From assembly GCA_016874735.1 (NCBI GenBank), contig VGTI01000001.1, forward strand, positions 124,001 through 188,000: 64,000 nt of DNA, written 5' to 3'. The notes beneath the pieces are model-generated. The model was not told the DNA's origin and ran no database searches. It was given only the letters and a program-made list of their open reading frames with translations. This document shows, piece after piece, positions 1 to 64,000 of the stretch (position 1 is its first letter; each line of letters begins with the position of its first letter). The position numbers were made by a program, and so were the translations under genes. The stretch comes from Deltaproteobacteria bacterium. GTDB lineage: Bacteria > Bdellovibrionota_B > Oligoflexia > Oligoflexales > CAIYRB01.

Positions 1-117
1 GCGTCATTTACCGTGCCTGACGGAAGGCGGGCGCTTAAAGTGCGCGCCGAGGGTAAAGAAGAGTCGCGTCTAGGCGACATTGAACCCTTGCCGCCGGGGA
101 AAAAGAAGAGCCAGTGA
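1..117 (+). CDS. C-terminal end of an unidentified protein
   Basis: An open frame enters from the left edge and stops at TGA 115-117, leaving 38 residues that end in a basic tail (PPGKKKSQ). The stop overlaps the GTG start of ybeY, so the two are probably translationally coupled. In many bacteria the gene before ybeY is phoH or a 7TM-HD phosphohydrolase, but this fragment carries no diagnostic motif, so the identity is left open. Confidence 0.6.
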   Translation, partial: ASFTVPDGRRALKVRAEGKEESRLGDIEPLPPGKKKSQ

Positions 118-689
118 AACCACCCGCTGCACCGCCATCTGTAGCTGCAGTCGATATTACCTGCCAAGTGCGCAGGTACAGAGTGAGCACTGCAGTTATC
201 ACAGCGATAGCTAGGGAAATAAAATCTCATCTGGGGCTGGACGATTTTCAAATCGGCATCACATTCGTCGGTAGCCGCGCGATTAGAACGCTCAATCATC
301 GGTTTAGAGATCGCGACAAGGTCACTGATGTGTTGTCATTCCCCCAAATTGATTGGCAGAGGCCTGTGCCCGTGCGTAGAAAGCGCAAGACTAATCGAGG
401 GCAAGGCGATGCATTTTTGCTGCATACCCTGGGTGATATCGTGATTTCCATCCCGGAGGCTGAACGCAATGCGGCGCAAATAGGCCAAAGTTTGGAGCGT
501 GAGCTATGTTTTTTGGTAGTTCACGGATTTTTACATCTCTGTGGTTACGACCATATGGTGCCAAAAGATGAGGCCATCATGTTGAGAGCGCAGCGCGTGC
601 TGATGCAAAGACTCGGCGAGGGCACACGTCGTCCGCTCTGGCGCAATTGCGTTAAGACAACTTTAGTTAGAAGAAAGCGAGCCCGATAG
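114..689 (+). CDS. ybeY: Endoribonuclease YbeY (rRNA maturation factor)
   Basis: YbeY is a single-strand-specific zinc endoribonuclease needed for 16S rRNA 3'-end processing and 70S quality control. The family signature HGFLHLCGYDH is present near residue 140: three histidines in the H-x3-H-x5-H spacing that binds zinc. The upstream half has the expected TDVLSFP segment. At 191 residues it is longer than the usual ~155, with an extra N-terminal stretch and a basic C-terminal tail rich in R/K. The GTG start overlaps the stop of the previous gene, and the next gene begins 2 bases after the stop, as in the common ybeY-corC arrangement. Confidence 0.93.
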   Translation: MKPPAAPPSVAAVDITCQVRRYRVSTAVITAIAREIKSHLGLDDFQIGITFVGSRAIRTLNHRFRDRDKVTDVLSFPQIDWQRPVPVRRKRKTNRGQGDAFLLHTLGDIVISIPEAERNAAQIGQSLERELCFLVVHGFLHLCGYDHMVPKDEAIMLRAQRVLMQRLGEGTRRPLWRNCVKTTLVRRKRAR

Positions 690-691
690 TC

Positions 692-2008
692 ATGGAAGCA
701 TTGTCTTCATACGACACTACCCAATTGGCAATAATTTCCGTAGCCCTGCTACTCTCGGCCTTTTTCTCTGGGACAGAGACAGCCATTACTGGGCTAGGGT
801 CGCTCAAAGCTAAACATCTCATGGAACAGGGAAGTACCGCGAAACGGCAGCTTAATTTATGGCTGACGCATCCGGGTAGAGTGCTCACGACGATTCTGAT
901 CTTCAATAATCTATTTCATATTTTAGCGTCTGCAGTAGCGACGGATTTCGCTTCCAGGCATTTACAGAGTCAAGCCATTGGTATTGCGACTGGTGTGATG
1001 ACTTTACTGATTCTTTTCTTTGTCGAGATCATTCCTAAGTCCTTTGCCAAGACCCATGCTGAGCGAGTCGCGGTCCCGGCACTGAGAATGATTTATGCCA
1101 TCTACCTAGTGGTCGCTCCCTTGGTTTGGTTGGTATCAGGGTTTGCCCTCAGAGTGGTGGGCAAGTTGGGAGGGGTTAGACAAGATACCCCACCGATCAC
1201 AGAGGAGGAGTTAGAGTATCTTGTGAACGTCGGTGAGCGTGCCGGTGTACTTGAAGAAACTAAGAAAGAAATGATCGTTGGTGTCTTTGAGTTTGATGAA
1301 ACTAAAGTCCGGGAGATCATGACCCCGCGGCCTGACGTCAAGTGGCTAGGCGACGACGCCACTCTCGCCGAGTCCCTGGCCTTAGCAGTTGAATCTGGGA
1401 TGTCACGGATTCCTGTGTGCGAAAATGGTGCAATAGACAATGTCATCGGGATTTTGCTCGTCAAAGATCTTCTTAAGGTGGCGCGCGATCAGCAGCGTGA
1501 CAGCACTCCATTTAGCGTCAAAAGAATTATGCGCTCACCATTCTTTGTGCCCGAATCAAAACCAGTGATGGATGTTTTTAAAGAGTTAAAAAGCAGCAAG
1601 AACCATATCGCTATCGTCATAGACGAGCACGGTGGGACGGCGGGCTTGGTCACTATGGAAGATATCCTGGAGGAGATCGTAGGGGAAATCCAAGACGAGT
1701 ACGATACGGAGGAGGCCGAGATTATCGAGACCGAGCCCGGAGTGTTTGATGTCGCTGGATCTTGTAACATTGATGAATTTCTTGAGCATTTCGGTATCGA
1801 GGAAGAGGATCTCAAAGAAAAACCTGATGAAGGTACAGACACTATCGCTGGCTGGATTGTGGCACTACTCGGGGACCTGCCGGCCCAAGGTGAGACCCTC
1901 AAGATTGGTTCCTTGAACCTTGAGGTGACCGAAGTCGAGCGGCAGCGGATTAGGCGCGTCAAGGTAACGGCCACTAAACCTGTGCAGGCAGATCCTATCG
2001 CAGGCTAA
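692..2008 (+). CDS. CNNM/CorC (HlyC-type) transmembrane CBS-domain protein
   Basis: A 438-residue membrane protein of the CorC/CNNM family, associated with magnesium or cobalt efflux and often misnamed hemolysin. Residues 1-190 form the DUF21 (CNNM) membrane domain with the opening LLLSAFFSGTETAI. About 205-330 is a CBS pair beginning at REIMTPRPDV and ending with DEHGGTAGLVTMEDILEEIVGEI. About 345-425 is the CorC_HlyC domain. It lies immediately after ybeY, probably in the same transcript. The last 4 bases overlap the stop of the convergent nagZ gene. Confidence 0.9.
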   Translation: MEALSSYDTTQLAIISVALLLSAFFSGTETAITGLGSLKAKHLMEQGSTAKRQLNLWLTHPGRVLTTILIFNNLFHILASAVATDFASRHLQSQAIGIATGVMTLLILFFVEIIPKSFAKTHAERVAVPALRMIYAIYLVVAPLVWLVSGFALRVVGKLGGVRQDTPPITEEELEYLVNVGERAGVLEETKKEMIVGVFEFDETKVREIMTPRPDVKWLGDDATLAESLALAVESGMSRIPVCENGAIDNVIGILLVKDLLKVARDQQRDSTPFSVKRIMRSPFFVPESKPVMDVFKELKSSKNHIAIVIDEHGGTAGLVTMEDILEEIVGEIQDEYDTEEAEIIETEPGVFDVAGSCNIDEFLEHFGIEEEDLKEKPDEGTDTIAGWIVALLGDLPAQGETLKIGSLNLEVTEVERQRIRRVKVTATKPVQADPIAG

Positions 2009-3012
2009 GCCGGTAAAGGACGTAAATGTTTGCGCATCGCGTTGACGCGTCCGGCCGCATCTTCCAGCCGCTCACGGAACGCAGGGCTGCGACTGGCCTC
2101 TTGGGTAAGCGCGTTGAAGGCTAGTTCGTAACGCTCTAAATGGCGACACACGAGAACCATGTCCACTCCGGCGGCGACGGCATGTACGATCGCCGCTTGC
2201 CATGCGGCAGGATCCTGAGGAACTGCTCCCATATTCATATCATCGCTGACCACAACGCCGTTGTAGCCAAGTTCCGCTTTCAACAATCCGTCGATGATGA
2301 CCCGAGAACTGCTAGCCTCCCCAGGCCCCAATGCTGGGTAGATGCAGTGGGAGATCATGACCATTGGGGCAAAAGGGAGTAGCGACCTGAATGGAGGCAG
2401 GTGTGTCTGCTCCAACTCTGGGCGTGATAAGGATACCGTGGCTCCACCGATGTGAGTATCCACGGTGGCGGCCCCTTGTCCCGGAAAGTGTTTAAGACAA
2501 CCTAGCACACCCGCCTCGTGGAGTCCTTCCAAGAAGCTGCCGGCACGCATGGTGACGCTGCCGGGAGTCACACCGAAGGCCCGGTCCCCAATCGCTGTAT
2601 TGGTGGGTTCGGTCAACACATCGCAAACCGGTGCAAAATTTACATTGATTCCCAATTGGGCCAGGGCTGTGCCGATCTCACGTGCAATACCGCGAATTTG
2701 GGCCAAAGCGATCGGGGTGTCCAGCCCATCCGCCAAGTTTGCCGCAGGACCCGGATTAGGGAACGGAGCCTTTAAGCGCGCCACGCGCCCGCCCTCTTGG
2801 TCGATAGCGACAACAAGCGGCGGAGCCCCCGCTGGCCGGGTCGCTTGGAGGCTGCAGATGAGAGAGGCAAGATCCGAGCCGGGAGGACAGTTGCGGCCGA
2901 AGATTGTGACTCCCGAGGGAGCCACGCTGCGGAAGAATGAATCTTCGTCAGCGGTTAACTTCGTGCCCTCAACAGCGCATACCAGTACGGTCCCAGCGGC
3001 AGAGTGGACCAT
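2005..3012 (-). CDS. nagZ: Beta-N-acetylhexosaminidase NagZ (GH3)
   Basis: GH3-family glucosaminidase that removes N-acetylglucosamine from anhydromuropeptides during peptidoglycan recycling in the cytoplasm. Visible motifs: IDQEGGRV (70-77), the KHFPG-G loop (174-180) followed by DTH (185-187), which carries the acid/base His of NagZ enzymes, and VVSDDMNMGA near 256 with the nucleophile Asp. Length (335) fits single-domain NagZ. No signal peptide is seen, consistent with a cytosolic recycling enzyme. It is followed upstream on the same strand by the KH-domain gene 8 bases away, so the two probably share a transcript. Confidence 0.93.
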   Translation of the reverse strand: MVHSAAGTVLVCAVEGTKLTADEDSFFRSVAPSGVTIFGRNCPPGSDLASLICSLQATRPAGAPPLVVAIDQEGGRVARLKAPFPNPGPAANLADGLDTPIALAQIRGIAREIGTALAQLGINVNFAPVCDVLTEPTNTAIGDRAFGVTPGSVTMRAGSFLEGLHEAGVLGCLKHFPGQGAATVDTHIGGATVSLSRPELEQTHLPPFRSLLPFAPMVMISHCIYPALGPGEASSSRVIIDGLLKAELGYNGVVVSDDMNMGAVPQDPAAWQAAIVHAVAAGVDMVLVCRHLERYELAFNALTQEASRSPAFRERLEDAAGRVNAMRKHLRPLPA

Positions 3013-3020
3013 GCGGTAGC

Positions 3021-3275
3021 CTATTCGTCAATAATCTGGAGAATATAACGCTTAGACAGTTTGGCGGCTGCGCAGTTTAGGATGGTCCTGATGGCATCGG
3101 CGGTACGTCCTTGACGACCAATCACTTTGCCAATGTCCTCTTTAGCCACCTTTAACTCGATGATGTTGGTCTGGTTGCCAGCGATCTCACTGATCTCGAT
3201 CCGCCCAACCTCGTCAACGAGCGCCTTGGCTATGAACTCTACCAGATCCTTCATGGTAACGTCAGAATCACCCAT
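3021..3275 (-). CDS. khpA: KH-domain RNA-binding protein KhpA (YlqC/UPF0109 family)
   Basis: An 84-residue single KH-domain protein. The GxxG loop is in the segment GKVIGRQGRTADAIRTIL, and the N-terminus (MKDLVEFIAKALVD) matches the KhpA/YlqC family. KhpA often works with KhpB/Jag in RNA binding and cell-envelope control; khpB is not in this window. It is often found beside rpsP/rimM/trmD, but here it precedes nagZ on the minus strand. Confidence 0.9.
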   Translation of the reverse strand: MGDSDVTMKDLVEFIAKALVDEVGRIEISEIAGNQTNIIELKVAKEDIGKVIGRQGRTADAIRTILNCAAAKLSKRYILQIIDE

Positions 3276-3395
3276 AGCTCACTTCCGTGTTCAAAAGGAA
3301 TTCAACTCGCAACCGCTCTCAGCTAGCGTCAGCAGTCCTGTACTTACCTTACGTTAGTTTATAAGATAACTCTCGATAAGAAAAGGAGACAATCT

Positions 3396-3839
3396 GTGTC
3401 AGCAGTCACAATAGAAAACATCTTTGACGGTAACATAGAGCAAGTATTCGAGGCTTGTCGGCAATATCTCGACTATCCCAAATTCCTACCCGGGGTAGCT
3501 GGGATCGAGGTGCTCAAGGCTAAAGAGCCTAAGTCGGTGTGCCAGGTCCGCTACGAGGTCAGACTTATCAAGGTGTTTCACTACACGCTCAATATGTTTG
3601 AGGAAAAGCCTAGCAAGATCTGGTGGCATCTCGATGAATCCAACCTCATGAAGAAGAGCTCTGGGTCCTGGGAGTTTAGTGATCTGGGTAAGGGAAAGAC
3701 TAAGGCCGTGTACAGTTTAGATGTGGCATTTTCCATGTTTGCACCGCAGAAGATAGTCGACCAGGTGGCTAAAGCCAATCTACCGGGCCTCATGAAGGGC
3801 ATGCAGGCACTCATCGACCATCACCGGCATCATGGTTAA
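3396..3839 (+). CDS. SRPBCC-fold (START/COQ10-like, RatA-type) protein
   Basis: A 147-residue single-domain protein of the polyketide cyclase/START (SRPBCC) fold. The N-terminus has the typical pattern of a short strand, then VFEACRQYLDYPKFLPGVAGIEVL, seen in COQ10/RatA-like proteins; the C-terminus is the long helix ending LPGLMKGMQALIDHHRHHG. The start is GTG 3396, preceded by AAAGGAG at 3382-3388. Such proteins bind hydrophobic ligands or act with ribosomes or quinones; no specific ligand can be assigned here. Confidence 0.75.
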   Translation: MSAVTIENIFDGNIEQVFEACRQYLDYPKFLPGVAGIEVLKAKEPKSVCQVRYEVRLIKVFHYTLNMFEEKPSKIWWHLDESNLMKKSSGSWEFSDLGKGKTKAVYSLDVAFSMFAPQKIVDQVAKANLPGLMKGMQALIDHHRHHG

Positions 3840-4029
3840 CCATGGCCATCATCCCAGGACTGTCTAAAAGGTAGGCGGCTGTTTCAAGAGTTCGCGCTGC
3901 TTTCCGTCAGAATCGTGGCTGGACTTTCGTTTGACCTGAGACTCCTTGGGGGTCATCAGGTGACATTCTAATGTTTTCGGCCGGTTGTCCAGAGGGCTAA
4001 GACGTGGCATGGTCTTTGCTGATTACAGT

Positions 4030-4058
4030 GTAGATAGGCGATCTTGTCGCCCACCTAC
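4030..4058 (+). other. Hairpin upstream of the small-protein gene
   Basis: GTAG at 4030-4033 pairs with CTAC at 4055-4058, and GGCGA at 4037-4041 pairs with TCGCC at 4047-4051, with a 5-base loop. The stem lies 35 bases before the ATG of the next gene, with no T tract, so it is a possible 5'-UTR structure rather than a terminator. The rest of 3840-4093 shows nothing recognisable. Confidence 0.35.
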
Positions 4059-4093
4059 TGCTGATGTTGCCGCTGATTCGGAGGATAAAGTAG

Positions 4094-4327
4094 ATGCAAG
4101 GACATGATACTGACAAACAAAGCAATGTTGTTTCGTTGTTCACGGTGCGTGATAAGTCCGCAGCCAAAGCCGTAGATCAGGCGGACGCCGAAATGGCGTC
4201 GAACACGCCTGAGACACCGGCTTTCGATGATGTGATGACTAAAAATGCTCGGAACCAAGAACGCATGGCCAAAGAGCGAGCAAATGCTAATAAATCGGTG
4301 CTGAAATCTTACCGGATCAAGCACTGA
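4094..4327 (+). CDS. Small protein of unknown function (77 aa)
   Basis: I do not recognise this protein. It has an excellent ribosome binding site (GGAGG at about 4079-4083) before the ATG. The 77 residues are hydrophilic, with no membrane segment: an N-terminal motif SNVVSLFTVRDK, an Asp/Glu-rich middle, and a basic C-terminal helix (ARNQERMAKERANANKS) ending in KSYRIKH. The N-terminal motif resembles TQIVDLASFRKKK in the next gene downstream, so the two may share a short docking or localisation element. Confidence 0.7.
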   Translation: MQGHDTDKQSNVVSLFTVRDKSAAKAVDQADAEMASNTPETPAFDDVMTKNARNQERMAKERANANKSVLKSYRIKH

Positions 4328-4414
4328 ATCCGTGTTCTCTACCTGTTAGAGTGTTGTGGTTGACGTTGTCGCTTGTTGATAAATGTTGTTGTGTTGTTGA
4401 AGGCAGGTATCTCT

Positions 4415-4741
4415 ATGAGTTTTGAGCAAAAGGGTTCAGAGTCCGGACCAACCCAAATTGTCGATCTGGCTTCTTTCCGGAAGAAGAAGGAAATCGATCA
4501 AGAACTGGCTCGCGGTGGGCGTCGCCCGTTATATGTTAGCCATATGACCGGTAAAGTTACCGGTCAAAACCCAGAGGCTAGTGGTCAGAATGACACCCAA
4601 GCTGACTTTGGGGATCGTCTTCAAAGGATTCGTAGTAGCCTCGAAAAGATTAACAGGCTTATGTCCGAACTAAAGAAAATGTCTACCGATTCTCAGCCAG
4701 CTTCGACTCCTATCTCCTCCTCCGGCCGCACTAAACTTTAA
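4415..4741 (+). CDS. Small hydrophilic protein of unknown function (108 aa)
   Basis: Unrecognised. The start is placed at ATG 4415, preceded by a GAAGGCAGG-like ribosome binding site; an in-frame upstream start at 4373 would add 14 hydrophobic residues without a good site. The protein opens with MSFEQKG and then has TQIVDLASFRKKKEIDQELARGG, similar in pattern to SNVVSLFTVRDK in the preceding gene. The second half is a predicted amphipathic helix (RLQRIRSSLEKINRLMSELKKM) followed by a Ser/Pro-rich tail. No membrane segment. Confidence 0.7.
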   Translation: MSFEQKGSESGPTQIVDLASFRKKKEIDQELARGGRRPLYVSHMTGKVTGQNPEASGQNDTQADFGDRLQRIRSSLEKINRLMSELKKMSTDSQPASTPISSSGRTKL

Positions 4742-4768
4742 TCAATTGATACATCTCATGCTTTCAGC

Positions 4769-4796
4769 TTGCCATTAAGTTGCCAGGCGATATATA
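4769..4796 (+). promoter_or_regulatory. Putative sigma70-type promoter of the coiled-coil lipoprotein gene
   Basis: TTGCCA (4769-4774), a 16-base spacer, then TATATA (4791-4796), 56 bases before the ATG at 4852. Assigned by eye from consensus match only. Confidence 0.4.
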
Positions 4797-4851
4797 GCCT
4801 CTCGCTCGATAGATCAAGGTAATCAATACTTTGACGATTGGTGGGTTCTAT

Positions 4852-5931
4852 ATGTCGCTTAGTAATTTTATGCACTTGGTTGCCTTCTGTTCACTTGTCA
4901 TGGCTTGTTCTGTTAAGGACGACCTGGACGAGATGCACAAGAGCACCGTGGAAATGAATAAGACCACGCTAGAGATGCGTGATGCTACGACGCGCATGGA
5001 GCAGAAGACCGCCGCAATGCAGCAAACCACTGCGTCGATGGCTACGACTACGGAAGCGCTCAATCAGAACACAATCAACACCTACCAAGACTTGCGCCAT
5101 GGGACCTCGGCTCAACTGAGAGCGATTGCCATTGAAAAAATGCGAGCGGCAAAGAGCCAAGTTGAAAAAATAGTTTACGCCGCCAGTTACGTGCGTGCCT
5201 TCGAGTTTCAGCTGTGGAAAGGTCAGGGGCGCGACGACGAAGCCAAATTGAATAATCAGCGCGACGATGCCGTGAATGAGTACCTGCGCATGATCAAAGG
5301 GATCTGCATGGACTTAGGTGCTAAGTTGACGATGTCGCCAATGTCCTCCGATGCGAGGATGCAGGATCTTTATGCCCTGGTAACAGTGATACACTTGGTG
5401 GATTCCAACGATCCAGGTCTCCAAGACGAGATGGACCGCGGCATGGAAAAACTTCTGGAAGAGGGTCTCAAGACCAAAAAGCAGGTCGAGAGTGGGGCGA
5501 TCGGAGCAACGGCGCTTACGACATATATGCAAAGCGTACTACTTTACGAACCATACGCGCGTCTAGTTTTTGAACTGCGCCAAAATTTCCTGGCAGCCAT
5601 GTTTGTGGGCGATATGGTTGGCGGACCGGCACGTACAGTTAGTCTCGTGCAGAAATTAAAAATGACTTTACTACTCTGGGTTGCTCCGACGCAGAGCCAC
5701 AACACCGCCGCGTTAAATCAACTCAGAGACATGATCAACGAAGCGATGGAATCCCGTCAGATTCTCGTAGATCTTGGCTATCCGGTAACGCTACATAAAT
5801 CGATAAGGCGTTTACTCGCTAATATGCGCATTGAAGAAAATGCTTTGGAAGCTGCCGATCGGCAACAAACCCTGAACGTTATTCGTAGCAGTGTCGAGCA
5901 AATTGTGTCGATGGACGCCGAAGCTGAGTGA
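4852..5931 (+). CDS. Coiled-coil lipoprotein of unknown function
   Basis: A 359-residue protein from ATG 4852 (a TTG 21 bases upstream is in frame but less likely). The N-terminus is a short lipoprotein signal with the lipobox VMAC, so it is probably membrane-anchored in the envelope. Residues after the Cys form a striking heptad-like run of Met/Thr repeats (EMHKSTVEMNKTT, then LEMRDATTRMEQKT, AAMQQTTASMATTT), a probable coiled coil. The rest is largely helical and hydrophilic. No family is recognised. The convergent hpt gene follows after 10 bases. Confidence 0.75.
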   Translation: MSLSNFMHLVAFCSLVMACSVKDDLDEMHKSTVEMNKTTLEMRDATTRMEQKTAAMQQTTASMATTTEALNQNTINTYQDLRHGTSAQLRAIAIEKMRAAKSQVEKIVYAASYVRAFEFQLWKGQGRDDEAKLNNQRDDAVNEYLRMIKGICMDLGAKLTMSPMSSDARMQDLYALVTVIHLVDSNDPGLQDEMDRGMEKLLEEGLKTKKQVESGAIGATALTTYMQSVLLYEPYARLVFELRQNFLAAMFVGDMVGGPARTVSLVQKLKMTLLLWVAPTQSHNTAALNQLRDMINEAMESRQILVDLGYPVTLHKSIRRLLANMRIEENALEAADRQQTLNVIRSSVEQIVSMDAEAE

Positions 5932-5941
5932 GCGGCCCAGT

Positions 5942-6472
5942 TCAGTCTGTAACCTGTGCCAGGTAAGGCAAATTACGATAGTACTGATCTAAGTCGAGGC
6001 CGTAACCAATCACAAACTCTCGGCTGATCTCGAACCCAACGTAATCTAGGTGGTGATGCATTTGATGCGCCTCCGGCTTGGAGAGAAAGGTCGCCACTTT
6101 GAGGCTTTTGGGATTTCTGAGCTTTAGGAGGCCTAAAAGATAGTCGATGGTAACACCCGAATCGATGACATCCTCGATGAGCAGTACATGCTTGCCCGTG
6201 ATATCACGAGTCAAATCGTGAGTCAGACGTACATGGCCGGTCGAAGCCGTGCCAACGTAGCTTGATACCCCTATAAATTCCATTGAGAGGGGCAGATTGA
6301 TAGCTCGCACTAAATCAGCCATAAATATAACGGCACCCTTGAGTACGCCGATACAGACTAGTGGCTCACCATTGTAATCGCGTGCGATTTGAGCACCTAG
6401 CTCCGTAATTCTTTGTTGAATTTTGGAGGCGTCAAATAGTGGTTTGAAATTGATTTGTTTTTGCACAATCAC
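5942..6472 (-). CDS. hpt: Hypoxanthine phosphoribosyltransferase
   Basis: Type I phosphoribosyltransferase that joins hypoxanthine (and usually guanine) to PRPP, giving IMP/GMP. The PRPP-binding loop LLIEDVIDSGVTI is intact near residues 96-108, and the C-terminal segment FVIGYGLDLDQYYRNLPYLA is typical of Hpt. Length 176 fits the family. Its ATG overlaps the stop of the purine nucleoside phosphorylase gene by 4 bases, so it is the last gene of a coupled salvage operon that turns released purine bases back into nucleotides. Confidence 0.95.
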   Translation of the reverse strand: MIVQKQINFKPLFDASKIQQRITELGAQIARDYNGEPLVCIGVLKGAVIFMADLVRAINLPLSMEFIGVSSYVGTASTGHVRLTHDLTRDITGKHVLLIEDVIDSGVTIDYLLGLLKLRNPKSLKVATFLSKPEAHQMHHHLDYVGFEISREFVIGYGLDLDQYYRNLPYLAQVTD

Positions 6473-7284
6473 ACTCCTACAGCTTTGATGAGAATAGATT
6501 GAAGGCGCTCTTGGTTTTTAGCCACAAGGTCTAACACGTCGTCATGAGTCAATGGTTCGCCAAGACCACCTGACATATTTGTCACGAACGATAAACAAGC
6601 GACTTTCAGCCCAAGCTGATGTGCGGCCATGGTCTCTTGTACGGTACTCATGCCAACCACAGTTGCACCCAGACCTGCAAGCATGCGAGCCTCGGCCGGA
6701 GTTTCGTAAGCAGGTCCAAGAACGCCGACATACACACCTCGGACGATGTCATGATCTAAGGCGCAAATCTTTTCGAGCCAAGATTTGTCCCAAGCGCTTG
6801 CCATATCTAGAAATTGTTTACCGAAATATTTGCCCTTCGGACCCATCAGGCAACTTGTTCCCGTCATGTTTATCTGGTCGGTGACGGCGACTAATGTGCC
6901 TGGAGGGACGTCGGCGCATAACGACCCCGACGCATTTGTGAGCAGTACGCGTTTGACCCCTAAAGTTGCCAAAACTCGTAATGGATATACGATGTCATGG
7001 GCGCTCAGCCCCTCGTAAAGATGAAGGCGTCCGGTCATCACTACTAAAGGCGTATTGCCTATTGTTCCCGCTACTAGCGAGGCGCCGTGACCCTGCACGC
7101 TCGGTGACGCAACGTGAGGCAACTCTTGCAGCTCGACACTAGTCGAACCCGAAAGGTTGTTCTCAAAACCTTTAAACCCGGATCCGAGTACAACTAATGT
7201 CGGAGGAAGACGGTCGACTCCAAGGGCAGATTTCACTGCTGTTGCTGTAGCTGCAATCTCAGTCTCAAGTTTAGTTACTGACAT
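6469..7284 (-). CDS. punA: Purine nucleoside phosphorylase (trimeric PNP, PunA type)
   Basis: Cleaves purine (deoxy)ribonucleosides with phosphate into base and (deoxy)ribose-1-phosphate. Visible motifs of the trimeric PNP/MTAP family: VVLGSGFKGFENNL (phosphate loop), LLTNASGSL, GPAYETPAEARMLAGLGATVVGMSTVQE with the purine-site Glu and Met, and the late Asn of CLSFVTNMSGG. The 271-residue length is usual. It overlaps both neighbours (1 base with the pyrimidine phosphorylase stop, 4 bases with hpt), indicating translational coupling. Confidence 0.94.
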   Translation of the reverse strand: MSVTKLETEIAATATAVKSALGVDRLPPTLVVLGSGFKGFENNLSGSTSVELQELPHVASPSVQGHGASLVAGTIGNTPLVVMTGRLHLYEGLSAHDIVYPLRVLATLGVKRVLLTNASGSLCADVPPGTLVAVTDQINMTGTSCLMGPKGKYFGKQFLDMASAWDKSWLEKICALDHDIVRGVYVGVLGPAYETPAEARMLAGLGATVVGMSTVQETMAAHQLGLKVACLSFVTNMSGGLGEPLTHDDVLDLVAKNQERLQSILIKAVGV

Positions 7285-8585
7285 TAAGTAATATCCTCAA
7301 TAAACACGTGAGCCGTCGCTTGTTCACCCAGTTTGTAGGCTTGTCCCACCATATTGACGGCAACAGCTGCAGTTGATTCATCGGCGGCGTGAACTATGGC
7401 TACTGGCTCATCTCGGTCAAGGCGCGCTCCAACTCTTTTCAGCCCAGTGAGTCCTACCCAGGGGTTAATCCGGTCGTTGACGAGTCTGCGACCGCCACCG
7501 AGAGCTAATACGGCCAATCCTAATTGGCGCGTATCAATCGTACTTACAAATGGTCCACCAGAGACGACAACCGCTTTCTTGACGGGTGCCTTATAAAGCC
7601 GCTTGGGATCTTGTAGTAAATCCAAATCACCATTTTGCGCCTCGGCCACCTGTAAAAATTTGCGCCATGCGGTTCCGTCCAGAAGATGACCGCGCAATTT
7701 GGCGCGAATCTCGTCACCGTCTCGCGACGGCATAGCGAGACGCACCATCTCCGCCGCTAGGTGAATTGACAGCTCTGTCGTATCTTCGGGTCCTCGACCA
7801 CTAAGAACCTCGCAGCACTCAGCAACCTCAAGGGCGTTACCTGCATGTGTGCCCAGTGGTGAGTTCATGTCAGAGAGAGTGCAGTGGACTGACAGTCCAC
7901 AACTACGACCCACTGTTGCTAACTGCTGCGCCAATTCATAAGCGGCATCACGCGTCGCCATAAAGGCACCGGTACCGTGTTTAACGTCAAGCACTAGGCC
8001 GCCGATTCCCTCTGCCAACTTTTTCGATAAGATCGAGCCCACAATAAGAGGGATCGACTCAACCGTAGCGGTGACGTCTCGCATGGCATAAAGCTTGCGA
8101 TCTAATGGCACGACTTGTTCAGTCTGTCCCATGATGCAGCCTCCCAGAGTAGCCATCTGGGCGGCAATTTGCTCCTCTGTCAGATAAACCGTCCAGCCCA
8201 CCGCTTCGAGTTTGTCTAAAGTACCACCGGTATGGCCCAGGCCACGCCCAGCCATCATGGGTACTTTGACACCCTCGCACAAAACCAAAGGTAGTATGAT
8301 CAATGAAGTTTTGTCACCGATACCACCCGTGCTGTGCTTATCCACTATCTGATGCCGGGGATAAGGCCAAGAGAGCTGGCGCCCAGAGTCACGCATAATT
8401 TTTGTCAAATCACTGGTCTCTTGCGGAACCATGCCTCGTAAAGTGACGGCCATTAGCATGGCGCCCATCTGATAGTCAGCGACCTCACCTCGAAGAAAAC
8501 CTTGGAAAAACTCGGCGAGTTCGTGGCTAGATAGGGCCAAACCGTCGCGTTTGCGCCGTATGATTTCCTGGGGAAGTAAATTCAA
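7284..8585 (-). CDS. deoA: Thymidine/pyrimidine-nucleoside phosphorylase
   Basis: A 433-residue nucleoside phosphorylase II family enzyme that splits thymidine (or pyrimidine nucleosides) with phosphate. Diagnostic segments: the N-terminal helical domain (LPQEIIRRKRDGLALSS), the phosphate-binding loop KHSTGGIGDKTSL, MMAGRGLGHTGGTLDKLE, and ADVKHG-like LDVKHGTGAFM. Whether it is thymidine-specific (DeoA) or broad (Pdp) cannot be decided by eye. It overlaps the upstream large secreted-protein gene by 4 bases and the downstream PNP gene by 1 base. Confidence 0.93.
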   Translation of the reverse strand: MNLLPQEIIRRKRDGLALSSHELAEFFQGFLRGEVADYQMGAMLMAVTLRGMVPQETSDLTKIMRDSGRQLSWPYPRHQIVDKHSTGGIGDKTSLIILPLVLCEGVKVPMMAGRGLGHTGGTLDKLEAVGWTVYLTEEQIAAQMATLGGCIMGQTEQVVPLDRKLYAMRDVTATVESIPLIVGSILSKKLAEGIGGLVLDVKHGTGAFMATRDAAYELAQQLATVGRSCGLSVHCTLSDMNSPLGTHAGNALEVAECCEVLSGRGPEDTTELSIHLAAEMVRLAMPSRDGDEIRAKLRGHLLDGTAWRKFLQVAEAQNGDLDLLQDPKRLYKAPVKKAVVVSGGPFVSTIDTRQLGLAVLALGGGRRLVNDRINPWVGLTGLKRVGARLDRDEPVAIVHAADESTAAVAVNMVGQAYKLGEQATAHVFIEDIT

Positions 8586-11086
8586 TGTTGTACCTCAGGG
8601 CGTTCGTGTTTAGCCCTATGGTGTATCACTGGATTAAAATTAGTTGCAGCCAAAACCGCCTCGTCAGATCGAGTGCTGGTTTCACCGGAACTATCAAAGT
8701 TATTAATCACGGACACCGTTGTGCCTCTTAATTCCACACGAATCCAATTACTTTGAGCGATCGGCACGGCCTGAATGGTGATGGTGCCATTTTGCTCGAA
8801 ATCGTGAGGTGGATAGGCTCGTTTGATTAAACCACTTTCTGAATAAACTAGTATTTCCCGGGCGCGCACCTGAGGGGTGGTAGTAACGGTTACTTGCAGT
8901 TCCCAGTTCCGTCCCTCAGTATTTTTGACCTCAGTTTGATGGAGGCCGTTGATCTGAATGGTGGCACCAGCACTCAGGGAAAAACTGCGTTTTTGCATAG
9001 CCGTCCAGATGTCAACAGGTGTCGCCAGGCTACTGGGTCTGGCAGCAATAGCAATACGTGGTAGGAACGGCACATCCTGATCGTGCAAGTTCACAGGCGC
9101 CGCCGTTAGTAGCATGGGTGGGTCGAAGTGTGTGCTCACCCTGGACCAAAGTGCAATCAGTGCGTCATGATCATGGCTGGTCCGACAACCAAAAAACTGC
9201 AGCGCAGTCGGTTTAACGTCGCGAATAATTTGCTCAAGATCCTCGGTGCCTAATGTGTCGTTGGGGCAAAGTAGTTCGATCCATCCGGATTCGCCCTCGT
9301 CTCGAAGAAATTTGACGAATCGACTAAAGCTCTCATCGCCGGGACCAAGTTGTGCCTGCCTCCAGCGGTCTCCCAGTTGGATCGTTGCAGGCCAGTACCG
9401 CAATCGTGCGTCAAATTGGTCACTTTTGACCTCGAGAAACGAAACATCGAGGCTTGCCCCATTCTTCTGAGCAGTAGTCAGGGACTCACCGGCTAAATCC
9501 AATCCTAGACCTTGCATCAAAGCTTGGCGGAGGTCCGCGCTGAGGGGAACTTTGGGGCTAACCTCGGGCGCAACGATCGGATTGATATTAGCGAATAGGA
9601 AATTAGACCCAAATTCCGTCGCTGCGTCAGGCAACGTCGTGGTGCAATTCATGGTGCTCTGGGCGCCAGCAGCGATGGTGAGTCGCTGACGGCAAATGAT
9701 GCCGCCATGGCCATTGACTACGCTTATCTGGTAGCTGCCTTCTCTCAATGTGGCTTGGGCAACTTTTGACCGGAGGAGCCAAACTTGCCGATCGATTTCT
9801 TGCGGCGGCTCTTCAGTCGATGAGTCATCGAAAACGACACCGGTTCCCAAACCAGAGGGGCCCATTGGTTCAATTACGAGCAGTCTGGGAACGATTCCTA
9901 TTTGTTCAGACTTTAAATTAAAGCGACCAGTAGGTTGCAGTGGCAGGGTCAGATGGTGTGAACTCGCCGGTTCTAATTTGATCGGGGTGATACCCTCAAT
10001 CAGGCGTCCGTATGGCGTATCTGCCAGGTAGTAGTCGCCAGGTGCCGGAAGTAACAACACGCTGGGCTTGTGCGTTTGAGCGACGGTGTAGGAAACGGGC
10101 TGACCTGCGGCATTGAAAAGGAATACAGGGAGCGCCACTCGTTGTTGGTCAACTGCGACCCGATCAATCGATAGGGTTGCTGTGCCGTGGTTAGTCTCGC
10201 AACCAGATAATGCGCCCCAAAAATCGTCGCGCGACTTATGTTGCTGTTTGAAGCTGTGTACTGCTGCGCACTGTTTTAATGCGCGGACCCTAGCTAGTGA
10301 ACTGTCGCTACGGACCGAGAGCGACAAGTCGAACTCGACGCCATCCGCAGGCGGAGCCAGTGGCGGCTGAACTGGGGCTGATTCAAGCGCATTTTGTTCG
10401 GTTTTCAGGATGAGTCCACGATAACCAATGACCGAGATCAGGTCTGTGCCATTATAGCTGTAAAGATACTCTGAGCTCGCGAATTTACCGCTCCCTACCG
10501 TTGGTCCGACCAAGTAACTGCCAACCCCAAGTAACCGTAATTGCCAGGAGTGTGTGGCGGAAGTCAGTCCAGCTTGTTGAGGTTCGAGTAAGAAGGTTAA
10601 GCGCCCACTGGCTGCGTCCAGATGCCACGTCACCTGTATCGTTCTATTGGTGATCGATTTGTTGCCATAGAGGAAGCGCGCAAAGGCACCTTTACCGTCC
10701 GCATCTAAGCCAGTGTCCAGTGCCAATTGATGTACCGATGATGGCGAGGACTGACCTGGATTTATGCTCAGATCGATCCCCGAAATCGCACGGCGTCTGA
10801 CCCAAGCGGGTGGACCAAACTGGGAGTCTAGAGCGAAAAAAGCCAGCACCGCGGGCTGCCATTGGGCCTGGCTTGGTTTGAGTGCTACGCCAGCTAGTAC
10901 CACTTGTACTTTGGGACTACTCAGGAGCACGTGTCCGATGTATGGCTCTAAATGCGGGTGATGCTGAGCTGTAGACGGAGATATGGGCTCGGCTTGAATC
11001 GAGGGCGATGACTTTATGCCCTCATCAGCTAAGGTGATACTCCAAGCATAAATACATAAAGCTATTATTAACTTGATTATTGACAT
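8582..11086 (-). CDS. Large secreted protein with a degenerate PHP (CehA-like) domain, tentative
   Basis: First gene of the nucleoside salvage operon: 834 residues with a signal peptide (MSIIKLIIALCIYAWSITLA). The first ~490 residues are beta-rich with several Ig-like or carboxypeptidase-regulatory-like stretches. Residues ~503-715 have the layout of secreted CehA/McbA-type PHP metallohydrolases: an LGLDL segment (527-531), FFGCRTSHDHD (631-641), then FLPRIAIAARPSS and SFSLSAGATIQING, which mimic the family's late PRTY and TGP segments. However, the HxH and TDH metal ligands of active PHP domains are not visible (VSP and ESL occupy those places), so it is probably non-catalytic. This domain call is inference from pattern. 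Gene overlap suggests a role connected with nucleoside or nucleotide acquisition. Confidence 0.7.
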   Translation of the reverse strand: MSIIKLIIALCIYAWSITLADEGIKSSPSIQAEPISPSTAQHHPHLEPYIGHVLLSSPKVQVVLAGVALKPSQAQWQPAVLAFFALDSQFGPPAWVRRRAISGIDLSINPGQSSPSSVHQLALDTGLDADGKGAFARFLYGNKSITNRTIQVTWHLDAASGRLTFLLEPQQAGLTSATHSWQLRLLGVGSYLVGPTVGSGKFASSEYLYSYNGTDLISVIGYRGLILKTEQNALESAPVQPPLAPPADGVEFDLSLSVRSDSSLARVRALKQCAAVHSFKQQHKSRDDFWGALSGCETNHGTATLSIDRVAVDQQRVALPVFLFNAAGQPVSYTVAQTHKPSVLLLPAPGDYYLADTPYGRLIEGITPIKLEPASSHHLTLPLQPTGRFNLKSEQIGIVPRLLVIEPMGPSGLGTGVVFDDSSTEEPPQEIDRQVWLLRSKVAQATLREGSYQISVVNGHGGIICRQRLTIAAGAQSTMNCTTTLPDAATEFGSNFLFANINPIVAPEVSPKVPLSADLRQALMQGLGLDLAGESLTTAQKNGASLDVSFLEVKSDQFDARLRYWPATIQLGDRWRQAQLGPGDESFSRFVKFLRDEGESGWIELLCPNDTLGTEDLEQIIRDVKPTALQFFGCRTSHDHDALIALWSRVSTHFDPPMLLTAAPVNLHDQDVPFLPRIAIAARPSSLATPVDIWTAMQKRSFSLSAGATIQINGLHQTEVKNTEGRNWELQVTVTTTPQVRAREILVYSESGLIKRAYPPHDFEQNGTITIQAVPIAQSNWIRVELRGTTVSVINNFDSSGETSTRSDEAVLAATNFNPVIHHRAKHERPEVQH

Positions 11087-11175
11087 TTGACTACATTTAT
11101 GGAAATTTAATGACCCTGCGATTATACGTGACGTTGATAGTGTAAGGTAAGTATTTATTTTTGAAGGGTGGACTC

Positions 11176-11412
11176 ATGAACCTTGACCTTCCAAAAGACC
11201 ACCAGTCTAATAAAGTCAAACGGCTACCGCCGTCGGTGGTTAAGGATATTGAGCTGAAGAATCATGCTCGCCGATTGGCAAACTTATCGCCGATCCGCAT
11301 CAAAGTGCGGACTTGCATCTCTTGCGGAGCGTTATTCGAATCGGCTGGCAATCGCACCTGTGGTTGCAACACGCGCAGTACTGGCTACATCGCTGGTCGT
11401 GAGATTATTTGA
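11176..11412 (+). CDS. Small cysteine-motif protein of unknown function (78 aa)
   Basis: The start is set at ATG 11176, preceded by AAGGGTGGA; a TTG 15 bases upstream is less likely. The protein is basic and carries a four-cysteine cluster, TCISCGALFESAGNRTCGC, that looks like a small zinc ribbon (CxxC, then CxC). Zinc-ribbon proteins of this size often bind nucleic acid, but the family is not recognised. It is monocistronic, with a clear intrinsic terminator 27 bases after the stop. Confidence 0.75.
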   Translation: MNLDLPKDHQSNKVKRLPPSVVKDIELKNHARRLANLSPIRIKVRTCISCGALFESAGNRTCGCNTRSTGYIAGREII

Positions 11413-11439
11413 AGGATCAAATTGAGAGGCGTTCTGTAG

Positions 11440-11471
11440 GGCCCAGTAATTGCTGGGCCTTTCTTTTTTTT
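11440..11471 (+). terminator. Rho-independent terminator
   Basis: GGCCCAG (11440-11446), loop TAATTG, CTGGGCC (11453-11459), followed directly by an 11-base tract with ten T. It ends the transcript of the small cysteine-motif gene. Confidence 0.9.
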
Positions 11472-11553
11472 CTCAATGTTCGTTCAGGTTGTACCGAAAC
11501 TCACATTGGTGAGTCGCCAAGGGATCCTTGTGAACCTTGGGTTGGGGGGGTAA

Positions 11554-11925
11554 TTGGCCAGTGATATTGCATCTTTAGTATTCGACCGACGGCCCTACAC
11601 CGTCTATTATCAGGATATGCAAGGTGCGGTACAGACACTCAAACGGACTCCAGCACCGAAGCTGCACGAGGCATTACCTACGGATACTGTTGAGCTATTA
11701 TCAACTAAGAGTGACGATTTCCGTGCTGGTGATGTGATGACGGTTCAGCATATCAACCCTCGTTATCCCAACACATTGCAATTACGTAACGGATCTGGCG
11801 ACACGACGTTCGTCGAATATCTTGACGTCAACCTTAAGAACGAGGTGGCCCCTCGCCAGGATGGTCGCGACCCCATGGACCAGCCCTCGGTGAAAACAAG
11901 TAATCGCTACCTCATGTGGCCCTAG
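11554..11925 (+). CDS. Protein of unknown function (123 aa)
   Basis: Unrecognised soluble protein. The frame begins at TTG 11554, right after a run of seven G that could serve as a ribosome binding site. It begins MASDIASLVFDRRPYTVYYQDMQGAVQTLKRTP and continues with a beta-rich middle (DDFRAGDVMTVQHINPRYPNTLQLRNG), ending in a polar tail. No signal peptide, no membrane segment. It faces the large lipoprotein gene, 4 bases between stops. Confidence 0.6.
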   Translation: MASDIASLVFDRRPYTVYYQDMQGAVQTLKRTPAPKLHEALPTDTVELLSTKSDDFRAGDVMTVQHINPRYPNTLQLRNGSGDTTFVEYLDVNLKNEVAPRQDGRDPMDQPSVKTSNRYLMWP

Positions 11926-11929
11926 CCGG

Positions 11930-13579
11930 CTACCCGGCGTGCCCACAGTACCGGTCAGAGGCAAACATGTCATCCTTCTCGTAGCTGCGCAGAAGCACGT
12001 TGCCGATCGTCCACCCGACCAGATGACCATCGCTCCCGTACGCGCGCAGCCGAAAAAATTGCTCGCCGTTGCGATTGGGGCCGCTGTCATGAATAACTTC
12101 GTTCGTCGTCAGGCGTGTTTGACCTCGGACCTGTGCTATGCGGACGGGCTCCCAAACCACACGTCCGCTGGGGCAGCGGGCGAGGCGCTCCAACTCTAGA
12201 ATCCGCGACGCGGAATCAAATAAAACTGTGAGCGGCATGGACTCCCCGGCTTGATAAACACGGCCGTTTGAATTGCTATCAAATTGGACGTCTGTGCTGA
12301 GGCCGCCTGGATTCGTTAAGTAGCCCTGCATGATCGTGAAGTCAAAATCGGCAATGTCACCCCACACATAAGGGCGGCTATCGACTTGATGGCGAAATCT
12401 AACCCCCTTGGGCCCTCCCATGCTTATGCATTCCTCTCGTCTGACGCTAGGATTGTTCTGGCTCATGGCTGTGCAGACGTTACTAATGACTTGGGCCATA
12501 CCGCGGAGCTGCCCGTCGGTGAGCCAATTTGGCAGGGCTGGTTGACGGCTACCGTCTTGGATGCGCCCCGAGTTGCCGGTCAGGACGATGACAATAGCAT
12601 CGTCTACCAGTTTCAGACTGCCTTGCTCATCTGTGATCGTGAGGTTTTGGCTGTAGTCTGCGACTTGAAAGATCCCATTAAGCACTGGGTCATTGCCGGC
12701 ATCGTTAGGCAGAATGGGGGGGATGATGTAATGGCCTGCTAGTTTCACTTCGCTGTCATTGGCTCGCGTTTGTAATTCAAGGCAGGCTGATAGATTGAGT
12801 GGACAATGAATGACCTCGATGTGGTCGGGTTTGTTGGTTCCTCCGGTCATCGCTACTGGCACCAAAGGCAAAGGGGTCACCCCTAGGTCAGCGCCGCTGT
12901 TGGGGGTCACAAGACGAAACCATTGCTGGCCGTTGACCGGAAACTTTTCTATCGTCAGCCGCTCACCCTCTTTGGCGAGTTCCAATTTGGCGCCCGAGCG
13001 ACGATCTTGCCAAATGAACCCCCGATTCAGTAGCTGCACCAGTTCTCTTGCAAAAAGAATCTGTACGTTACGTCTCTGATCGATGCCTCGTCGATGAACT
13101 TTGGCCAAATTTGATATCCAGTAAAACTTATCCTCAGCCGCGTTAGGATTTGGGCTCAAACTGACACCGGCCTCTTTGAATTGCTGTTCGAGCCAGTGAG
13201 CGTAGGCGTCGATTTGTGCCTCGAGTTCCAAGGACTCCGGTTTGCTGGCGTCAAGCCCGAGACTTACCAGAGGCACTCCGAAGGCTGACTGGGTCATAAT
13301 AGTGCCGCGACCTAACGCGGGGGGGGTGCCGATGAGGCCTGCTGGTTTGCCGTAGTTCACCAAAGCATTGGTGGCGGAGAGCCTCGATTCTAGGTACCCG
13401 ACCGCCATCATCATCCGGGCCGACATGCCTGTAGCTGCGGCAGCGCGGTAGAAGGCTGATTCGATTGAGCTGCCTCCTTGGCCGGCGGGACCCTTGCCGT
13501 TTCCACTCATACCGCAGGCCGCCATGGCAAAGGCCGTCATTGCCGTTAACATTCGGCTAATATTGACTAATCTAGCCAT
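11930..13579 (-). CDS. Large lipoprotein, possible SLT-like N-terminal fold
   Basis: 549 residues with a lipoprotein signal ending AFAMAAC (Cys 22). Residues ~40-190 include AAAATGMSARMMMAVGYLESRLSAT, which resembles the segment around the catalytic Glu of lysozyme-like lytic transglycosylases (xxAxxxxESxF), followed by helices (IDAYAHWLEQQF; IDQRRNVQILFARELVQLL). The remainder is beta-rich, with two possible SH3-like or Ig-like parts and paired cysteines. A role in peptidoglycan or surface biology is possible but not shown. Bdellovibrio-type bacteria encode many such lipoproteins. Confidence 0.65.
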   Translation of the reverse strand: MARLVNISRMLTAMTAFAMAACGMSGNGKGPAGQGGSSIESAFYRAAAATGMSARMMMAVGYLESRLSATNALVNYGKPAGLIGTPPALGRGTIMTQSAFGVPLVSLGLDASKPESLELEAQIDAYAHWLEQQFKEAGVSLSPNPNAAEDKFYWISNLAKVHRRGIDQRRNVQILFARELVQLLNRGFIWQDRRSGAKLELAKEGERLTIEKFPVNGQQWFRLVTPNSGADLGVTPLPLVPVAMTGGTNKPDHIEVIHCPLNLSACLELQTRANDSEVKLAGHYIIPPILPNDAGNDPVLNGIFQVADYSQNLTITDEQGSLKLVDDAIVIVLTGNSGRIQDGSRQPALPNWLTDGQLRGMAQVISNVCTAMSQNNPSVRREECISMGGPKGVRFRHQVDSRPYVWGDIADFDFTIMQGYLTNPGGLSTDVQFDSNSNGRVYQAGESMPLTVLFDSASRILELERLARCPSGRVVWEPVRIAQVRGQTRLTTNEVIHDSGPNRNGEQFFRLRAYGSDGHLVGWTIGNVLLRSYEKDDMFASDRYCGHAG

Positions 13580-13834
13580 GGGCTAAATCCTCCGATGCGG
13601 ATATTTTGGCTTTGATTTCAGAGCTGTAGTTGTAATAAGTATACGGGGCCTAGTGATCTTAGTCATGCAGTCCTTGATGCACCACGTTCCACCAGAGTTA
13701 GAAAATTTACTAAATTTTTATAGTTAGTTTATCAGTTACCCAGAGATACGGTGTACGACTACGACCTCTAGATAAGGCGCTAAGATCTCAATACTATCGA
13801 GATCGGACTTCAACTTAATGAGAAGGGTTCTTTA

Positions 13835-14776
13835 ATGCTGAGTAAGCCTAGATTATTCCTCGCCTCTGCTACGATCATCGCTGCAGCTCCTGCATTCGCT
13901 GCTGGACTGAGCGGTACGGTTAAGGTTGATGGGTCATCGACGGTGTATGCCATTAGCGAAGCCGTTGCTGAGGAGTTTCGCGGCGTCGAGAAGGACATTC
14001 GCGTCACTATTGGTGCGGCAGGCACTGGTGCTGGTTATAAAAAGTTTTGCGCAGGTGAGCTTGACCTTGCCGGTGGATCGCGTCCCATCAAAAGTGACGA
14101 GGTCGATAAATGCAAGGCTGCCAAGGTGGACCTGATTGAGCTGCCAGTGGCGCTTGATGGGCTTACCATTGTTGTGAATCCCAAGAATACTTTTGTGAAG
14201 TCACTGTCTTTTGAGCAGCTCAAGAAGATTTGGGAGCCGGGGTCTAAGGTGAAAACATGGAAGGATGTAGATGCCTCCTGGCCGAATCAGCCCATCAAAT
14301 TATTCGGCCCAAGCTCGGAGCATGGCACCTTTGACTATTTCACCGAAGTGGTTGTCGGTAAGGCTAAGTCCTCTCGTAACGATTACAGTGCTGCCTCTGA
14401 CACCAACACTCTGGTTAGTGGCGTCGCTGGTGAGCCGAATGCTCTTGGGTACTTCGGGTACGGTTACTTCGAGGAAGCCAAGACTAAAATAAGAGCGGTT
14501 CCGATATCTAAAGATGGTAAAGCGCCAGCAGTTGTTCCGAGCAACGCCTTGATCGAAAACGGTAGCTACCCTCTGTCGCGTCTACTCTTCGTAACGGTAA
14601 ACAAATCCTCTGCGCAGAGGCCAGAAGTTGATCGGTTTGTTGCATTTTACCTGCAGAACGCAAGTGAGATTGCCAAATCTGTAGGCTACACGGCGCTGCC
14701 TGGCTCCAAGCTGGAGCAGTCTAAAGCTAAATACAAGGCCCGCAAGGTGGGTGCTTGGCAGGAGTCGGCTCACTGA
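13835..14776 (+). CDS. pstS: Phosphate ABC transporter, periplasmic phosphate-binding protein
   Basis: PstS binds phosphate in the periplasm and delivers it to PstCA. A Sec signal peptide (MLSKPRLFLASATIIAAAPAFAAG) precedes the ligand-binding fold; VKVDGSSTVYAISEAVAEEF and GTGAGYKKFCAGELDLAGGSRPI carry the usual phosphate-binding Ser/Thr and Gly residues. At 313 residues it belongs to the longer PstS variety. AGAAGGG lies before the ATG. First gene of pstSCAB. I could not see a convincing Pho box in 13580-13834. Confidence 0.93.
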   Translation: MLSKPRLFLASATIIAAAPAFAAGLSGTVKVDGSSTVYAISEAVAEEFRGVEKDIRVTIGAAGTGAGYKKFCAGELDLAGGSRPIKSDEVDKCKAAKVDLIELPVALDGLTIVVNPKNTFVKSLSFEQLKKIWEPGSKVKTWKDVDASWPNQPIKLFGPSSEHGTFDYFTEVVVGKAKSSRNDYSAASDTNTLVSGVAGEPNALGYFGYGYFEEAKTKIRAVPISKDGKAPAVVPSNALIENGSYPLSRLLFVTVNKSSAQRPEVDRFVAFYLQNASEIAKSVGYTALPGSKLEQSKAKYKARKVGAWQESAH

Positions 14777-14798
14777 TTGAGGAGTTCGGTTCCTAAGA

Positions 14799-15722
14799 AT
14801 GAGTTTTATGTCTGAGGCATTTCTGAAGTTAGATAGAGTAAAACTAGCGCACTTCGAAGAGTCAGTTGTCAAAAAACTGCTCCTCGGATGTGCGCTCTTC
14901 TGTATCGTTGTCACCATTGGGATTGTCTTCTTGCTGTTTGAGGAGGCCATCGGCTTTTTCGCGCAGGTGCCGCTTTCCGATTTCTTGCTGGGCACCAACT
15001 GGGCGCCCATGTTCGAGCCGCGTAGTTTTGGCGTTTTGCCGCTTATTTGTGGCACCTTTTGGGTGACGTTAGGGGCGGCTTTAATAGGTTTACCGACTGG
15101 ACTCGGGATTGGGCTATTTCTCAATGACTTTGCGCCTAGTTGGATCCGCAATTTAGTGAAGCCGGTTCTGGAGATATTGGCTGGTATACCAACGGTGGTG
15201 TACGGATATTTTGCTTTGACTGTGATCACACCTTGGTTGCAGGGACTTCTGCCCAGTGTGGAGGTATTTAATGCGGCGAGTGCAGCCATCGTTGTAGGGC
15301 TTATGGTGCTGCCCATGGTGGCATCACTTTGTGATGATGCTATCAAGTCGGTACCGCGTGCGGTTAAGGAAGCTGGTTTTGCCTTGGGCGCAACCAAGTC
15401 TGAGGTGGCTCTCCAAGTCACCATACCTTCGGCCCTGTCCGGGATTGTTGCCTCTTTTATTTTGGCGATCTCTAGGGCGTTTGGCGAGACCATGGCCGTC
15501 ACTTTGGCTGCTGGATCGACGCCCAAATTGACTTTGAATCCGTTTGAGAGCGTCCAAACCCTCACAGCCTATATTGTGCAAGTGAGCACGGGGGATACAC
15601 CTCAGGGTAGCATCGAGTATAAGTCGATTTTTGCTGTCGGCCTGTTACTTCTTGTCGTCAGTTTGCTCTTTAACATGCTGGCATTTTATCTCGTTAAAAA
15701 ATACCGGACTGTGGGTGAATGA
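14799..15722 (+). CDS. pstC: Phosphate ABC transporter permease PstC
   Basis: Integral membrane permease of the high-affinity phosphate importer, forming the channel with PstA. About six membrane helices are visible; residues ~75-290 form the BPD_transp_1 domain, with the EAA loop near AVKEAGFALGATKSEVALQVTIPSA. Other PstC segments: LSDFLLGTNWAPMFEPRSFGVLPL and SRAFGETMAVTLAAGS. The gene lies 22 bases after pstS and its stop overlaps pstA by 4 bases. Confidence 0.94.
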   Translation: MSFMSEAFLKLDRVKLAHFEESVVKKLLLGCALFCIVVTIGIVFLLFEEAIGFFAQVPLSDFLLGTNWAPMFEPRSFGVLPLICGTFWVTLGAALIGLPTGLGIGLFLNDFAPSWIRNLVKPVLEILAGIPTVVYGYFALTVITPWLQGLLPSVEVFNAASAAIVVGLMVLPMVASLCDDAIKSVPRAVKEAGFALGATKSEVALQVTIPSALSGIVASFILAISRAFGETMAVTLAAGSTPKLTLNPFESVQTLTAYIVQVSTGDTPQGSIEYKSIFAVGLLLLVVSLLFNMLAFYLVKKYRTVGE

Positions 15723-16684
15723 TGACTGACTATGAACTAACCCAGGGATCCGCATCGATAGGTAGTCCGCCAATCAATGGTGTCGCCACCCAGTCGCGGC
15801 AAGTTCCTTTAGAGTCAAGACAATGGCGCCCTCGCAGAACGCGGCGTAAATATGTCGGTTACATGTTCCTTTTGCTGACTCTAGCCGCCACTCTTTTGGG
15901 GGTAGCGGCCTTATACGTACTACTCGAGTCCGTGATCAGCCAGGGCTGGGCGCGACTCAGTTGGGATTTTATCAGTAATTTCCCTTCGCGCATTGCTAGC
16001 CGCGCCGGTATCAAAGCCGCATTATTCGGCTCAATTTATCTAACAGGATTAGTGGCAGTCATCGCCATTCCTGTAGGGGTGGGTGCCGCGGTCTATTTGG
16101 AAGAATTTGCTGCTGACACTAAATGGCGGCGTGTCATTGATATCAATATAGCCAACCTTGCCGGTGTGCCCTCCATAGTTTATGGGATGCTTGGCCTCAT
16201 GCTTTTCGTCAGAATTTGTGCTTTTGGCCACAGTCTGCTGGCCGGAGCATGCACCATGAGTCTTCTGATCCTACCTGTCATCATCGTTACGGCGCGAGAG
16301 GCGCTCAAAACGGTGCCAAATGGTGTCAGATTGGCTGCACTCGGACTCGGAGCGACTAAATGGCAGACCATCAGAGCTCATGTGTTGCCGACTGCCTTGC
16401 CGGGCATTCTCACTGGTGTGATCCTCTCCCTGTCTCGAGCTGTCGGTGAGACCGCGCCTTTACTTATGATTGGTGCTCTGAGCTATATGGCATTTGTGCC
16501 AGAGTCACCTATGGATGATTTCACGGTATTGCCAATTCAAATTTTCAACTGGTCGTCGCGCCCTCAAGATGAGTTTCGCGTCGCGGCAGCTGCTGGGATA
16601 TTGGTGCTGCTTGCGATTCTGCTGACGGTCAATTCATGCGCTATTTTCATGCGCATGCGCTTTCAAAGGAAGATGCAATGGTAA
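15719..16684 (+). CDS. pstA: Phosphate ABC transporter permease PstA
   Basis: Partner permease of PstC. Hydrophilic ~45-residue N-terminal extension, then six membrane helices. Family marks: [41 protein letters not shown], and the EAA loop [28 protein letters not shown] followed by [18 protein letters not shown]. It overlaps pstC at the start and pstB at the end, showing translational coupling through the operon. Confidence 0.94.
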
Positions 16685-17481
16685 AAGGCATCGAAGATAA
16701 AATGGGCGAGCGGAGACCGTTTGAGCCAAGTCCGCCGTATGCGATCGAGGCCCGAGACGTGAACATAGCCTATGGGGCGCGACGTGCCGTGCTCGATGTG
16801 ACTTTAAAGGTACCCGAGCACACCATTGTAGCGCTGATTGGGCCATCTGGTTGCGGCAAGAGTACGCTGCTGCGAAGCATCAACCGCATGAACGATTTCG
16901 TGACCGGCGCTAAAGTTTCTGGGGAAATCCTCTTCCGTGGTCACAATATTTATGAACCCGCGGCTGATCCTGTTTTGATTCGACGCCAAATTGGCATGGT
17001 GTTTCAGAAGCCAAACCCCTTCCCAACTTCAATTCGTAAAAATATCACTTGGGGCCCAAAAATTAATGGTTTTCAGGGCAACTACGATGAGTTGGTTGAG
17101 ACCTCGCTGCGCCGTGCGGCCTTGTGGGACGAAGTTGCAGGCAAATTGGATGAGAGTGGCTTAGCGTTGTCAGGTGGACAGCAGCAACGTCTTTGCATTG
17201 CGCGAGCCATTGCAATGGACCCCGACGTTATTCTCATGGATGAACCGTGTTCCGCCTTGGATCCCTCATCAACTCTCAAGATTGAGAACTTGCTATTAGA
17301 GCTCAAGGATCGGTTTACGATCATTATAGTGACGCATAACATGCAGCAGGCCCGACGTGTATCGGATTACACCGCATTTATGTATCAGGGTGAATTGATC
17401 GAATACGGGCCAACGGACGAGGTTTTTGAAACTCCAAGGCAAGAGTTGACGCGTGATTATGTGTCAGGTCGCTTTGGGTAG
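16678..17481 (+). CDS. pstB: Phosphate ABC transporter ATP-binding protein PstB
   Basis: ATPase of the Pst importer. Start chosen at ATG 16678, which has AAAGGA 8 bases upstream and overlaps the pstA stop; a longer frame from 16636 lies inside pstA. Walker [11 protein letters not shown]-loop [13 protein letters not shown] (diagnostic for PstB), signature [14 protein letters not shown], Walker [14 protein letters not shown] and switch His in THNMQQA are all intact. 267 residues, usual length. Confidence 0.95.
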
Positions 17482-17530
17482 TCGTGGGCAATTAGGCACT
17501 AAATTTACTCGTTCACTGATGGAGTATTGG

Positions 17531-18280
17531 ATGAACATTGCTGCAGAGACAGAGGTTTTTCCTAAAAAAGTGGCGGTGGCTGCAATGAATAATGAGCGCA
17601 TTCTGCTCATCGAAGACGACTCCGATATTTCCGAACTAGTTCAATACAATCTCGAGCGGGAAGGATTTAAAGTATACACGAGCGCTGACGGCGAGGCTGG
17701 ATTTAATCTGGCGCGTCAAGTGCGTCCTGATTTGATCATCCTAGACCTCATGCTGCCGAGTCTCGATGGTTTGAGCGTTTGTCGCCGTCTTCGGACTGAC
17801 AGTCTGACTAAAGACACGCGTATCGTTATGCTCACGGCCAAGGGCGAGGAGAGCGATGTCGTGGTCGGGCTTGAGATGGGTGCCGATGATTACGTGACGA
17901 AGCCGTTTAGTCCGCGGGAATTGGTCGCGCGAATACGTGCGGTTTTACGTCGTCCTTCACCCGAAAGCCGTGGCGAGGATCAGCCTGATGACAGATTGAC
18001 GGTCGGGCCGGTCACCATTGATGCCGCCAGACACGAGGCATACTGCCACGGGCAACCTTTGGCTCTGACTCTAGCCGAGTACCGTTTGCTGGCTACCCTG
18101 ATCTCACGCCCTGGAATCGTTTTTACTCGGGAACAGTTGATTGAGAAGTTTACCGGTGGCGAAACCTTCGTCATCGATCGTAACGTCGACGTCCACATCA
18201 GAGCTATTCGTAAAAAACTTGGTGACGAAGCGGAATTTATTATGACTGTGCGCGGAGTTGGCTACAAATGCCGCGACTAA
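17531..18280 (+). CDS. phoB: PhoB-like response regulator (OmpR family)
   Basis: Two-domain regulator: receiver (ILLIEDDSDISELVQYNLEREGF, phospho-acceptor Asp in LIILDLMLP, Lys in DDYVTKPFSPREL) and OmpR/PhoB winged helix (LTLAEYRLLATLISRPGIVFTREQLI, RNVDVHIRAIRKKLG). Together with the Pst genes and the kinase this identifies the phosphate regulon regulator. Start at ATG 17531 with TGGAG upstream; the receiver itself begins at ATG 17585, which is an alternative start. No phoU lies between pstB and this gene. Confidence 0.9.
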   Translation: MNIAAETEVFPKKVAVAAMNNERILLIEDDSDISELVQYNLEREGFKVYTSADGEAGFNLARQVRPDLIILDLMLPSLDGLSVCRRLRTDSLTKDTRIVMLTAKGEESDVVVGLEMGADDYVTKPFSPRELVARIRAVLRRPSPESRGEDQPDDRLTVGPVTIDAARHEAYCHGQPLALTLAEYRLLATLISRPGIVFTREQLIEKFTGGETFVIDRNVDVHIRAIRKKLGDEAEFIMTVRGVGYKCRD

Positions 18281-19713
18281 GCGCATTTAGATCGCGCTTC
18301 TTTTGGAAGAACTATTCGGCTTTTGCCGTGCTGTTTTTGGGTACCACGCTACTGGTTAGCGGTATAGTGTTTATCAAGGTCCGCACGAGCCTACGAGCGA
18401 CCATTCAGGACAACCTGAAGGAGAAGCTCGAACTCATAGTGCCAGAAGCACAGCGGCTTTTAAGTGAGGGCACTGCTAATCCTTCTCAGTTTCTTGCCGT
18501 GTTGGGCAAGGCATCGCACACGCGAATTACTTTGATTAAAGAGGGTGGTGACGTCGTAGCCGACTCTGAATTCGATGTGGCGCACATGGAGAACCATTGG
18601 GGACGACCAGAGGTGCAACTCGCTCTCACTAGTGACTATGGATGGGCGGAACGTCGCAGTGGCACTGCCCAGCAACGAGTCACTTACGTTGCTAAGGCAG
18701 TATTTGATGTCGTTGGTCAAAGGGTAGGTATTGCCAGGATCTCGCTCAGTACTGATCGGATTGACTATGAGATGCGCGACTTGTTACTCACACTCGCTGC
18801 AGTGACGGCAGTCGGTGCTTTGCTTGCCCTAGGACTTGGCTGGACTCTGGCGCAAAGGGTTTCGATCCCAATTTGGGAAATGGTGCAGGTTGCTGAGGCT
18901 ATGCGAGGCGGCAAGTATTCCGAAAGGGTTCGTACCATTACCCATGATGAGGTCGGTCGGCTCGGGGACACCCTTAATCGTCTCGGTTCAGAGCTGACGA
19001 GCAAAATTAGTGAGCTACAGAGACTTGAGACTGTCCGCCGCGATTTCGTCGCCAATGTATCGCATGAGATTAAAACTCCACTCACCTCAATTAAGGGATA
19101 CGTCGAAACTCTGCTTAGTGGGGCTGTGCAAGACCCCGTCAATAGTCTGCGATTTTTAGAGAAAATCGAACGTAACGCCGAGCGTTTGACTAATCTCGTG
19201 CAGGATCTCTTGAGTTTAGCCAAGATCGAGGCGACTGAGGGCTCGCTCAAGCTTCAAGCTATAGATTGGAGCGAGGTCGTAACATCGGTTCTGGCTCGCA
19301 ACGAGGATGCTATGCAGAAGAAGCATCTGCGCATAAAAGCTGAGATTCCGGCGTCCCCCGTTAGGGTCATGGGTGACCGCGAGGCTATGACCCAAGTTGT
19401 CGATAACCTTTTGACGAATGCTATCAAGTATACGCCCGAGGGTGGGAAAATTGTTGTTTCTCTCGCCAGTCGGGGCATTTGGGGCAAACTCACCGTGTCG
19501 GATACCGGGATTGGCATTCCCGCTGAGCATCTCCATAGAATCTTTGAAAGATTCTATAGGGTTGATAAAGCTCGGTCGAGGGATCTTGGAGGCACAGGGC
19601 TTGGACTCTCAATAGTCAAGCACCTGATTTCTGCTATGGGTGGTGAGGTTCATGTGGAAAGTGTGGTAGGAACTGGAAGCACCTTTTCCGTGCGTTTGCG
19701 CGGTGATAACTAG
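18268..19713 (+). CDS. phoR: PhoR-like sensor histidine kinase
   Basis: Membrane histidine kinase probably controlling the adjacent PhoB-like regulator. Order: TM helix 17-37, a ~130-residue extracytoplasmic region, TM helix ~171-195, HAMP (~196-250), HisKA with FVANVSHEIKTPLTS (His 266), and the ATPase with N box (VVDNLLTNAIKYTPEG), G1 (VSDTGIGIP), F (RFYRVDKARSRDLGGTGLGLSIVK). No PAS domain is obvious between HAMP and HisKA. The larger periplasmic region differs from E. coli PhoR. The gene overlaps phoB by 13 bases. Confidence 0.9.
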   Translation: MPRLSAFRSRFFWKNYSAFAVLFLGTTLLVSGIVFIKVRTSLRATIQDNLKEKLELIVPEAQRLLSEGTANPSQFLAVLGKASHTRITLIKEGGDVVADSEFDVAHMENHWGRPEVQLALTSDYGWAERRSGTAQQRVTYVAKAVFDVVGQRVGIARISLSTDRIDYEMRDLLLTLAAVTAVGALLALGLGWTLAQRVSIPIWEMVQVAEAMRGGKYSERVRTITHDEVGRLGDTLNRLGSELTSKISELQRLETVRRDFVANVSHEIKTPLTSIKGYVETLLSGAVQDPVNSLRFLEKIERNAERLTNLVQDLLSLAKIEATEGSLKLQAIDWSEVVTSVLARNEDAMQKKHLRIKAEIPASPVRVMGDREAMTQVVDNLLTNAIKYTPEGGKIVVSLASRGIWGKLTVSDTGIGIPAEHLHRIFERFYRVDKARSRDLGGTGLGLSIVKHLISAMGGEVHVESVVGTGSTFSVRLRGDN

Positions 19714-19819
19714 AGTAGTGGAGATTAAAACTATCGACCCTTAGGTACCATGTGGGCAGATGGCCCAAATTGTGGTAGTAAAAGGCATCGTTCCATTTAC
19801 ATGCCAGGGGGTGATTCTC

Positions 19820-22153
19820 TTGCGCAAGCTTCTATCTGTGACTCTATTGCTTGCTTTGGCGGCGGCCGTATTTTACCAAGTGCAAAGAGGGGGGCTGATT
19901 TGGCAAGATCCTGAGTCTCTCACCTCTGCAGGCATTGAACTTGGATCGCAAGGTGATGCCCAGGCCCAAACGCTGAAACAGTTGTGGCAACCGGAATTGC
20001 ACCACCGTTTTGCCCCTGTGCCAGCCACGGTATGGCAGGGTGTAGCACGTCTTTCCGGATCTAAAGATTTAGATACCAAGCTGCATACGCTCAGTCTCGG
20101 TGTTCACCTATTCAATGTGATCTTGCTCTTTTTCCTTTTGAACACCTTTGTACAGAGTGAATGGGCGGCATTCCTTGCGAGTGCGTTGTTTGCGGTGCAT
20201 CCGATTCAAACCGAAGCTGTGGCTTATTTAAGTGCGTTTGCAATTTTATTGGGAGGCACTTTTTCTCTACTGGCGATCAGCCAGTTCGTGCACCATGCCC
20301 TTGCTTTACGTCATGGTCATAAAAGTTCAAAGGGGCGGCGTTTCTATTGGTTCGGGACCCTGTGTCTGATCCTAGCGGTTCTTTGTCACCCCGCTTATGT
20401 TGTGATTCCGGGTGTAGCTGCAACCATGTTGCGACTTCTGCCCAAACAAACAACTCTTTACGTGGCCAAACCGAGCTCGTGGCGTATCGGACTTTGGTGG
20501 GCTATTGTTGTGCCGGCTGCTGTTTGGGAGATATTTTCGCAGGAGACCGAGAGTCTTCGTCAGTTGCTGCCATTTTGGAGTCGGCTGGTGGTCTCCGGTG
20601 ATACCTTGGTTTTCTATATGGCCAAATTCCTAATGCCGATCAACATCGGGCCCGATTATGGGCGCTCACCAATGACCGTGATGACACATTGGTGGTCTTA
20701 TGTTTTATGGCTACTTCCAGTCGGGCTTTACCTACTAGCAGCACCTCGTCGCGGTAGTCAGCAGAGCTGGTACCAGGCAGCGGTGGTGATCTTTGTCACG
20801 TTGTTGCTACCGGTGTCTGGCTTAGTTTATTTTTCTGCTCAAGCAAACTCTACTGTTGCCAACCAATATGCATATTTAGCACTGATGGCTCCGGCGCTCG
20901 GCTTAGCTTTCTTCATATCTAAGTCCCGTCGTGCCTTTGCTTCGCTAGTGATCGTGGGTTTGATTGGAACGTGCGCTTGGTTGAGCAAGAGAGACATTTC
21001 TCAGTGGCGTAGCGATGATTCACTTTGGCCATTCGCTTTAAATGTGAGTCCCGGTAGTCCCATAGCACACCTCATGCTCGGGAATCGAGCTTTCAAGGCT
21101 GGTGACTCAAGTGCGGCGCGAGAACACTACCGCGCCGCGTTATCGTCCCATCTGATCGATGCGTCGGTTTACTCAAATCTTGCCGACATCGAGAGACTGC
21201 AGGGGACGCCAGAGCAAGCCGCTGCCTATTACACGAAGGCTCTGCAATTAAACCCTGGGCTGCGTGGTGTTCATAGGTACCTCGGTGAAGTACACCTGGC
21301 TAAGGGTGCAAAGGATAAAGCTCTTGTTGAATTTCAAGAGGCTGTTAAAGAAAACCCCAAGGACTTCGAATCGCTTAGACAGTTGGGTATACTTTTCGCC
21401 CATAATCAGCAATTTGACCTAGCGATCCCTTACTTGACCCAAGTAGTAGATCAAGGACAAAAATCACCAGAGACGGCTGAGGCTCAAGCTTTACTCGGTA
21501 AAGCGCTTTTTAACACCAATCAACCCGACCTTGCGTTGAACCACCTGCGTCAGGCTTTGGAGATTTTTCCCAATCACGGTGAGGCTAACCGGCAGCTCGG
21601 TGATATTTATTTTGCAAAAGGCCTGCTCAACGAGTCAAAGACTTGTTACGAGCGTGTGCTTACTTACGGACAGCCATCTTTTGAAGTTTATAAAAATCTT
21701 GGGGTTATCCATACGGGCCGCAAAGAACATGCCAAGGCGATGAGTTACTTGAGTTCTGCACTTACACTTAAGAAAAATGATGCTGAGATACTCAAGAATA
21801 TCGGCGTCAGTCAGTTTAATCTCCGGCAGTATCGGGAGGCCCAGCAGAGTTTCAATAGGGCACTGGGGATTAATCCAAATTTAGCGGAGCCCTATTATTA
21901 TCTCGGCGATATGGCTCGCTGGCAGAGGAAGGATGCAGACGCTATTCGTTTTTATCAGGCCGCGATAAAGAACGATCCCACCTTCGGCGATGCCTATTAT
22001 AGACTTGGTAACCTCTACATGAAGCGTGAGCAAGTGGCCGATGCGTTGGCTTTATTTCAGGTTGGATTGAAAAACATTCCTAATGATCCAAAGCTCACTT
22101 ATGCCCTCAGACAGGCAAGTCAGCCGAAGCAGAAAGATAAGGTCGAGATCTAG
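19820..22153 (+). CDS. TMTC-like membrane protein with C-terminal TPR repeats
   Basis: The start is placed at TTG 19820 because AGGGGGTGA lies just upstream; an in-frame ATG at 19760 lacks a good site and would add 20 residues. The first ~400 residues form about ten membrane helices, including FAVHPIQTEAVAYLSAFAILLGG, the conserved loop of the TMTC/GT39-like proteins (canonical HPVQTEAVAY-SGR). The second half has about nine TPR units (e.g. AAAYYTKALQLNPGLRGVHR, AIRFYQAAIKNDPTFGDAYY). A transfer of sugar to exported proteins or assembly of envelope parts is possible; neither is shown. Confidence 0.75.
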   Translation: MRKLLSVTLLLALAAAVFYQVQRGGLIWQDPESLTSAGIELGSQGDAQAQTLKQLWQPELHHRFAPVPATVWQGVARLSGSKDLDTKLHTLSLGVHLFNVILLFFLLNTFVQSEWAAFLASALFAVHPIQTEAVAYLSAFAILLGGTFSLLAISQFVHHALALRHGHKSSKGRRFYWFGTLCLILAVLCHPAYVVIPGVAATMLRLLPKQTTLYVAKPSSWRIGLWWAIVVPAAVWEIFSQETESLRQLLPFWSRLVVSGDTLVFYMAKFLMPINIGPDYGRSPMTVMTHWWSYVLWLLPVGLYLLAAPRRGSQQSWYQAAVVIFVTLLLPVSGLVYFSAQANSTVANQYAYLALMAPALGLAFFISKSRRAFASLVIVGLIGTCAWLSKRDISQWRSDDSLWPFALNVSPGSPIAHLMLGNRAFKAGDSSAAREHYRAALSSHLIDASVYSNLADIERLQGTPEQAAAYYTKALQLNPGLRGVHRYLGEVHLAKGAKDKALVEFQEAVKENPKDFESLRQLGILFAHNQQFDLAIPYLTQVVDQGQKSPETAEAQALLGKALFNTNQPDLALNHLRQALEIFPNHGEANRQLGDIYFAKGLLNESKTCYERVLTYGQPSFEVYKNLGVIHTGRKEHAKAMSYLSSALTLKKNDAEILKNIGVSQFNLRQYREAQQSFNRALGINPNLAEPYYYLGDMARWQRKDADAIRFYQAAIKNDPTFGDAYYRLGNLYMKREQVADALALFQVGLKNIPNDPKLTYALRQASQPKQKDKVEI

Positions 22154-22161
22154 TGTGGCTA

Positions 22162-22185
22162 GGACGCGCGCAAATGCCCGCGTCC
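22162..22185. other. Hairpin between convergent genes (possible weak bidirectional terminator)
   Basis: GGACGCG (22162-22168) pairs with CGCGTCC (22179-22185) across a 10-base loop; GTGGC before and GCCAC after can extend the stem with mismatches. No T tract follows on either strand, so terminator function is uncertain. Confidence 0.4.
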
Positions 22186-22197
22186 TTGTGGCCACCC

Positions 22198-23331
22198 TTA
22201 AAGCAACGCCGCTACTCTTGGATCAGGCAGTGGTGCGCCATTGAGTGACAACTGATATAGTTCACCTAGTCTTTGGTAGTATCCCGCAAAAACAGGCGGT
22301 TCCTGCGTCCAAATGAAATCGGGGCGATCGGTTGAGAGCCAAGCACCACCAATGATTTTGCCGCGGCCATCCAGCTCCAGCGTGTATTCGTACCTTGCGG
22401 CAATTCCATACCAGTAGTCGCTGTCGTTTAAGGCGTTCCATTGCGGTTCCACCTCGATCGCATAGCTCATTTTCATGCTCACAACCAACTCCCGCATCGT
22501 GCCTTCGGCAGCTTTGGGACTGGGGGCTTGCTCGCGCAGTATCACACCGCTAAACGCGTATACTGGCTGATTCCAAACTTCGTAGCCGCGAGCCACCTCA
22601 GCCACGAAACCCACCTTCCTGCGACCAACAAGATTCGTAAGAGCGACATGGAGTGCGCCGGCATTGATACCACGACATTCTGGATGGTAGCGGATGGCGC
22701 TTGGATTTTTGACTAAGTCTACATCGCAGCGAAGGCCTAACAGGCGCGAAGGCGCGTAAGCAATGTCTCCTTGGTAATAACTCAGGAGAGCCTTAACATC
22801 CGAAGATGCGAATGGAACATTGATTCCACTTGGGCTACGGGCTGCTAATGATCGAGGCTCTTTGAAGTTTAAGGACGCCGCCGCCCAGCCATGGCACATG
22901 CCCTCCCAGGTAGCATTTGTTGGACTGACTCTTTCTCGTTCACGTTTGACCGTTGGGTAATCAAAGCGATCCATCAAAATATCGTACTTCTCGGCAGGAG
23001 ATAGGTCGGCAAGGTCGGCCAAATTCATAGCGGCAACTTGGTCTCTCGTCGGAGGTGTATAGGTAAATTGTTCATCAGCCGACAGAGTTGCACGCCATCT
23101 TTGAGAAATCCCTCCCATATAACTCGGCCAGTATGAGTCAGTCCAAGGCCTCAAATCGAGCTGACCATTTAGGGGTAGTCCGCCAAAAGTCCGGTCGAAT
23201 TGCCCTCCGAGAAGCAGGGGGTCGTTAGCCGCATTCCACGCCTCCCTGAGCGTCGGTGGATGTTGGCCGTTGGATCCACACGAGAGCACCGAAGAAACCA
23301 GAAAATAGCCAAGCAAATTGATGATTTTCAT
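22198..23331 (-). CDS. Lipoprotein with transglutaminase-elicitor-like motif, tentative
   Basis: 377 residues with a lipoprotein signal (LVSSVLSC, Cys 18). Residues 141-150 read TWEGMCHGWA, matching the Cys-containing box of the transglutaminase-elicitor family (WxGxCHGW), first known from Phytophthora GP42 but also present in bacteria. Downstream are an Arg/His-containing segment (GALHVALTNLVG) and a Trp/Asp-rich C-terminus (LSTDRPDFIWTQEPPV) that could supply the His and Asp partners. The family assignment is from memory of the motif and is tentative. Probably outer-membrane anchored. Confidence 0.6.
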   Translation of the reverse strand: MKIINLLGYFLVSSVLSCGSNGQHPPTLREAWNAANDPLLLGGQFDRTFGGLPLNGQLDLRPWTDSYWPSYMGGISQRWRATLSADEQFTYTPPTRDQVAAMNLADLADLSPAEKYDILMDRFDYPTVKRERERVSPTNATWEGMCHGWAAASLNFKEPRSLAARSPSGINVPFASSDVKALLSYYQGDIAYAPSRLLGLRCDVDLVKNPSAIRYHPECRGINAGALHVALTNLVGRRKVGFVAEVARGYEVWNQPVYAFSGVILREQAPSPKAAEGTMRELVVSMKMSYAIEVEPQWNALNDSDYWYGIAARYEYTLELDGRGKIIGGAWLSTDRPDFIWTQEPPVFAGYYQRLGELYQLSLNGAPLPDPRVAALL

Positions 23332-23544
23332 GACTTAACTCCGTCGCAAGGGTGGTCAATCGACCGCGGAGTCGGGCAAGGCGTGGGGACTTAGGCTCTG
23401 TGGCGTGCGACCTTATGTGCTGAGGTTCCTGGATTAGTCCTAATGCGCACGCGCTGCTAACCCGCTAGTCGCTATGGCATTGATAGCTCTTGGGGAGAGC
23501 CAAGGCAATCGATGTAGTTACGAGCGTAGAGTAAAATTCCGTAG

Positions 23545-23571
23545 TATGCTGGAGAGGCAGCATAGTATAAT
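23545..23571 (+). promoter_or_regulatory. Putative promoter -10 box with overlapping operator-like dyad
   Basis: A perfect 7-bp inverted repeat TATGCTG (23545-23551) / CAGCATA (23558-23564) with a 6-base spacer lies immediately before TATAAT (23566-23571). No good -35 is visible, and the dyad occupies its place, as expected for an activator or repressor site. It would drive the mini membrane protein and M48 peptidase genes. Confidence 0.45.
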
Positions 23572-23605
23572 CTTACGTCCTCTGAGATCGGGAAAGGAGC
23601 CGCCA

Positions 23606-23770
23606 ATGGGTGAGCATCATCACAATCATTCCAGCAATCGTCAGCCCTGGGCATCGCCAGCAATGTTTGGGATCCTTTTGATTGGCGCGGTATTTGCTGC
23701 TCTCTTCGCCTACGTGTCTTACTACGGGTTAAAGACTACGTCTTACAACCCATGGCAAATGATGCAGTGA
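23606..23770 (+). CDS. Histidine-rich small membrane protein (54 aa)
   Basis: Start at ATG 23606 with a very good AAAGGAG 8 bases upstream; the longer in-frame ORF upstream is rejected because it runs through the promoter region. The protein has a His-rich N-terminus (MGEHHHNHSSNRQPW), then one membrane helix (AMFGILLIGAVFAALFAYVSYYGL) and a short tail ending NPWQMMQ. Family unknown. Metal binding by the His cluster is possible. The M48 peptidase gene follows after 12 bases, so the two are likely cotranscribed. Confidence 0.7.
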   Translation: MGEHHHNHSSNRQPWASPAMFGILLIGAVFAALFAYVSYYGLKTTSYNPWQMMQ

Positions 23771-23782
23771 AGGACGTCTAGG

Positions 23783-24604
23783 TTGAAGCGTCACTTAGTG
23801 CACCGTCTAGGACTCGGTCACAAATTGGCTGTTGTGCTAGCAGTTTTCTGTGGCACTTGGGTAGCGGTCTCATGCGTAACGACAGAGGAAACCAACCGAC
23901 GTCGTTTGGCTCCGCTGCCGGATGCTTACATGAATCAACTAGGGCTCAGTGCATACACAGAGTTGAAGGCTAGTGAGCCGATTGAGCGTAGCAACGAGCT
24001 CAACCAAATGCTGCGGACTGTGGCCATTAGGGTTGCTGATGCTAGTGGCAAGAAGTTTGATTGGGATTTCACGCTTTTCAACAGCAAAGAGGTCAACGCT
24101 TTTTGTTTGCCTGGCGGAAAGGTCGGGGTCTATACGGGTATCCTTCCCGTTGCAAAGACCAATGCTGGATTGGCAGCAATTTTGGGCCATGAAATTGGTC
24201 ATGCAGTTGCGCGTCATTCCGGCGAGCGTATGAGCCAGGAGATATTGGTCAGTGGAGTTCTGGTCTCGGTACAAAAGCTCCTTGGTGATTCTCAGACAAA
24301 GCCTTACGTGATGGCTGCGCTTGGTTTAGGTGCCAAGTTTGGTGTCGTGTTACCTTATAGCCGAGCACAAGAAACGGAGGCCGACACCATAGGCCTGAAA
24401 TATATGGTTCGTGCTGGATATGATCCGAACGAGGCGGTCACATTATGGGAGCGCATGGCAGCATTAGGCGGTGCACCTCCAGAAATGTTGAGCAGTCATC
24501 CAGATCCACTGCGCAGGGCAGCAGCGCTTAGAGCAGAGATACCGCGTGTTCTAGACGAAAACTCGACCAAGAATCGAGTGAGTACAGAAATCATCCGCCT
24601 GTGA
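23783..24604 (+). CDS. M48-family metallopeptidase, probable lipoprotein
   Basis: 273-residue zinc peptidase. The HEIGH motif (136-140) and downstream ETEAD segment supply the zinc ligands and catalytic Glu of M48 (LoiP/BepA-like) enzymes; NAFCLPGGKVGVYTGIL is the conserved strand before it. The N-terminus has an uncleaved or lipoprotein-type signal ending AVSC (Cys 31). TTG start, with AAGGA 8 bases upstream. These enzymes degrade or quality-control envelope proteins. No TPR domain, so it is closer to LoiP than to BepA. Confidence 0.88.
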   Translation: MKRHLVHRLGLGHKLAVVLAVFCGTWVAVSCVTTEETNRRRLAPLPDAYMNQLGLSAYTELKASEPIERSNELNQMLRTVAIRVADASGKKFDWDFTLFNSKEVNAFCLPGGKVGVYTGILPVAKTNAGLAAILGHEIGHAVARHSGERMSQEILVSGVLVSVQKLLGDSQTKPYVMAALGLGAKFGVVLPYSRAQETEADTIGLKYMVRAGYDPNEAVTLWERMAALGGAPPEMLSSHPDPLRRAAALRAEIPRVLDENSTKNRVSTEIIRL

Positions 24605-24621
24605 GTCATTTACTAGCCTGA

Positions 24622-24663
24622 GTGCGATCTACGCGCTATGATGCGCGTAGCTTTAAATCGCAC
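24622..24663. other. Strong hairpin downstream of the M48 peptidase gene
   Basis: GTGCGAT (24622-24628) plus CTACGCGC (24629-24636) pair with GCGCGTAG (24643-24650) and ATCGCAC (24657-24663), loop TATGAT, with one 6-base bulge CTTTAA on the 3' side. Fifteen base pairs in all. On the plus strand it is followed by seven A, not T, so it is not a standard terminator for the peptidase gene. Confidence 0.6.
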
Positions 24664-24708
24664 AAAAAAATGTGAGCCGATTCATGCCGCTAAGGCGAAT
24701 CGGCTCAC
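24664..24708 (-). terminator. Minus-strand rho-independent terminator with no minus-strand gene nearby
   Basis: Arms GTGAGCCGATTC (24672-24683) and GAATCGGCTCAC (24697-24708), extended inside by GCC/GGC around loop GCTAA with a 2-base bulge. Read on the minus strand the stem is followed by T(7) at 24670-24664, a classic terminator. The nearest minus-strand gene is the GH5 gene at 25910-27181, whose transcript would run antisense through the expansin-like gene before reaching it. Confidence 0.65.
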
Positions 24709-24947
24709 TATACAGGAGGTAAGGAGGAACTCACGCACTTCTAGATGCTGCAGCAAGCGTGCCAAAAATTATTTGTTTAGTCAGTCGAGGCGGCAATATA
24801 AATTGCATGGTATCTTAGGTGTTTACATGCAGTCCTGCCGGCGATCGCATCGATCTTAAATGATTTGTATAAATCATGGTCAGCAACGCCAAAATCATGA
24901 CCAATCCTTAGACGATGCCTCGACTAAATGCTCAAGAGGAGACTGTG
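24709..24947 (+). promoter_or_regulatory. Dyad-rich upstream region of the expansin-like gene
   Basis: Contains ATGATTT/AAATCAT around GTAT (24860-24877, perfect 7-bp dyad) and TGGTCA (24877-24882) / TGACCA (24898-24903), with the octamer AAATCATG repeated directly. These look like regulator binding sites. No -35/-10 pair is convincing, and no ORF in the region has both a start signal and sensible content. The gene's AGAGGAG ribosome site ends at ~24940. Confidence 0.4.
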
Positions 24948-25925
24948 ATGCGTACTAGTTTATTCAATCAGGTCATTGGTTTAGTGACGTTGTTTCTGGC
25001 TTGTCAGCACTCCATCGCAAGGGCTGGAGCGCAGCGTCAACACCCACCGAGTGAACAAACCCAGCAGCAAAATCAAATCACTTATGGCAGCGGTCCGTTT
25101 AGTGGCAACGCCACGCATTTTGACGGGTTGGGAGAGCTCGCCGGAGGCTGCGGCGTACCCCAACATCGGCTCGAAACCCAAAACTTCGTAGCTTTGAACG
25201 TACAACACTCTCCCGGTGATTATAGCGAGGGTCAATCTCGTCCGTTACCAAGCCATCAGAGCCAAATCATGGGAGCATTTGAAAATGGACGCAACTGTGG
25301 TCGATGGATTCGTGTGACCATTGGTGACTACTGCACAGGAAATAACAATGGCGCTCCGCATGCGGGTTTCTGCCATAGTGCCGGTGACTCCCCATGGGTT
25401 ACCGATCAATTTAACGGGGCTACCCTCGACATGATCGTCGCGGATAGTTGTCATGACGGCAACGCCTGGTGTCGCGATGACGCTCACCATCTGGATTTGG
25501 CGACAGCATCCCTAACGCAGTTCAAGAAGAACGGTGAGACGATGGCCGATTTACCAAGTAAATGGGGAAATCGTCGCGTGCACTGGGAGTATATAGCGGC
25601 ACCAAATTATTCTGGTGATATCAAGATTGGACTCGCCAGGGATGCACAAAGGCTGTGGATTCCTCTAGTGATTACGCACCTGGAAAATGGCATTCACGGT
25701 GTTGAAGCTTGGGTCGACGGCCGGTGGCAGCTCGGCCAAATGGTGTCGGATAACGGCCAGGTTTTTCAGTTACCTGGTGGCGCACAGGCGCCGTACCGCA
25801 TTCGCGTTTATGATGCAAACGATCAGCTCATAAATCAGGGACGCGTTTACGTGTTCGACTGGCCTAGTGAGTGTGGCGACCGTTGTTTAGCTAATTACAC
25901 AGGGGTTACTTATAGGGCGGAGTAG
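24948..25925 (+). CDS. Expansin-like protein (RlpA-like barrel plus CBM63-like domain)
   Basis: 325 residues from ATG 24948 (AGAGGAG upstream), with a signal peptide. Residues ~45-210 form the double-psi beta-barrel: ITYGSGPFSGNATHFDG, GCGVPQHRLETQNFVALN, RWIRVTIGDYC and MIVADSCHDGNAWC-HHLDLATASL with the conserved Asp positions of expansins. Residues ~220-315 resemble the beta-sandwich carbohydrate-binding domain (RLWIPLVITHLENGIHGVEAWVDGRWQL). Bacterial expansins loosen cellulose networks non-hydrolytically. Six or more cysteines in the barrel suggest disulfides. It converges on, and overlaps by 16 bases, a GH5 mannanase-like gene, which supports a polysaccharide role. Confidence 0.85.
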   Translation: MRTSLFNQVIGLVTLFLACQHSIARAGAQRQHPPSEQTQQQNQITYGSGPFSGNATHFDGLGELAGGCGVPQHRLETQNFVALNVQHSPGDYSEGQSRPLPSHQSQIMGAFENGRNCGRWIRVTIGDYCTGNNNGAPHAGFCHSAGDSPWVTDQFNGATLDMIVADSCHDGNAWCRDDAHHLDLATASLTQFKKNGETMADLPSKWGNRRVHWEYIAAPNYSGDIKIGLARDAQRLWIPLVITHLENGIHGVEAWVDGRWQLGQMVSDNGQVFQLPGGAQAPYRIRVYDANDQLINQGRVYVFDWPSECGDRCLANYTGVTYRAE

Positions 25926-27181
25926 GCCCGTGGCCTAGTCGGCGACATTTTTTTGTTCATATGCTCAGCTTGTTTAAAAACCACCGCCGCGGTCGGGGAA
26001 CGGAAGTCATAGATGAACTCTCCCTCTTCCGATCCGGTGGGCACCAATTGCCAAATCATCGTCCCATTGTAGCCGGCTTTGTTTGCTGCACCGAGTAGTA
26101 CTTCAAGCCACTTGTGTGGCTCTTTGGTGTATCCTAGATAGGGATTTTCTATATCGCTGATACCGATCTCTTCTAAAACGACTGGCTTGTTTAGTTTGTG
26201 AGCTATGCGCGCTCGATCTGCCAAAAACTCCTCACTAAACCAGTCAATATCATCTGTCGAAATCATCCAGTGAGTCGGGTAGGCGTGGACCGTCGCGAAG
26301 TCAATATTTGGCAGCGTCAAGTTGCGCTCATAATCGGCACCTTTGGAGCCGTCAGAAAGCCACCAATGCCGATCAACCTGAGCTTTTGAATGTGGCTCAC
26401 GTTTGTAGCCCTCTTCGCCCGAAGCGATCAAATGGTTCGGGTCAACGGTACGTATGAAGTCAGACATAAAACCGAGCCAATCGTAGAGCATGTCACCAGG
26501 TTGCATGCCGCGGTCAGATTCATACCAGTCCTCGGTATGGGGCTCGTTTGCTAGTTCGATCGCCATGATCGTTGGGTCATTAGCGTAGGTCGTATTCTCA
26601 CCGCGTTTATTGAGATAGGCAGTATTGGCGCGAGATAGCATGCGGCCCACGTGTCGCTTAAATGCTTCGCGGACATCCGGATCCGAATAGAAAAGATTTG
26701 GGTCGTCTTCGCCAATCACGTTGTTGACCCACCAAGACATGGGACAGTATTCCTTTTGGTAGTTGACCAGCGGAATAATTACTTTCAGATTAGCACTCCG
26801 TGCAGCATCGATGGCTAGATCAAGGCGGCGCAGAGCGATCTCGTCATATACAGCCGATGTTTTGGATACTGTCTTGAGCATGGCCTGAGCATTGCTGTCA
26901 CCGCAGGAAAAGCCCCAGATACGCACCACTTTCATGCCCGATGCCGCTAGTTGTCGCATAATATCGTAAACCTCAGTCTCGGCGTGGCGCTCGATCAGAC
27001 TGAGACGATAGAAGTTAGTACCCTGAAAATAAAAGGGGCGCCCCTTTAGCATGAAAGTATCGCCGGCTCGCGATACGAATTCCGAGCGATCGGCCACGAA
27101 AGCCGCTTTCTTGGCGGCGAATCCACTGGTCGCAACGACAAGGCACCATGGAAGAACCAACAGTCTGAAGAACCGCGGCAT
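25910..27181 (-). CDS. GH5-family glycoside hydrolase, probable endo-beta-1,4-mannanase
   Basis: 423 residues with signal peptide (LVLPWCLVVATSGFA). The (beta/alpha)8 GH5 fold is recognised by FMLKGRPFYFQGTNFYRL, VVRIWGFSCGD, the acid/base motif IMAIELANEPHTEDW (Glu 213), HAYPTHW (His 299) and the nucleophile strand KPVVLEEIGIS (Glu 337/338). This combination resembles subfamily 7 mannanases; cellulase or other GH5 activity is possible. GAGGAT precedes the ATG. It is convergent with the expansin-like gene. Confidence 0.9.
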   Translation of the reverse strand: MPRFFRLLVLPWCLVVATSGFAAKKAAFVADRSEFVSRAGDTFMLKGRPFYFQGTNFYRLSLIERHAETEVYDIMRQLAASGMKVVRIWGFSCGDSNAQAMLKTVSKTSAVYDEIALRRLDLAIDAARSANLKVIIPLVNYQKEYCPMSWWVNNVIGEDDPNLFYSDPDVREAFKRHVGRMLSRANTAYLNKRGENTTYANDPTIMAIELANEPHTEDWYESDRGMQPGDMLYDWLGFMSDFIRTVDPNHLIASGEEGYKREPHSKAQVDRHWWLSDGSKGADYERNLTLPNIDFATVHAYPTHWMISTDDIDWFSEEFLADRARIAHKLNKPVVLEEIGISDIENPYLGYTKEPHKWLEVLLGAANKAGYNGTMIWQLVPTGSEEGEFIYDFRSPTAAVVFKQAEHMNKKMSPTRPRAYSAL

Positions 27182-27503
27182 AGATCAGTATCCTCGTGCT
27201 TAGGTCAAAACACTGTAAAACGCGGGTTTTTTTACCCTACTTTTCGGTTTGTAGGCGGACGCTACCATCAAAATATGAATCCTGTATATAGACAAAGTGA
27301 ACACAAAAAATGCCAAAGCACGGCAAAAAATTACAATGTAATAAGCTATATCTGGCCGCGGCGCGGCGGGTTCTAAAAAGCCAGAATCATTGTACTTTTA
27401 GTGGAAACACTGGCTGACATCGATACTAAAGTTTTGTCTCAAAAAGGCCGATACACATACCAACAATGTGTGTCGGGAAGTGAACACCCGACCGGAGATC
27501 ACC
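27182..27503. other. 322-base intergenic region between GH5 and the dihaem lipoprotein
   Basis: AT-rich and without an ORF. It must hold divergent promoters. Seen here: a GC-rich pseudo-palindrome GCCGCG-G-CGCGGC at 27355-27367, out of character with its AT-rich surroundings and operator-like; and a small TGCC/GGCA dyad at 27311-27325 between two A tracts. No promoter pair stands out. Confidence 0.5.
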
Positions 27504-28343
27504 ATGCGCACCAAGGCAGCTATCTTGCGGCTACTGGGCTTAGTCTCGATCGGGAGTTTGTGTTTGACAGCCATAGAGGCATGCAGCCCGGCGCCGCTTG
27601 AAGGTGATCGCCGACTGGCGGTGGGCGCAGAGGGTTCGATCGGTGGCTCCCAACCGTGCCTGAAGCTCGCCGATCCCGTGCCCGGGTACGAAGTGCAGAT
27701 CCAGGGCCTGATGGCGAAGTACTGTGTCTCGTGCCACACGGAACCCAAACAGCCTCCCTATTTAGCGACCTATGAGCAAGTGAAGAGCGCCGCTGCGGCG
27801 TCCAAAGCCGCAATTATTAGGGGCTCCATGCCGGTCAAGCCGGTGGTGATGAGCGAGCCGGAGAAGGCACTGTTCTCAGCTTGGGTAGACGGTCAAATGC
27901 CAGCAAAGGATGGCGTAGCCGTGGCTCCAGGTTCGGGCTCGCAAGCATCGACAGGACAAGCGACGACTGTGCCTGCAACGCAGATCAACACAGTCGCCAA
28001 TTGTAAAAAACCATCCCCCGCCCCGGCGCCAGGTCCTGTGACCGCGGTCCCGGGGGCAGGTACATTTCCGGGCCCTGGCCCGACGTCTGGTCCATCTGCT
28101 GCCCCACCGAATACTCCCGTGAGCTATGCTGCCGTGATCGCGCCCTACCTTCAGGCTAAATGCAACAGTTGCCATCGCGTTGGTGGTACGCCTCCAGTGC
28201 TGACGGATTTTGCATCGGCAAAGCTAGGCGCAGCGCGATCTTTGGTGCGGATGAAGGCGCAAACGATGCCGCTGACTGGGGGCAACACCGCCAAGGAGAT
28301 TGGCGACTTTGAGCTTTGGATTCAGGGTGGCATGCTGCCGTGA
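27504..28343 (+). CDS. Lipoprotein with two c-type haem modules
   Basis: 279 residues from ATG 27504 with CGGAG upstream. Lipoprotein signal ending TAIEAC (Cys 27). Two haem c attachment motifs, CVSCH (74-78) and CNSCH (220-224), each followed ~30-35 residues later by a Met-Pro that could be the sixth ligand (GSMP, QTMP) and a closing (W)-x-GxMP segment, i.e. a tandemly duplicated module. They are joined by a ~70-residue linker very rich in Pro, Ala, Gly and Ser. Probably a membrane-attached electron carrier of the envelope. The gene looks more GC-rich than its neighbours. Its 3' end overlaps the convergent regulator gene by 22 bases. Confidence 0.85.
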   Translation: MRTKAAILRLLGLVSIGSLCLTAIEACSPAPLEGDRRLAVGAEGSIGGSQPCLKLADPVPGYEVQIQGLMAKYCVSCHTEPKQPPYLATYEQVKSAAAASKAAIIRGSMPVKPVVMSEPEKALFSAWVDGQMPAKDGVAVAPGSGSQASTGQATTVPATQINTVANCKKPSPAPAPGPVTAVPGAGTFPGPGPTSGPSAAPPNTPVSYAAVIAPYLQAKCNSCHRVGGTPPVLTDFASAKLGAARSLVRMKAQTMPLTGGNTAKEIGDFELWIQGGMLP

Positions 28344-30559
28344 TCAGGGCTTGATTTATAGTAGACGCTGCGCCCATGCTTGATGGCCGCTATGGAGTGG
28401 GCTGAAACGAGTTTTTTGAGGATTCGTTTAGTTGTAGCTGGTGAGAGCTCTAGACGCTTGGCGAGCTCATTGCTTGACATCGGAGCATCGTCCAACAAGC
28501 GGACAATTTCAGACGCAGGTACGACACCTTGTCTCCGGCCTGGACGAAGCGAAATGGCCTCAGCGAACAGAGAGATCTGATCCCCGTGGATCATCAGAGG
28601 TGCGACAGTATAAGGAAACAAATCGCGGAGTCTCATGATGCTGTTGCGGATTTTTTGCTGCCAGCCCTGTGAGCCTAGACTTTGGCGCCAAACTTTGGTC
28701 TGAATCTCGGCGCTTGAAGCGCAGAAATTACTTTTATTTAGCAGATAGTCCAGCATGTCCGCGAGTGACGAGTGGCGCTCCAGGCTTACTTCATAATGAC
28801 CGCTCACAAGGAAGTTGCGGTCATCCAGACGCTCTAGATAGGGAGCAAAAAAGGCTCTTGTGTATCTAGCCAATAAATTTTGCTGCCACAACAGCTGTAG
28901 TCTTGGAGCATGGCCGTTGAGAGTGGCTTCCCATGCGCCTAGTGCGAACCTATCAGCAAAATGAATGCGTGATAATTTTTGCATGGCTCGTAGCAATTTA
29001 CGACATTGTGCGAATTGACCAGTCTGGTAAGCGATTGCTGCTTCGATCATCATGACATGGGCATTGCGAGGAGTTTGGCCCAAATGTTGCGTGAGCATGC
29101 GAAACTCGGTCAGGCGAGATTCTGCCTCCTTGCATCGATGCTCGTGCAGGGCCAGTTTTATTTGGCCAAAAAGACCGTTTGCTGTCTGAGGGGCGAGACC
29201 GTGCGCAAGCCCCTGAGCGTAGCAGGTGTTAAAATGTACTTGGGCTTCGCGTAAATCACCGCCGGCTAGAGCAAGCTCTCCTAGTGCGTAAATGTATTCT
29301 AGGTAAAAGTGTTTGTTCCGCGCTAGCGTGGGTTTTAATTGCGATTTGGCTATAGGGAGGTCGGTATTTACCAGCGATGATTGAAGATAGTATCTCGATA
29401 GAGCTGTGATCTCGTCAATGGTGGAGACCCCGTGAGACGTATGGGGAACGCCAGCATTGATTAACACGGACTGACTTTCCTCGACGTCTCCCGACTCCCA
29501 AAAGAGCTCTGCTTTTAAAGCAAGATGCCTCATATGGCGGCGGACCCCTGGGTCTTTCGCGGCGATGTCTAAAGCCTCAAGTCCGAACTTAGTTGCCAGA
29601 TCGACGCGTCCCACGGCCAAGTAAGTATCGGCAAGGGTCGAAATGATACGCAGTCGACAATAGCCAAAGTCGCGTCCGGGTAAAAATGCAAGCGCTCTAC
29701 GCAGATGCTCGCGGGCTATCGTGTAGTTACCGCGCTCAAACGCGTCGACTCCCAGGCTCGCTTCACAATGGGCCAACGGACCCGGTAGGTCTTCTGACTC
29801 AGCAATACGGCGGCACTCCGCCATGAAAGTGAAGGCTTCCTGACGATTCGGGTTTTCCCCGCTTAAATGACAAATGGCGGTATTGAAAATGGTCTTAGCA
29901 ACCGCCTCCCAATTGCGTGCCTCGCGATACTGCGCTGTGGCAGAGGCGTAATGACGCGCAGCTTCGCTATAATTCCCAAGGAAAAAGTGAATGCGGCCAA
30001 GATTGCAAGTGACGTCGCCATAGGTTTCTTCCGGGGCAGAGAATGGCCCTAGGTCCGCTTGGATGGCCTGAAGCTGCCGCATGGCTTTATCGCCGCGGCC
30101 CTCCTCAGCGTGGCTAACGGCGATGATTAGCGAGAGCTGCAGCTGATCTAACTGGCTAAGATTCTTCAGCCGCAAGGCGCGTGTTGCCGTCTCCCTTGCT
30201 AAATCTGAGCGACCACTTTCGAGATACAGCTGGGCGGCGGGTATACTTACTTGTGGCGAGTGGATGCGTTTCGAAAAATTATGAATCTCAAGGCCCAGTT
30301 GGGGGTTCCAGGCCGACAAGGAGCCGCGAAGCAGACATCCCCAGATTGCAGGATTATAATTCAGGCTCTGTGGGTCACGCGCGAGTTGGCCGAAGACTTC
30401 CTCCAGAGGGCGCGATAAACTGCAGTGGGCAAGCCGCTCCCCCCAGGTATCCAGGATGAGATCCCACGCTTTTTTGCTATGGCTGGACCGCGCCAATTTG
30501 ACGAGCTGGTCCCATTTTTTCGTTTGTTTTGTGCGACTGGCGTTCATGGCGTGTAGCAT
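28322..30559 (-). CDS. TPR-repeat protein with C-terminal winged helix (putative regulator)
   Basis: 745 residues, no signal peptide. Residues ~100-480 are a chain of TPR-like helical pairs (LGRIHFFLGNYSEAARHYASA, LGVDAFERGNYTIAREHLRRAL, LGELALAGGDLREAQVHFN). The region ~590-680 (WRQSLGSQGWQQKIRNSIMRLRDLFP) resembles a DNA-binding domain of the transcriptional activator type, and residues ~690-740 are a MarR/ArsR-like winged helix (ASEIVRLLDDAPMSSNELAKRLELSPATTKRILKKLVSAHSI). It probably senses or binds a partner through TPRs and regulates transcription. Target unknown. Confidence 0.75.
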   Translation of the reverse strand: MLHAMNASRTKQTKKWDQLVKLARSSHSKKAWDLILDTWGERLAHCSLSRPLEEVFGQLARDPQSLNYNPAIWGCLLRGSLSAWNPQLGLEIHNFSKRIHSPQVSIPAAQLYLESGRSDLARETATRALRLKNLSQLDQLQLSLIIAVSHAEEGRGDKAMRQLQAIQADLGPFSAPEETYGDVTCNLGRIHFFLGNYSEAARHYASATAQYREARNWEAVAKTIFNTAICHLSGENPNRQEAFTFMAECRRIAESEDLPGPLAHCEASLGVDAFERGNYTIAREHLRRALAFLPGRDFGYCRLRIISTLADTYLAVGRVDLATKFGLEALDIAAKDPGVRRHMRHLALKAELFWESGDVEESQSVLINAGVPHTSHGVSTIDEITALSRYYLQSSLVNTDLPIAKSQLKPTLARNKHFYLEYIYALGELALAGGDLREAQVHFNTCYAQGLAHGLAPQTANGLFGQIKLALHEHRCKEAESRLTEFRMLTQHLGQTPRNAHVMMIEAAIAYQTGQFAQCRKLLRAMQKLSRIHFADRFALGAWEATLNGHAPRLQLLWQQNLLARYTRAFFAPYLERLDDRNFLVSGHYEVSLERHSSLADMLDYLLNKSNFCASSAEIQTKVWRQSLGSQGWQQKIRNSIMRLRDLFPYTVAPLMIHGDQISLFAEAISLRPGRRQGVVPASEIVRLLDDAPMSSNELAKRLELSPATTKRILKKLVSAHSIAAIKHGRSVYYKSSPDHGSMPP

Positions 30560-30618
30560 TATCAGATTTCCCGTCGGTCACCAAAAAAAAACGCTGACCA
30601 TGTCTCGGGGGGCTAAAA

Positions 30619-31422
30619 CTACTTTATGCTAGCGGCGTGCAGATGCGTGAAGATCGGCGCAAGCAAGGTGTCATAGGTACCCGGTACACTTGCCATGATA
30701 CAGAGGGCCGCGCGGGTGATGGCTGGATCTGGGTTTACGGACGACCTGGCCAATGCTGTGCCGAGTTCAGTTGAGCTAGTGGGGCCGCTAATTACGCCGG
30801 TAGCTAGCCGGCCGTCCTGGTAAATTACCTGGCAGTAACCCTCTTGCCACGGGAAGGTAAGTAGTAGCTCTGCCAAGGCTCTGCCATCTGGAACCAGGCG
30901 CAAAATTAGGTCGCTCGCGCGATCGCCTCGGAAACAGTGCCACTCGGATCCTTGGTAACGATCTTTTCTGACCTCCGTAGGAATCAGGAGCATCGATCGG
31001 CCCTCGCGCAGGGGCTCAATATAATCACGAAGAAATATAAGGCTAGCGGCTTCGGCGTGAACCAAGGAGAATGCCAGTTGCGTCTGTGTGGATGCAAGCA
31101 TCGTAGCTCGTATGAGTCGTGCTTTGAGCTGGATGCTGGACTCAAGAAGACTGAGCTGCAGATCGTATTCTTTGCCAGTAGCTAGGCTTAAGGTGTGGTC
31201 GTCGATAGTCGTGGCCAGACCACCGTAACTGAGGTTGTTGAGTCGGCCCGATTGTCCGGAGTCCATCAAATTGACAATACCGTTTAGCGCGTTAGGGATT
31301 GGTACGCGCATGTGCAGGCGGCCCTCGCGCTCGATAGCGGAAAGGGCCTTGACCGTCGCTGCATCGCGGTCTTTGAGTTTCGCAAAAGCTGATTTCATGT
31401 GATTTAGTAAGCCCATAACCAC
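30619..31422 (-). CDS. PilZ-domain protein
   Basis: 267 residues, cytoplasmic. The PilZ c-di-GMP signature is present: RLHMR (R-x3-R) near residue 35-39 and NNLSYGG (D/N-x-S-x-x-G) about 22 residues later, followed by a beta-rich ~90-residue domain. The C-terminal ~120 residues (ILRLVPDGRALAELLLTFPWQEGY onward) are not recognised. Likely a c-di-GMP effector for motility or surface traits. Monocistronic on the minus strand. Confidence 0.75.
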   Translation of the reverse strand: MVMGLLNHMKSAFAKLKDRDAATVKALSAIEREGRLHMRVPIPNALNGIVNLMDSGQSGRLNNLSYGGLATTIDDHTLSLATGKEYDLQLSLLESSIQLKARLIRATMLASTQTQLAFSLVHAEAASLIFLRDYIEPLREGRSMLLIPTEVRKDRYQGSEWHCFRGDRASDLILRLVPDGRALAELLLTFPWQEGYCQVIYQDGRLATGVISGPTSSTELGTALARSSVNPDPAITRAALCIMASVPGTYDTLLAPIFTHLHAASIK

Positions 31423-31536
31423 CCTGCCAAAGTCCTCTCCAATCAGTAGTTTCGGCGGGGCTTAGAAATATCTTTAGTTGAAATCTATGTTTTTTTATGA
31501 TACCACGATGACGTTCCTCAGTGTGCTTGTATCTAA

Positions 31537-31620
31537 AGTGAATTTCCCTGAGAATTCACTGACCTGCAGGCCCAGGCGTCTGATTTCCATTTGGTTATTG
31601 GATTGCATCTGGCCTTTTTT
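31537..31620 (+). promoter_or_regulatory. Putative attenuator in the leader of the rimP-nusA-infB operon
   Basis: A perfect 8-bp inverted repeat AGTGAATT (31537-31544) / AATTCACT (31553-31560) is followed by a weaker stem, AGGCCcAG (31568-31575) with CTGGCCT (31609-31615), which ends in a T(6) run at 31615-31620, 43 bases before the rimP start. An inner TCCA/TGGA stem may stack within it. The order dyad, stem, T tract is that of a transcription attenuator. The remaining leader (31423-31536) shows no firm promoter. Confidence 0.4.
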
Positions 31621-31663
31621 GTTTGGTCTTTCTCAATCGTGCGTGGCTAGGACAAGGTAGAGC

Positions 31664-32143
31664 GTGGATCGCATCAAACTCGACAACGTCATTACATTAG
31701 TCAACGGGCAATTGAATCCGTCTGGGTTTGATTGCATTGAGGCGGAATGGCTTGGTCACGAGCGGATCCTGCGCCTGTTTGTCGAGCGCGCGTCCGACGA
31801 AATCGGAATGAATTTAGATGGTTGCGTGAGTGCAACGCGTTTGCTCCACGAATGCGCAGCCTTAGACGATATGGTGCCTGGTCATTACGTCCTCGAGGTT
31901 AGTTCGCCAGGGGTGGAGAGGCCTCTGCGGCGCGTTGAGCATTTCCGCGCAAATTTAGGGCGTAGGGCTGAGGTTAAGCTGAGAGAGAAGTGTAACGAAC
32001 GCAGGCAGGGTAAGGGTATCCTGGCTGAGGTGAGAGACGATAACGGTGGGTTGGTAACCATGCAAACTGAGCAGGGAGATTGGTCTTTCTCCCTGGAATT
32101 GTTGCAGCGTGCCAGTCTGCTATATGACTGGGGCGATAGTTAA
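31664..32143 (+). CDS. rimP: Ribosome maturation factor RimP
   Basis: RimP assists 30S subunit assembly. 159 residues with GTG start. Family segments: the N-terminal alpha/beta domain (FDCIEAEWLGHERILRLFVERASDEIGMNLDGCVSATRLL) and the signature HYVLEVSSPGVERPLRRVEHF leading into an SH3-like C-terminal domain. First gene of the classic rimP-nusA-infB-rbfA-truB operon. Confidence 0.94.
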   Translation: MDRIKLDNVITLVNGQLNPSGFDCIEAEWLGHERILRLFVERASDEIGMNLDGCVSATRLLHECAALDDMVPGHYVLEVSSPGVERPLRRVEHFRANLGRRAEVKLREKCNERRQGKGILAEVRDDNGGLVTMQTEQGDWSFSLELLQRASLLYDWGDS

Positions 32144-32187
32144 TCAGACCGCTCGTTGGTTGAATAAGTGAGGAAGGATCGAACAGC

Positions 32188-33795
32188 ATGGCCGCAGTGA
32201 CAGAAGCAAACGAGTTAGATAGCGATCTTACCCGAGTAATCAATGTGGTAAGTCGCGATAAGAATTTGGACAAAGCCGTTATCATCGACGCGCTGGAGCA
32301 GGCTGTATTGCACGCTGCGCGGCGGGATTACGGTGCGACTGCCGATTTAGAGGCTCACTACAACGAGGATAGTAACGAAATCGAACTCTTTCAATTTCGT
32401 ACCGTAGTCCAAGATGTTGAAGATAAAGTGCGCGAGATCTCGGTGCCTGAGGCTCACCGCCTGGATCCAGAGGCCGGGGTTGGCGATGCGCTTGGAATCA
32501 AGATCGATACGGCAAGTTTCGGGCGGATTGCCGCTCAATCCGCAAAACAGATTATTGTACAAAAAGTGCGCGATGCTGAGCGCGCTCAGATTTACGACGA
32601 GTTCAAAGACCGTACGGGCGAAATTCTTAGTGGGCATGTGCGGCGCTTTGAGCGACATGACATCATCGTGGATCTCGGTCGTACTGAGGCCGTCATTCCC
32701 TATCGTGAGCAAATGCCAACTGAACGCTACCGCGTCAAGGATCGCATCACAGGGTACGTCCTCGAGGTCAAGAGATCGTCGCGTGGGCCGCAGATCGTTA
32801 TGTCCAGGGCTCATCCAGGCTTCTTGGTCAGGCTTTTTGAGCAGCATGTTACCGAGATTTATGACGGTATCGTGACTATTGAGAGTGCGGCGCGTGACCC
32901 AGGTCACCGCTCCAAAATTGCCGTTTACTCTCGCGATCCATCGGTGGACCCTGTGGGAGCGTGTGTCGGTATGAAGGGCGCCCGTGTTCAAGCGGTCGTG
33001 CAGGAGCTCAACGGTGAGAAAATCGACATCGTACCTTGGGACAAAGACCCAGCTCGTCTTGTGTGTAATGCCCTGGCGCCAGCTGTCGTCAGCAAAGTAA
33101 TCGTCGATGAGGCAAATCACAGTATGGAAGTCATCGTTGCTGATGACCAGCTGTCACTTGCCATTGGTAAGCGCGGCCAAAACGTGCGCTTGGCAGCGCA
33201 GTTGACCGGGTGGCGCCTTGATATCAAGAGCGAAGGCAAGCTGGAGCAAGAGCTCGTGGGTGCCAAGATATCTGTGGCGAACATTGCAGGGATCGGCCCT
33301 ATGAGGGCGGAAATTCTTGTGAACGAGGGAGTTAAGTCGCCCGCTGATGTTGCTGCTTTGAGCTCCAGGACGCTGCAGCGTCTCCTCAATATGGAGGAGG
33401 CAGATGCGGACAAAGTGATCGAAGAGGCAACCAGAATAGCTAGGGAGTCTGGTCGTGAGATCGTTCCAGTTAGGGACGAACACGACGAGGAATCCGAGCT
33501 GCTGGCTCATGCTGCCGCCGAGCCTACCAAAGCTCCAGTGCAGACCAAGGAAGTGGAAGTTGACAGTGCTCGGGGGGATCGCCTCAAGTTGTTCCAACGT
33601 CTCATTGGTGTCGGCGAAGCAACGGCTCATGCCCTAGCTGATGCCGGGTACGGAACCATCGGAGATATCATTGCTGACTCGGCGGAAGAGGTAGCGCAAA
33701 AGACCGGCCTTTCTATCGGTATCGCGCGCACAGTTCAGATTGCTGCTGACAAGTATTTGCAGTCTGAGCTGGTAGATGGCTCTGAAGATGAGTGA
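32188..33795 (+). CDS. nusA: Transcription termination/antitermination protein NusA
   Basis: 535 residues. Order: N-terminal RNA-polymerase-binding domain (1-~125), S1 domain (~135-200; GHVRRFERHDIIVDLGRTEAVIP), two KH domains (~205-345; VGMKGARVQAVVQELNGEKIDIVPW and LAIGKRGQNVRLAAQLTGWRLDI) and two helix-hairpin-helix acidic repeats in the C-terminal part (~365-430, ~465-530). The C-terminal repeats are like those in gamma and delta proteobacteria. NusA often autoregulates this operon, in line with the structured leader upstream. Confidence 0.96.
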   Translation: MAAVTEANELDSDLTRVINVVSRDKNLDKAVIIDALEQAVLHAARRDYGATADLEAHYNEDSNEIELFQFRTVVQDVEDKVREISVPEAHRLDPEAGVGDALGIKIDTASFGRIAAQSAKQIIVQKVRDAERAQIYDEFKDRTGEILSGHVRRFERHDIIVDLGRTEAVIPYREQMPTERYRVKDRITGYVLEVKRSSRGPQIVMSRAHPGFLVRLFEQHVTEIYDGIVTIESAARDPGHRSKIAVYSRDPSVDPVGACVGMKGARVQAVVQELNGEKIDIVPWDKDPARLVCNALAPAVVSKVIVDEANHSMEVIVADDQLSLAIGKRGQNVRLAAQLTGWRLDIKSEGKLEQELVGAKISVANIAGIGPMRAEILVNEGVKSPADVAALSSRTLQRLLNMEEADADKVIEEATRIARESGREIVPVRDEHDEESELLAHAAAEPTKAPVQTKEVEVDSARGDRLKLFQRLIGVGEATAHALADAGYGTIGDIIADSAEEVAQKTGLSIGIARTVQIAADKYLQSELVDGSEDE

Positions 33796-33847
33796 TTTGA
33801 GTTGAAAGTCCGGACCTTAGGTCAACGGACATAAAGGAAATGTGTAG

Positions 33848-36829
33848 ATGTCAAAACTGCGGGTACATGAGCTTGCCAAAGAGTTGAATGTTGAGTCGAA
33901 GGTCTTAATGGCTAAGCTCAAGGCCATGGGCGCGAAAATCATAAGTCATCAGAGCACACTTACCGATCAGCAGGTTACCGAGCTGAGGGGGGCCTTGGGT
34001 GCCCCAGTCGCGTCAGCTGGAACGTCAGCTGGAGGTAGTGCGGCAGTTTCTAGCGATGCTAGTGGTAAGCCGCGTGTGGTGATACGTCGCCGTGCTGCAT
34101 CTAAAGAAGACGCCGAGTCTCTAGAATCGGCGCAGGTAGAGACCGAGGAGGCCCCAACGGTCGCAGTGGCTCCCGTCGTAGCGACCGCAGTTGTCGCTGA
34201 AGAAGCGCGCGAGCCACAACCTAAGCCGACTTTGGGCGAGCCGGCAAAGGTAGTCGTGGCATCCGCGGAGCCGGTCAAGAAAGTGGTAGAGCAAGTAGCC
34301 GCGTCGATACCATCGCCGGTTGCCCAAGTCGTTACCAGACCGCCGACGCCAGCTAAAGTTGAACCCGCAGCAGAGTTTGATAGCGCAGCACATCCGGTCC
34401 CATCAGCGCCGGCCCCGGTAAGTAGGCACGTTGAAGAACCTAAGACTGTTACGAAAGAATCAGTGCCGCAGGAAGTAGTGCCCGAGGTTGTCCCTGTCGC
34501 GCCGGCTCCTGTTGCTGCACCAACGGCTCCCCCACCGGTAGATACTGCGACTGATGTCGCCAAACGCAGGCGCGAAGTTGGTGGCGCCACGATTGTACGC
34601 CGGGCTACACCCGAAGAAGTCGAAAAGCTAGAAAGTGCGAATCGCAGCCGTCAAACTGGACGGAAGGAAGACCATCGCGGTACCCGTGTCACGGGTTTGG
34701 GTTTACTTTCCAATCGCATCAGTAGTGATGCAGCGGCGCCAGCTCCTGCGCAGCAGGCCGCAGGTGGTACACCTGGTGCTCCTCAAACAGCATCTGATGT
34801 CGACGAATGGGGTGCGCGACGCGGTAACGTAGTCAAAGATAAGAAGACCTTGGACGACGAGGAGCAGCTGCGTCGTAAGGCGGCTGCGAAGGCGCGCCGT
34901 AATCAAGGCGCGATAAACACGCGGCTATTGCTGCAGCAAGCCGAAATTCTGACTTCTGACGAAGAGGTCCAGCAGGCGGACTTTTCAGGGCGCACGGTCT
35001 ATACCCCGATGTCACCGCGTAGTAAGCGAGACATCAAGCGTCGTAAGGATCTTAAAAAGACGGCGATTACAACCCCGCGGGCATCCTATCGGGTGGTCAA
35101 CATGGGCGAGTCAATCACCGTTGGTGAATTAGCCAAGCAGCTAGCTATCAAGAGTTCTGATCTCATCAAAAAATTGATGACTCAGGGTGTGATGGCAACA
35201 ATCAATCAACCGGTAGATTTCGATACAGCCACGCTACTTGCAAGCGAGTATCAGTTCGAAGTTAAGAGCAATATTCAGACTGTCGATGACATTCTGAAGA
35301 AAGCTGAGGTCACTGATCTCGAGTCCCGCTCACCAATCGTCACGGTGATGGGTCACGTTGACCACGGAAAGACCTCAATTCTGGATGCTATTCGTTCTGC
35401 TGATGTGGCTGGTGGTGAAGCCGGTGGGATCACACAGCACATTGGTGCTTACTCCGTGGAACATAACGGGGAAAAGATTGCCTTCCTTGACACTCCTGGT
35501 CACGAGGCATTCTCGGCCATGAGAGCACGCGGTGCTAAAGTGACGGATATCGTCGTTCTGGTAGTTGCTGCAGACGACGGAGTGATGCCCCAGACCATTG
35601 AGGCGATTAATCACGCGAAAGCTGCAAATGTTCCTTTGATTGTTGCGGTCAACAAGATCGATAAGCCAAATATCAATTTGGACCGTGTGTACACCGAACT
35701 TACGGAGCACGGTGTTCAGGCCGAAGAGTGGGGCGGTGAGACTCAGTTCATTAAGACTTCTGCCTTGCAACGCAAGGGTATTGACGAGTTACTCGAGGCG
35801 ATCCTTCTGCAAGCTGAGGTTTTAGATCTGAAAGCGAGCGCGAATGGGCAAGCCGAGGGTGTGGTGATTGAAGCCCATCTCGACAAAGGCAGAGGGCCAG
35901 TCGCCACAGTCATGGTGCAAAGCGGCACCTTACGCCCTGGTGACTATATCGTTGCTGGCACGGAATACGGCCGCGTTCGTGCTATGCATGACCATCGCAA
36001 TCGCGATGTAGCAGCGGCAGGTCCATCAGAGCCCGTCGAGATTATTGGTTTGTCGGGTGTTCCGCGGGCTGGTGATCAGTTCAATATTGTAAACGATGAA
36101 AAAACTGCCAGAGAAGTTGCAGCTTTCCGCACAGAGCAAGCTCGCAATGCTCAGGCTACGAAATCGAGTGCAGCTAGCTTGGCAGATCTCCTCGCTAAAG
36201 TTAAGAATGAGGAGATCCCAGAGGTGCCAATCATCGTCAAGGCCGATACCCAAGGCTCGGTCGAAGCGATTGTTGACTCTATACTGAAGCTTAACACCGA
36301 CAGAGTGCGTAACAGGATCGTTCACAGTGCCGTAGGTGGTGTGAATGAGTCGGATGTTTCGCTGGCGCAAGCCTCGGGTGCCGTAGTGGTTGCCTTCAGC
36401 GTCAGGGCTGCCCGTGGACTTGATGAGACTGCGGAACAAGCAGGCGTACCTATCAGGTACTTCAGTATCATCTATGAGATTGTTGATGCTGTGAAAGCCT
36501 TGATGGTTGGGAAATTGCCTCCAATCGTCAGTGAGCATGTGCTGGGTCGAGCTGAAGTGCGCAAGCCTATTAGTGTCCCTAAAATCGGCATGATCGGTGG
36601 ATCGGCGGTTCTCGAAGGTAAGATCACGCGGACTTCATTCTGCCGCTTGATACGTAACGATATCGTAATTTACTCCGGTAAGCTCGGGTCGTTGCGTCGA
36701 TTTAAGGATGACGTCAAGGAAGTTGTTCAGGGTTACGAATGCGGTATTGGTATTGACGGCTACAACGACCTCAAAGAGGGCGACATCATCGAGGCCTATA
36801 TCCTCGAAGAAACGTCGGCCACATTATAG
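33848..36829 (+). CDS. infB: Translation initiation factor IF-2
   Basis: 993 residues. An N-terminal IF2N domain ([28 protein letters not shown]) is followed by a ~330-residue Ala/Pro/Val/Glu-rich disordered region, a second IF2N-like domain (~415-465; [26 protein letters not shown]) and the GTPase: G1 [10 protein letters not shown]3 [16 protein letters not shown]4 NKID. C-terminal domains II-IV follow, ending [11 protein letters not shown]. The long linker is usual for proteobacterial IF-2. Confidence 0.97.
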
Positions 36830-36849
36830 TTAGTTAAGGGTCATTTATT

Positions 36850-37191
36850 ATGGGTCTACGTCAAGCCAGATTAGCCGATGAAATGAGAGATGTCTTAGCT
36901 GCCACCTTCACCGGTGGGCAGCTAAGTGATCCCCGTGTAGCCGGTGTCACTATCACTGCAGTTAAGCTATCGGCAGATTTGCAGTTAGCTACTGTCTACT
37001 TCCGGATCTACGGCGAGGGTCCAGAGCGCACTGCTCCCGACGCTGCAGCGGGATTGAAGAGTGCGACAGGGTTCTTGCGTCGGGTTTTGGCAGATGCTTT
37101 CGATATCCGTCGGGTGCCGAATTTGCGCTTCTTCTATGATGAGAGTATCGAGCGCGGCTCCAAAATCGAAAGTTTATTGGCCCAAATTTAG
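36850..37191 (+). CDS. rbfA: Ribosome-binding factor A
   Basis: 113-residue KH-like-fold protein that helps 16S rRNA 5'-end maturation and cold adaptation. Typical sequence: RLADEMRDVLAATF, DPRVAGVTITAVKLSADLQLATVYF and VPNLRFFYDESIERGSKIESLL at the C-terminus. 20 bases after infB. Confidence 0.95.
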   Translation: MGLRQARLADEMRDVLAATFTGGQLSDPRVAGVTITAVKLSADLQLATVYFRIYGEGPERTAPDAAAGLKSATGFLRRVLADAFDIRRVPNLRFFYDESIERGSKIESLLAQI

Positions 37192-37218
37192 GCCAACCTG
37201 CTGTCGGAACAGTCCTAA

Positions 37219-38178
37219 GTGCAAAACTCACAGCAAATAGATGGGCTCCTTGCCGTCAACAAGCCCGCAGGCATGGTGTCTAAAGATGTTTCCCGTTGGC
37301 TCATGCGCCGTATTGGCAAAGTCAAACTAGGTCATGTAGGGACGTTGGATCCGGCGGCGGCAGGGGTTTTGCCTGTACTTTTGGGGCGTGCCACACGGCT
37401 ACAGGACTTTTTGCTCGAGATGCCCAAGAGCTACGAGTTTGATGTGGCCTTCGGTATCGAGACAGATACCCTCGATCAGGACGGGCAAATAGTGGCTGAG
37501 TCAGAGTGGGATCATATTTCTGCCCCGGCGCTTGAGCGAGCCATCAAATCGTTCCTGGGTGAAATTGAACAAGTTCCACCCATATATTCTGCGGTGAAAT
37601 ACCAAGGTAAGCCCCTGTACGACTATGTCCGTGGCAAGGGTAAGAGTGGTGCTGCAGCCTCAGTCGTGCCTCTTGCTGAGCTTAAGCGCCGCGTCACGGT
37701 AACTAATTTTGAGATGCTGCGTTTCAAACCGGGATCTGGTACCTTCAGGATCACGTGTTCAAAGGGAACTTATGTCAGGTCACTAGTCAGGGATTTAGCG
37801 TATGCAGTCGATAGCTGCGCAACGCTAACGCGCCTCGTCCGCACACAGGCGGCGGGCATTGCGATTGAAGATAGTCTCTCGCCAGAATCGATTGACGCAG
37901 ACCTCACAAAGTTCTCTGATCTAGTTGTGCCGATCTCGAAGATTAAGTTGAATCTATCTGTATGGCGTTGTTCAACACCTACATTAGGCGGCAGACTGAA
38001 AAATGGGCAAAAGTTAGTTCTGGACCATAATCAGTTTGAAGAATCTCTCGATGTGAATAAGGACAGCGCTCGCGATGCGGTGCTTCTAGTGGATGAAGGT
38101 GGAATTGCTTTTGGCGTGGGATGTGTCCGACGTCATGAATCTGGATCAGTGGAACTTGTAATGAAGAGGGGACTTTGA
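37219..38178 (+). CDS. truB: tRNA pseudouridine(55) synthase TruB
   Basis: 319 residues, GTG start. Makes pseudouridine 55 in the T loop of tRNA. Catalytic motif [26 protein letters not shown] with the nucleophile Asp, [20 protein letters not shown], and [19 protein letters not shown] are characteristic. Its TGA overlaps the ATG of metK by one base. rpsO, which often follows truB, is absent. Confidence 0.96.
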
Positions 38179-39326
38179 TGAGCCAGGGAAATTCTGACTA
38201 CCTGTTTACTTCTGAATCAGTGAGCGAGGGCCATCCTGATAAAGTTAGCGACCAGATTAGCGATGCTATTCTTGACGCTCTTTTGGCCCAGGACAAACAC
38301 TCCCGTGTTGCGGTGGAGACCTTGTGTAAAACCGGCCTGGTCGTCATCGCTGGCGAAGTCACGACTAAAGCTGTGGTCGATTATGCAAAAGTTGCCCGCG
38401 AAGTGATCGATTGGATTGGTTACAATGACGGGAAGCTAGGTTTTGATGCTAATAGCTGCGGCGTCCTCACGGCGATTGAGCAACAATCACCGGACATCTC
38501 GCAGGGCGTGACAGCTACTGCTGACAAAGAGCAGGGCGCTGGCGATCAAGGGATGATGTTTGGTTATGCTTGTGACGAGACCACCGAGTTTATGCCGGCG
38601 ACGATTAGCTATGCGCATAAATTGCTACGTAAGTTATCGGACTTGCGCCGTCAAAAGCACGTCGATTTTCTGCGGCCTGACGCTAAGAGTCAAGTCACCG
38701 TCGAGTACAAAGCAGGACAACTGACGCGCGTTGACACGGTAGTAATTTCTACCCAGCACACGCCTGAAGTAGCTCCGAAAGAGCTCGAGTCTTACGTCAT
38801 TGAAGAAGTGATCAAGCGCACCATTCCGGCTGAGCTTCTGAAGAATACCCGTTATCTGATCAACCCCACGGGCCGCTTTGTCATCGGTGGACCACAAGGT
38901 GATTGTGGATTGACCGGTCGTAAGATCATCGTTGACACCTACGGTGGTCACGGTGCTCACGGCGGTGGCGCGTTCTCGGGTAAGGATCCATCAAAGGTCG
39001 ATCGGTCTGCGGCTTACATGGGTCGTTACATTGCTAAGAACTTAGTGGCAGCTGGTTTGGCTAAGAAGGCCCTGGTGCAGCTTGCCTACGCTATTGGGGT
39101 CGCTGAGCCGGTCAGTGTCTTTGTCGAGACCTACGGGACATCTAAACTTACGCTAAAAGAGCTTGAGTCTAAAGTGCGCAGTGTTTTCCGGTTGAAGCCC
39201 CATGAGATCGTGAATCAATTTGATCTGCTGCGTCCTATTTACCGTCCAACTGCGTCGTACGGTCATTTCGGTCGCGACGAGTTCCCTTGGGAACGTCTGG
39301 ATAAGGTTGCAGCACTGAAGGCATAA
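38178..39326 (+). CDS. metK: S-adenosylmethionine synthetase
   Basis: Makes S-adenosylmethionine from methionine and ATP. 382 residues from ATG 38178 (GAGGGG upstream; a TTG directly in front is also in frame). All three MetK motifs are present: [35 protein letters not shown] and [26 protein letters not shown]. The gene is tightly joined to truB, an unusual but not unique place for metK, and ends at a strong terminator. Confidence 0.97.
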
Positions 39327-39344
39327 TTACGCTTGAACGCAGCT

Positions 39345-39384
39345 AAGTCACTGTTTGTACCTAAGGTGCAAGCGGTGACTTTTT
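39345..39384 (+). terminator. Rho-independent terminator of the rimP-metK operon
   Basis: A long stem of about 17 pairs (with three G-T wobbles): AAGTCACTGTTTGTACC (39345-39361), loop TAA, GGTGCAAGCGGTGACTT (39365-39381), running into T(5) at 39380-39384. Confidence 0.9.
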
Positions 39385-39404
39385 GCTTTCAATGGGTATA
39401 GAGG

Positions 39405-39434
39405 CTGACAGCAAGTTATATTACGCTCTATAAT
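39405..39434 (+). promoter_or_regulatory. Promoter of the HAMP-ruvAB operon, probably leaderless
   Basis: CTGACA (39405-39410), 18-base spacer, TATAAT (39429-39434): near-consensus. Start of transcription would fall at about 39441-39442, i.e. on the ATG of the next gene, and no ribosome binding site is seen before that ATG. Confidence 0.6.
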
Positions 39435-39441
39435 TGGCGTT

Positions 39442-39963
39442 ATGGATAAAAAAGCCCGTAAGCAAATTTTTTTGGTTAATCGCGATTTTCAGCTTCGATA
39501 CGTGCGACTTGCTGTGATTGTTGGTATTGCCTCAACGTGCCTTACGCTGATTCTAGTCCTATATCCATTGGTGCAATTTCGTATCATTCGGTTCCCTGTT
39601 TTCTTGCCACTGCCGTTTTTAGCAGCAATTTTGACTGCGATTGGCGCAAATATTGCGATTATTACCTGGTTAGGTGTGCATGTGACTCACCGCATTGCGG
39701 GGCCTATATTTAGCTTGGTCCGTCACATGCGTCATGTTGAGCTAGGTGGCTCGTTTAAGGGTGTGAAATTTCGTGAGTCTGACGACCTGCAGTATTTGGC
39801 GCGTAATTACAACTCATTGATGCATGCCCTCGTGGCTGCGGAGGAGGCGCGTCTAGCCATGCTCGATCGTCTAGAAGTAAGTATCAAGCAATCGACTGGT
39901 GAGCATACCGCCTCGCTCCTTGTTATTGAGGAGCTGAGGCAAGAATTTAAGAGGCGCACATGA
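39442..39963 (+). CDS. Two-helix membrane protein with HAMP domain
   Basis: 173 residues: short basic N-terminus (MDKKARKQIFLVNRDFQLRY), two membrane helices (~22-45 and ~55-80), then a HAMP-like linker (THRIAGPIFSLVRHMRHVELGG to FRESDDLQYLARNYNSLMHAL) and a C-terminal helix. There is no kinase, cyclase or methyl-accepting domain after the HAMP, so the output is unknown. The stop overlaps ruvA by 4 bases (ATGA), tying it to recombination genes. Confidence 0.8.
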   Translation: MDKKARKQIFLVNRDFQLRYVRLAVIVGIASTCLTLILVLYPLVQFRIIRFPVFLPLPFLAAILTAIGANIAIITWLGVHVTHRIAGPIFSLVRHMRHVELGGSFKGVKFRESDDLQYLARNYNSLMHALVAAEEARLAMLDRLEVSIKQSTGEHTASLLVIEELRQEFKRRT

Positions 39964-40640
39964 TCGAGCGAGTATTTGGCCAATGTGTAATGAAGCAGGG
40001 TAGTACCGTTATCATTGACGTAAACGGAGTGGGTTATGGAGTTGAGGTAACGGACGCTACAGCCGCGCAGTTACATGAGGACACGGCGGCATTACTCTGG
40101 ATTTATACTCATGTGAGAGAGGACAGCCTGAGGCTTTTTGGTTTTCCAGAGTTATCGGAACGTCAGCTTTTTAGTCAGCTACTCAGTGTAAGTGGTGTTG
40201 GGCCAAAGGTTGCCATGGCTATACTCGCGACTATTTCGGCAAGTGATTTGGTCCGGGCGGTTGAGGAGGATGATGCCTCCATACTTGAAGAGGTGCCTGG
40301 TATTGGTCCACGCCAATCCAAGAAAATTATCCTAGAGCTCAAGCCCAAAGTTGCAAAAATTTCCGCGTTCTGTCTGACGCAGCAAACAGGCAAGACGCGG
40401 TCTCCGGCGACTGCCCCTCTTTTTGATGCACGCTCATCACGCCTAGCTGCTGACACAATTAGGGATTTACGTTCAGCGTTGGAAAATTTTGGGTACAAGG
40501 ACAAGGAGATTCAACCCATCGTGCGCAAACTGGAGCGAGATCCGCCAGCCACTGACCTAGCTACTCTGCTCAAATCTGCGTTGGCAGATTTAGCCTCAGC
40601 CAGCCCCAGTGCGATCGGTCGGGGAGAGGAACTATTTTAA
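39960..40640 (+). CDS. ruvA: Holliday junction DNA helicase subunit RuvA
   Basis: RuvA binds four-way junctions and loads RuvB. 226 residues: OB-fold domain (~1-65), tandem helix-hairpin-helix domain (~70-140; LLSVSGVGPKVAMAILATIS and LEEVPGIGPRQSKKIILELK), and a C-terminal RuvB-binding helix bundle (~175-222). The ATG overlaps the preceding stop and ruvB starts directly after its stop. Confidence 0.95.
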   Translation: MIERVFGQCVMKQGSTVIIDVNGVGYGVEVTDATAAQLHEDTAALLWIYTHVREDSLRLFGFPELSERQLFSQLLSVSGVGPKVAMAILATISASDLVRAVEEDDASILEEVPGIGPRQSKKIILELKPKVAKISAFCLTQQTGKTRSPATAPLFDARSSRLAADTIRDLRSALENFGYKDKEIQPIVRKLERDPPATDLATLLKSALADLASASPSAIGRGEELF

Positions 40641-41729
40641 ATGACGGATATAAAAAATCAGCGCCCAGATGAGTCCAGTGTTGGGACGAGTGGTCGCACT
40701 AGCATTAAAGTTGAACGTATCGTGGGCGGGGAAGTGGGTATTGATGACGATGTCTTAGAGGCGAGTCGGCCTGAGCTTCGTCCCCTGTCCTTCGATGATT
40801 ACCTTGGTCAAAATCAGGTAAAGGATAATCTCAAGATCTATGTCAAATCGGCCATGCAACGCGCGGCCAGTTTAGATCACGTCATCTTGCATGGTCCACC
40901 GGGGCTGGGCAAAACCACGCTGGCTAGGATTATCGCGAATGAGCTAAACGCCCCTTTTTTTGAGACACGCGGTCCTGCAATTGAGCGTCCCGGGGATTTA
41001 GCCGGAATATTGACCGGTCTCACACCAGGCAGTGTTCTTTTTGTCGATGAGATCCATCGACTTTCCATTAAAGTCGAGGAAGTTCTCTACTCAGCGATGG
41101 AGGACTTTCAATTGGATATCATTGTGGGGCAAGGTCCGGCGGCCAGAGCCATGCGGATTCCGCTGCCCGAGTTCACGCTAGTTGGTGCGACGACGCGACT
41201 CGCTCTCTTGTCTAAGCCTTTATTAGATCGCTTTGGTATCCAGGAGCGTCTTGAGTTTTATGATATTGAGGCTTTATGTGCCATTCTGCGCCGCAGCGCG
41301 GCAATACTAGGTATCGAGGTATCTCGCGAAGGAGCGCGTGAGATTGCTAGCCGTGCGCGGGGAACCCCTAGGATTGCCAATCGCCTTTTGAAGCGTGTGT
41401 GGGACTTTGCCTTTGGATTTGATAAACGCCATGTCGATGCTGAGTTGGCCGATAAGGTTTTGCAGCGTCAAGGCATCGATTCATTCGGTCTCGAGCGTAT
41501 CGATCGGCAGATACTCTCAACTGTAGCGGAGCAATACCAAGGAGGACCTGTGGGCATTGAGGCCTTGGCGGCTACCTTGAATGAGGACCGAGCAACGCTC
41601 GAAGAAGTTTATGAACCGTATCTCGTTTACAGTGGTTTTCTGGCACGTGGACCACGAGGACGCATGTTAACCTCCAAGGGTAAGGTTCACCTAGACGCGC
41701 TTGCTGCTAATAAATTGGAGCCTCGATGA
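40641..41729 (+). CDS. ruvB: Holliday junction DNA helicase subunit RuvB
   Basis: AAA+ motor of branch migration, 362 residues. RPLSFDDYLGQNQVKDNL opening, Walker A HGPPGLGKTTLAR, Walker B SVLFVDEIHRL, sensor 1 LVGATTRLALL, arginine finger region DRFGIQERLEFY, and the winged-helix domain ending PRGRMLTSKGKVHL. ruvC is not in the window. The stop overlaps the next gene by 4 bases. Confidence 0.97.
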   Translation: MTDIKNQRPDESSVGTSGRTSIKVERIVGGEVGIDDDVLEASRPELRPLSFDDYLGQNQVKDNLKIYVKSAMQRAASLDHVILHGPPGLGKTTLARIIANELNAPFFETRGPAIERPGDLAGILTGLTPGSVLFVDEIHRLSIKVEEVLYSAMEDFQLDIIVGQGPAARAMRIPLPEFTLVGATTRLALLSKPLLDRFGIQERLEFYDIEALCAILRRSAAILGIEVSREGAREIASRARGTPRIANRLLKRVWDFAFGFDKRHVDAELADKVLQRQGIDSFGLERIDRQILSTVAEQYQGGPVGIEALAATLNEDRATLEEVYEPYLVYSGFLARGPRGRMLTSKGKVHLDALAANKLEPR

Positions 41730-43480
41730 CGTTTACAGCTGGTGCATCTGAGAGCAAGTCCAGGAAGTCATCCAAGCGATTTATTAAATCCTCGGTTGTC
41801 CTTCATGATCGCACGCAGCTCGAGACAGTTTTTGACTATCTGCTTTTGATGTCGCGTAAATATAAGAGGAAGTTGCCTAACACAGAAATCACAAAACGTA
41901 CTGTTCGTGTCGATTCGTCCTCATTTGCATTACCGCTCCCCCATTGGCGTCCGACCAAGATACCAGCGTCTGTAGGGTATCAAGTTGATACCTATCTATT
42001 TTACCCACGTCAGTTTGGTATCAACGAGCATACGTACCCCAAAGAGCGATTCTACGCTGACGTGCGACCTATGCTTCGATTTCGCGAACCCAAAATGGGT
42101 TTTAAAACCATGGTTGGTGGCAAAAATCTTGAAGCATCGCCATTAGTGTTCCTGCGTGAGTATTTAGAAGCTAGTGAAACTGAGCGTGAACCGGAGCCAA
42201 TTCAAAATGCGATCGATGAGGTGCGGCTATTTGCGTGTGCCTATATTGGGACATATTTTCGCAGTATTGATAGGAACCGTAAACGAGTAAAGAAACTCGT
42301 GGCATTGGGTGCCGAGGCTAAACAAGAAGAAATTGTCAGTGTTTGTCTGAAATTAAGACGTATGGTTGAGCGGGCCGATCAGACATTGCGGGAGTTTTGG
42401 GGATTGCGTGATGTTGCCAAGACTCTGTCAGTAGGCAGCGTGCGACCCTTGCTTGATGAGATGCAAATAGTCGAGGAGTATTGTTACTACCGCCTACGAG
42501 ACGGGGCCTCCTATCTTTTGCAATTCTGTCAGAGGTTAAACACAAAGTTTTCCGATGTCGCCATAGACGAGCTGAGGGAAGCCATCATGGCAGTGCTGTC
42601 GGTCCATGATGGCAGAGCCCGAACCTCCGGGTTCATGATGCCGAGTCCAACTAGCACTAATGCTCAGAAAGAAAAATTCATTCATCGACGCGGTGAGCTG
42701 AAAAGGCATATTTGGGAAGTGCTGTTCTTAGAGATCAGAACAGTGCCGCTTTTTGCAGTACAAAGACAGTTGGGGGCTATGATTGCTGCAGGTCTTGCGG
42801 CAACTTGGGCTCTTGTTGCTCAATTTGTGATTATTCTGCGGATTGCCCAAGAGAAGGACTTGGCTGATGGGCTTGGACTTTCAGGCTTAGTGTTTCTCTC
42901 TGCAGGTATTCTGGCGTACATCATCAAGGATCGCATTAAGGAAGTAGGGCGCAGTTATTTTGGCGGTGGTGTCATCAGAAGGGTGCCGGATCACAGCGAG
43001 CGCATTTATTATAAAAACAGATTTGGCAAGCCAACCCCGGTCGGCGATGTCAAAGAATTTGCTCGTTTCATCAAGCCCGAGGACTTGCCACCCAGGATTG
43101 TTGAGTTGAGGGACAACACGCCTGAGTCAGAAGTCTATGGCGCCGGTGGTATCACGCGTATTTTGCATTATTCAAAGTCGATCAAGCTCAGCGGCAAGCT
43201 GATGATTCTGAATCGCTATCCGCTCCGCGCGGTTCATGACATTTCCCGATTGAATATTGACGCCTGCCTATCGAAACTCGGAGAGCCGCGCCGTATGGTC
43301 GATCTGGTCACAGAGGACGGTGAAGTCGAAGCAGTGCGATTTCCGAAGGTGTACTATCTAGATATGATTTTAAGCTACTGGCGCTTAACGGATAAAGGCG
43401 AGAGGTCGCACCAAGGTCTGGAATATTATCGCTTAGTCCTAGACAAGAACGGCCTCATTAGGATTGAGAGGATGAATTAG
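41726..43480 (+). CDS. Large protein of unknown function with two membrane helices
   Basis: 584 residues, coupled to ruvB by an ATGA overlap. Not recognised. Residues 1-~345 are a basic, mostly helical region with many Arg/Lys (KKSSKRFIKSS, RNRKRVKKLVALG). Two membrane helices follow (~350-375 LGAMIAAGLAATWALVAQFVIIL; ~385-402 GLSGLVFLSAGILAYIIK). The C-terminal ~180 residues are soluble and contain FGGGVIRRVPDHSERIYYKNRFG. An inner membrane protein with large cytosolic parts is likely; function unknown. Confidence 0.75.
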   Translation: MTFTAGASESKSRKSSKRFIKSSVVLHDRTQLETVFDYLLLMSRKYKRKLPNTEITKRTVRVDSSSFALPLPHWRPTKIPASVGYQVDTYLFYPRQFGINEHTYPKERFYADVRPMLRFREPKMGFKTMVGGKNLEASPLVFLREYLEASETEREPEPIQNAIDEVRLFACAYIGTYFRSIDRNRKRVKKLVALGAEAKQEEIVSVCLKLRRMVERADQTLREFWGLRDVAKTLSVGSVRPLLDEMQIVEEYCYYRLRDGASYLLQFCQRLNTKFSDVAIDELREAIMAVLSVHDGRARTSGFMMPSPTSTNAQKEKFIHRRGELKRHIWEVLFLEIRTVPLFAVQRQLGAMIAAGLAATWALVAQFVIILRIAQEKDLADGLGLSGLVFLSAGILAYIIKDRIKEVGRSYFGGGVIRRVPDHSERIYYKNRFGKPTPVGDVKEFARFIKPEDLPPRIVELRDNTPESEVYGAGGITRILHYSKSIKLSGKLMILNRYPLRAVHDISRLNIDACLSKLGEPRRMVDLVTEDGEVEAVRFPKVYYLDMILSYWRLTDKGERSHQGLEYYRLVLDKNGLIRIERMN

Positions 43481-43507
43481 GTTTGAACGCTTTAGTCATC
43501 TATCGCC

Positions 43508-43535
43508 TTGTCAAAATTGCTACAGTAGATAGTAT
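43508..43535 (+). promoter_or_regulatory. Putative sigma70-type promoter
   Basis: TTGTCA (43508-43513), 16-base spacer, TAGTAT (43530-43535), 36 bases upstream of the small membrane protein start at 43572. Confidence 0.45.
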
Positions 43536-43571
43536 TTAGGATGGTACTGAGCTCGGCCTTAGGAGGCTTAC

Positions 43572-43859
43572 TTGTCGCAAGTTATTGTCACTAATGATGA
43601 ATTGAAATCTAAGCGTGAAAAATCACGCGACCAAGAGCGCCGCATCGAGCGTGAGAGCGGCTTCGCCAAATGGCGACGCAACGATATCACTGGCCGTGAT
43701 CCGCGGCTGACGGTCATTGGCTTGGCCCTACTTCCCGTCGTAGGGCTTTGGACCTTACTTGGGGTAGTCATGGTGGCCATGCTTGAGCTTTCGACCGCGC
43801 TATTTCGCGTCTTGGGACGCTTTGCCGGGGGGACCAAGTCCCTAATCACCGGCAAATAG
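43572..43859 (+). CDS. Small membrane protein of unknown function (95 aa)
   Basis: TTG start at 43572 with GGAGG 5 bases before it. The first half is charged (KSKREKSRDQERRIERESGFAKWRRND), followed by a hydrophobic helix (LTVIGLALLPVVGLWTLLGVVMVAML) and an amphipathic stretch. No family recognised. Convergent with the YtfJ-like gene, 6 bases between stops. Confidence 0.7.
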   Translation: MSQVIVTNDELKSKREKSRDQERRIERESGFAKWRRNDITGRDPRLTVIGLALLPVVGLWTLLGVVMVAMLELSTALFRVLGRFAGGTKSLITGK

Positions 43860-43865
43860 CTGGGA

Positions 43866-44408
43866 TCAAGTTGAGAGATTACGTTTGATCAAGTCGATGG
43901 TCTCTTTGATCTGGTCAGGGCTAAAATCCCCACTACGATAGAGCAGCACTTTGCCGCCGCGGTCAAAGAGCACGACCTCGAAGCTGTCATCTTTTAACTT
44001 CCATTTATTGACTAGAGTCTTCTGGAAATCCTTGACGTAAGTGGTTCTTGGATAGCGTTCCTGATTTTTCTTGAGCGCAGATTCTAGGATTATATTAGGT
44101 ACCCAGGTACTTGCCATGTTGATGATGGCAATACTACCGAGCTTTTCGTCTGGAAAATTTTCCGCCTTGAGAGCCTCTTTTAGGGCCTCATTGTCGTCGC
44201 GACGGCTGGGTGCAACGTAAAAAAGAAGCCAGAGGCGATCTTTTATCGACTCGGTGGACCAGGGGGAGCCATCGACCCGGGCGCCTACTTCATTGCTGAA
44301 GAGCACCGTCTCCGGTTTTTCGCCGACTTTTATGGTGTCGCATAAAGCCGATTGCGAGACCACGAAGACGGCGGTAAGGATAGCCAGCTTGGTAACGACA
44401 GCTCTCAT
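43866..44408 (-). CDS. YtfJ-like periplasmic protein
   Basis: 180 residues with a signal peptide ending SQSALC or nearby. The C-terminal half shows the YtfJ family pattern: TTYVKDFQKTLVNKWKLKDDSFEVVLFDRGGKVLLYRSGDFS then a closing helix. The fold is thioredoxin-like but the CxxC pair is absent (APSRRDDN at that place), as in YtfJ. Role unknown in the family; some predict a redox- or calcium-linked periplasmic function. Confidence 0.75.
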   Translation of the reverse strand: MRAVVTKLAILTAVFVVSQSALCDTIKVGEKPETVLFSNEVGARVDGSPWSTESIKDRLWLLFYVAPSRRDDNEALKEALKAENFPDEKLGSIAIINMASTWVPNIILESALKKNQERYPRTTYVKDFQKTLVNKWKLKDDSFEVVLFDRGGKVLLYRSGDFSPDQIKETIDLIKRNLST

Positions 44409-44536
44409 GATAAACCCTCATTGTTTCGCAAAGTTATTGAAATTTTCTGGCAAAAGCGCATTGTAGTCAATCGTCCGGTGAATGCATTTGGGGCTCACGG
44501 TTTGAGGCCCACGCTTTTTGCAGGGGATGGTCCTAA

Positions 44537-45178
44537 ATGAAATCGATGAGTAGTCGCCATTGTTTCACAATCATGAGCGGACGATCGACCAGGGGAGCTG
44601 CCGACCGCTTCTGTGGGTGGACTGATCCCCCGTTGTCCGAGGATGGGCGAGCGCAGGTAATGGCGCGTCGGGTTGAATTGAGTCGCGAGGTGCGTAAGCT
44701 ACCCGCTATCTGGTATGTTTCCGACCGGCGGCGCGCTATCGAGACCTTTGAGGTTTTGACAGCAGGCACGCAGGTACCGATCCTGAGGATCGCGGATAAG
44801 CTGCGAGAGATCAATTTCGGAGTCTACGAGAATCTCACGTGGGAGGAACTGCCAGATGAATTTCAAAGGCAGTACGAGCTAGCCCTGACGGACCCACTGC
44901 GGCTCACCTTTCCAGAGGGTGAGTCCTTTCGCGACATGTGCGAGAGGGTATCGGCTCTGGCTTTGGACATCCTCTCTTATCAGGATGACGAGTCCGATGT
45001 TGGCGTGATAGGTCACCAGGGAAGCGTGCGACTCTGGCATTTGATGGCAGAGGAGCTTCCGCCGGAGCAGTTTTTTGCGGATACACCCGATCTCGGGCAG
45101 GGTAAATGGATTACGATCAGCGCATCCCAGGTTGCTCAGTGGCGCCACAGGCATTTGAGCACAATGACGGCGGGTTGA
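44537..45178 (+). CDS. Histidine-phosphatase-like protein lacking the RHG motif
   Basis: 213 residues of the phosphoglycerate mutase/histidine phosphatase superfamily: FCGWTDPPLSEDGRAQ, WYVSDRRRAIETFEVL (Arg), LREINFGVYENLTWEEL, FPEGESFRDMCERV (Glu) and VGVIGHQGSVR (second catalytic His 160). But the first motif, normally RHGET, reads MSGRST at residues 13-18, so the phospho-accepting His and its Arg are missing. The codons are clear; no frameshift is needed. It may be inactive, altered or regulatory. The next gene starts within or at its end. Confidence 0.8.
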   Translation: MKSMSSRHCFTIMSGRSTRGAADRFCGWTDPPLSEDGRAQVMARRVELSREVRKLPAIWYVSDRRRAIETFEVLTAGTQVPILRIADKLREINFGVYENLTWEELPDEFQRQYELALTDPLRLTFPEGESFRDMCERVSALALDILSYQDDESDVGVIGHQGSVRLWHLMAEELPPEQFFADTPDLGQGKWITISASQVAQWRHRHLSTMTAG

Positions 45179-45405
45179 ATGCCTCCTCCGCTGCTGGGCG
45201 TCAATGGCAGCAGTCGATCCCATCGCGCATGGCGGCCATTGGGTTCATCATTTTGATAGTAATGGGCAATTTCTGGTTAATTGACGCCCTATTAGGGGTG
45301 CCGGTGCAAGGCTGGATGCGGTTTGGCCTGCAAATTGGGACAACTTCGGTTTTTTTAGGCGCTACGGGTCTTTTAGTACGGGCCATCATCAGCATCTTCC
45401 GGTAG
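45175..45405 (+). CDS. Small membrane protein of unknown function
   Basis: Two membrane helices (MAAIGFIILIVMGNFWLIDALLG and FGLQIGTTSVFLGATGLLVRAIISIF) after a short polar N-terminus; 76 residues if translation starts at TTG 45175, which overlaps the TGA of the preceding gene. An in-frame ATG at 45106 would give 99 residues and a 73-base overlap; the choice is not secure. No family recognised. Confidence 0.55.
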   Translation: MNASSAAGRQWQQSIPSRMAAIGFIILIVMGNFWLIDALLGVPVQGWMRFGLQIGTTSVFLGATGLLVRAIISIFR

Positions 45406-45445
45406 TCGAGATGCAATGGGCTAATATTTGCGAGGCTGCCAAAAA

Positions 45446-46846
45446 ATGGCCAGTCGTTCTACATATGATAAAATTAAGGTCAGGCGTCAGATCGACCGAC
45501 AGCCTACCTGGGAGTCGGGGTATCCAATTCCTTCACGGGGTGACAAAGAATTGAAGTCTAAGAACGACAATAAATCAAAGCCAATGAGTCCGACGGTGAA
45601 AGCCTCGGTCAAGGCCACCGCATCGTCACCAGCGGCAAGGCCTAATCCCGCCACGAATGCTCCCATGCGGGGTATGAGTCGGTCACCGCAGCCCAATCCA
45701 GCCATGCAAATAAAACAGCAGCAGCCGATACAGCAAAATGACTCAGGTGAGGAATTCGACCTACAAAACACCCCAGCCTACCGGCTTCATCAGGCCTTGG
45801 CCAAGGCGCGGGGCAAAAAGCTGCTGATCTGTATCAAGGGCTATCCTGACCCAGACAATATTGGGACTTCTTTATGTCTCCAGTGGTTGGCACGTCACTA
45901 TGACATTAATACCACCATCATCCATTTCGAGGCTATTTCGCACCACGAGAACCGGGCATTGGTCAAAAAGCTCGATCTGGACATGATCGAATACGAGAAC
46001 AATTTTGATGTGTCCGGATTCGACTATTTTGCCGTCAATGATTCGCAAAATCCCGATTTGCCAATCAAACTGCCGGCAGATTGTAAGCTGCTAGCATTTG
46101 TTGATCACCACAAGACTCTCGGCACCGTTGAGGGTGAATTTGTCGATATTCGCGAGTCGTCTGGTTCGACCTCGGGAATCTACGGTGAGTATCTGATCGA
46201 GGGCCCCATCAATTTCCGTGGCAATTCTGTTGAGGAAAGTCGCATTGCCACGGCTCTAATGCACGGCATTCGCAGCGATACTGATAACTTTGTTAACGCA
46301 CAGCCAATCGATTACCGAGCCAGCGAATACTTCGCCCAGTTTGTGGATAAGGATTTGCTGTCGCTCATTTCGCACCAGTCAATTCCAGCAAAGACCATGG
46401 ATCTCACGCAGATTGCTCTCCAGAGGAAAGATATCCGCGGGACTTTCATGTTCTCGGGCGTAGGTTTTGTGCGGGACGAGGATCGGGACGGAATCGGACA
46501 GTGCGCCGATTACTTACTTCATAGAGAGGGAATCGACACGGTTGTAGTTTATGGAGTGGTTGGTAACCAGTTCATAGACGGCTCCCTTCGGACCAAATCT
46601 CACACGCTTGACCCTGATAAGTGGCTAAAAGACGTTTTTGGTGCCGACGAGGGCGGTAAGTACTACGGTGGCGGCCGCAAAGATAAGGGTGGATTTCAGA
46701 TCCCCATCGGGGTTTTTGCTAGGTGTAATGACCGCGAGCTACTCTGGATACTGATCAAAAAGACCATAGACGAACTCTTCTACCAGAAGATCGGTATCGA
46801 AGAGGACGCCAACATAGACAGCGATTTGGCCAGCCAAAAAGGCTAG
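45446..46846 (+). CDS. DHH-family phosphoesterase (NrnA-like)
   Basis: 466 residues from ATG 45446. Residues ~20-100 are a low-complexity Pro/Ser/Gln-rich extension not usual in NrnA. Then the DHH domain: KGYPDPDNIGTSLCLQW, FAVNDSQ, AFVDHHKT (the DHH), RSDTDNF, and the DHHA1 substrate-binding motif YYGGGRKDKGGFQIP. Such enzymes degrade short oligonucleotides or pAp. The first motif has Lys where most relatives have a metal-binding His. The stop overlaps that of dtd. Confidence 0.85.
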   Translation: MASRSTYDKIKVRRQIDRQPTWESGYPIPSRGDKELKSKNDNKSKPMSPTVKASVKATASSPAARPNPATNAPMRGMSRSPQPNPAMQIKQQQPIQQNDSGEEFDLQNTPAYRLHQALAKARGKKLLICIKGYPDPDNIGTSLCLQWLARHYDINTTIIHFEAISHHENRALVKKLDLDMIEYENNFDVSGFDYFAVNDSQNPDLPIKLPADCKLLAFVDHHKTLGTVEGEFVDIRESSGSTSGIYGEYLIEGPINFRGNSVEESRIATALMHGIRSDTDNFVNAQPIDYRASEYFAQFVDKDLLSLISHQSIPAKTMDLTQIALQRKDIRGTFMFSGVGFVRDEDRDGIGQCADYLLHREGIDTVVVYGVVGNQFIDGSLRTKSHTLDPDKWLKDVFGADEGGKYYGGGRKDKGGFQIPIGVFARCNDRELLWILIKKTIDELFYQKIGIEEDANIDSDLASQKG

Positions 46847-47295
46847 AGATCGCCTTCTGGATAGTTGAGGACGAAGGTAACCGGACCGTCATTGCGAAGG
46901 TCTACCTTCATATCTGCCCCAAACTGCCCGGTTGCTACTTGCAGGCCGGATTGCTTGGCAGCCGCAACGAAGTTTGAATAAACCCTGTTGGCAAGATCCG
47001 GCGCGGCAGCCTGAGTAAAGCTGGGGCGTCGCCCCTTACGGCAGTCAGCATACAATGTGAACTGACTGACCAGAAGTAGCTCCCCCTGGACGTCGCGGAT
47101 ACTAAGATTCATCTTGCCATTGGTGTCGTTGAAGGCACGAAGATGCAAAAGTTTGTCGAGCAGATGGTTGATCGTCGCATCGTCGTCGCCAGGATGGACA
47201 CCGATGAGCACTAACCAGCCATGGCCAATCCGGCCAATAATCTCGCCATGAACCTCGACGCTTGCTTGACTGACCCTTTGCAGTACAAGTCGCAT
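46843..47295 (-). CDS. dtd: D-aminoacyl-tRNA deacylase
   Basis: Removes D-amino acids or glycine wrongly attached to tRNA. 150 residues with RLVLQRVSQASVEV at the N-terminus, LLVSQFTLYADCRKGRRPSFTQAA (the SQFTL active-site box) and VDLRNDGPVTFVLNYP, with the cross-subunit GP motif (NDGPVTF), at the C-terminus. Complete and of normal length. Confidence 0.96.
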   Translation of the reverse strand: MRLVLQRVSQASVEVHGEIIGRIGHGWLVLIGVHPGDDDATINHLLDKLLHLRAFNDTNGKMNLSIRDVQGELLLVSQFTLYADCRKGRRPSFTQAAAPDLANRVYSNFVAAAKQSGLQVATGQFGADMKVDLRNDGPVTFVLNYPEGDL

Positions 47296-47331
47296 TTTAT
47301 TTCCCTTGCATTGGCATGAAATTATTGAATC

Positions 47332-47360
47332 TTGCCTTCATTGGATTGGGCACCTATAAA
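47332..47360 (+). promoter_or_regulatory. Sigma70-type promoter of folE
   Basis: TTGCCT (47332-47337), 17-base spacer, TATAAA (47355-47360), 32 bases before the folE ATG. Confidence 0.55.
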
Positions 47361-47391
47361 GGGTCCTCCAGGATCCAGATAGGGCGGCATT

Positions 47392-47964
47392 ATGGAACAA
47401 GCGAGCTACCAGTACCACTGTGAAAAACTGAAAGAGCTTCTGACCTCCCTGGGGGAGGACCCAGAGCGCGACGGGTTGCTGAAGACTCCGGGTCGGGTGA
47501 TCGACTCACTGCAGTTCCTCACATCTGGGTATACAGAGGATGTTGAGAGCGTTCTGACCGGAGCTCTATTCGACGTTGATTACCAAGATATGGTCGTCGT
47601 TCGTGATATTGAGATCTACAGCATGTGTGAGCATCACATGCTGCCATTTTACGGCCGGTGTCATGTCGGCTACATCCCACGAGACAAGGTAGTCGGGCTC
47701 TCCAAGCTACCGCGGGTCGTCGATATTTTCTCGCGGCGCTTGCAGGTACAGGAACGGCTGACGCATCAGATCTCTGAGGCGATTGAGCAGTATCTTAAGC
47801 CGCTGGGAGTGGGCGTAGTGGTGGAAGCCTACCATTTGTGTATGATGATGAGGGGCGTTACGAAGCAAAACTCGTTCACGTTGACGAGCTCGATGCGAGG
47901 GACGTTCCAAAATCTTGAGACAAGGAATGAGTTTTTTAGCCTTATCCGAAGCCAGAAGTTGTGA
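47392..47964 (+). CDS. folE: GTP cyclohydrolase I
   Basis: First enzyme of folate (and pteridine) synthesis, GTP to dihydroneopterin triphosphate. 190 residues. [21 protein letters not shown], the zinc motif [42 protein letters not shown], and the third zinc ligand in [12 protein letters not shown] are intact. Confidence 0.97.
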
Positions 47965-47967
47965 TTC

Positions 47968-48636
47968 ATGGGAATGCATCTTTACACTTATGACGACCCA
48001 CCAGCTGAGCGTGATGTCAGCCGGGCTGTTCGTGTCCTGACGGATTCAGGGGTACTCTCGTACCCTAATGATCTTAATTGGGCATTCGGGTGTGATGCAG
48101 CTAGTGCAAAGGCTCTTGATAGAATTTACATGCTAAAGCCAACTCACCCGCGTGAGTTGCCATTTAGCCTACTGTGCAGTTCTATTTCTATGGCTGCGGA
48201 ATATGCTGTGATCGATAACGCGGCGTATCGAGTGCTGCGAAAGGCGTGGCCAGGTCCTTTTACCGTGTTGCTTAATGCGACTAAGCAGCTGCCACGTCAG
48301 CTCAAGGATAAACGTCGCGTCGTCGGTATTCGTATTCCGACCAGTAACTTGCTGCGCACTATTATCGAGCGTTTCGGCCAGCCCATAGCTACCACCTCGA
48401 TACCCCCGATTAAGTTGAAATCTGCCATGAGCTCCGATCCACAGCCGCCTCGCTTCGGTTACGAGGTATTTGAATCCTACGGGCATGCGATTGATCTGGT
48501 TCTAGATCTTGGAGCAGAGCTCCCTGGACTCGAATCGACGATCATCGATCTAACCTCAGGGCATCCAGAAATTGTGCGACTGGGCGCCGGTGACCCTAGC
48601 CTTTTCCATGCGGGAACCTCACCAAATCGTGACTGA
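47968..48636 (+). CDS. YrdC/Sua5-domain protein, YciO-like
   Basis: 222 residues of the Sua5/YrdC/YciO superfamily. LSYPNDLNWAFGCDAASAKALDRIYMLK corresponds to the nucleotide-binding beginning, PFSLLCSSIS and WPGPFTVLLNATKQLPRQL follow, then VGIRIPTSN and a late GLESTIIDLTSG with the usual STIIDL motif. The distances and PFSLLC segment look closer to YciO than to the tRNA threonylcarbamoyl-AMP synthase TsaC; function uncertain. 3 bases after folE. Confidence 0.85.
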   Translation: MGMHLYTYDDPPAERDVSRAVRVLTDSGVLSYPNDLNWAFGCDAASAKALDRIYMLKPTHPRELPFSLLCSSISMAAEYAVIDNAAYRVLRKAWPGPFTVLLNATKQLPRQLKDKRRVVGIRIPTSNLLRTIIERFGQPIATTSIPPIKLKSAMSSDPQPPRFGYEVFESYGHAIDLVLDLGAELPGLESTIIDLTSGHPEIVRLGAGDPSLFHAGTSPNRD

Positions 48637-49252
48637 GGCACATAATCCTTTTCCCTGTCCGACCTCATTAGAAAGAGTGCTCTTGCGGGCACTAGCTTCT
48701 ATAGGGCGGCAATGTTACGAGCTTGGGTGGTGTCCGGGAACCGCGGGTAACTTTTCCTTGCGAGGGTCGCGCGGTCTTTGCTGGGTGAGCCGCACTGGTA
48801 TCGGCAAAGCTAGACTGGGAGCCGACGATTTTGTGCCTATTTGGCTAGCGACTGGCTCTAGTGTCATGCCTGGCGCATCGGCGGCCTCTCTGGAGGCTGC
48901 AGTTCACTTGGCGATTTATGGGCTGAGGCCAGAGGCGCGCGCTGTGGTTCACGCCCATCCTCCGGCTACGGTGGCACGCAGTGTCATGCATGAAGTTCTA
49001 GAGTTTAAGGAAGCAGAGATGCAAAAGGCTCTAGGTGCTCCCACGCATTTGAAATCGGTGGGTATACCTGTTATAGCCAATCCGGCGACGATCTCCCTTG
49101 GTGAAATGGTCGCTGCGTTACAGCCACTTACTAACTTAAATTATGGTGCCCTGGTTCTGCGTGGCCACGGAACTTATGCTTGGGGGGAAACTCCCGAGGC
49201 GGCGATGGATCGCATTGAGGCGCTCGAATTTTTATGCCAGACCAGCGTTTAG
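48608..49252 (+). CDS. Class II aldolase family, methylthioribulose-1-phosphate dehydratase-like (MtnB)
   Basis: 214 residues from ATG 48608, inside the end of the previous gene. Zinc enzyme fold of the class II aldolase/adducin family: ELGWCPGTAGNFSLR, VSRTGIGKARLGADDFV, HAHPPATVARS (zinc His pair) and RGHGTYAWG (third His). The combination GW-PGTAGNFS with SRTGIGK matches MtnB of the methionine salvage pathway, though no other mtn gene is nearby. metK in the same window produces the AdoMet whose by-product that pathway recycles. Confidence 0.8.
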   Translation: MREPHQIVTEAHNPFPCPTSLERVLLRALASIGRQCYELGWCPGTAGNFSLRGSRGLCWVSRTGIGKARLGADDFVPIWLATGSSVMPGASAASLEAAVHLAIYGLRPEARAVVHAHPPATVARSVMHEVLEFKEAEMQKALGAPTHLKSVGIPVIANPATISLGEMVAALQPLTNLNYGALVLRGHGTYAWGETPEAAMDRIEALEFLCQTSV

Positions 49253-49896
49253 ACTATCTGCGTATTCTTTATGTAGGCACCCTAGATTACGAGCAAGCTT
49301 TGCGGGTGCAGGAGCTAACGCATCAAGCGGTCACGACCAGCCAAGCGCCCCCGACGATCATTGTCGTGCAGCACCATCCCGTCCTGACTTTGGGCAAACA
49401 TGCAGATCACAAGTTTCTTAAGCTAGCCCTATCGGCATTTAAAGATCTTGGGGTTGATGTAGTCCAAACAGATCGCGGTGGCGAGGTTACGGCCCACATG
49501 CCTGGGCAGTTGGTTCTGTATCCGATCATCCGTCTAGCCACGTTCAAATTGACGCCTAGGAGCTGGGTCGAAGTCCTAGAGCAGTCTGTGATTGAGGCCT
49601 TGGCTCAATTCGGGATTTCCGCCGCAACCGACCCCATAAACCCAGGTGTATGGGTTAAAAATCAAAAGATATGTGCCATCGGCATTCGGATCAAAGACCG
49701 GACTAGTGTCCATGGCATTGCGCTAAATGTGTCTAATAATCTTGAGCTTTTTGATAAAATTGTACCCTGCGGCATTCCAGATCGGGGTGTTACGTCTATG
49801 GCAAACTGCCTAGAAAAGGTGCCGACACTTGCGGAGACGGCATCTGTATTGCTTGACATATTGAGCGGGATGCTGCTATCGCGCGCAAGGGTCTAG
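49234..49896 (+). CDS. lipB: Lipoate-protein ligase B (octanoyltransferase)
   Basis: Transfers octanoyl from acyl carrier protein to lipoate-dependent enzymes. 220 residues; TLGKHADHKFL, DRGGEVTAHMPGQLVLYPI, the catalytic Lys in GVWVKNQKICAIGIR and catalytic Cys in VPCGIPDRGVTSM are present. The ATG overlaps the MtnB-like gene by 19 bases. lipA is not in the window. Confidence 0.95.
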   Translation: MPDQRLDYLRILYVGTLDYEQALRVQELTHQAVTTSQAPPTIIVVQHHPVLTLGKHADHKFLKLALSAFKDLGVDVVQTDRGGEVTAHMPGQLVLYPIIRLATFKLTPRSWVEVLEQSVIEALAQFGISAATDPINPGVWVKNQKICAIGIRIKDRTSVHGIALNVSNNLELFDKIVPCGIPDRGVTSMANCLEKVPTLAETASVLLDILSGMLLSRARV

Positions 49897-49908
49897 ATTC
49901 ACTGCCGC

Positions 49909-49937
49909 TTGCAATAGCACCAAATAGGCTCTACAAT
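49909..49937 (+). promoter_or_regulatory. Sigma70-type promoter
   Basis: TTGCAA (49909-49914), 17-base spacer, TACAAT (49932-49937), ahead of the small Cys-motif gene at 49980. Confidence 0.55.
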
Positions 49938-49979
49938 TAAAATTATAGATTTCAAGTAAAATATTTTTAGGGAGTCGCG

Positions 49980-50297
49980 ATGGTCGACGATAGCCTACGG
50001 GCAGTCGCTACACCGCAAAAGCACGGTACTGACGATGACCAGGTGGTCGCGCCAGCGCTGGCTATCGCAAACAACATCCCTGAATGCTGCATGGCGACCA
50101 TCCAGGAGCATGTGCGCTACAACCCGATGATGGTTTGCGGACATTGTAAGAATATCATCAAATGCTTCGATAATGAGCGTGCCTTCCAGAATTACCTGAC
50201 TTTTTGTCAGTCACGACGTCGCAATGTCCTTACCGGTTTGGTAAACGAGCATTGGACGGTTGCTTTTCGCTCCTACGAGACCTTTCACAGCCGCTGA
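49980..50297 (+). CDS. Small cysteine-motif protein of unknown function (105 aa)
   Basis: Own promoter and AGGGAG ribosome site. Soluble, with CGHCKNIIKC near the middle (residues ~55-64) and other cysteines (PECCMAT, FCQSRRR), which could bind zinc or form a redox pair. Family not recognised. Convergent with the CtpA-like protease gene. Confidence 0.7.
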   Translation: MVDDSLRAVATPQKHGTDDDQVVAPALAIANNIPECCMATIQEHVRYNPMMVCGHCKNIIKCFDNERAFQNYLTFCQSRRRNVLTGLVNEHWTVAFRSYETFHSR

Positions 50298-50304
50298 AAT
50301 AGTC

Positions 50305-51780
50305 TCAGCGCGAGGGTTGTTGGTCGGATCCGTCCAATATGACCTTGGGCGGCAATTTCTCCTCGGGGCGCGCAGAGGAGCGCTGCTGTTCGAATCGTGT
50401 CCAGCTCTTCAGGTAAGTGAATGCCGTCACGAGCTGGTAGTCCGAGCGCAGGGGTTCCGGCCATTTACTCACCTGGGTAGCGATGGCCGACTCTTTGGCT
50501 AGGTCGCTCAAATCGTTACTGGTGATGTGACCCTCGAGGTCGGACTCTTTCCTGGCGTCGTCGTCATTTTCTCTACGTTGTTTGTTGCCGCTGGAGTCAG
50601 AGGCAGTGGTAACGGATTTGTCCTTTTTTGCACGCGTCGGAACCAGGATATCCGGTGTGATGCCCTTGGCCTGAATTGAGCGATCCTTCGGCGTATAGTA
50701 GCGAGCCACCGTAAATTTTAGTCCTGAGCCGTCTGGCAGTGACACCAGAGTTTGAACCGAGCCCTTACCAAAGGTCGTCGTTCCCATGATCACTGCGCGT
50801 TCATGGTCCTGGAGGGCGCCGGCGACAATTTCAGAGGCACTGGCGGAACCACCATTAACTAACACCACAAGGGGAAAACCTATATGAGCTCCCCTTTTTG
50901 ACGCGAATTCTCTTTCAACCCGCGATCTATCGCGTCCAACAGTGGAAACTATAACCCCACTGTCTATGAACAGGTCACAAACTCTGACTGCCTGATCGAG
51001 TAGGCCCCCTGGGTTGTCCCTAAGGTCTAGTACAAGTCCGCGTAAAGATTTCTTCTGACTTGCGAGAAAATTGGTAAGTTCCTCGCCGGTATTCTCCTGA
51101 AAACTTGCAATCCTTGCATAGTGAATGCCATCGGCCAGCACCTCTCCTCTCACCGATTTAACTTTGATGATCTCTCGAGTTAATTCAAAGTTTAGTGGGT
51201 CTTTGACACCCTCCCTGCGGATGGTTAGTCGCAGTACGGAGCCAGGCTCACCGCGCATAAATTCAACGGCATCAGTATTTTTAAGTTTAGTGAGCTCCCT
51301 ACCATCCACGGCGATGATCTCATCGCCGGCTTTAACTCCGGCAGTGAATGCTGGTGTGTCCTCGATGGGAGATACGACGATCAGCTTCTGATTTTCCTGA
51401 GAAACGATAATTCCGACACCGCCAAACTTACCTTGAGTGTCACTTGTGAGTTGCTCGAAAGCCTTTTTCGGTAAAAGCACAGTGTGCGGATCTAGTTTCT
51501 CTATGATGCCACGCAGAGCGTTGGTGCTCATCTCGCCGAGCTTTACCTTGTCTTCGTCAACATACATCGTCTCTAGGTAGAACATCCCACGTGCTAATGT
51601 TTCGAGAGGTTGGTAGCGCTTATCAAGCTTGATACTTGGTGCGGCCTCGGGCGCTGCTGTCAGCGAAGCAGCATGCAAACATAAGTTTAGCAGACCGAGT
51701 TTAGTCAAAGAGCTAAGCCAGTTAGTGTGAGCAGGTGTAAGCAACTGGTTGCCCCCTAGTTGTCTCTCGAAAATTAGCAA
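50305..51780 (-). CDS. ctpA: S41 carboxy-terminal processing protease (CtpA-like)
   Basis: 491 residues, exported (signal-like segment LTKLGLLNLCLHAASLTAAPEA). PDZ domain (~110-200; GVGIIVSQENQKLIVVSPIEDTPAFTAGVKAGDEIIAVDG) and S41 peptidase with LVLDLRDNPGGLL, VLVNGGSASASEIVAGALQDH (catalytic Ser) and TFGKGSVQTLVSL (Lys). Cleaves C-terminal tails of envelope proteins. TTG start; the true start may be 20-25 residues later. The C-terminal ~120 residues are acidic and variable. The TPR lipoprotein gene is upstream, 65 bases away. Confidence 0.93.
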   Translation of the reverse strand: MLIFERQLGGNQLLTPAHTNWLSSLTKLGLLNLCLHAASLTAAPEAAPSIKLDKRYQPLETLARGMFYLETMYVDEDKVKLGEMSTNALRGIIEKLDPHTVLLPKKAFEQLTSDTQGKFGGVGIIVSQENQKLIVVSPIEDTPAFTAGVKAGDEIIAVDGRELTKLKNTDAVEFMRGEPGSVLRLTIRREGVKDPLNFELTREIIKVKSVRGEVLADGIHYARIASFQENTGEELTNFLASQKKSLRGLVLDLRDNPGGLLDQAVRVCDLFIDSGVIVSTVGRDRSRVEREFASKRGAHIGFPLVVLVNGGSASASEIVAGALQDHERAVIMGTTTFGKGSVQTLVSLPDGSGLKFTVARYYTPKDRSIQAKGITPDILVPTRAKKDKSVTTASDSSGNKQRRENDDDARKESDLEGHITSNDLSDLAKESAIATQVSKWPEPLRSDYQLVTAFTYLKSWTRFEQQRSSARPEEKLPPKVILDGSDQQPSR

Positions 51781-51845
51781 TCTACTCGGGATGGTTTTTA
51801 AAAGTTAGCGCATGGTGCCCGTCTTTGCCAAGTGCCAAGCTGTCG

Positions 51846-52685
51846 TCAGCCTCGGGCCGCTCCGTTGGTATCCCCTGCAGTGAGCTGCGAGTAGAGGGAC
51901 TTGGCCCTACTTTTATCATCAGCATTGATGCCGTCAGTCTTACCATATTTGATGAGTAATTTCTGGGCTTCAAGCGTTTGCCCTTTGCGGACGTAAAGAC
52001 TGGCGAGCGATTGCACTGGTTCGAAACAGATCAGGCAGTAGTCGACGGCCTTTTGATACGACTGAATTGCCAGTGCTTGACGATTTGAGTTCTCGTAAAT
52101 GTGAGCTAGTTCCAAGTGCGATAGGAAAAAAGTTGGATTCTCATCCAGCGCTCGTTTCAACCATGTTTCTGCTTGAGAAAACTTGCGGTCCTTGGAGTAA
52201 GCAAATCCCAAATTGTGAAACAGGCGCTCGCGGTAGGGGTAATTTTGTTTTTCTGCATCGATGATGAGTTGATTTAGCAGCTTCACAGCCCGACTCAGGT
52301 CGCCGGAACTAATGAGTGCCGAACTAAGATTGAGGCCTGTGGCGACGTTTTTATCGATCTTGTACGCAATTTGGAATTCTTTGATAGCTCGCGGGTTATT
52401 CCTCAAGGATAGCTGGGTTAGCCCCATCAAATTATGCATACTTGGATCGTCCGGGTGTTGCCTCAGAAGATAGCGTAGGCTACTGAGGGCGGCTTCGGGT
52501 TTACCCGAGTCCAGTGCCTCACGGACGATTTGGCGTTGGGACTCAACGACCGCGTCCTCAGCCTCTTTCGCGGTGCCGGCTGTTTGACACCCAGACAGTG
52601 CGGAGATTAGACTGAAAATGGTACCTAGCGTAGTGACTTTGATTTGGAGTGTGAGGCTCGGTCCAAAACTTTGCTGTCCAGACAT
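51846..52685 (-). CDS. TPR lipoprotein (PilF/PilW-like)
   Basis: 279 residues with lipoprotein signal ending SALSGC. About five TPR units (e.g. LRYLLRQHPDDPSMHNLMGLTQLSLRNNPRAIKEFQIAYKIDKN, YRERLFHNLGFAYSKDRKFSQAETWLKRAL, ELAHIYENSNRQALAIQSYQKAV). The arrangement is like PilF/PilW or other outer-membrane TPR lipoproteins; no pilus genes lie near, so no specific role is assigned. Divergent from the RodZ-like gene and upstream of ctpA. Confidence 0.8.
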   Translation of the reverse strand: MSGQQSFGPSLTLQIKVTTLGTIFSLISALSGCQTAGTAKEAEDAVVESQRQIVREALDSGKPEAALSSLRYLLRQHPDDPSMHNLMGLTQLSLRNNPRAIKEFQIAYKIDKNVATGLNLSSALISSGDLSRAVKLLNQLIIDAEKQNYPYRERLFHNLGFAYSKDRKFSQAETWLKRALDENPTFFLSHLELAHIYENSNRQALAIQSYQKAVDYCLICFEPVQSLASLYVRKGQTLEAQKLLIKYGKTDGINADDKSRAKSLYSQLTAGDTNGAARG

Positions 52686-52825
52686 GAGTTAACCTCGTGA
52701 TCGGATGGGCGGAGAGGTCTAGGAGGGTCGTCGTCACTACTGTCAAGTTTAGCAGATATGCCGAGCCAGCGGAAATTGCCGACCCGATAGTGAATAATCG
52801 CGCGGCTTCGACGGAAGGATAGGGC

Positions 52826-53953
52826 ATGCGTGCAGACCAGGATGGACAGCAGCAAATAACGGACAGCATTCACACGGATCTAGCGTCGCAGCGGCAGGCT
52901 TTTGGACAGAAGCTGAAGAACCTGCGCGAGCAACAGGGGGTCAGTGTTGAAGCCTTGGCCGAGATCACGCGCATCAGCCAGGTTTTTATCGAGGCCCTTG
53001 AGTCCGGAGCGATGGATCGCTTACCCGGGCGCGTCTTTGGGCGCGGTTTCGTTCAGAATATTGCAAAAAATTTTGGCGCCGATCCAGAGCCGTGGCTGAA
53101 GGAATTTGCCATGGTATGGGAGCTCACGGCGCCCCCTTCAGTCTTGAAGGTGCAGATTAAAAATAAACCGACCAAAGATTTTTCTGACCGTCTGCAGCCC
53201 CTAGTGTCCCAGATGGCTAGCCTCGCCAAGCGCGGGGAGATTATCAAAATCGCCCTGCCGGTTGTTACGGTCCTAATCGTTGGGTATTTGGGCATAAGCC
53301 GTTCACTGGTGCAGAACGCGTGGCGGAATCTTAGCTCTCACAGCGTTGCCAGCCATGTTAAGGCCAAGCCGCTAGATTTGAGACCAGTTGACGGGAGTTT
53401 GAACGGCGTCGACATGGCGTCTTCGGCGGGAATGACTGCTGTAACCGGCGGTGTCGTTTCCGTGACGACTTCGGCCAGTGCGATAAAAGACTCTAAAATT
53501 AAAGCGGAAAACATAAATATTGCGGATGCTTCCAAGCATGCTGCGCCGTCGGTGACTAAGGCCAGCGCTGCATCAAGTGCACCAGGCGGAGACGCTCTGA
53601 AACCAAAAATACCGAAGCTACCGATGAGCGAAGCTGCGGCACCGGTAAAGATTGAAGAGAAAGAATCTGCCAAGGGACCGACAAGCAACGTGGAAGGTCA
53701 ACAACAACTGGTCATAGCGGTATCGGAGCCAGTGCGGATTAGGCTGGATGTGGATCAAGGTCCGCCCGTGACTAAAGAACTGCAGCCGGATACCTACAAG
53801 TTTGGATTTAACAAAAAGGCCGACATGCTGATTTATGACGCGGCTGCTGTTCAAATTAGCTTCAACGGCAAAGCGCTTGGTACTTTGGGCAACAAAGGGC
53901 GCGTGCGTCGGCTCAGCTTTCAAAATCAAGTGCCTCAATCTAAGTCAATGTAA
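52826..53953 (+). CDS. RodZ-like HTH membrane protein
   Basis: 375 residues. N-terminal HTH_25 domain (RQAFGQKLKNLREQQGVSVEALAEITRISQVFIEALESG then GRVFGRGFVQNIAKNFGADPE), a membrane helix at ~138-156 (IIKIALPVVTVLIVGYLGI), a long Ala/Ser/Lys-rich linker and a beta C-terminal domain (VAVSEPVRIRLDVD onward). This is the layout of RodZ/DUF4115 proteins that link MreB to cell-wall synthesis; mreB is not in the window. Confidence 0.88.
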   Translation: MRADQDGQQQITDSIHTDLASQRQAFGQKLKNLREQQGVSVEALAEITRISQVFIEALESGAMDRLPGRVFGRGFVQNIAKNFGADPEPWLKEFAMVWELTAPPSVLKVQIKNKPTKDFSDRLQPLVSQMASLAKRGEIIKIALPVVTVLIVGYLGISRSLVQNAWRNLSSHSVASHVKAKPLDLRPVDGSLNGVDMASSAGMTAVTGGVVSVTTSASAIKDSKIKAENINIADASKHAAPSVTKASAASSAPGGDALKPKIPKLPMSEAAAPVKIEEKESAKGPTSNVEGQQQLVIAVSEPVRIRLDVDQGPPVTKELQPDTYKFGFNKKADMLIYDAAAVQISFNGKALGTLGNKGRVRRLSFQNQVPQSKSM

Positions 53954-53976
53954 TTAAAAGAATAAGAACTCCCGAG

Positions 53977-54000
53977 GGGCGTCGGCTTGCCGGCGCCCTT
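53977..54000 (+). terminator. Hairpin after the RodZ-like gene (terminator or 5' stem of the RNA below)
   Basis: GGGCGTCGG (53977-53985), loop CTTG, CCGGCGCCC (53990-53998), 9 pairs with one G-T, followed by TTT. Weak T tract, so a terminator for the gene or the 5' hairpin of the RNA at 54001-54270. Confidence 0.55.
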
Positions 54001-54270
54001 TAGATTTACGGCAGGCCCGCTAAAGTTTCCCGCCCAGGCTCCGAAGATAATCATGAAGGTGCAAACCTCGCTGGGAATAGTGGGATGGGGCTTGAGGGTC
54101 TGACCGACCTGAGCTTCTACGGGGATGGAATGGGTGCGCCAGTACCCTAGGACACGTGCGGGCCTATGATGGGCCAAATTGCCATGAGGGCGATTTAAGA
54201 TCTCCTGACTTACTACCCGCTGAATCCCAACGGCTCAAATTTGAACGGGCCGTTGGGTTTTAGTATTTTT
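54001..54270 (+). ncRNA. Candidate structured non-coding RNA
   Basis: No ORF is convincing here. Stems visible on the plus strand: closing stem AGGCCCGC (54013-54020) / GCGGGCCT (54158-54165), perfect 8 bp across 137 bases; CCCAG (54033-54037) / CTGGG (54071-54075) enclosing AGGT-GCAA-ACCT (54057-54068); GGTC (54097-54100) / GACC (54106-54109) flanked by GCTT/GAGC; AATTGCC (54177-54183) / GGCGATT (54189-54195); and a terminator at 54226-54270. It lacks the RNase P, SRP, tmRNA and tRNA core sequences I know and is not a clear 6S RNA. Its family is unassigned. Confidence 0.5.
54226..54270 (+). terminator. Rho-independent terminator of the candidate RNA
   Basis: CCCAACGGC (54226-54234) pairs with GCCGTTGGG (54249-54257), inner TCAAATTTGA palindrome in the loop, followed by TTTTAGTATTTTT. 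Confidence 0.85.
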
Positions 54271-54308
54271 GGGCCATAAGGAACCCTACGCGGGGTGGAT
54301 GAGGCTAT

Positions 54309-54336
54309 TTGCGTGGCTTTCGCTGATTGTCATAAT
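54309..54336 (+). promoter_or_regulatory. Putative promoter of panC
   Basis: TTGCGT (54309-54314), 16-base spacer, CATAAT (54331-54336). Assigned by eye; it lies after the terminator of the candidate RNA, so panC would be transcribed separately. Confidence 0.35.
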
Positions 54337-54413
54337 CTGGTGGCTGCTGTAGTGATACTAGATTGTTTCAGGCAATTAACGGCTTAATTACGGGACTTCA
54401 ACGAGAACGATCG

Positions 54414-55265
54414 ATGCTACCGTCTACACTTATATCTATCGCAGATTTAAAGGCCCGGCGTGAATCCTGGGCGACCGAAGGTCACAAGGTGGCTTTCGTA
54501 CCCACCATGGGGGCGCTTCATGCAGGCCACCTTAGTTTGGTTCGGGCGGCTAGGGCTCAGGCCGACAGGGTCCTCGTGAGTATATTCGTGAATCCCACTC
54601 AGTTCGCTCCTCATGAGGACCTCTCCAAGTATCCGCGCACGATCAGTGCGGATCTTACATTGCTGGCGAGTGAGGGCGTGGACGCCGTATTTCTACCCAA
54701 TGACACGACCATGTATCCGCAGGGTTTCCAGACTTTTGTACACGGCAAGAGTATGGCGCGGCTGCTCGAGGGGCTTTCGCGACCTCACCACTTCGAGGGA
54801 GTGCTGACCGTCGTTCTTAAGTTGTTCAATCTAGTAAAGCCAGACATCGTATTCCTCGGCAAGAAAGACTACCAGCAATGGCGCTTGATAGAGCAAATGG
54901 TTGAGGATCTCAATTTTGAAACCAAGATCATTGGTTGTGAGACGCTACGCGAACCTGACGGTCTAGCTATGAGTAGTCGCAATCGCTTTTTGTCACAAGA
55001 GGAACGGCCTATCGCCGCCGCGATCCACCGAGGACTTCAGGCGACACGCCAGCTCTTTCATGCAGGCGAAAGATCAGCGACTAAACTGCTTGCTGCATGC
55101 CATGAGGAAATTGCGTCTCATAAGGAACTCCAGCTCGACTATATTGAGATTAGGAAACGCAGTGATCTCAATGTTTTTGAGTCTGATTTGGACGCGCCGG
55201 CTGTTTTGTTGGTGGCGGTAAAACTGGGTGCGACGCGTTTGATTGACAATATTGAACTGGATTAA
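54414..55265 (+). CDS. panC: Pantothenate synthetase
   Basis: Joins pantoate and beta-alanine with ATP. 283 residues from ATG 54414, the usual family length; an in-frame start at 54363 would add 17 residues without family support. Motifs: FVPTMGALHAGHLSLVRAA (HIGH), VFLGKKDYQQWRLIEQMVEDLNF, and MSSRNRFLSQEE (KMSKS-like). panB and panD are not in the window. Confidence 0.95.
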   Translation: MLPSTLISIADLKARRESWATEGHKVAFVPTMGALHAGHLSLVRAARAQADRVLVSIFVNPTQFAPHEDLSKYPRTISADLTLLASEGVDAVFLPNDTTMYPQGFQTFVHGKSMARLLEGLSRPHHFEGVLTVVLKLFNLVKPDIVFLGKKDYQQWRLIEQMVEDLNFETKIIGCETLREPDGLAMSSRNRFLSQEERPIAAAIHRGLQATRQLFHAGERSATKLLAACHEEIASHKELQLDYIEIRKRSDLNVFESDLDAPAVLLVAVKLGATRLIDNIELD

Positions 55266-55269
55266 CAAC

Positions 55270-57756
55270 GTGGGAAATAAATCTGCTATCTCAGCTCTTC
55301 CACTTTGGTGGTTACGCAAAATCCAAAGCCTTTGGGTTAAGACCAAATTGTCACCGGAATCTCCGGCGACAGAGTTGGGGCTAAAGCCGGGTGTGCCGGT
55401 GTGTTACGTGCTGCCTTCGCGGTCTTTGTCAGATTTGCTTGTCCTCCAGGATCTGTGCCAGCAACACGGCTTGCCTGTGCCAGAGACGACTCGCAGTGGT
55501 ATTCATAAACTTGGTCCCGCGACCTATATTTATTTAAATAAAGTTGGTTTACTGCAGGTTGATAGAGAAAGCGGCAAGGAGCCGCCATCGCCACTGGCCA
55601 AATTCGTCAAACTCGCAGAGGAAAATCCCGACTTAGAAATTCAACTTGTTCCTGTTTGTGTATTTTGGGGGCGCAATCCCGGACGCGAAGAGCGGTCCAT
55701 CATGCGTCTACTATTTTTCGATGCTGAGCATGCTGGAATTCTCCAGAAGCTTTTTATCGTATTCGCCCAAGGGCGTAACAATTACGTCAATCTTGGAGCA
55801 CCTATTTCCCTTCGTGCCTTGGTGGATGAAAAGGCGGGAGTGGCAGAAACTGCCAAAAAACTACGACGTGTGCTGCGTGTGCACTTTCGGCGACAACGTA
55901 ATACGGTGCTTGGCCCAAGTCTACCGAGCCGTGATAGCGTTGCCTCTATCTTGCTGCAGAGCAAGGCGCTCCGAGATGTCATAGAGGACGAGGCACGCAA
56001 GAGAAAAGTGCCAGCCGTCAAGGTGCAAGCGATAGCACGCCGCTATATTATGGAAATAGCTTGTGAGCAGAGTTATCCCATCATCCGGTTGGCAGTTATA
56101 TTCTTTACCTGGGTGTGGAATCGTTTATTCAACGGCGTCGTCATTAAGCACGCAGAGAGACTCAGAGCGATTGAGCAAACTCATGAGCTTGTTTATCTCC
56201 CCGCTCACAGGAGTCATCTCGACTACCTACTTCTCGCCTACTCGCTTTATCAACAGGGGCTCATGCCTCCGCATACAGCTGCTGGGATTAATCTGAACTT
56301 TTGGCCGGTCGGCGGCTTCCTGCGTCGAGCCGGCGCATTTTATATACGTCGCACTTTCAATGGTAATCGTCTCTACACGGTAGTGTTTAACGAGTATGTC
56401 CATTACCTGCTGACAAGAGGGTATTCACTCAAGTTTTATACAGAAGGAGGACGCAGCCGTACGGGGCGCCTGTTACCAGCAAAGACTGGCATGCTTGCCA
56501 TGGTGGTCCATAGTTATCTCAGGAACTCTGAGCGTCCAATAGCTATCGTGCCGATCTACGTCGGATACGACAAGGTGGTTGAAGTTCGCACATACCAGCA
56601 CGAGCTGCGAGGCGCTAAAAAGCGGAAAGAATCAGCAGGGCAGTTGATTAAAGCTCGTCGTGTGCTGAAAACTAATTTTGGTAAGGCCTACATTGGTATT
56701 GCCGAGCCCATCTATTTAACTGACTACTTAAACATTAAACATCCCGGTTGGGATAGTGAGGCTGTCACCAGCAATCACAAACCAGATTGGATGCCACCGG
56801 TGGTTGAAAGTCTGGCGACTGAAGTTTTGACGCGGATTAACGGTGCGGCAATTGTCAGTCCGGTTTCTCTTCTGGCGCTGATTTTGATATCGACGCCAAC
56901 TAAGGCCATGGCAGAAGAAGACCTCCTCTACATGATGGAAAAGTTTACAGCATCCATGCGAGCAGCTCCTTACAGTCGAGATGTCTCTCTACCCGATGGT
57001 GATGCCCGAGAGCAGCTCCTCGCTGCCATGAGTGTGGCCAAAGTCCAGCGGTTCCAACACCCGGGCGGTGATGTTATTTTTGTCGAAGAGCAAGACGCAA
57101 TTCTACTCAACTACTATCGCAACAATACACTTCATCTCTTGGCGATACCCTCTCTTATTGCCGCCTTTTTTGCGTACAACGACAAATTGGACGTTGAGAC
57201 TTTAGTGACTGCTGTTGGACAATTTTACCCAATTCTCAAGCAGGAATTCTTTCTGCGTTGGCCTCAGGAAGCGATAGAACGCACTGTGACCACAGTGATT
57301 AGTACGATGGTCGACCAAGGGCTTTTGGTCCAGCTAGGCGATGGGGAATTATCGCGACCCTCTGTGACAAGTCGCGACCTAACGACGTTGCTGGTACTAG
57401 GCCGCTGCTTGGGGCAGCAACTAGAGCGGTATGCCATCGCGCTTGCGATATTGGCAAAGAGGGCCGAAGCCGGCCTAACCGTAAAGGTGGATGACTACGT
57501 TGATCAGGTGACTTTGATGGCCCAGAGAATCGCCATATTGAGCGGTCTTGTCGATGCAGAATTTTATGACAAGAAAGTCCTGCTCAAACTTGTCGATCAG
57601 TTGGTTGATCTAGGCTACCTAGGAACCGAAACCGAGGGGGTTTTGCGAGCAAGCAATAAGGTGGCGGAGCTAGCAGGTAAAGCTGTGCTCATGTTGAGCT
57701 CAGATATCCGCGACAGTATTTATCGTATGAATGTCAGCGCACCGAAAAAGAATTAA
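55270..57756 (+). CDS. plsB: Glycerol-3-phosphate 1-O-acyltransferase PlsB
   Basis: First acylation in phospholipid synthesis, inner membrane. About 828 residues; the acyltransferase core holds VYLPAHRSHLDYLLLAYSLY (H-x4-D), GINLNFWPVGGFLRRAGAFYIRRTF, SLKFYTEGGRSRTGRLLPAKTGML and IVPIYVGYDKV. The long N-terminal (~300 residues) and C-terminal domains fit PlsB and not PlsC/PlsY. Start ambiguous: GTG 55270 chosen; TTG 55243, inside panC, is also possible. Confidence 0.94.
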   Translation: MGNKSAISALPLWWLRKIQSLWVKTKLSPESPATELGLKPGVPVCYVLPSRSLSDLLVLQDLCQQHGLPVPETTRSGIHKLGPATYIYLNKVGLLQVDRESGKEPPSPLAKFVKLAEENPDLEIQLVPVCVFWGRNPGREERSIMRLLFFDAEHAGILQKLFIVFAQGRNNYVNLGAPISLRALVDEKAGVAETAKKLRRVLRVHFRRQRNTVLGPSLPSRDSVASILLQSKALRDVIEDEARKRKVPAVKVQAIARRYIMEIACEQSYPIIRLAVIFFTWVWNRLFNGVVIKHAERLRAIEQTHELVYLPAHRSHLDYLLLAYSLYQQGLMPPHTAAGINLNFWPVGGFLRRAGAFYIRRTFNGNRLYTVVFNEYVHYLLTRGYSLKFYTEGGRSRTGRLLPAKTGMLAMVVHSYLRNSERPIAIVPIYVGYDKVVEVRTYQHELRGAKKRKESAGQLIKARRVLKTNFGKAYIGIAEPIYLTDYLNIKHPGWDSEAVTSNHKPDWMPPVVESLATEVLTRINGAAIVSPVSLLALILISTPTKAMAEEDLLYMMEKFTASMRAAPYSRDVSLPDGDAREQLLAAMSVAKVQRFQHPGGDVIFVEEQDAILLNYYRNNTLHLLAIPSLIAAFFAYNDKLDVETLVTAVGQFYPILKQEFFLRWPQEAIERTVTTVISTMVDQGLLVQLGDGELSRPSVTSRDLTTLLVLGRCLGQQLERYAIALAILAKRAEAGLTVKVDDYVDQVTLMAQRIAILSGLVDAEFYDKKVLLKLVDQLVDLGYLGTETEGVLRASNKVAELAGKAVLMLSSDIRDSIYRMNVSAPKKN

Positions 57757-57765
57757 GAGTATAAG

Positions 57766-58938
57766 ATGGCCAAATGGCATTTGAAGGACACCGATCGTCT
57801 CGAAAAGATCGGCAAAATTCGTAAAAAATCACGTAAAAAGACTCACGCCATTGAGCCAGGTGAGACTTTTGGAAAGCCCTCCACTGACTGGAACGTTGGC
57901 GGCGAAAGTGGGGCATTCGCTGCTCGCGTTGTCGAAGTCCATAAGCGCTATGCATTTGTATCCACAGAGACTGAACTCGGTAAAATTGATACAAGAGACG
58001 TATGGTTAGCGGAAGTTGCACGCAAATATTTGGTGTCTGAAAGATCTGAGCGTAATTTCGTGGCTGTAGGCGACTACGTCCTCTGTACACCGGATCGAGA
58101 GCATGTCGTAAAGACCAAGGCAGATTTACCTAAATGTGTGATTCAGCATTTGGCTCCTCGACGCTCAAAAATAGCACGACTAGATCCACACACGCCCGGT
58201 TTAGAGCACGTACTCGCTACCAACATGGATCAGTTGCTCATCGTCGCCAGTTACCTTAGTCCCAAGGTCAAGTGGGGGTTGATCGATCGTTATTTGGTGT
58301 TGGCAGAGTGCGAGGGTATTACGCCGATTATCGTTCTGAATAAGAGTGATCTTTTGCAGGAAGAGGGCTCGGCCGAGGACATTGCCGAGGCGGAGGCTAT
58401 GGTGAACCTTTACAAGAGTATCGGCTACACCGTGTTTTCGGTCCAGGCGAATGCAACCACAGCTAACAGAGATCCGACAATCAAGGACATTGGCGAACAC
58501 TTGCAGGGTAAGATCACCCTATTGTCTGGTCACTCCGGTGTAGGTAAATCGTCGCTAGTGAACTTATTTAGACCGGAAATCGAGCAGGTCGTAGAAGAAG
58601 ATGACAACATCTTTTATAAGGGCCGTCATACAACTTCTTTTGCTAGCTTCATTAGGTTGGGTAGCGGTGGCTACGTGATTGATACGCCCGGAATCCGTAG
58701 CTTCACATTCGAAGAAAAAGGACCTATCGAGCTCAGCCATTGTTTTGTTGAATTTCGTCCTTATCTTGGGCAATGCAAATATAGAGAGTGTCGCCACCTC
58801 GATGAACCTGATTGTGCAATTCGTGCCGCAGTAGAAGCTGGTGAGCTGACCAAGTGGCGTTATAAATCGTATCTTGGAATACTTCTGGGGGCGACCGGTC
58901 GTGAGGGGCGCATCCGCGATCTACCGCTAGAAGAGTGA
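57766..58938 (+). CDS. rsgA: Ribosome small subunit GTPase RsgA
   Basis: Circularly permuted GTPase that helps 30S maturation. 390 residues: OB-fold (~45-115), GTPase (~125-320) with G4 (VLNKSDL) before G1 (LSGHSGVGKSSLVNL) and G3 (DTPGIRSF), and a zinc domain with CKYRECRHLDEPDC. The N-terminal ~40 residues are basic. A few bases after plsB. Confidence 0.95.
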   Translation: MAKWHLKDTDRLEKIGKIRKKSRKKTHAIEPGETFGKPSTDWNVGGESGAFAARVVEVHKRYAFVSTETELGKIDTRDVWLAEVARKYLVSERSERNFVAVGDYVLCTPDREHVVKTKADLPKCVIQHLAPRRSKIARLDPHTPGLEHVLATNMDQLLIVASYLSPKVKWGLIDRYLVLAECEGITPIIVLNKSDLLQEEGSAEDIAEAEAMVNLYKSIGYTVFSVQANATTANRDPTIKDIGEHLQGKITLLSGHSGVGKSSLVNLFRPEIEQVVEEDDNIFYKGRHTTSFASFIRLGSGGYVIDTPGIRSFTFEEKGPIELSHCFVEFRPYLGQCKYRECRHLDEPDCAIRAAVEAGELTKWRYKSYLGILLGATGREGRIRDLPLEE

Positions 58939-58989
58939 TCGTTAAGCGCATTTTCGTAAATTGGTTTTTTCCAAGTTGGAGATATGGTG

Positions 58990-60150
58990 ATGAGTTATGA
59001 GTTCGAGGACAATGAAGAGCTGAGTTTAATGCGCCATACTGTGCGTAAATTTGCTGAAAATGAGATCGCACCAAGGGCGAGGGAGTTGGATGAAAAAGAA
59101 GAGTTCTCGCTTGAGCTCACAGAACAGATGGGCGCTTTGGGCCTATTTGGTACCGTTGTGCCGCATGAGTACGGCGGGCAAGGTATGGACTATATTTCCT
59201 ATGTAGTGGCGGTCGAGGAACTAGCCAGAATTGACGGTTCACAGGCCGCGACTATCGCCGCTCACAACAGTTTAGGCGCTGCTCCGCTATATTATTACGG
59301 GAACGAGGAGCAAAAACGTACCTATCTGCCCAGCTTATGTACCGGCGAGGGTCTTTGGGCTTTTGGCCTAACTGAGCCTGAGGCTGGAAGCGATGCTCAG
59401 GCTAGCAAGACCACGGCCACCTTTGACGAGACGCGGCAAGAATGGGTTATCAACGGTAGTAAACTTTGGATCACAAACAGCGCTAGCTCGATGACAAAGG
59501 GCATTACCGTTCAGGCAGTGACTGGGCGCCTTGCCAATGGGCGGCCTGAGCTGTCTTGTTTAATAGTACCGGCTGGGACACCTGGTTTAACGGCACGGGC
59601 TATGCATGGCAAGATGATGTGGCGCGCGTCAAATACGGGTGAACTCTACTTTGATAACGTGCGCGTTCCCGCCAAGAATATGCTCGGCACGCGTGGTCAG
59701 GGTTTCAAGATCATGATGGAAACTCTTGATAACGGACGTCTATCCATCGCTGCTATGGGCCTCGGTTTGGCCAAAGGTGCCTTGGATATGACACTCAAGT
59801 ATGCCCAGGAGCGTCGTACCTTCGGCAAGGCGATCGCTCAACATCAGGCGGTGGGTTTCAAATTGGCAGAGATGGCCACGCGAATCGAGGCGGCAGAGAG
59901 TCTTCTCTACAAAGCAGCCTGGCTCAAGCAAAATCATAAGCCGTTTCAGAAGCTGGCCGCTATGGCCAAGCTCTATTGCTCTGAGGTGGCGGAGTATTGT
60001 GCGCGCGAGGGTCAGCAGACCTTTGGTGGTTATGGCCTTATGAAAGAGTATCCGATCGAACGTTTCTACCGTGATGCGGCTTTACTGCGGATTGGCGAGG
60101 GGACCAGTGAAATCCAGAGATTAGTGATTTCTCGTTACCTGGGCTGCTAA
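58990..60150 (+). CDS. Acyl-CoA dehydrogenase
   Basis: FAD enzyme of acyl-CoA oxidation, 386 residues. The start is ATG 58990 (GGAGA 7 bases upstream; ATG 58984 sits too close). N-terminal helical domain, LWAFGLTEPEAGSDAQASKTTA (FAD/substrate site), WVINGSKLWITNS, and the C-terminal domain with IERFYRDAALLRIGEGTSEIQRLVISRYLG. The Glu in YGLMKEYPIERFYRDA/RIGEGTSEIQ region fits the short-chain group. Isolated from other beta-oxidation genes. Confidence 0.92.
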   Translation: MSYEFEDNEELSLMRHTVRKFAENEIAPRARELDEKEEFSLELTEQMGALGLFGTVVPHEYGGQGMDYISYVVAVEELARIDGSQAATIAAHNSLGAAPLYYYGNEEQKRTYLPSLCTGEGLWAFGLTEPEAGSDAQASKTTATFDETRQEWVINGSKLWITNSASSMTKGITVQAVTGRLANGRPELSCLIVPAGTPGLTARAMHGKMMWRASNTGELYFDNVRVPAKNMLGTRGQGFKIMMETLDNGRLSIAAMGLGLAKGALDMTLKYAQERRTFGKAIAQHQAVGFKLAEMATRIEAAESLLYKAAWLKQNHKPFQKLAAMAKLYCSEVAEYCAREGQQTFGGYGLMKEYPIERFYRDAALLRIGEGTSEIQRLVISRYLGC

Positions 60151-60151
60151 A

Positions 60152-61168
60152 TTGACAGGGATCAAGCAACACTTAAAGATCTTCATCGCATGCGCTGTCT
60201 TTGGCGGCGCATTTGGATGTATTACTGACATTTTCAGTCGGCCTGCCAATTACGATAGCAGACCGTTAACAGTTCTTAATGCGTCTCTGTTTAATCAGAG
60301 GACTCCCAGTCGGCTGGTCAAGCGACCCTGGAAAGGAGACTGGGTGCTGCGACGTGATAGGCTGGAAATGATTGATCGTGACTTGCGTAATTCCCAGCCC
60401 GATATCGTTATGTTCCAGGAGAGTATGGAACGGATCGGTAGTGGAGCGGAGTCTGACAGTCGTATATTGGGTGCCGGCTCGTTGTCTGAATACGAATGGC
60501 GCCAACAGCAGATTAGTGAGTACGGAGACACCCAAGAAGCTGAGTCCATGGTAATAGCCGCCCGTCCACCACTCAAGTTTACCCTTAAGACTGACGGTCG
60601 TGGAGAGACGTGGACCATGGGTAGTGGTGGGTTCTTGATGACTACCACTCTCGAGTTTGAGAGTCAGCCTGTCGTGGTTTTTAACGTGCAGATGCCACCG
60701 GTAAATTCTGGTGCCTATGTATGGTATACATTCGTTCAGGAGCGTATTCTTGCCAAAATGCGTAAGGAGCAAATTTGTCCCAAGCGCGTGGTTGTTGGTG
60801 GCTACCTACCAGGTGACGAAACAAATAAGCGCTTCGCCGAATTTGTCAAAACCTTGCAGCTCAGAGATGCCTCGGCCGGGTTTTGCCAGGTGGCTTCCCG
60901 TTGTTACACGGCCACTCCGATCAATGATCTTTTTATGGCCACAGTAGGCGAGGAAGCGCCGTCGCGCGTGGACAAAATATTTGCCCATGTATCAGCGAAT
61001 ATTTTTTCAAGTGGCAAATTCTTCGAAGATTCTGATGCAACCGATCATTATATTCGTGAGTTTGGGATCAATAAATTATGGCCGACCCAACGTTTTGGGT
61101 GGAAAACCCAGTTAAGAATGGCGCGTTGTACTAGCTCAGAAATCGAACAATATCAGCAATTGCCCTAA
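60152..61168 (+). CDS. Lipoprotein with degenerate endonuclease/exonuclease/phosphatase-like fold
   Basis: 338 residues, TTG start 1 base after the acyl-CoA dehydrogenase stop. Lipoprotein signal (GGAFGC, Cys 23). The EEP/sphingomyelinase-like order of motifs is present: PDIVMFQES (Glu 90, metal site), VVVFNVQMPP (where active enzymes have N-x-H), VVVGGYLPGD (where they have GDFN), RVDKIFA and SDATDHY (near SDH). Loss of His, of the GDFN Asp and Asn suggests a non-catalytic or altered protein. Domain call is by motif order and is inference. Confidence 0.65.
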   Translation: MTGIKQHLKIFIACAVFGGAFGCITDIFSRPANYDSRPLTVLNASLFNQRTPSRLVKRPWKGDWVLRRDRLEMIDRDLRNSQPDIVMFQESMERIGSGAESDSRILGAGSLSEYEWRQQQISEYGDTQEAESMVIAARPPLKFTLKTDGRGETWTMGSGGFLMTTTLEFESQPVVVFNVQMPPVNSGAYVWYTFVQERILAKMRKEQICPKRVVVGGYLPGDETNKRFAEFVKTLQLRDASAGFCQVASRCYTATPINDLFMATVGEEAPSRVDKIFAHVSANIFSSGKFFEDSDATDHYIREFGINKLWPTQRFGWKTQLRMARCTSSEIEQYQQLP

Positions 61169-61776
61169 TTCGTATTGATTGCTAAGCCCCCTGCTATTTC
61201 CAGTCCTGCTAACTTGGAACTATTCACACCACGCCATCTATCGACTCGTAGATTGATCATTACGTCGCGGCTTATCGTATGGATGAGCTGAACGAATATG
61301 CCCGCGCCGATTTCTGCTGGATAGATAGGATCGCGAAGAGGCGGCAGCTTGCCACTACGTGACGGTAGCAAGTATGAAATCTTAACACCCAGTGATCCGT
61401 AAAAGGGATGCGAAATGCGAAAGACGCGCGCTGATTCATGGTGTAACGAAAAAATTGCTAAAGTCCGACTTGGTGCCTGTACCGCCTCCGTGCTCACTCG
61501 ATCAAATGTTCGTAGGCCGCCACCTAGGGCCATCATCCAAGTGGAGTTAACGATATGGATGTAGCTTAGGTTCGGCTGTAAGTTTCCTGGTCTTAGGCTT
61601 AATTGCGCCCATGCCTCCGGATAGTTTTGAGCAAATTCCAGTCGAACATATGATTTCTGAAAGGGATTAGGATCATAGGTGCCATCGGTCTCCGCCAGGC
61701 ATTCACCTGATAGGAAAAGTAGAAAGCAGAGTGAAAAACGTTTGAACCTCACTTTTTGCCTCTTCAAAGCCATCAT
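61165..61776 (-). CDS. Small exported beta-rich protein
   Basis: 203 residues with signal peptide (FSLCFLLFLSGECLA). The mature part is rich in alternating hydrophobic strands and aromatic residues (YVRLEFAQNYPEAWAQLSLRPG, WMMALGGGLRTF, GAGIFVQLIHTISRDVMINLRVDRW, LAGLEIAGGLAINTN), as in outer-membrane beta-barrels of 8 strands. Family not recognised. Convergent with the EEP-like gene, 4-base overlap of stops. Confidence 0.65.
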   Translation of the reverse strand: MMALKRQKVRFKRFSLCFLLFLSGECLAETDGTYDPNPFQKSYVRLEFAQNYPEAWAQLSLRPGNLQPNLSYIHIVNSTWMMALGGGLRTFDRVSTEAVQAPSRTLAIFSLHHESARVFRISHPFYGSLGVKISYLLPSRSGKLPPLRDPIYPAEIGAGIFVQLIHTISRDVMINLRVDRWRGVNSSKLAGLEIAGGLAINTN

Positions 61777-61862
61777 GATCCTTCAAATGGAATTGCTGTT
61801 CTAGAGAATTATCGCATACCATCAGTGGAGACCATTCAAGTTTTCACACTGGAGTGCTTTAA

Positions 61863-63248
61863 GTGGCAAATAGGGCGGGTAGAGCTATTACAATTGCAAT
61901 GGGATTGGCACTACTTGCGACCACCCTGCCGATATTTGCTGGATATACTTTCGCCTGCGCTGTCCTGACCTTATTAATTATGACTGGTTTTTGGCGACTC
62001 CTTACGCTTAACCTGCGGAGTCTACCAAGTTCGATTAATCCTCCAAACGCTGCAGTTATGCAGCACGCTTTCGCTGTACTTCGTCCACTGACCTTTGGTT
62101 GTTTGGGGCTTGTGGGAGCACATTTTCTAGCAGCATTTTTGGGCGTGTTTTTATCGCCGTGGACGCAGCCTATCGGTCCTTCACTAGCTGTCTGGAGTCA
62201 TACTGCGGTTAAGTATGGGTTGCTGTGGTGTACTTTGAGTGCGGGAGTAATTGCGGCAAGTTTCTATGGTTGGCGACTGAAACATGCGGGCAGATTAATG
62301 TTTTGGTGGCTTTTAGCACTTTTTGTCTACGTGCTTTTCCAGCATTGGACGGGGATCGATTGGGTGCATGGATTCCATGCCCGCCTGGGACCCCATAGGT
62401 TCGCCTATGGAGTTTACCGAGTATCCGGTTTTATGGGGCATCCATTGACCTTCGCTTACAATCTTATGTTGGTATGTTTGGTTTCATTAGCGCTTTGTTG
62501 GTATCAAGTAAATAGCACTGACAAGCATCGCGTATGGTGGTTCGGTTGCTTTGTTTTGTCACTTTGTATGCTTTTGATCTCCGGCTCGCGATTTGTGCTC
62601 ATTGTCATTGGGGCTACCATTCTCATTTGTGAAGGTCGTCGACTATGGCAACTAAAGTCGCGCATAGTACCGATTGTTATCGGAGTTTTCGCAATTCTTT
62701 GGTTAGAGGGATCTGCTCTGTCGCGATTTACTGAGATTTTTTCTGACAATCAAACCTTAGAGGAGCGATTTCCGCGTCTTGTCTTCTGGAAGTTGCATTG
62801 GCGCATGTTTATGGAAAATCCGATTACCGGAGTTTCGCGATCGGGTCTGCAAGATGCCATGCAGGCCTACTTCGTAAGTATCGGAAAACATGATACAGTA
62901 TATGAAGCTCATAACCTTTTCCTACAGTATCTTGCCGACACCGGCCTAGTCGGCTTTGCCGGTCTTGCCATCTGGATTATCGGGTTGATGATTGGCTGGC
63001 GTCGCTTGTCTCCGGCAAGCTCCAAAGGTGTGAGCTATCTCGCCGTCGCCACCTTTATTTCTGCGCTCATGCAAAATAATCTAAGAGACTCTGCCTTCGT
63101 TTATGCTCTTTGGTTTTTCCTCGGTGCCCTCGTAGTCGACGTATCAATGGAAAAATTGAATCCAGTGGACCCGCCGCTAAATGACGGAAAATCGCCTCAA
63201 AATTTCATCTCAGGAGCGCATTCAGCGCATTCTAGTGCGCGTTTGTGA
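61863..63248 (+). CDS. O-antigen ligase/polymerase family membrane protein
   Basis: 461 residues with about 10-12 membrane helices and the Wzy_C/WaaL-type segment LLISGSRFVLIVIGATILI, then HNLFLQYLADTGLVGFAGLAIWI, a hallmark His in the periplasmic loop. GTG start with GGAG upstream. It probably acts on surface polysaccharide assembly. The PilZ gene begins within its last 68 bases, so the two are translationally coupled. Confidence 0.85.
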   Translation: MANRAGRAITIAMGLALLATTLPIFAGYTFACAVLTLLIMTGFWRLLTLNLRSLPSSINPPNAAVMQHAFAVLRPLTFGCLGLVGAHFLAAFLGVFLSPWTQPIGPSLAVWSHTAVKYGLLWCTLSAGVIAASFYGWRLKHAGRLMFWWLLALFVYVLFQHWTGIDWVHGFHARLGPHRFAYGVYRVSGFMGHPLTFAYNLMLVCLVSLALCWYQVNSTDKHRVWWFGCFVLSLCMLLISGSRFVLIVIGATILICEGRRLWQLKSRIVPIVIGVFAILWLEGSALSRFTEIFSDNQTLEERFPRLVFWKLHWRMFMENPITGVSRSGLQDAMQAYFVSIGKHDTVYEAHNLFLQYLADTGLVGFAGLAIWIIGLMIGWRRLSPASSKGVSYLAVATFISALMQNNLRDSAFVYALWFFLGALVVDVSMEKLNPVDPPLNDGKSPQNFISGAHSAHSSARL

Positions 63249-63972
63249 GGCGAAAATACCACTGGTGCTGCGGGTGATTGGAGCAAACTCAGCTATTGCC
63301 ATCAAAGCACGAGCTCATGAGATCGGCGCTGATGCATCAGGACGTCGGTTCGTTGGGTTTAGTGGTGTTTCAAAAGCCGGGATAGAGATGATTGAAGTCG
63401 GTGGCGGTTTGCAAGTTGAGTTCGCTACCATGGCGACTAAAATCATGTTTTCAACACCGATTCTGGAGCGTGGAACATCCTGGGTCCGTGTTGGTTTCCC
63501 CAAGACATTGGTTAGTTTGGAGCGGAGAAGCTCCGACAGATACCTTTGTCGTGATCATTTAATGAGCTTTTTGAGCTTCAGTCTTTGGGGTCCAAAGGTA
63601 AGCGATGTGATCAGCCCGCCCTTTTACGAGCATCAATTTCAACCAGCATCCATGGTGCCGATAGCCGACATAAGCGCTGGAGGTGTTTGTATTGTTACTA
63701 GGTTTCCATCCCTCTGTAATGAGCTTTTTCGCGGCGTAGTTGATAAGCAGGCGCACTTACATATGCCTATGCAGCCATCAATTCCTGTCGAGGCTGAAGT
63801 GCGCTGGATCAAGAAGATTAAAGAACATATGACTCAGGTCAATACCGATACGCCAATTTCTCTATATTCCCGGCATTACCGACTTGGGATTCAATTCAGA
63901 GATCCAAGTGACAGTTTTAAGCTTGCTATCAAGCAGTTCACACAGCAGCTCGCGTTGAAGGATGCAATTTAG
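63181..63972 (+). CDS. PilZ/YcgR-like c-di-GMP-binding protein
   Basis: 263 residues. An N-terminal YcgR-like beta domain (IQRILVRVCEAKIPLVLRV onward) precedes a PilZ domain with LERRSSDRYLCRD (R-x3-R motif) and IADISAGGV (D-x-S-x-x-G). These are the c-di-GMP-binding residues. Coupled to the O-antigen ligase-like gene, so it may control surface polysaccharide output. Nothing recognisable lies after it to the end. Confidence 0.85.
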   Translation: MTENRLKISSQERIQRILVRVCEAKIPLVLRVIGANSAIAIKARAHEIGADASGRRFVGFSGVSKAGIEMIEVGGGLQVEFATMATKIMFSTPILERGTSWVRVGFPKTLVSLERRSSDRYLCRDHLMSFLSFSLWGPKVSDVISPPFYEHQFQPASMVPIADISAGGVCIVTRFPSLCNELFRGVVDKQAHLHMPMQPSIPVEAEVRWIKKIKEHMTQVNTDTPISLYSRHYRLGIQFRDPSDSFKLAIKQFTQQLALKDAI

Positions 63973-64000
63973 TCGGCCATTTTAGTTGGAGATAAAGCGA

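Follow-up and report, generated by a model that had tools for sequence, protein, structure and literature searches.

What occupies the interval between a rodZ-like gene and panC in this 64,000-nt stretch of DNA (the window) from a member of the order Oligoflexales, which NCBI taxonomy places in the Oligoflexia, Bdellovibrionota? The upstream gene (52826-53953, + strand) encodes a RodZ-like protein with an N-terminal HTH_25 domain (Pfam PF13413, E=3.2e-17), and the downstream gene (54417-55265, + strand) encodes PanC, a pantoate-beta-alanine ligase (PF02569, E=3.6e-102). A sequence-only reading had found no convincing gene in 53999-54413, which we confirm, and had proposed an undescribed structured RNA in this place. 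The comparison with related genomes bears this proposal out: the RNA is conserved, its helices covary, it has no match in Rfam, and no ORF is conserved across it.

A conserved structured RNA downstream of rodZ

The predicted small RNA extends from 54053 to 54266 on the + strand, with a core at 54079-54217 recognized by two covariance models, R1 (built from 12 sequences) and R2 (built from 30 sequences). Its start (∼54053) is placed by a putative promoter and its end by a predicted intrinsic terminator at 54226-54269 (CCCAACGGC...GCCGUUGGG + UUUUAGUAUUUUU), a hairpin at 54226-54257 followed by a U-rich tail. An independent terminator had been noted here before and is plain in the sequence, and a stricter terminator scan passed over 54226-54257 because its loop is too long; strong terminators also occur at the homologous loci L013, L022, L023, and L042, with clear ones in only part of the homologues. 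The RNA had originally been drawn as 53977-54270, and it does lie within that stretch, but the first part, 53977-53998, is a terminator-like hairpin following rodZ (GGGCGUCGG/CCGGCGCCC then TTTAGATTTA) that falls outside the RNA and has an equivalent at locus L013.

Blastn located the block at ∼54156-54211 in each of the five remaining species of the genus and in several further families of Oligoflexales. Model R1 finds the RNA in 31 of 43 Oligoflexales genomes and R2 in 32 of 43, with exactly one copy in each, and the public contigs with matches belong to Oligoflexales, Oligoflexaceae, and Oligoflexus MAGs. The position is also conserved, as a rodZ-like gene is the upstream neighbor in nearly all homologous loci and the RNA adjoins rodZ in every one whose neighbor is on the contig. 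Downstream lies panC in most genomes and plsB in some genomes of family f11 (L027 and L033). Pattern matches outside the order (Chromatiaceae, Gemmatimonadetes, Marinobacter, and others) occur in about the number expected by chance, and a check for phage origin found no exact motif match among viral contigs. Two candidates, L058 (a pattern match in an Oligoflexia MAG) and L138 (a weak model match in genome G049), were discarded, as both resemble coding DNA.

Covariation in relatives, proposed in the sequence-only reading as a test, proved strong. The alignment used was fitted to the model and so leans towards structure, and its 31 distinct rows include the chance match L058; in it, 91.1% of cells hold standard pairs and 21 of 27 pairs have changed on both sides. 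All five measures exceeded those of every shuffle (0/500), and the signal was lost when the partner was slid by one to three columns. Compensatory changes in two of the helices, P4 and P6, can be read directly in a plain MAFFT alignment and in the raw sequences. Against dinucleotide shuffles, the predicted fold of 54001-54270 is more stable than expected on the + strand (z=-2.61, 1/200) but not on the - strand (z=-0.86). Coding potential was not found: at most 6 of 30 homologues keep the core open in any one frame, and lengths do not hold to multiples of three.

As read from the aligned sequences, the conserved fold is a 5' hairpin (P1) followed by a stem (P2) that encloses P3 and P4, with P4 in turn enclosing P5, P6, and P7. 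P1 (54057-54068, AGGU-GCAA-ACCU) is represented by a hairpin of differing sequence in most homologues and is weak or absent in L027, L033, L040, and L041. P2 (54080-54084/54213-54217) encloses the core and is the weakest helix, with 72% of cells paired, although all 5 of its 5 pairs show changes on both sides. P3 (54087-54117) is formed by 54087-54093/54111-54117 with an inner stem at 54096-54100/54106-54110; it draws on covariation and on the fold of locus L001, and its modeled pairs (3/3 with changes on both sides) are 84% paired. The multiloop is closed by P4, GGGGAU (54121-54126) with AUCUCC (54200-54205), which is 93.9% paired and in which 2 pairs have changed on both sides (GGAGAU/AUCUCC, GAAGAU/GUCUUC). 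Within it, the folds of the window and its relatives place P5 (54132-54147), a hairpin variable in length and sequence and missing in some homologues.

Two hairpins remain. P6 (54161-54175, GGCCU-AUGAU-GGGCC) is 99.4% paired with changes on both sides at 5 of 5 pairs, and its compensatory variants include GGCCC/GGGCC, GGCUC/GAGCC, GGUCC/GGACC, and GGCCA/UGGCC. P7 (54176-54196, AAAUUGCC-AUGAG-GGCGAUUU), which corresponds to a hairpin noticed earlier at 54177-54195, is 98% paired with such changes at 6 of 8 pairs. The hairpins are adjacent, and across the RNA family their loops are mostly ANGAN pentaloops.

Some lineages depart from this pattern. P4 takes a bulged form in family f6 (GGAGCC/GGACUCC), where loci L024, L026, L029, L030, and L032 share a conserved bulged A in the 3' strand, flanked by compensatory changes (GGAGCC/GG-A-CUCC, GGGGCA/UG-A-CUCC). 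In the divergent homologues L041 and L042, P6 carries an ANGGAN hexaloop (AAGGAU, AUGGAU), a known form of CsrA site.

It had also been suggested that an 8-bp stem, 54013-54020/54158-54165, closes the structure and that the RNA may switch between this stem and a local GGCC/GGCC hairpin at 54161-54175. The complementarity exists in the window, but it is not a conserved structural element: all 8 positions pair only here, and the best of any 8-mer reaches 5 to 7 in the 29 other homologues. The 5' strand of this stem lies before the promoter except for its last nucleotide, which is also the opening base of the conserved sigma-28-like -35 element, and the 3' strand serves as the 5' strand of P6. 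A two-fold switch is thus unsupported, and the hairpin cast as the alternative is itself the conserved fold, P6.

A putative sigma-28 promoter

Ahead of the RNA, at 54020-54047 on the + strand, lies a predicted sigma-28 (FliA)-type promoter, CTAAAGTTT-N11-TCCGAAGA, that is conserved in the homologues. The classical sigma-28 consensus is TAAAGTTT-N11-GCCGATAA, which this candidate promoter fits; a sigma-70 promoter scan of the region found none. We rated promoters with a score built from the consensus before counting; for each homologue, the highest-scoring of the 160 positions preceding the core was taken. Scores of at least 9.5 were found in 28 of 30 homologues and of at least 10.5 in 23 of 30; elsewhere in these loci, none of 174,546 positions reached 10.5. 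The distance from promoter to core is near-constant among homologues. The FliA promoter described for Bdellovibrio has the form TTAAG-N16-CCGATA (PMC3627812).

Throughout the genome of the window, the strict sigma-28 motif has 34 matches, compared with 1 for a reversed control. The matches often lie 5 to 90 nt ahead of ORFs resembling secreted proteins or lipoproteins, and the motif also precedes fliS (where it sits inside the end of the fliD-like gene before it) and a response regulator. Of the flagellin genes of this genome, three had their upstream regions read, and these contain no sigma-28 motif. By analogy with Bdellovibrio, FliA may drive more than flagella here.

We note separately that the strict sigma-28-type promoters collected from this genome (loci L062-L091) stand mostly before predicted genes for secreted proteins or lipoproteins, and that long related proteins at L073, L075, L089, and L090, with sigma-28-type promoters ahead of them, share the beginning YPLSYSGRLTLPGGEPMQG. 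This suggests a surface program controlled by FliA, as in Bdellovibrio.

Co-occurrence with flagella

We divided 41 genomes of the order by the presence of flagellin (PF00669), with 33 possessing it and 8 lacking it. The models detect the RNA in 30 of the 33 flagellated genomes vs 0 of the 8 flagellin-less ones (Fisher p=1.7e-6, uncorrected for phylogeny). Two further flagellated genomes, G034 and G007, carry divergent copies at the corresponding position (scored at 24.4 and 22.7 bits by an unfiltered search of 44 kb), and G031 is the only one of the 33 seemingly without the RNA. A different element stands in its place in G031, on the reverse strand of L154 after rodZ (∼1960-2110), with an outer stem GCAAGGAAGGG/CCCUCUUCCUUGC around two hairpins whose loops share CUGCGUAG.

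Five of the flagellin-less genomes (G009, G012, G016, G017, and G018) retain the rodZ-like gene followed by panC, with the RNA absent between them. G037 has no RNA after rodZ, and in G008 and G025 rodZ was not found. Since these 8 genomes are spread over four families (f3, f4, f7, and part of f11), the RNA and flagellin were likely lost several times independently. All 8 encode a FliA homologue above the TIGR02479 cutoff, so sigma-28 seems to serve a non-flagellar purpose in Oligoflexales. With FliA retained in every flagellin-less genome, the presence of the RNA tracks the flagellum rather than the sigma factor. That a folded RNA kept across the order is absent from lineages without flagellin, even though they retain FliA, suggests a role in flagella or in motility itself. 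Outside the order, the flagellated genomes of the class (families f12 and f13) lack the RNA, which makes it a feature of the order and not a general flagellar part; together with G031 they indicate that flagella in general can do without it.

Proposed role and closest known systems

We favor, with a probability of about 0.6, a stand-alone sRNA gene of the FliA regulon that acts in trans in the motile phase. The candidate promoter, the fold, and the terminator come from comparison of homologous loci, and the RNA is presumably expressed. In this model, FliA would transcribe an RNA of ∼210 nt from the promoter at 54020-54047; the transcript would fold into P1 and a multibranched core of P2 and P4 and would stop at the terminator after 54226; and the RNA would most likely act in trans on the motile phase. 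As to the mode of action, the RNA may bind a protein, which it would titrate or recruit; this is slightly favored over antisense pairing, at close to even odds, because conservation centers mainly on a folded platform that bears the two adjacent ANGAN-loop hairpins rather than on a single long unpaired seed. A more specific and more tentative proposal, to which we give about one chance in three, is a novel type of structured RNA that binds a protein or ligand and is dedicated to the flagellated phase of Oligoflexales; made under FliA, it would use its twin ANGAN-loop hairpins to titrate or to act as a scaffold, unlike the flagellar sRNAs that work by base pairing.

The most serious rival is that the RNA is itself a base-pairing flagellar sRNA, like MotR, FliX, or UhpU of E. 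coli or CJnc170 of Campylobacter, whose conserved unpaired CUACGG, GUGCG, and UNACYU pair with flagellar or ribosomal mRNAs. We regard this as quite possible, if short of an even chance. Base pairing is the mode of the known sigma-28-dependent sRNAs (PMC10578931, PMC11187230), and the model leaves some conserved positions unpaired, but most of the conservation falls in helices and hairpin loops, and duplex energies with flagellin starts, a crude test on one target, did not surpass those of shuffles (mean z +0.44). A CsrA-titrating RNA of the CsrB/RsmZ type, made by FliA and releasing motility mRNAs, appears unlikely. It could account for the several GGA-containing loops (AGGAU, AGGAG, and the ANGGAN hexaloops of L041 and L042) and for the 63 occurrences of ANGGA in 30 non-independent homologues, vs 35 expected in shuffles. 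However, this amounts to only ∼2 ANGGA per RNA, many of them in the P4 flank rather than in loops, and in about half of the homologues the P6 and P7 loops are AUGA, AAGA, or ACGA without GGA.

That the RNA precedes panC in most genomes, with strong terminators in only part of them, could instead mark a cis-acting leader (a riboswitch or attenuator) of panC or plsB. In the window, however, a terminator separates the RNA from panC, and elsewhere the downstream gene is not constant, being plsB in L027 and L033; five flagellin-less genomes keep panC without having the RNA, and a sigma-28-type promoter would be odd for a vitamin gene. We consider a leader improbable on these grounds. Least probable is an unannotated housekeeping RNA (6S, RNase P, SRP, or tmRNA) or a c-di-GMP-I RNA like merRNA, despite the size of the RNA and the precedent of highly expressed attack-phase RNAs with sigma-28-type promoters in Bdellovibrio (PMC3627812). 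An Rfam search, also proposed in the sequence-only reading, gave no match at the gathering score of Rfam 15 in the window or in 20 homologous loci, and a scan of the stretch up to E=10 returned a chance match only. ARAGORN reported no tRNA or tmRNA in the window. The c-di-GMP-I model, RF01051, matched nothing in the window, the 20 homologous loci, or the class, where control genomes were equally unmatched. 6S RNA, which had been left open, is excluded: RF00013 has no match here, and the canonical 6S RNA of this genome lies on another contig (G000:C15:60475-60652, 59.4 bits).

In family f6, five genomes (G011, G022, G030, G033, and G036) each have two loci resembling 6S RNA (RF00013), one of them weaker; these may be 6S paralogues.

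By Rfam 15 the RNA constitutes a new family, and we found no description of it in the literature searched, where flagellum-linked RNAs are mainly short or UTR-derived base-pairing sRNAs from enterobacteria and Campylobacter. The alignment is sufficient to define a new Rfam family, and the single copy at a fixed locus provides a clean genetic handle. One parallel comes from Bdellovibrio bacteriovorus, of a related phylum-level lineage in NCBI taxonomy, where FliA governs a broad motile-phase program and the attack phase features intergenic structured sRNAs, 3 of 8 with FliA promoters (PMC3627812). The Oligoflexales RNA resembles these in being intergenic and structured with a FliA-type promoter, but differs from the 445-nt Bdellovibrio merRNA, which contains a c-di-GMP-I riboswitch (PMC3627812), in its lack of a match to RF01051. 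With 6S RNA (RF00013) it shares a similar length and an intergenic position, and it differs in its multibranched fold and the absence of a model match.

Among flagellar systems, the sigma-28-dependent sRNAs UhpU, MotR, FliX, and FlgO of E. coli are UTR-derived and act by base pairing (PMC10578931). The Oligoflexales RNA would share with them FliA-type transcription and a link to flagella, whereas it is intergenic between housekeeping genes, with a predicted promoter of its own and a multibranched fold. Campylobacter flagellar sRNAs are likewise reported to pair with mRNAs (PMC11187230, PMC4626219). CjNC1/CjNC4 and CJnc170 of this genus are FliA-dependent ncRNAs conserved within their clade (PMC4626219, PMC11187230), a parallel to the clade-wide conservation and FliA-type promoter described here. 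CjNC1 and CjNC4 are, however, very short paralogues identical at 37/44 nt (PMC4626219), while the Oligoflexales RNA occurs in one copy of ∼210 nt with strong covariation. RNAs that depend on sigma-28 and serve flagella are thus already known, and it is the multibranched fold kept across an order, the putative promoter of its own, and the loss together with flagella that set this RNA apart.
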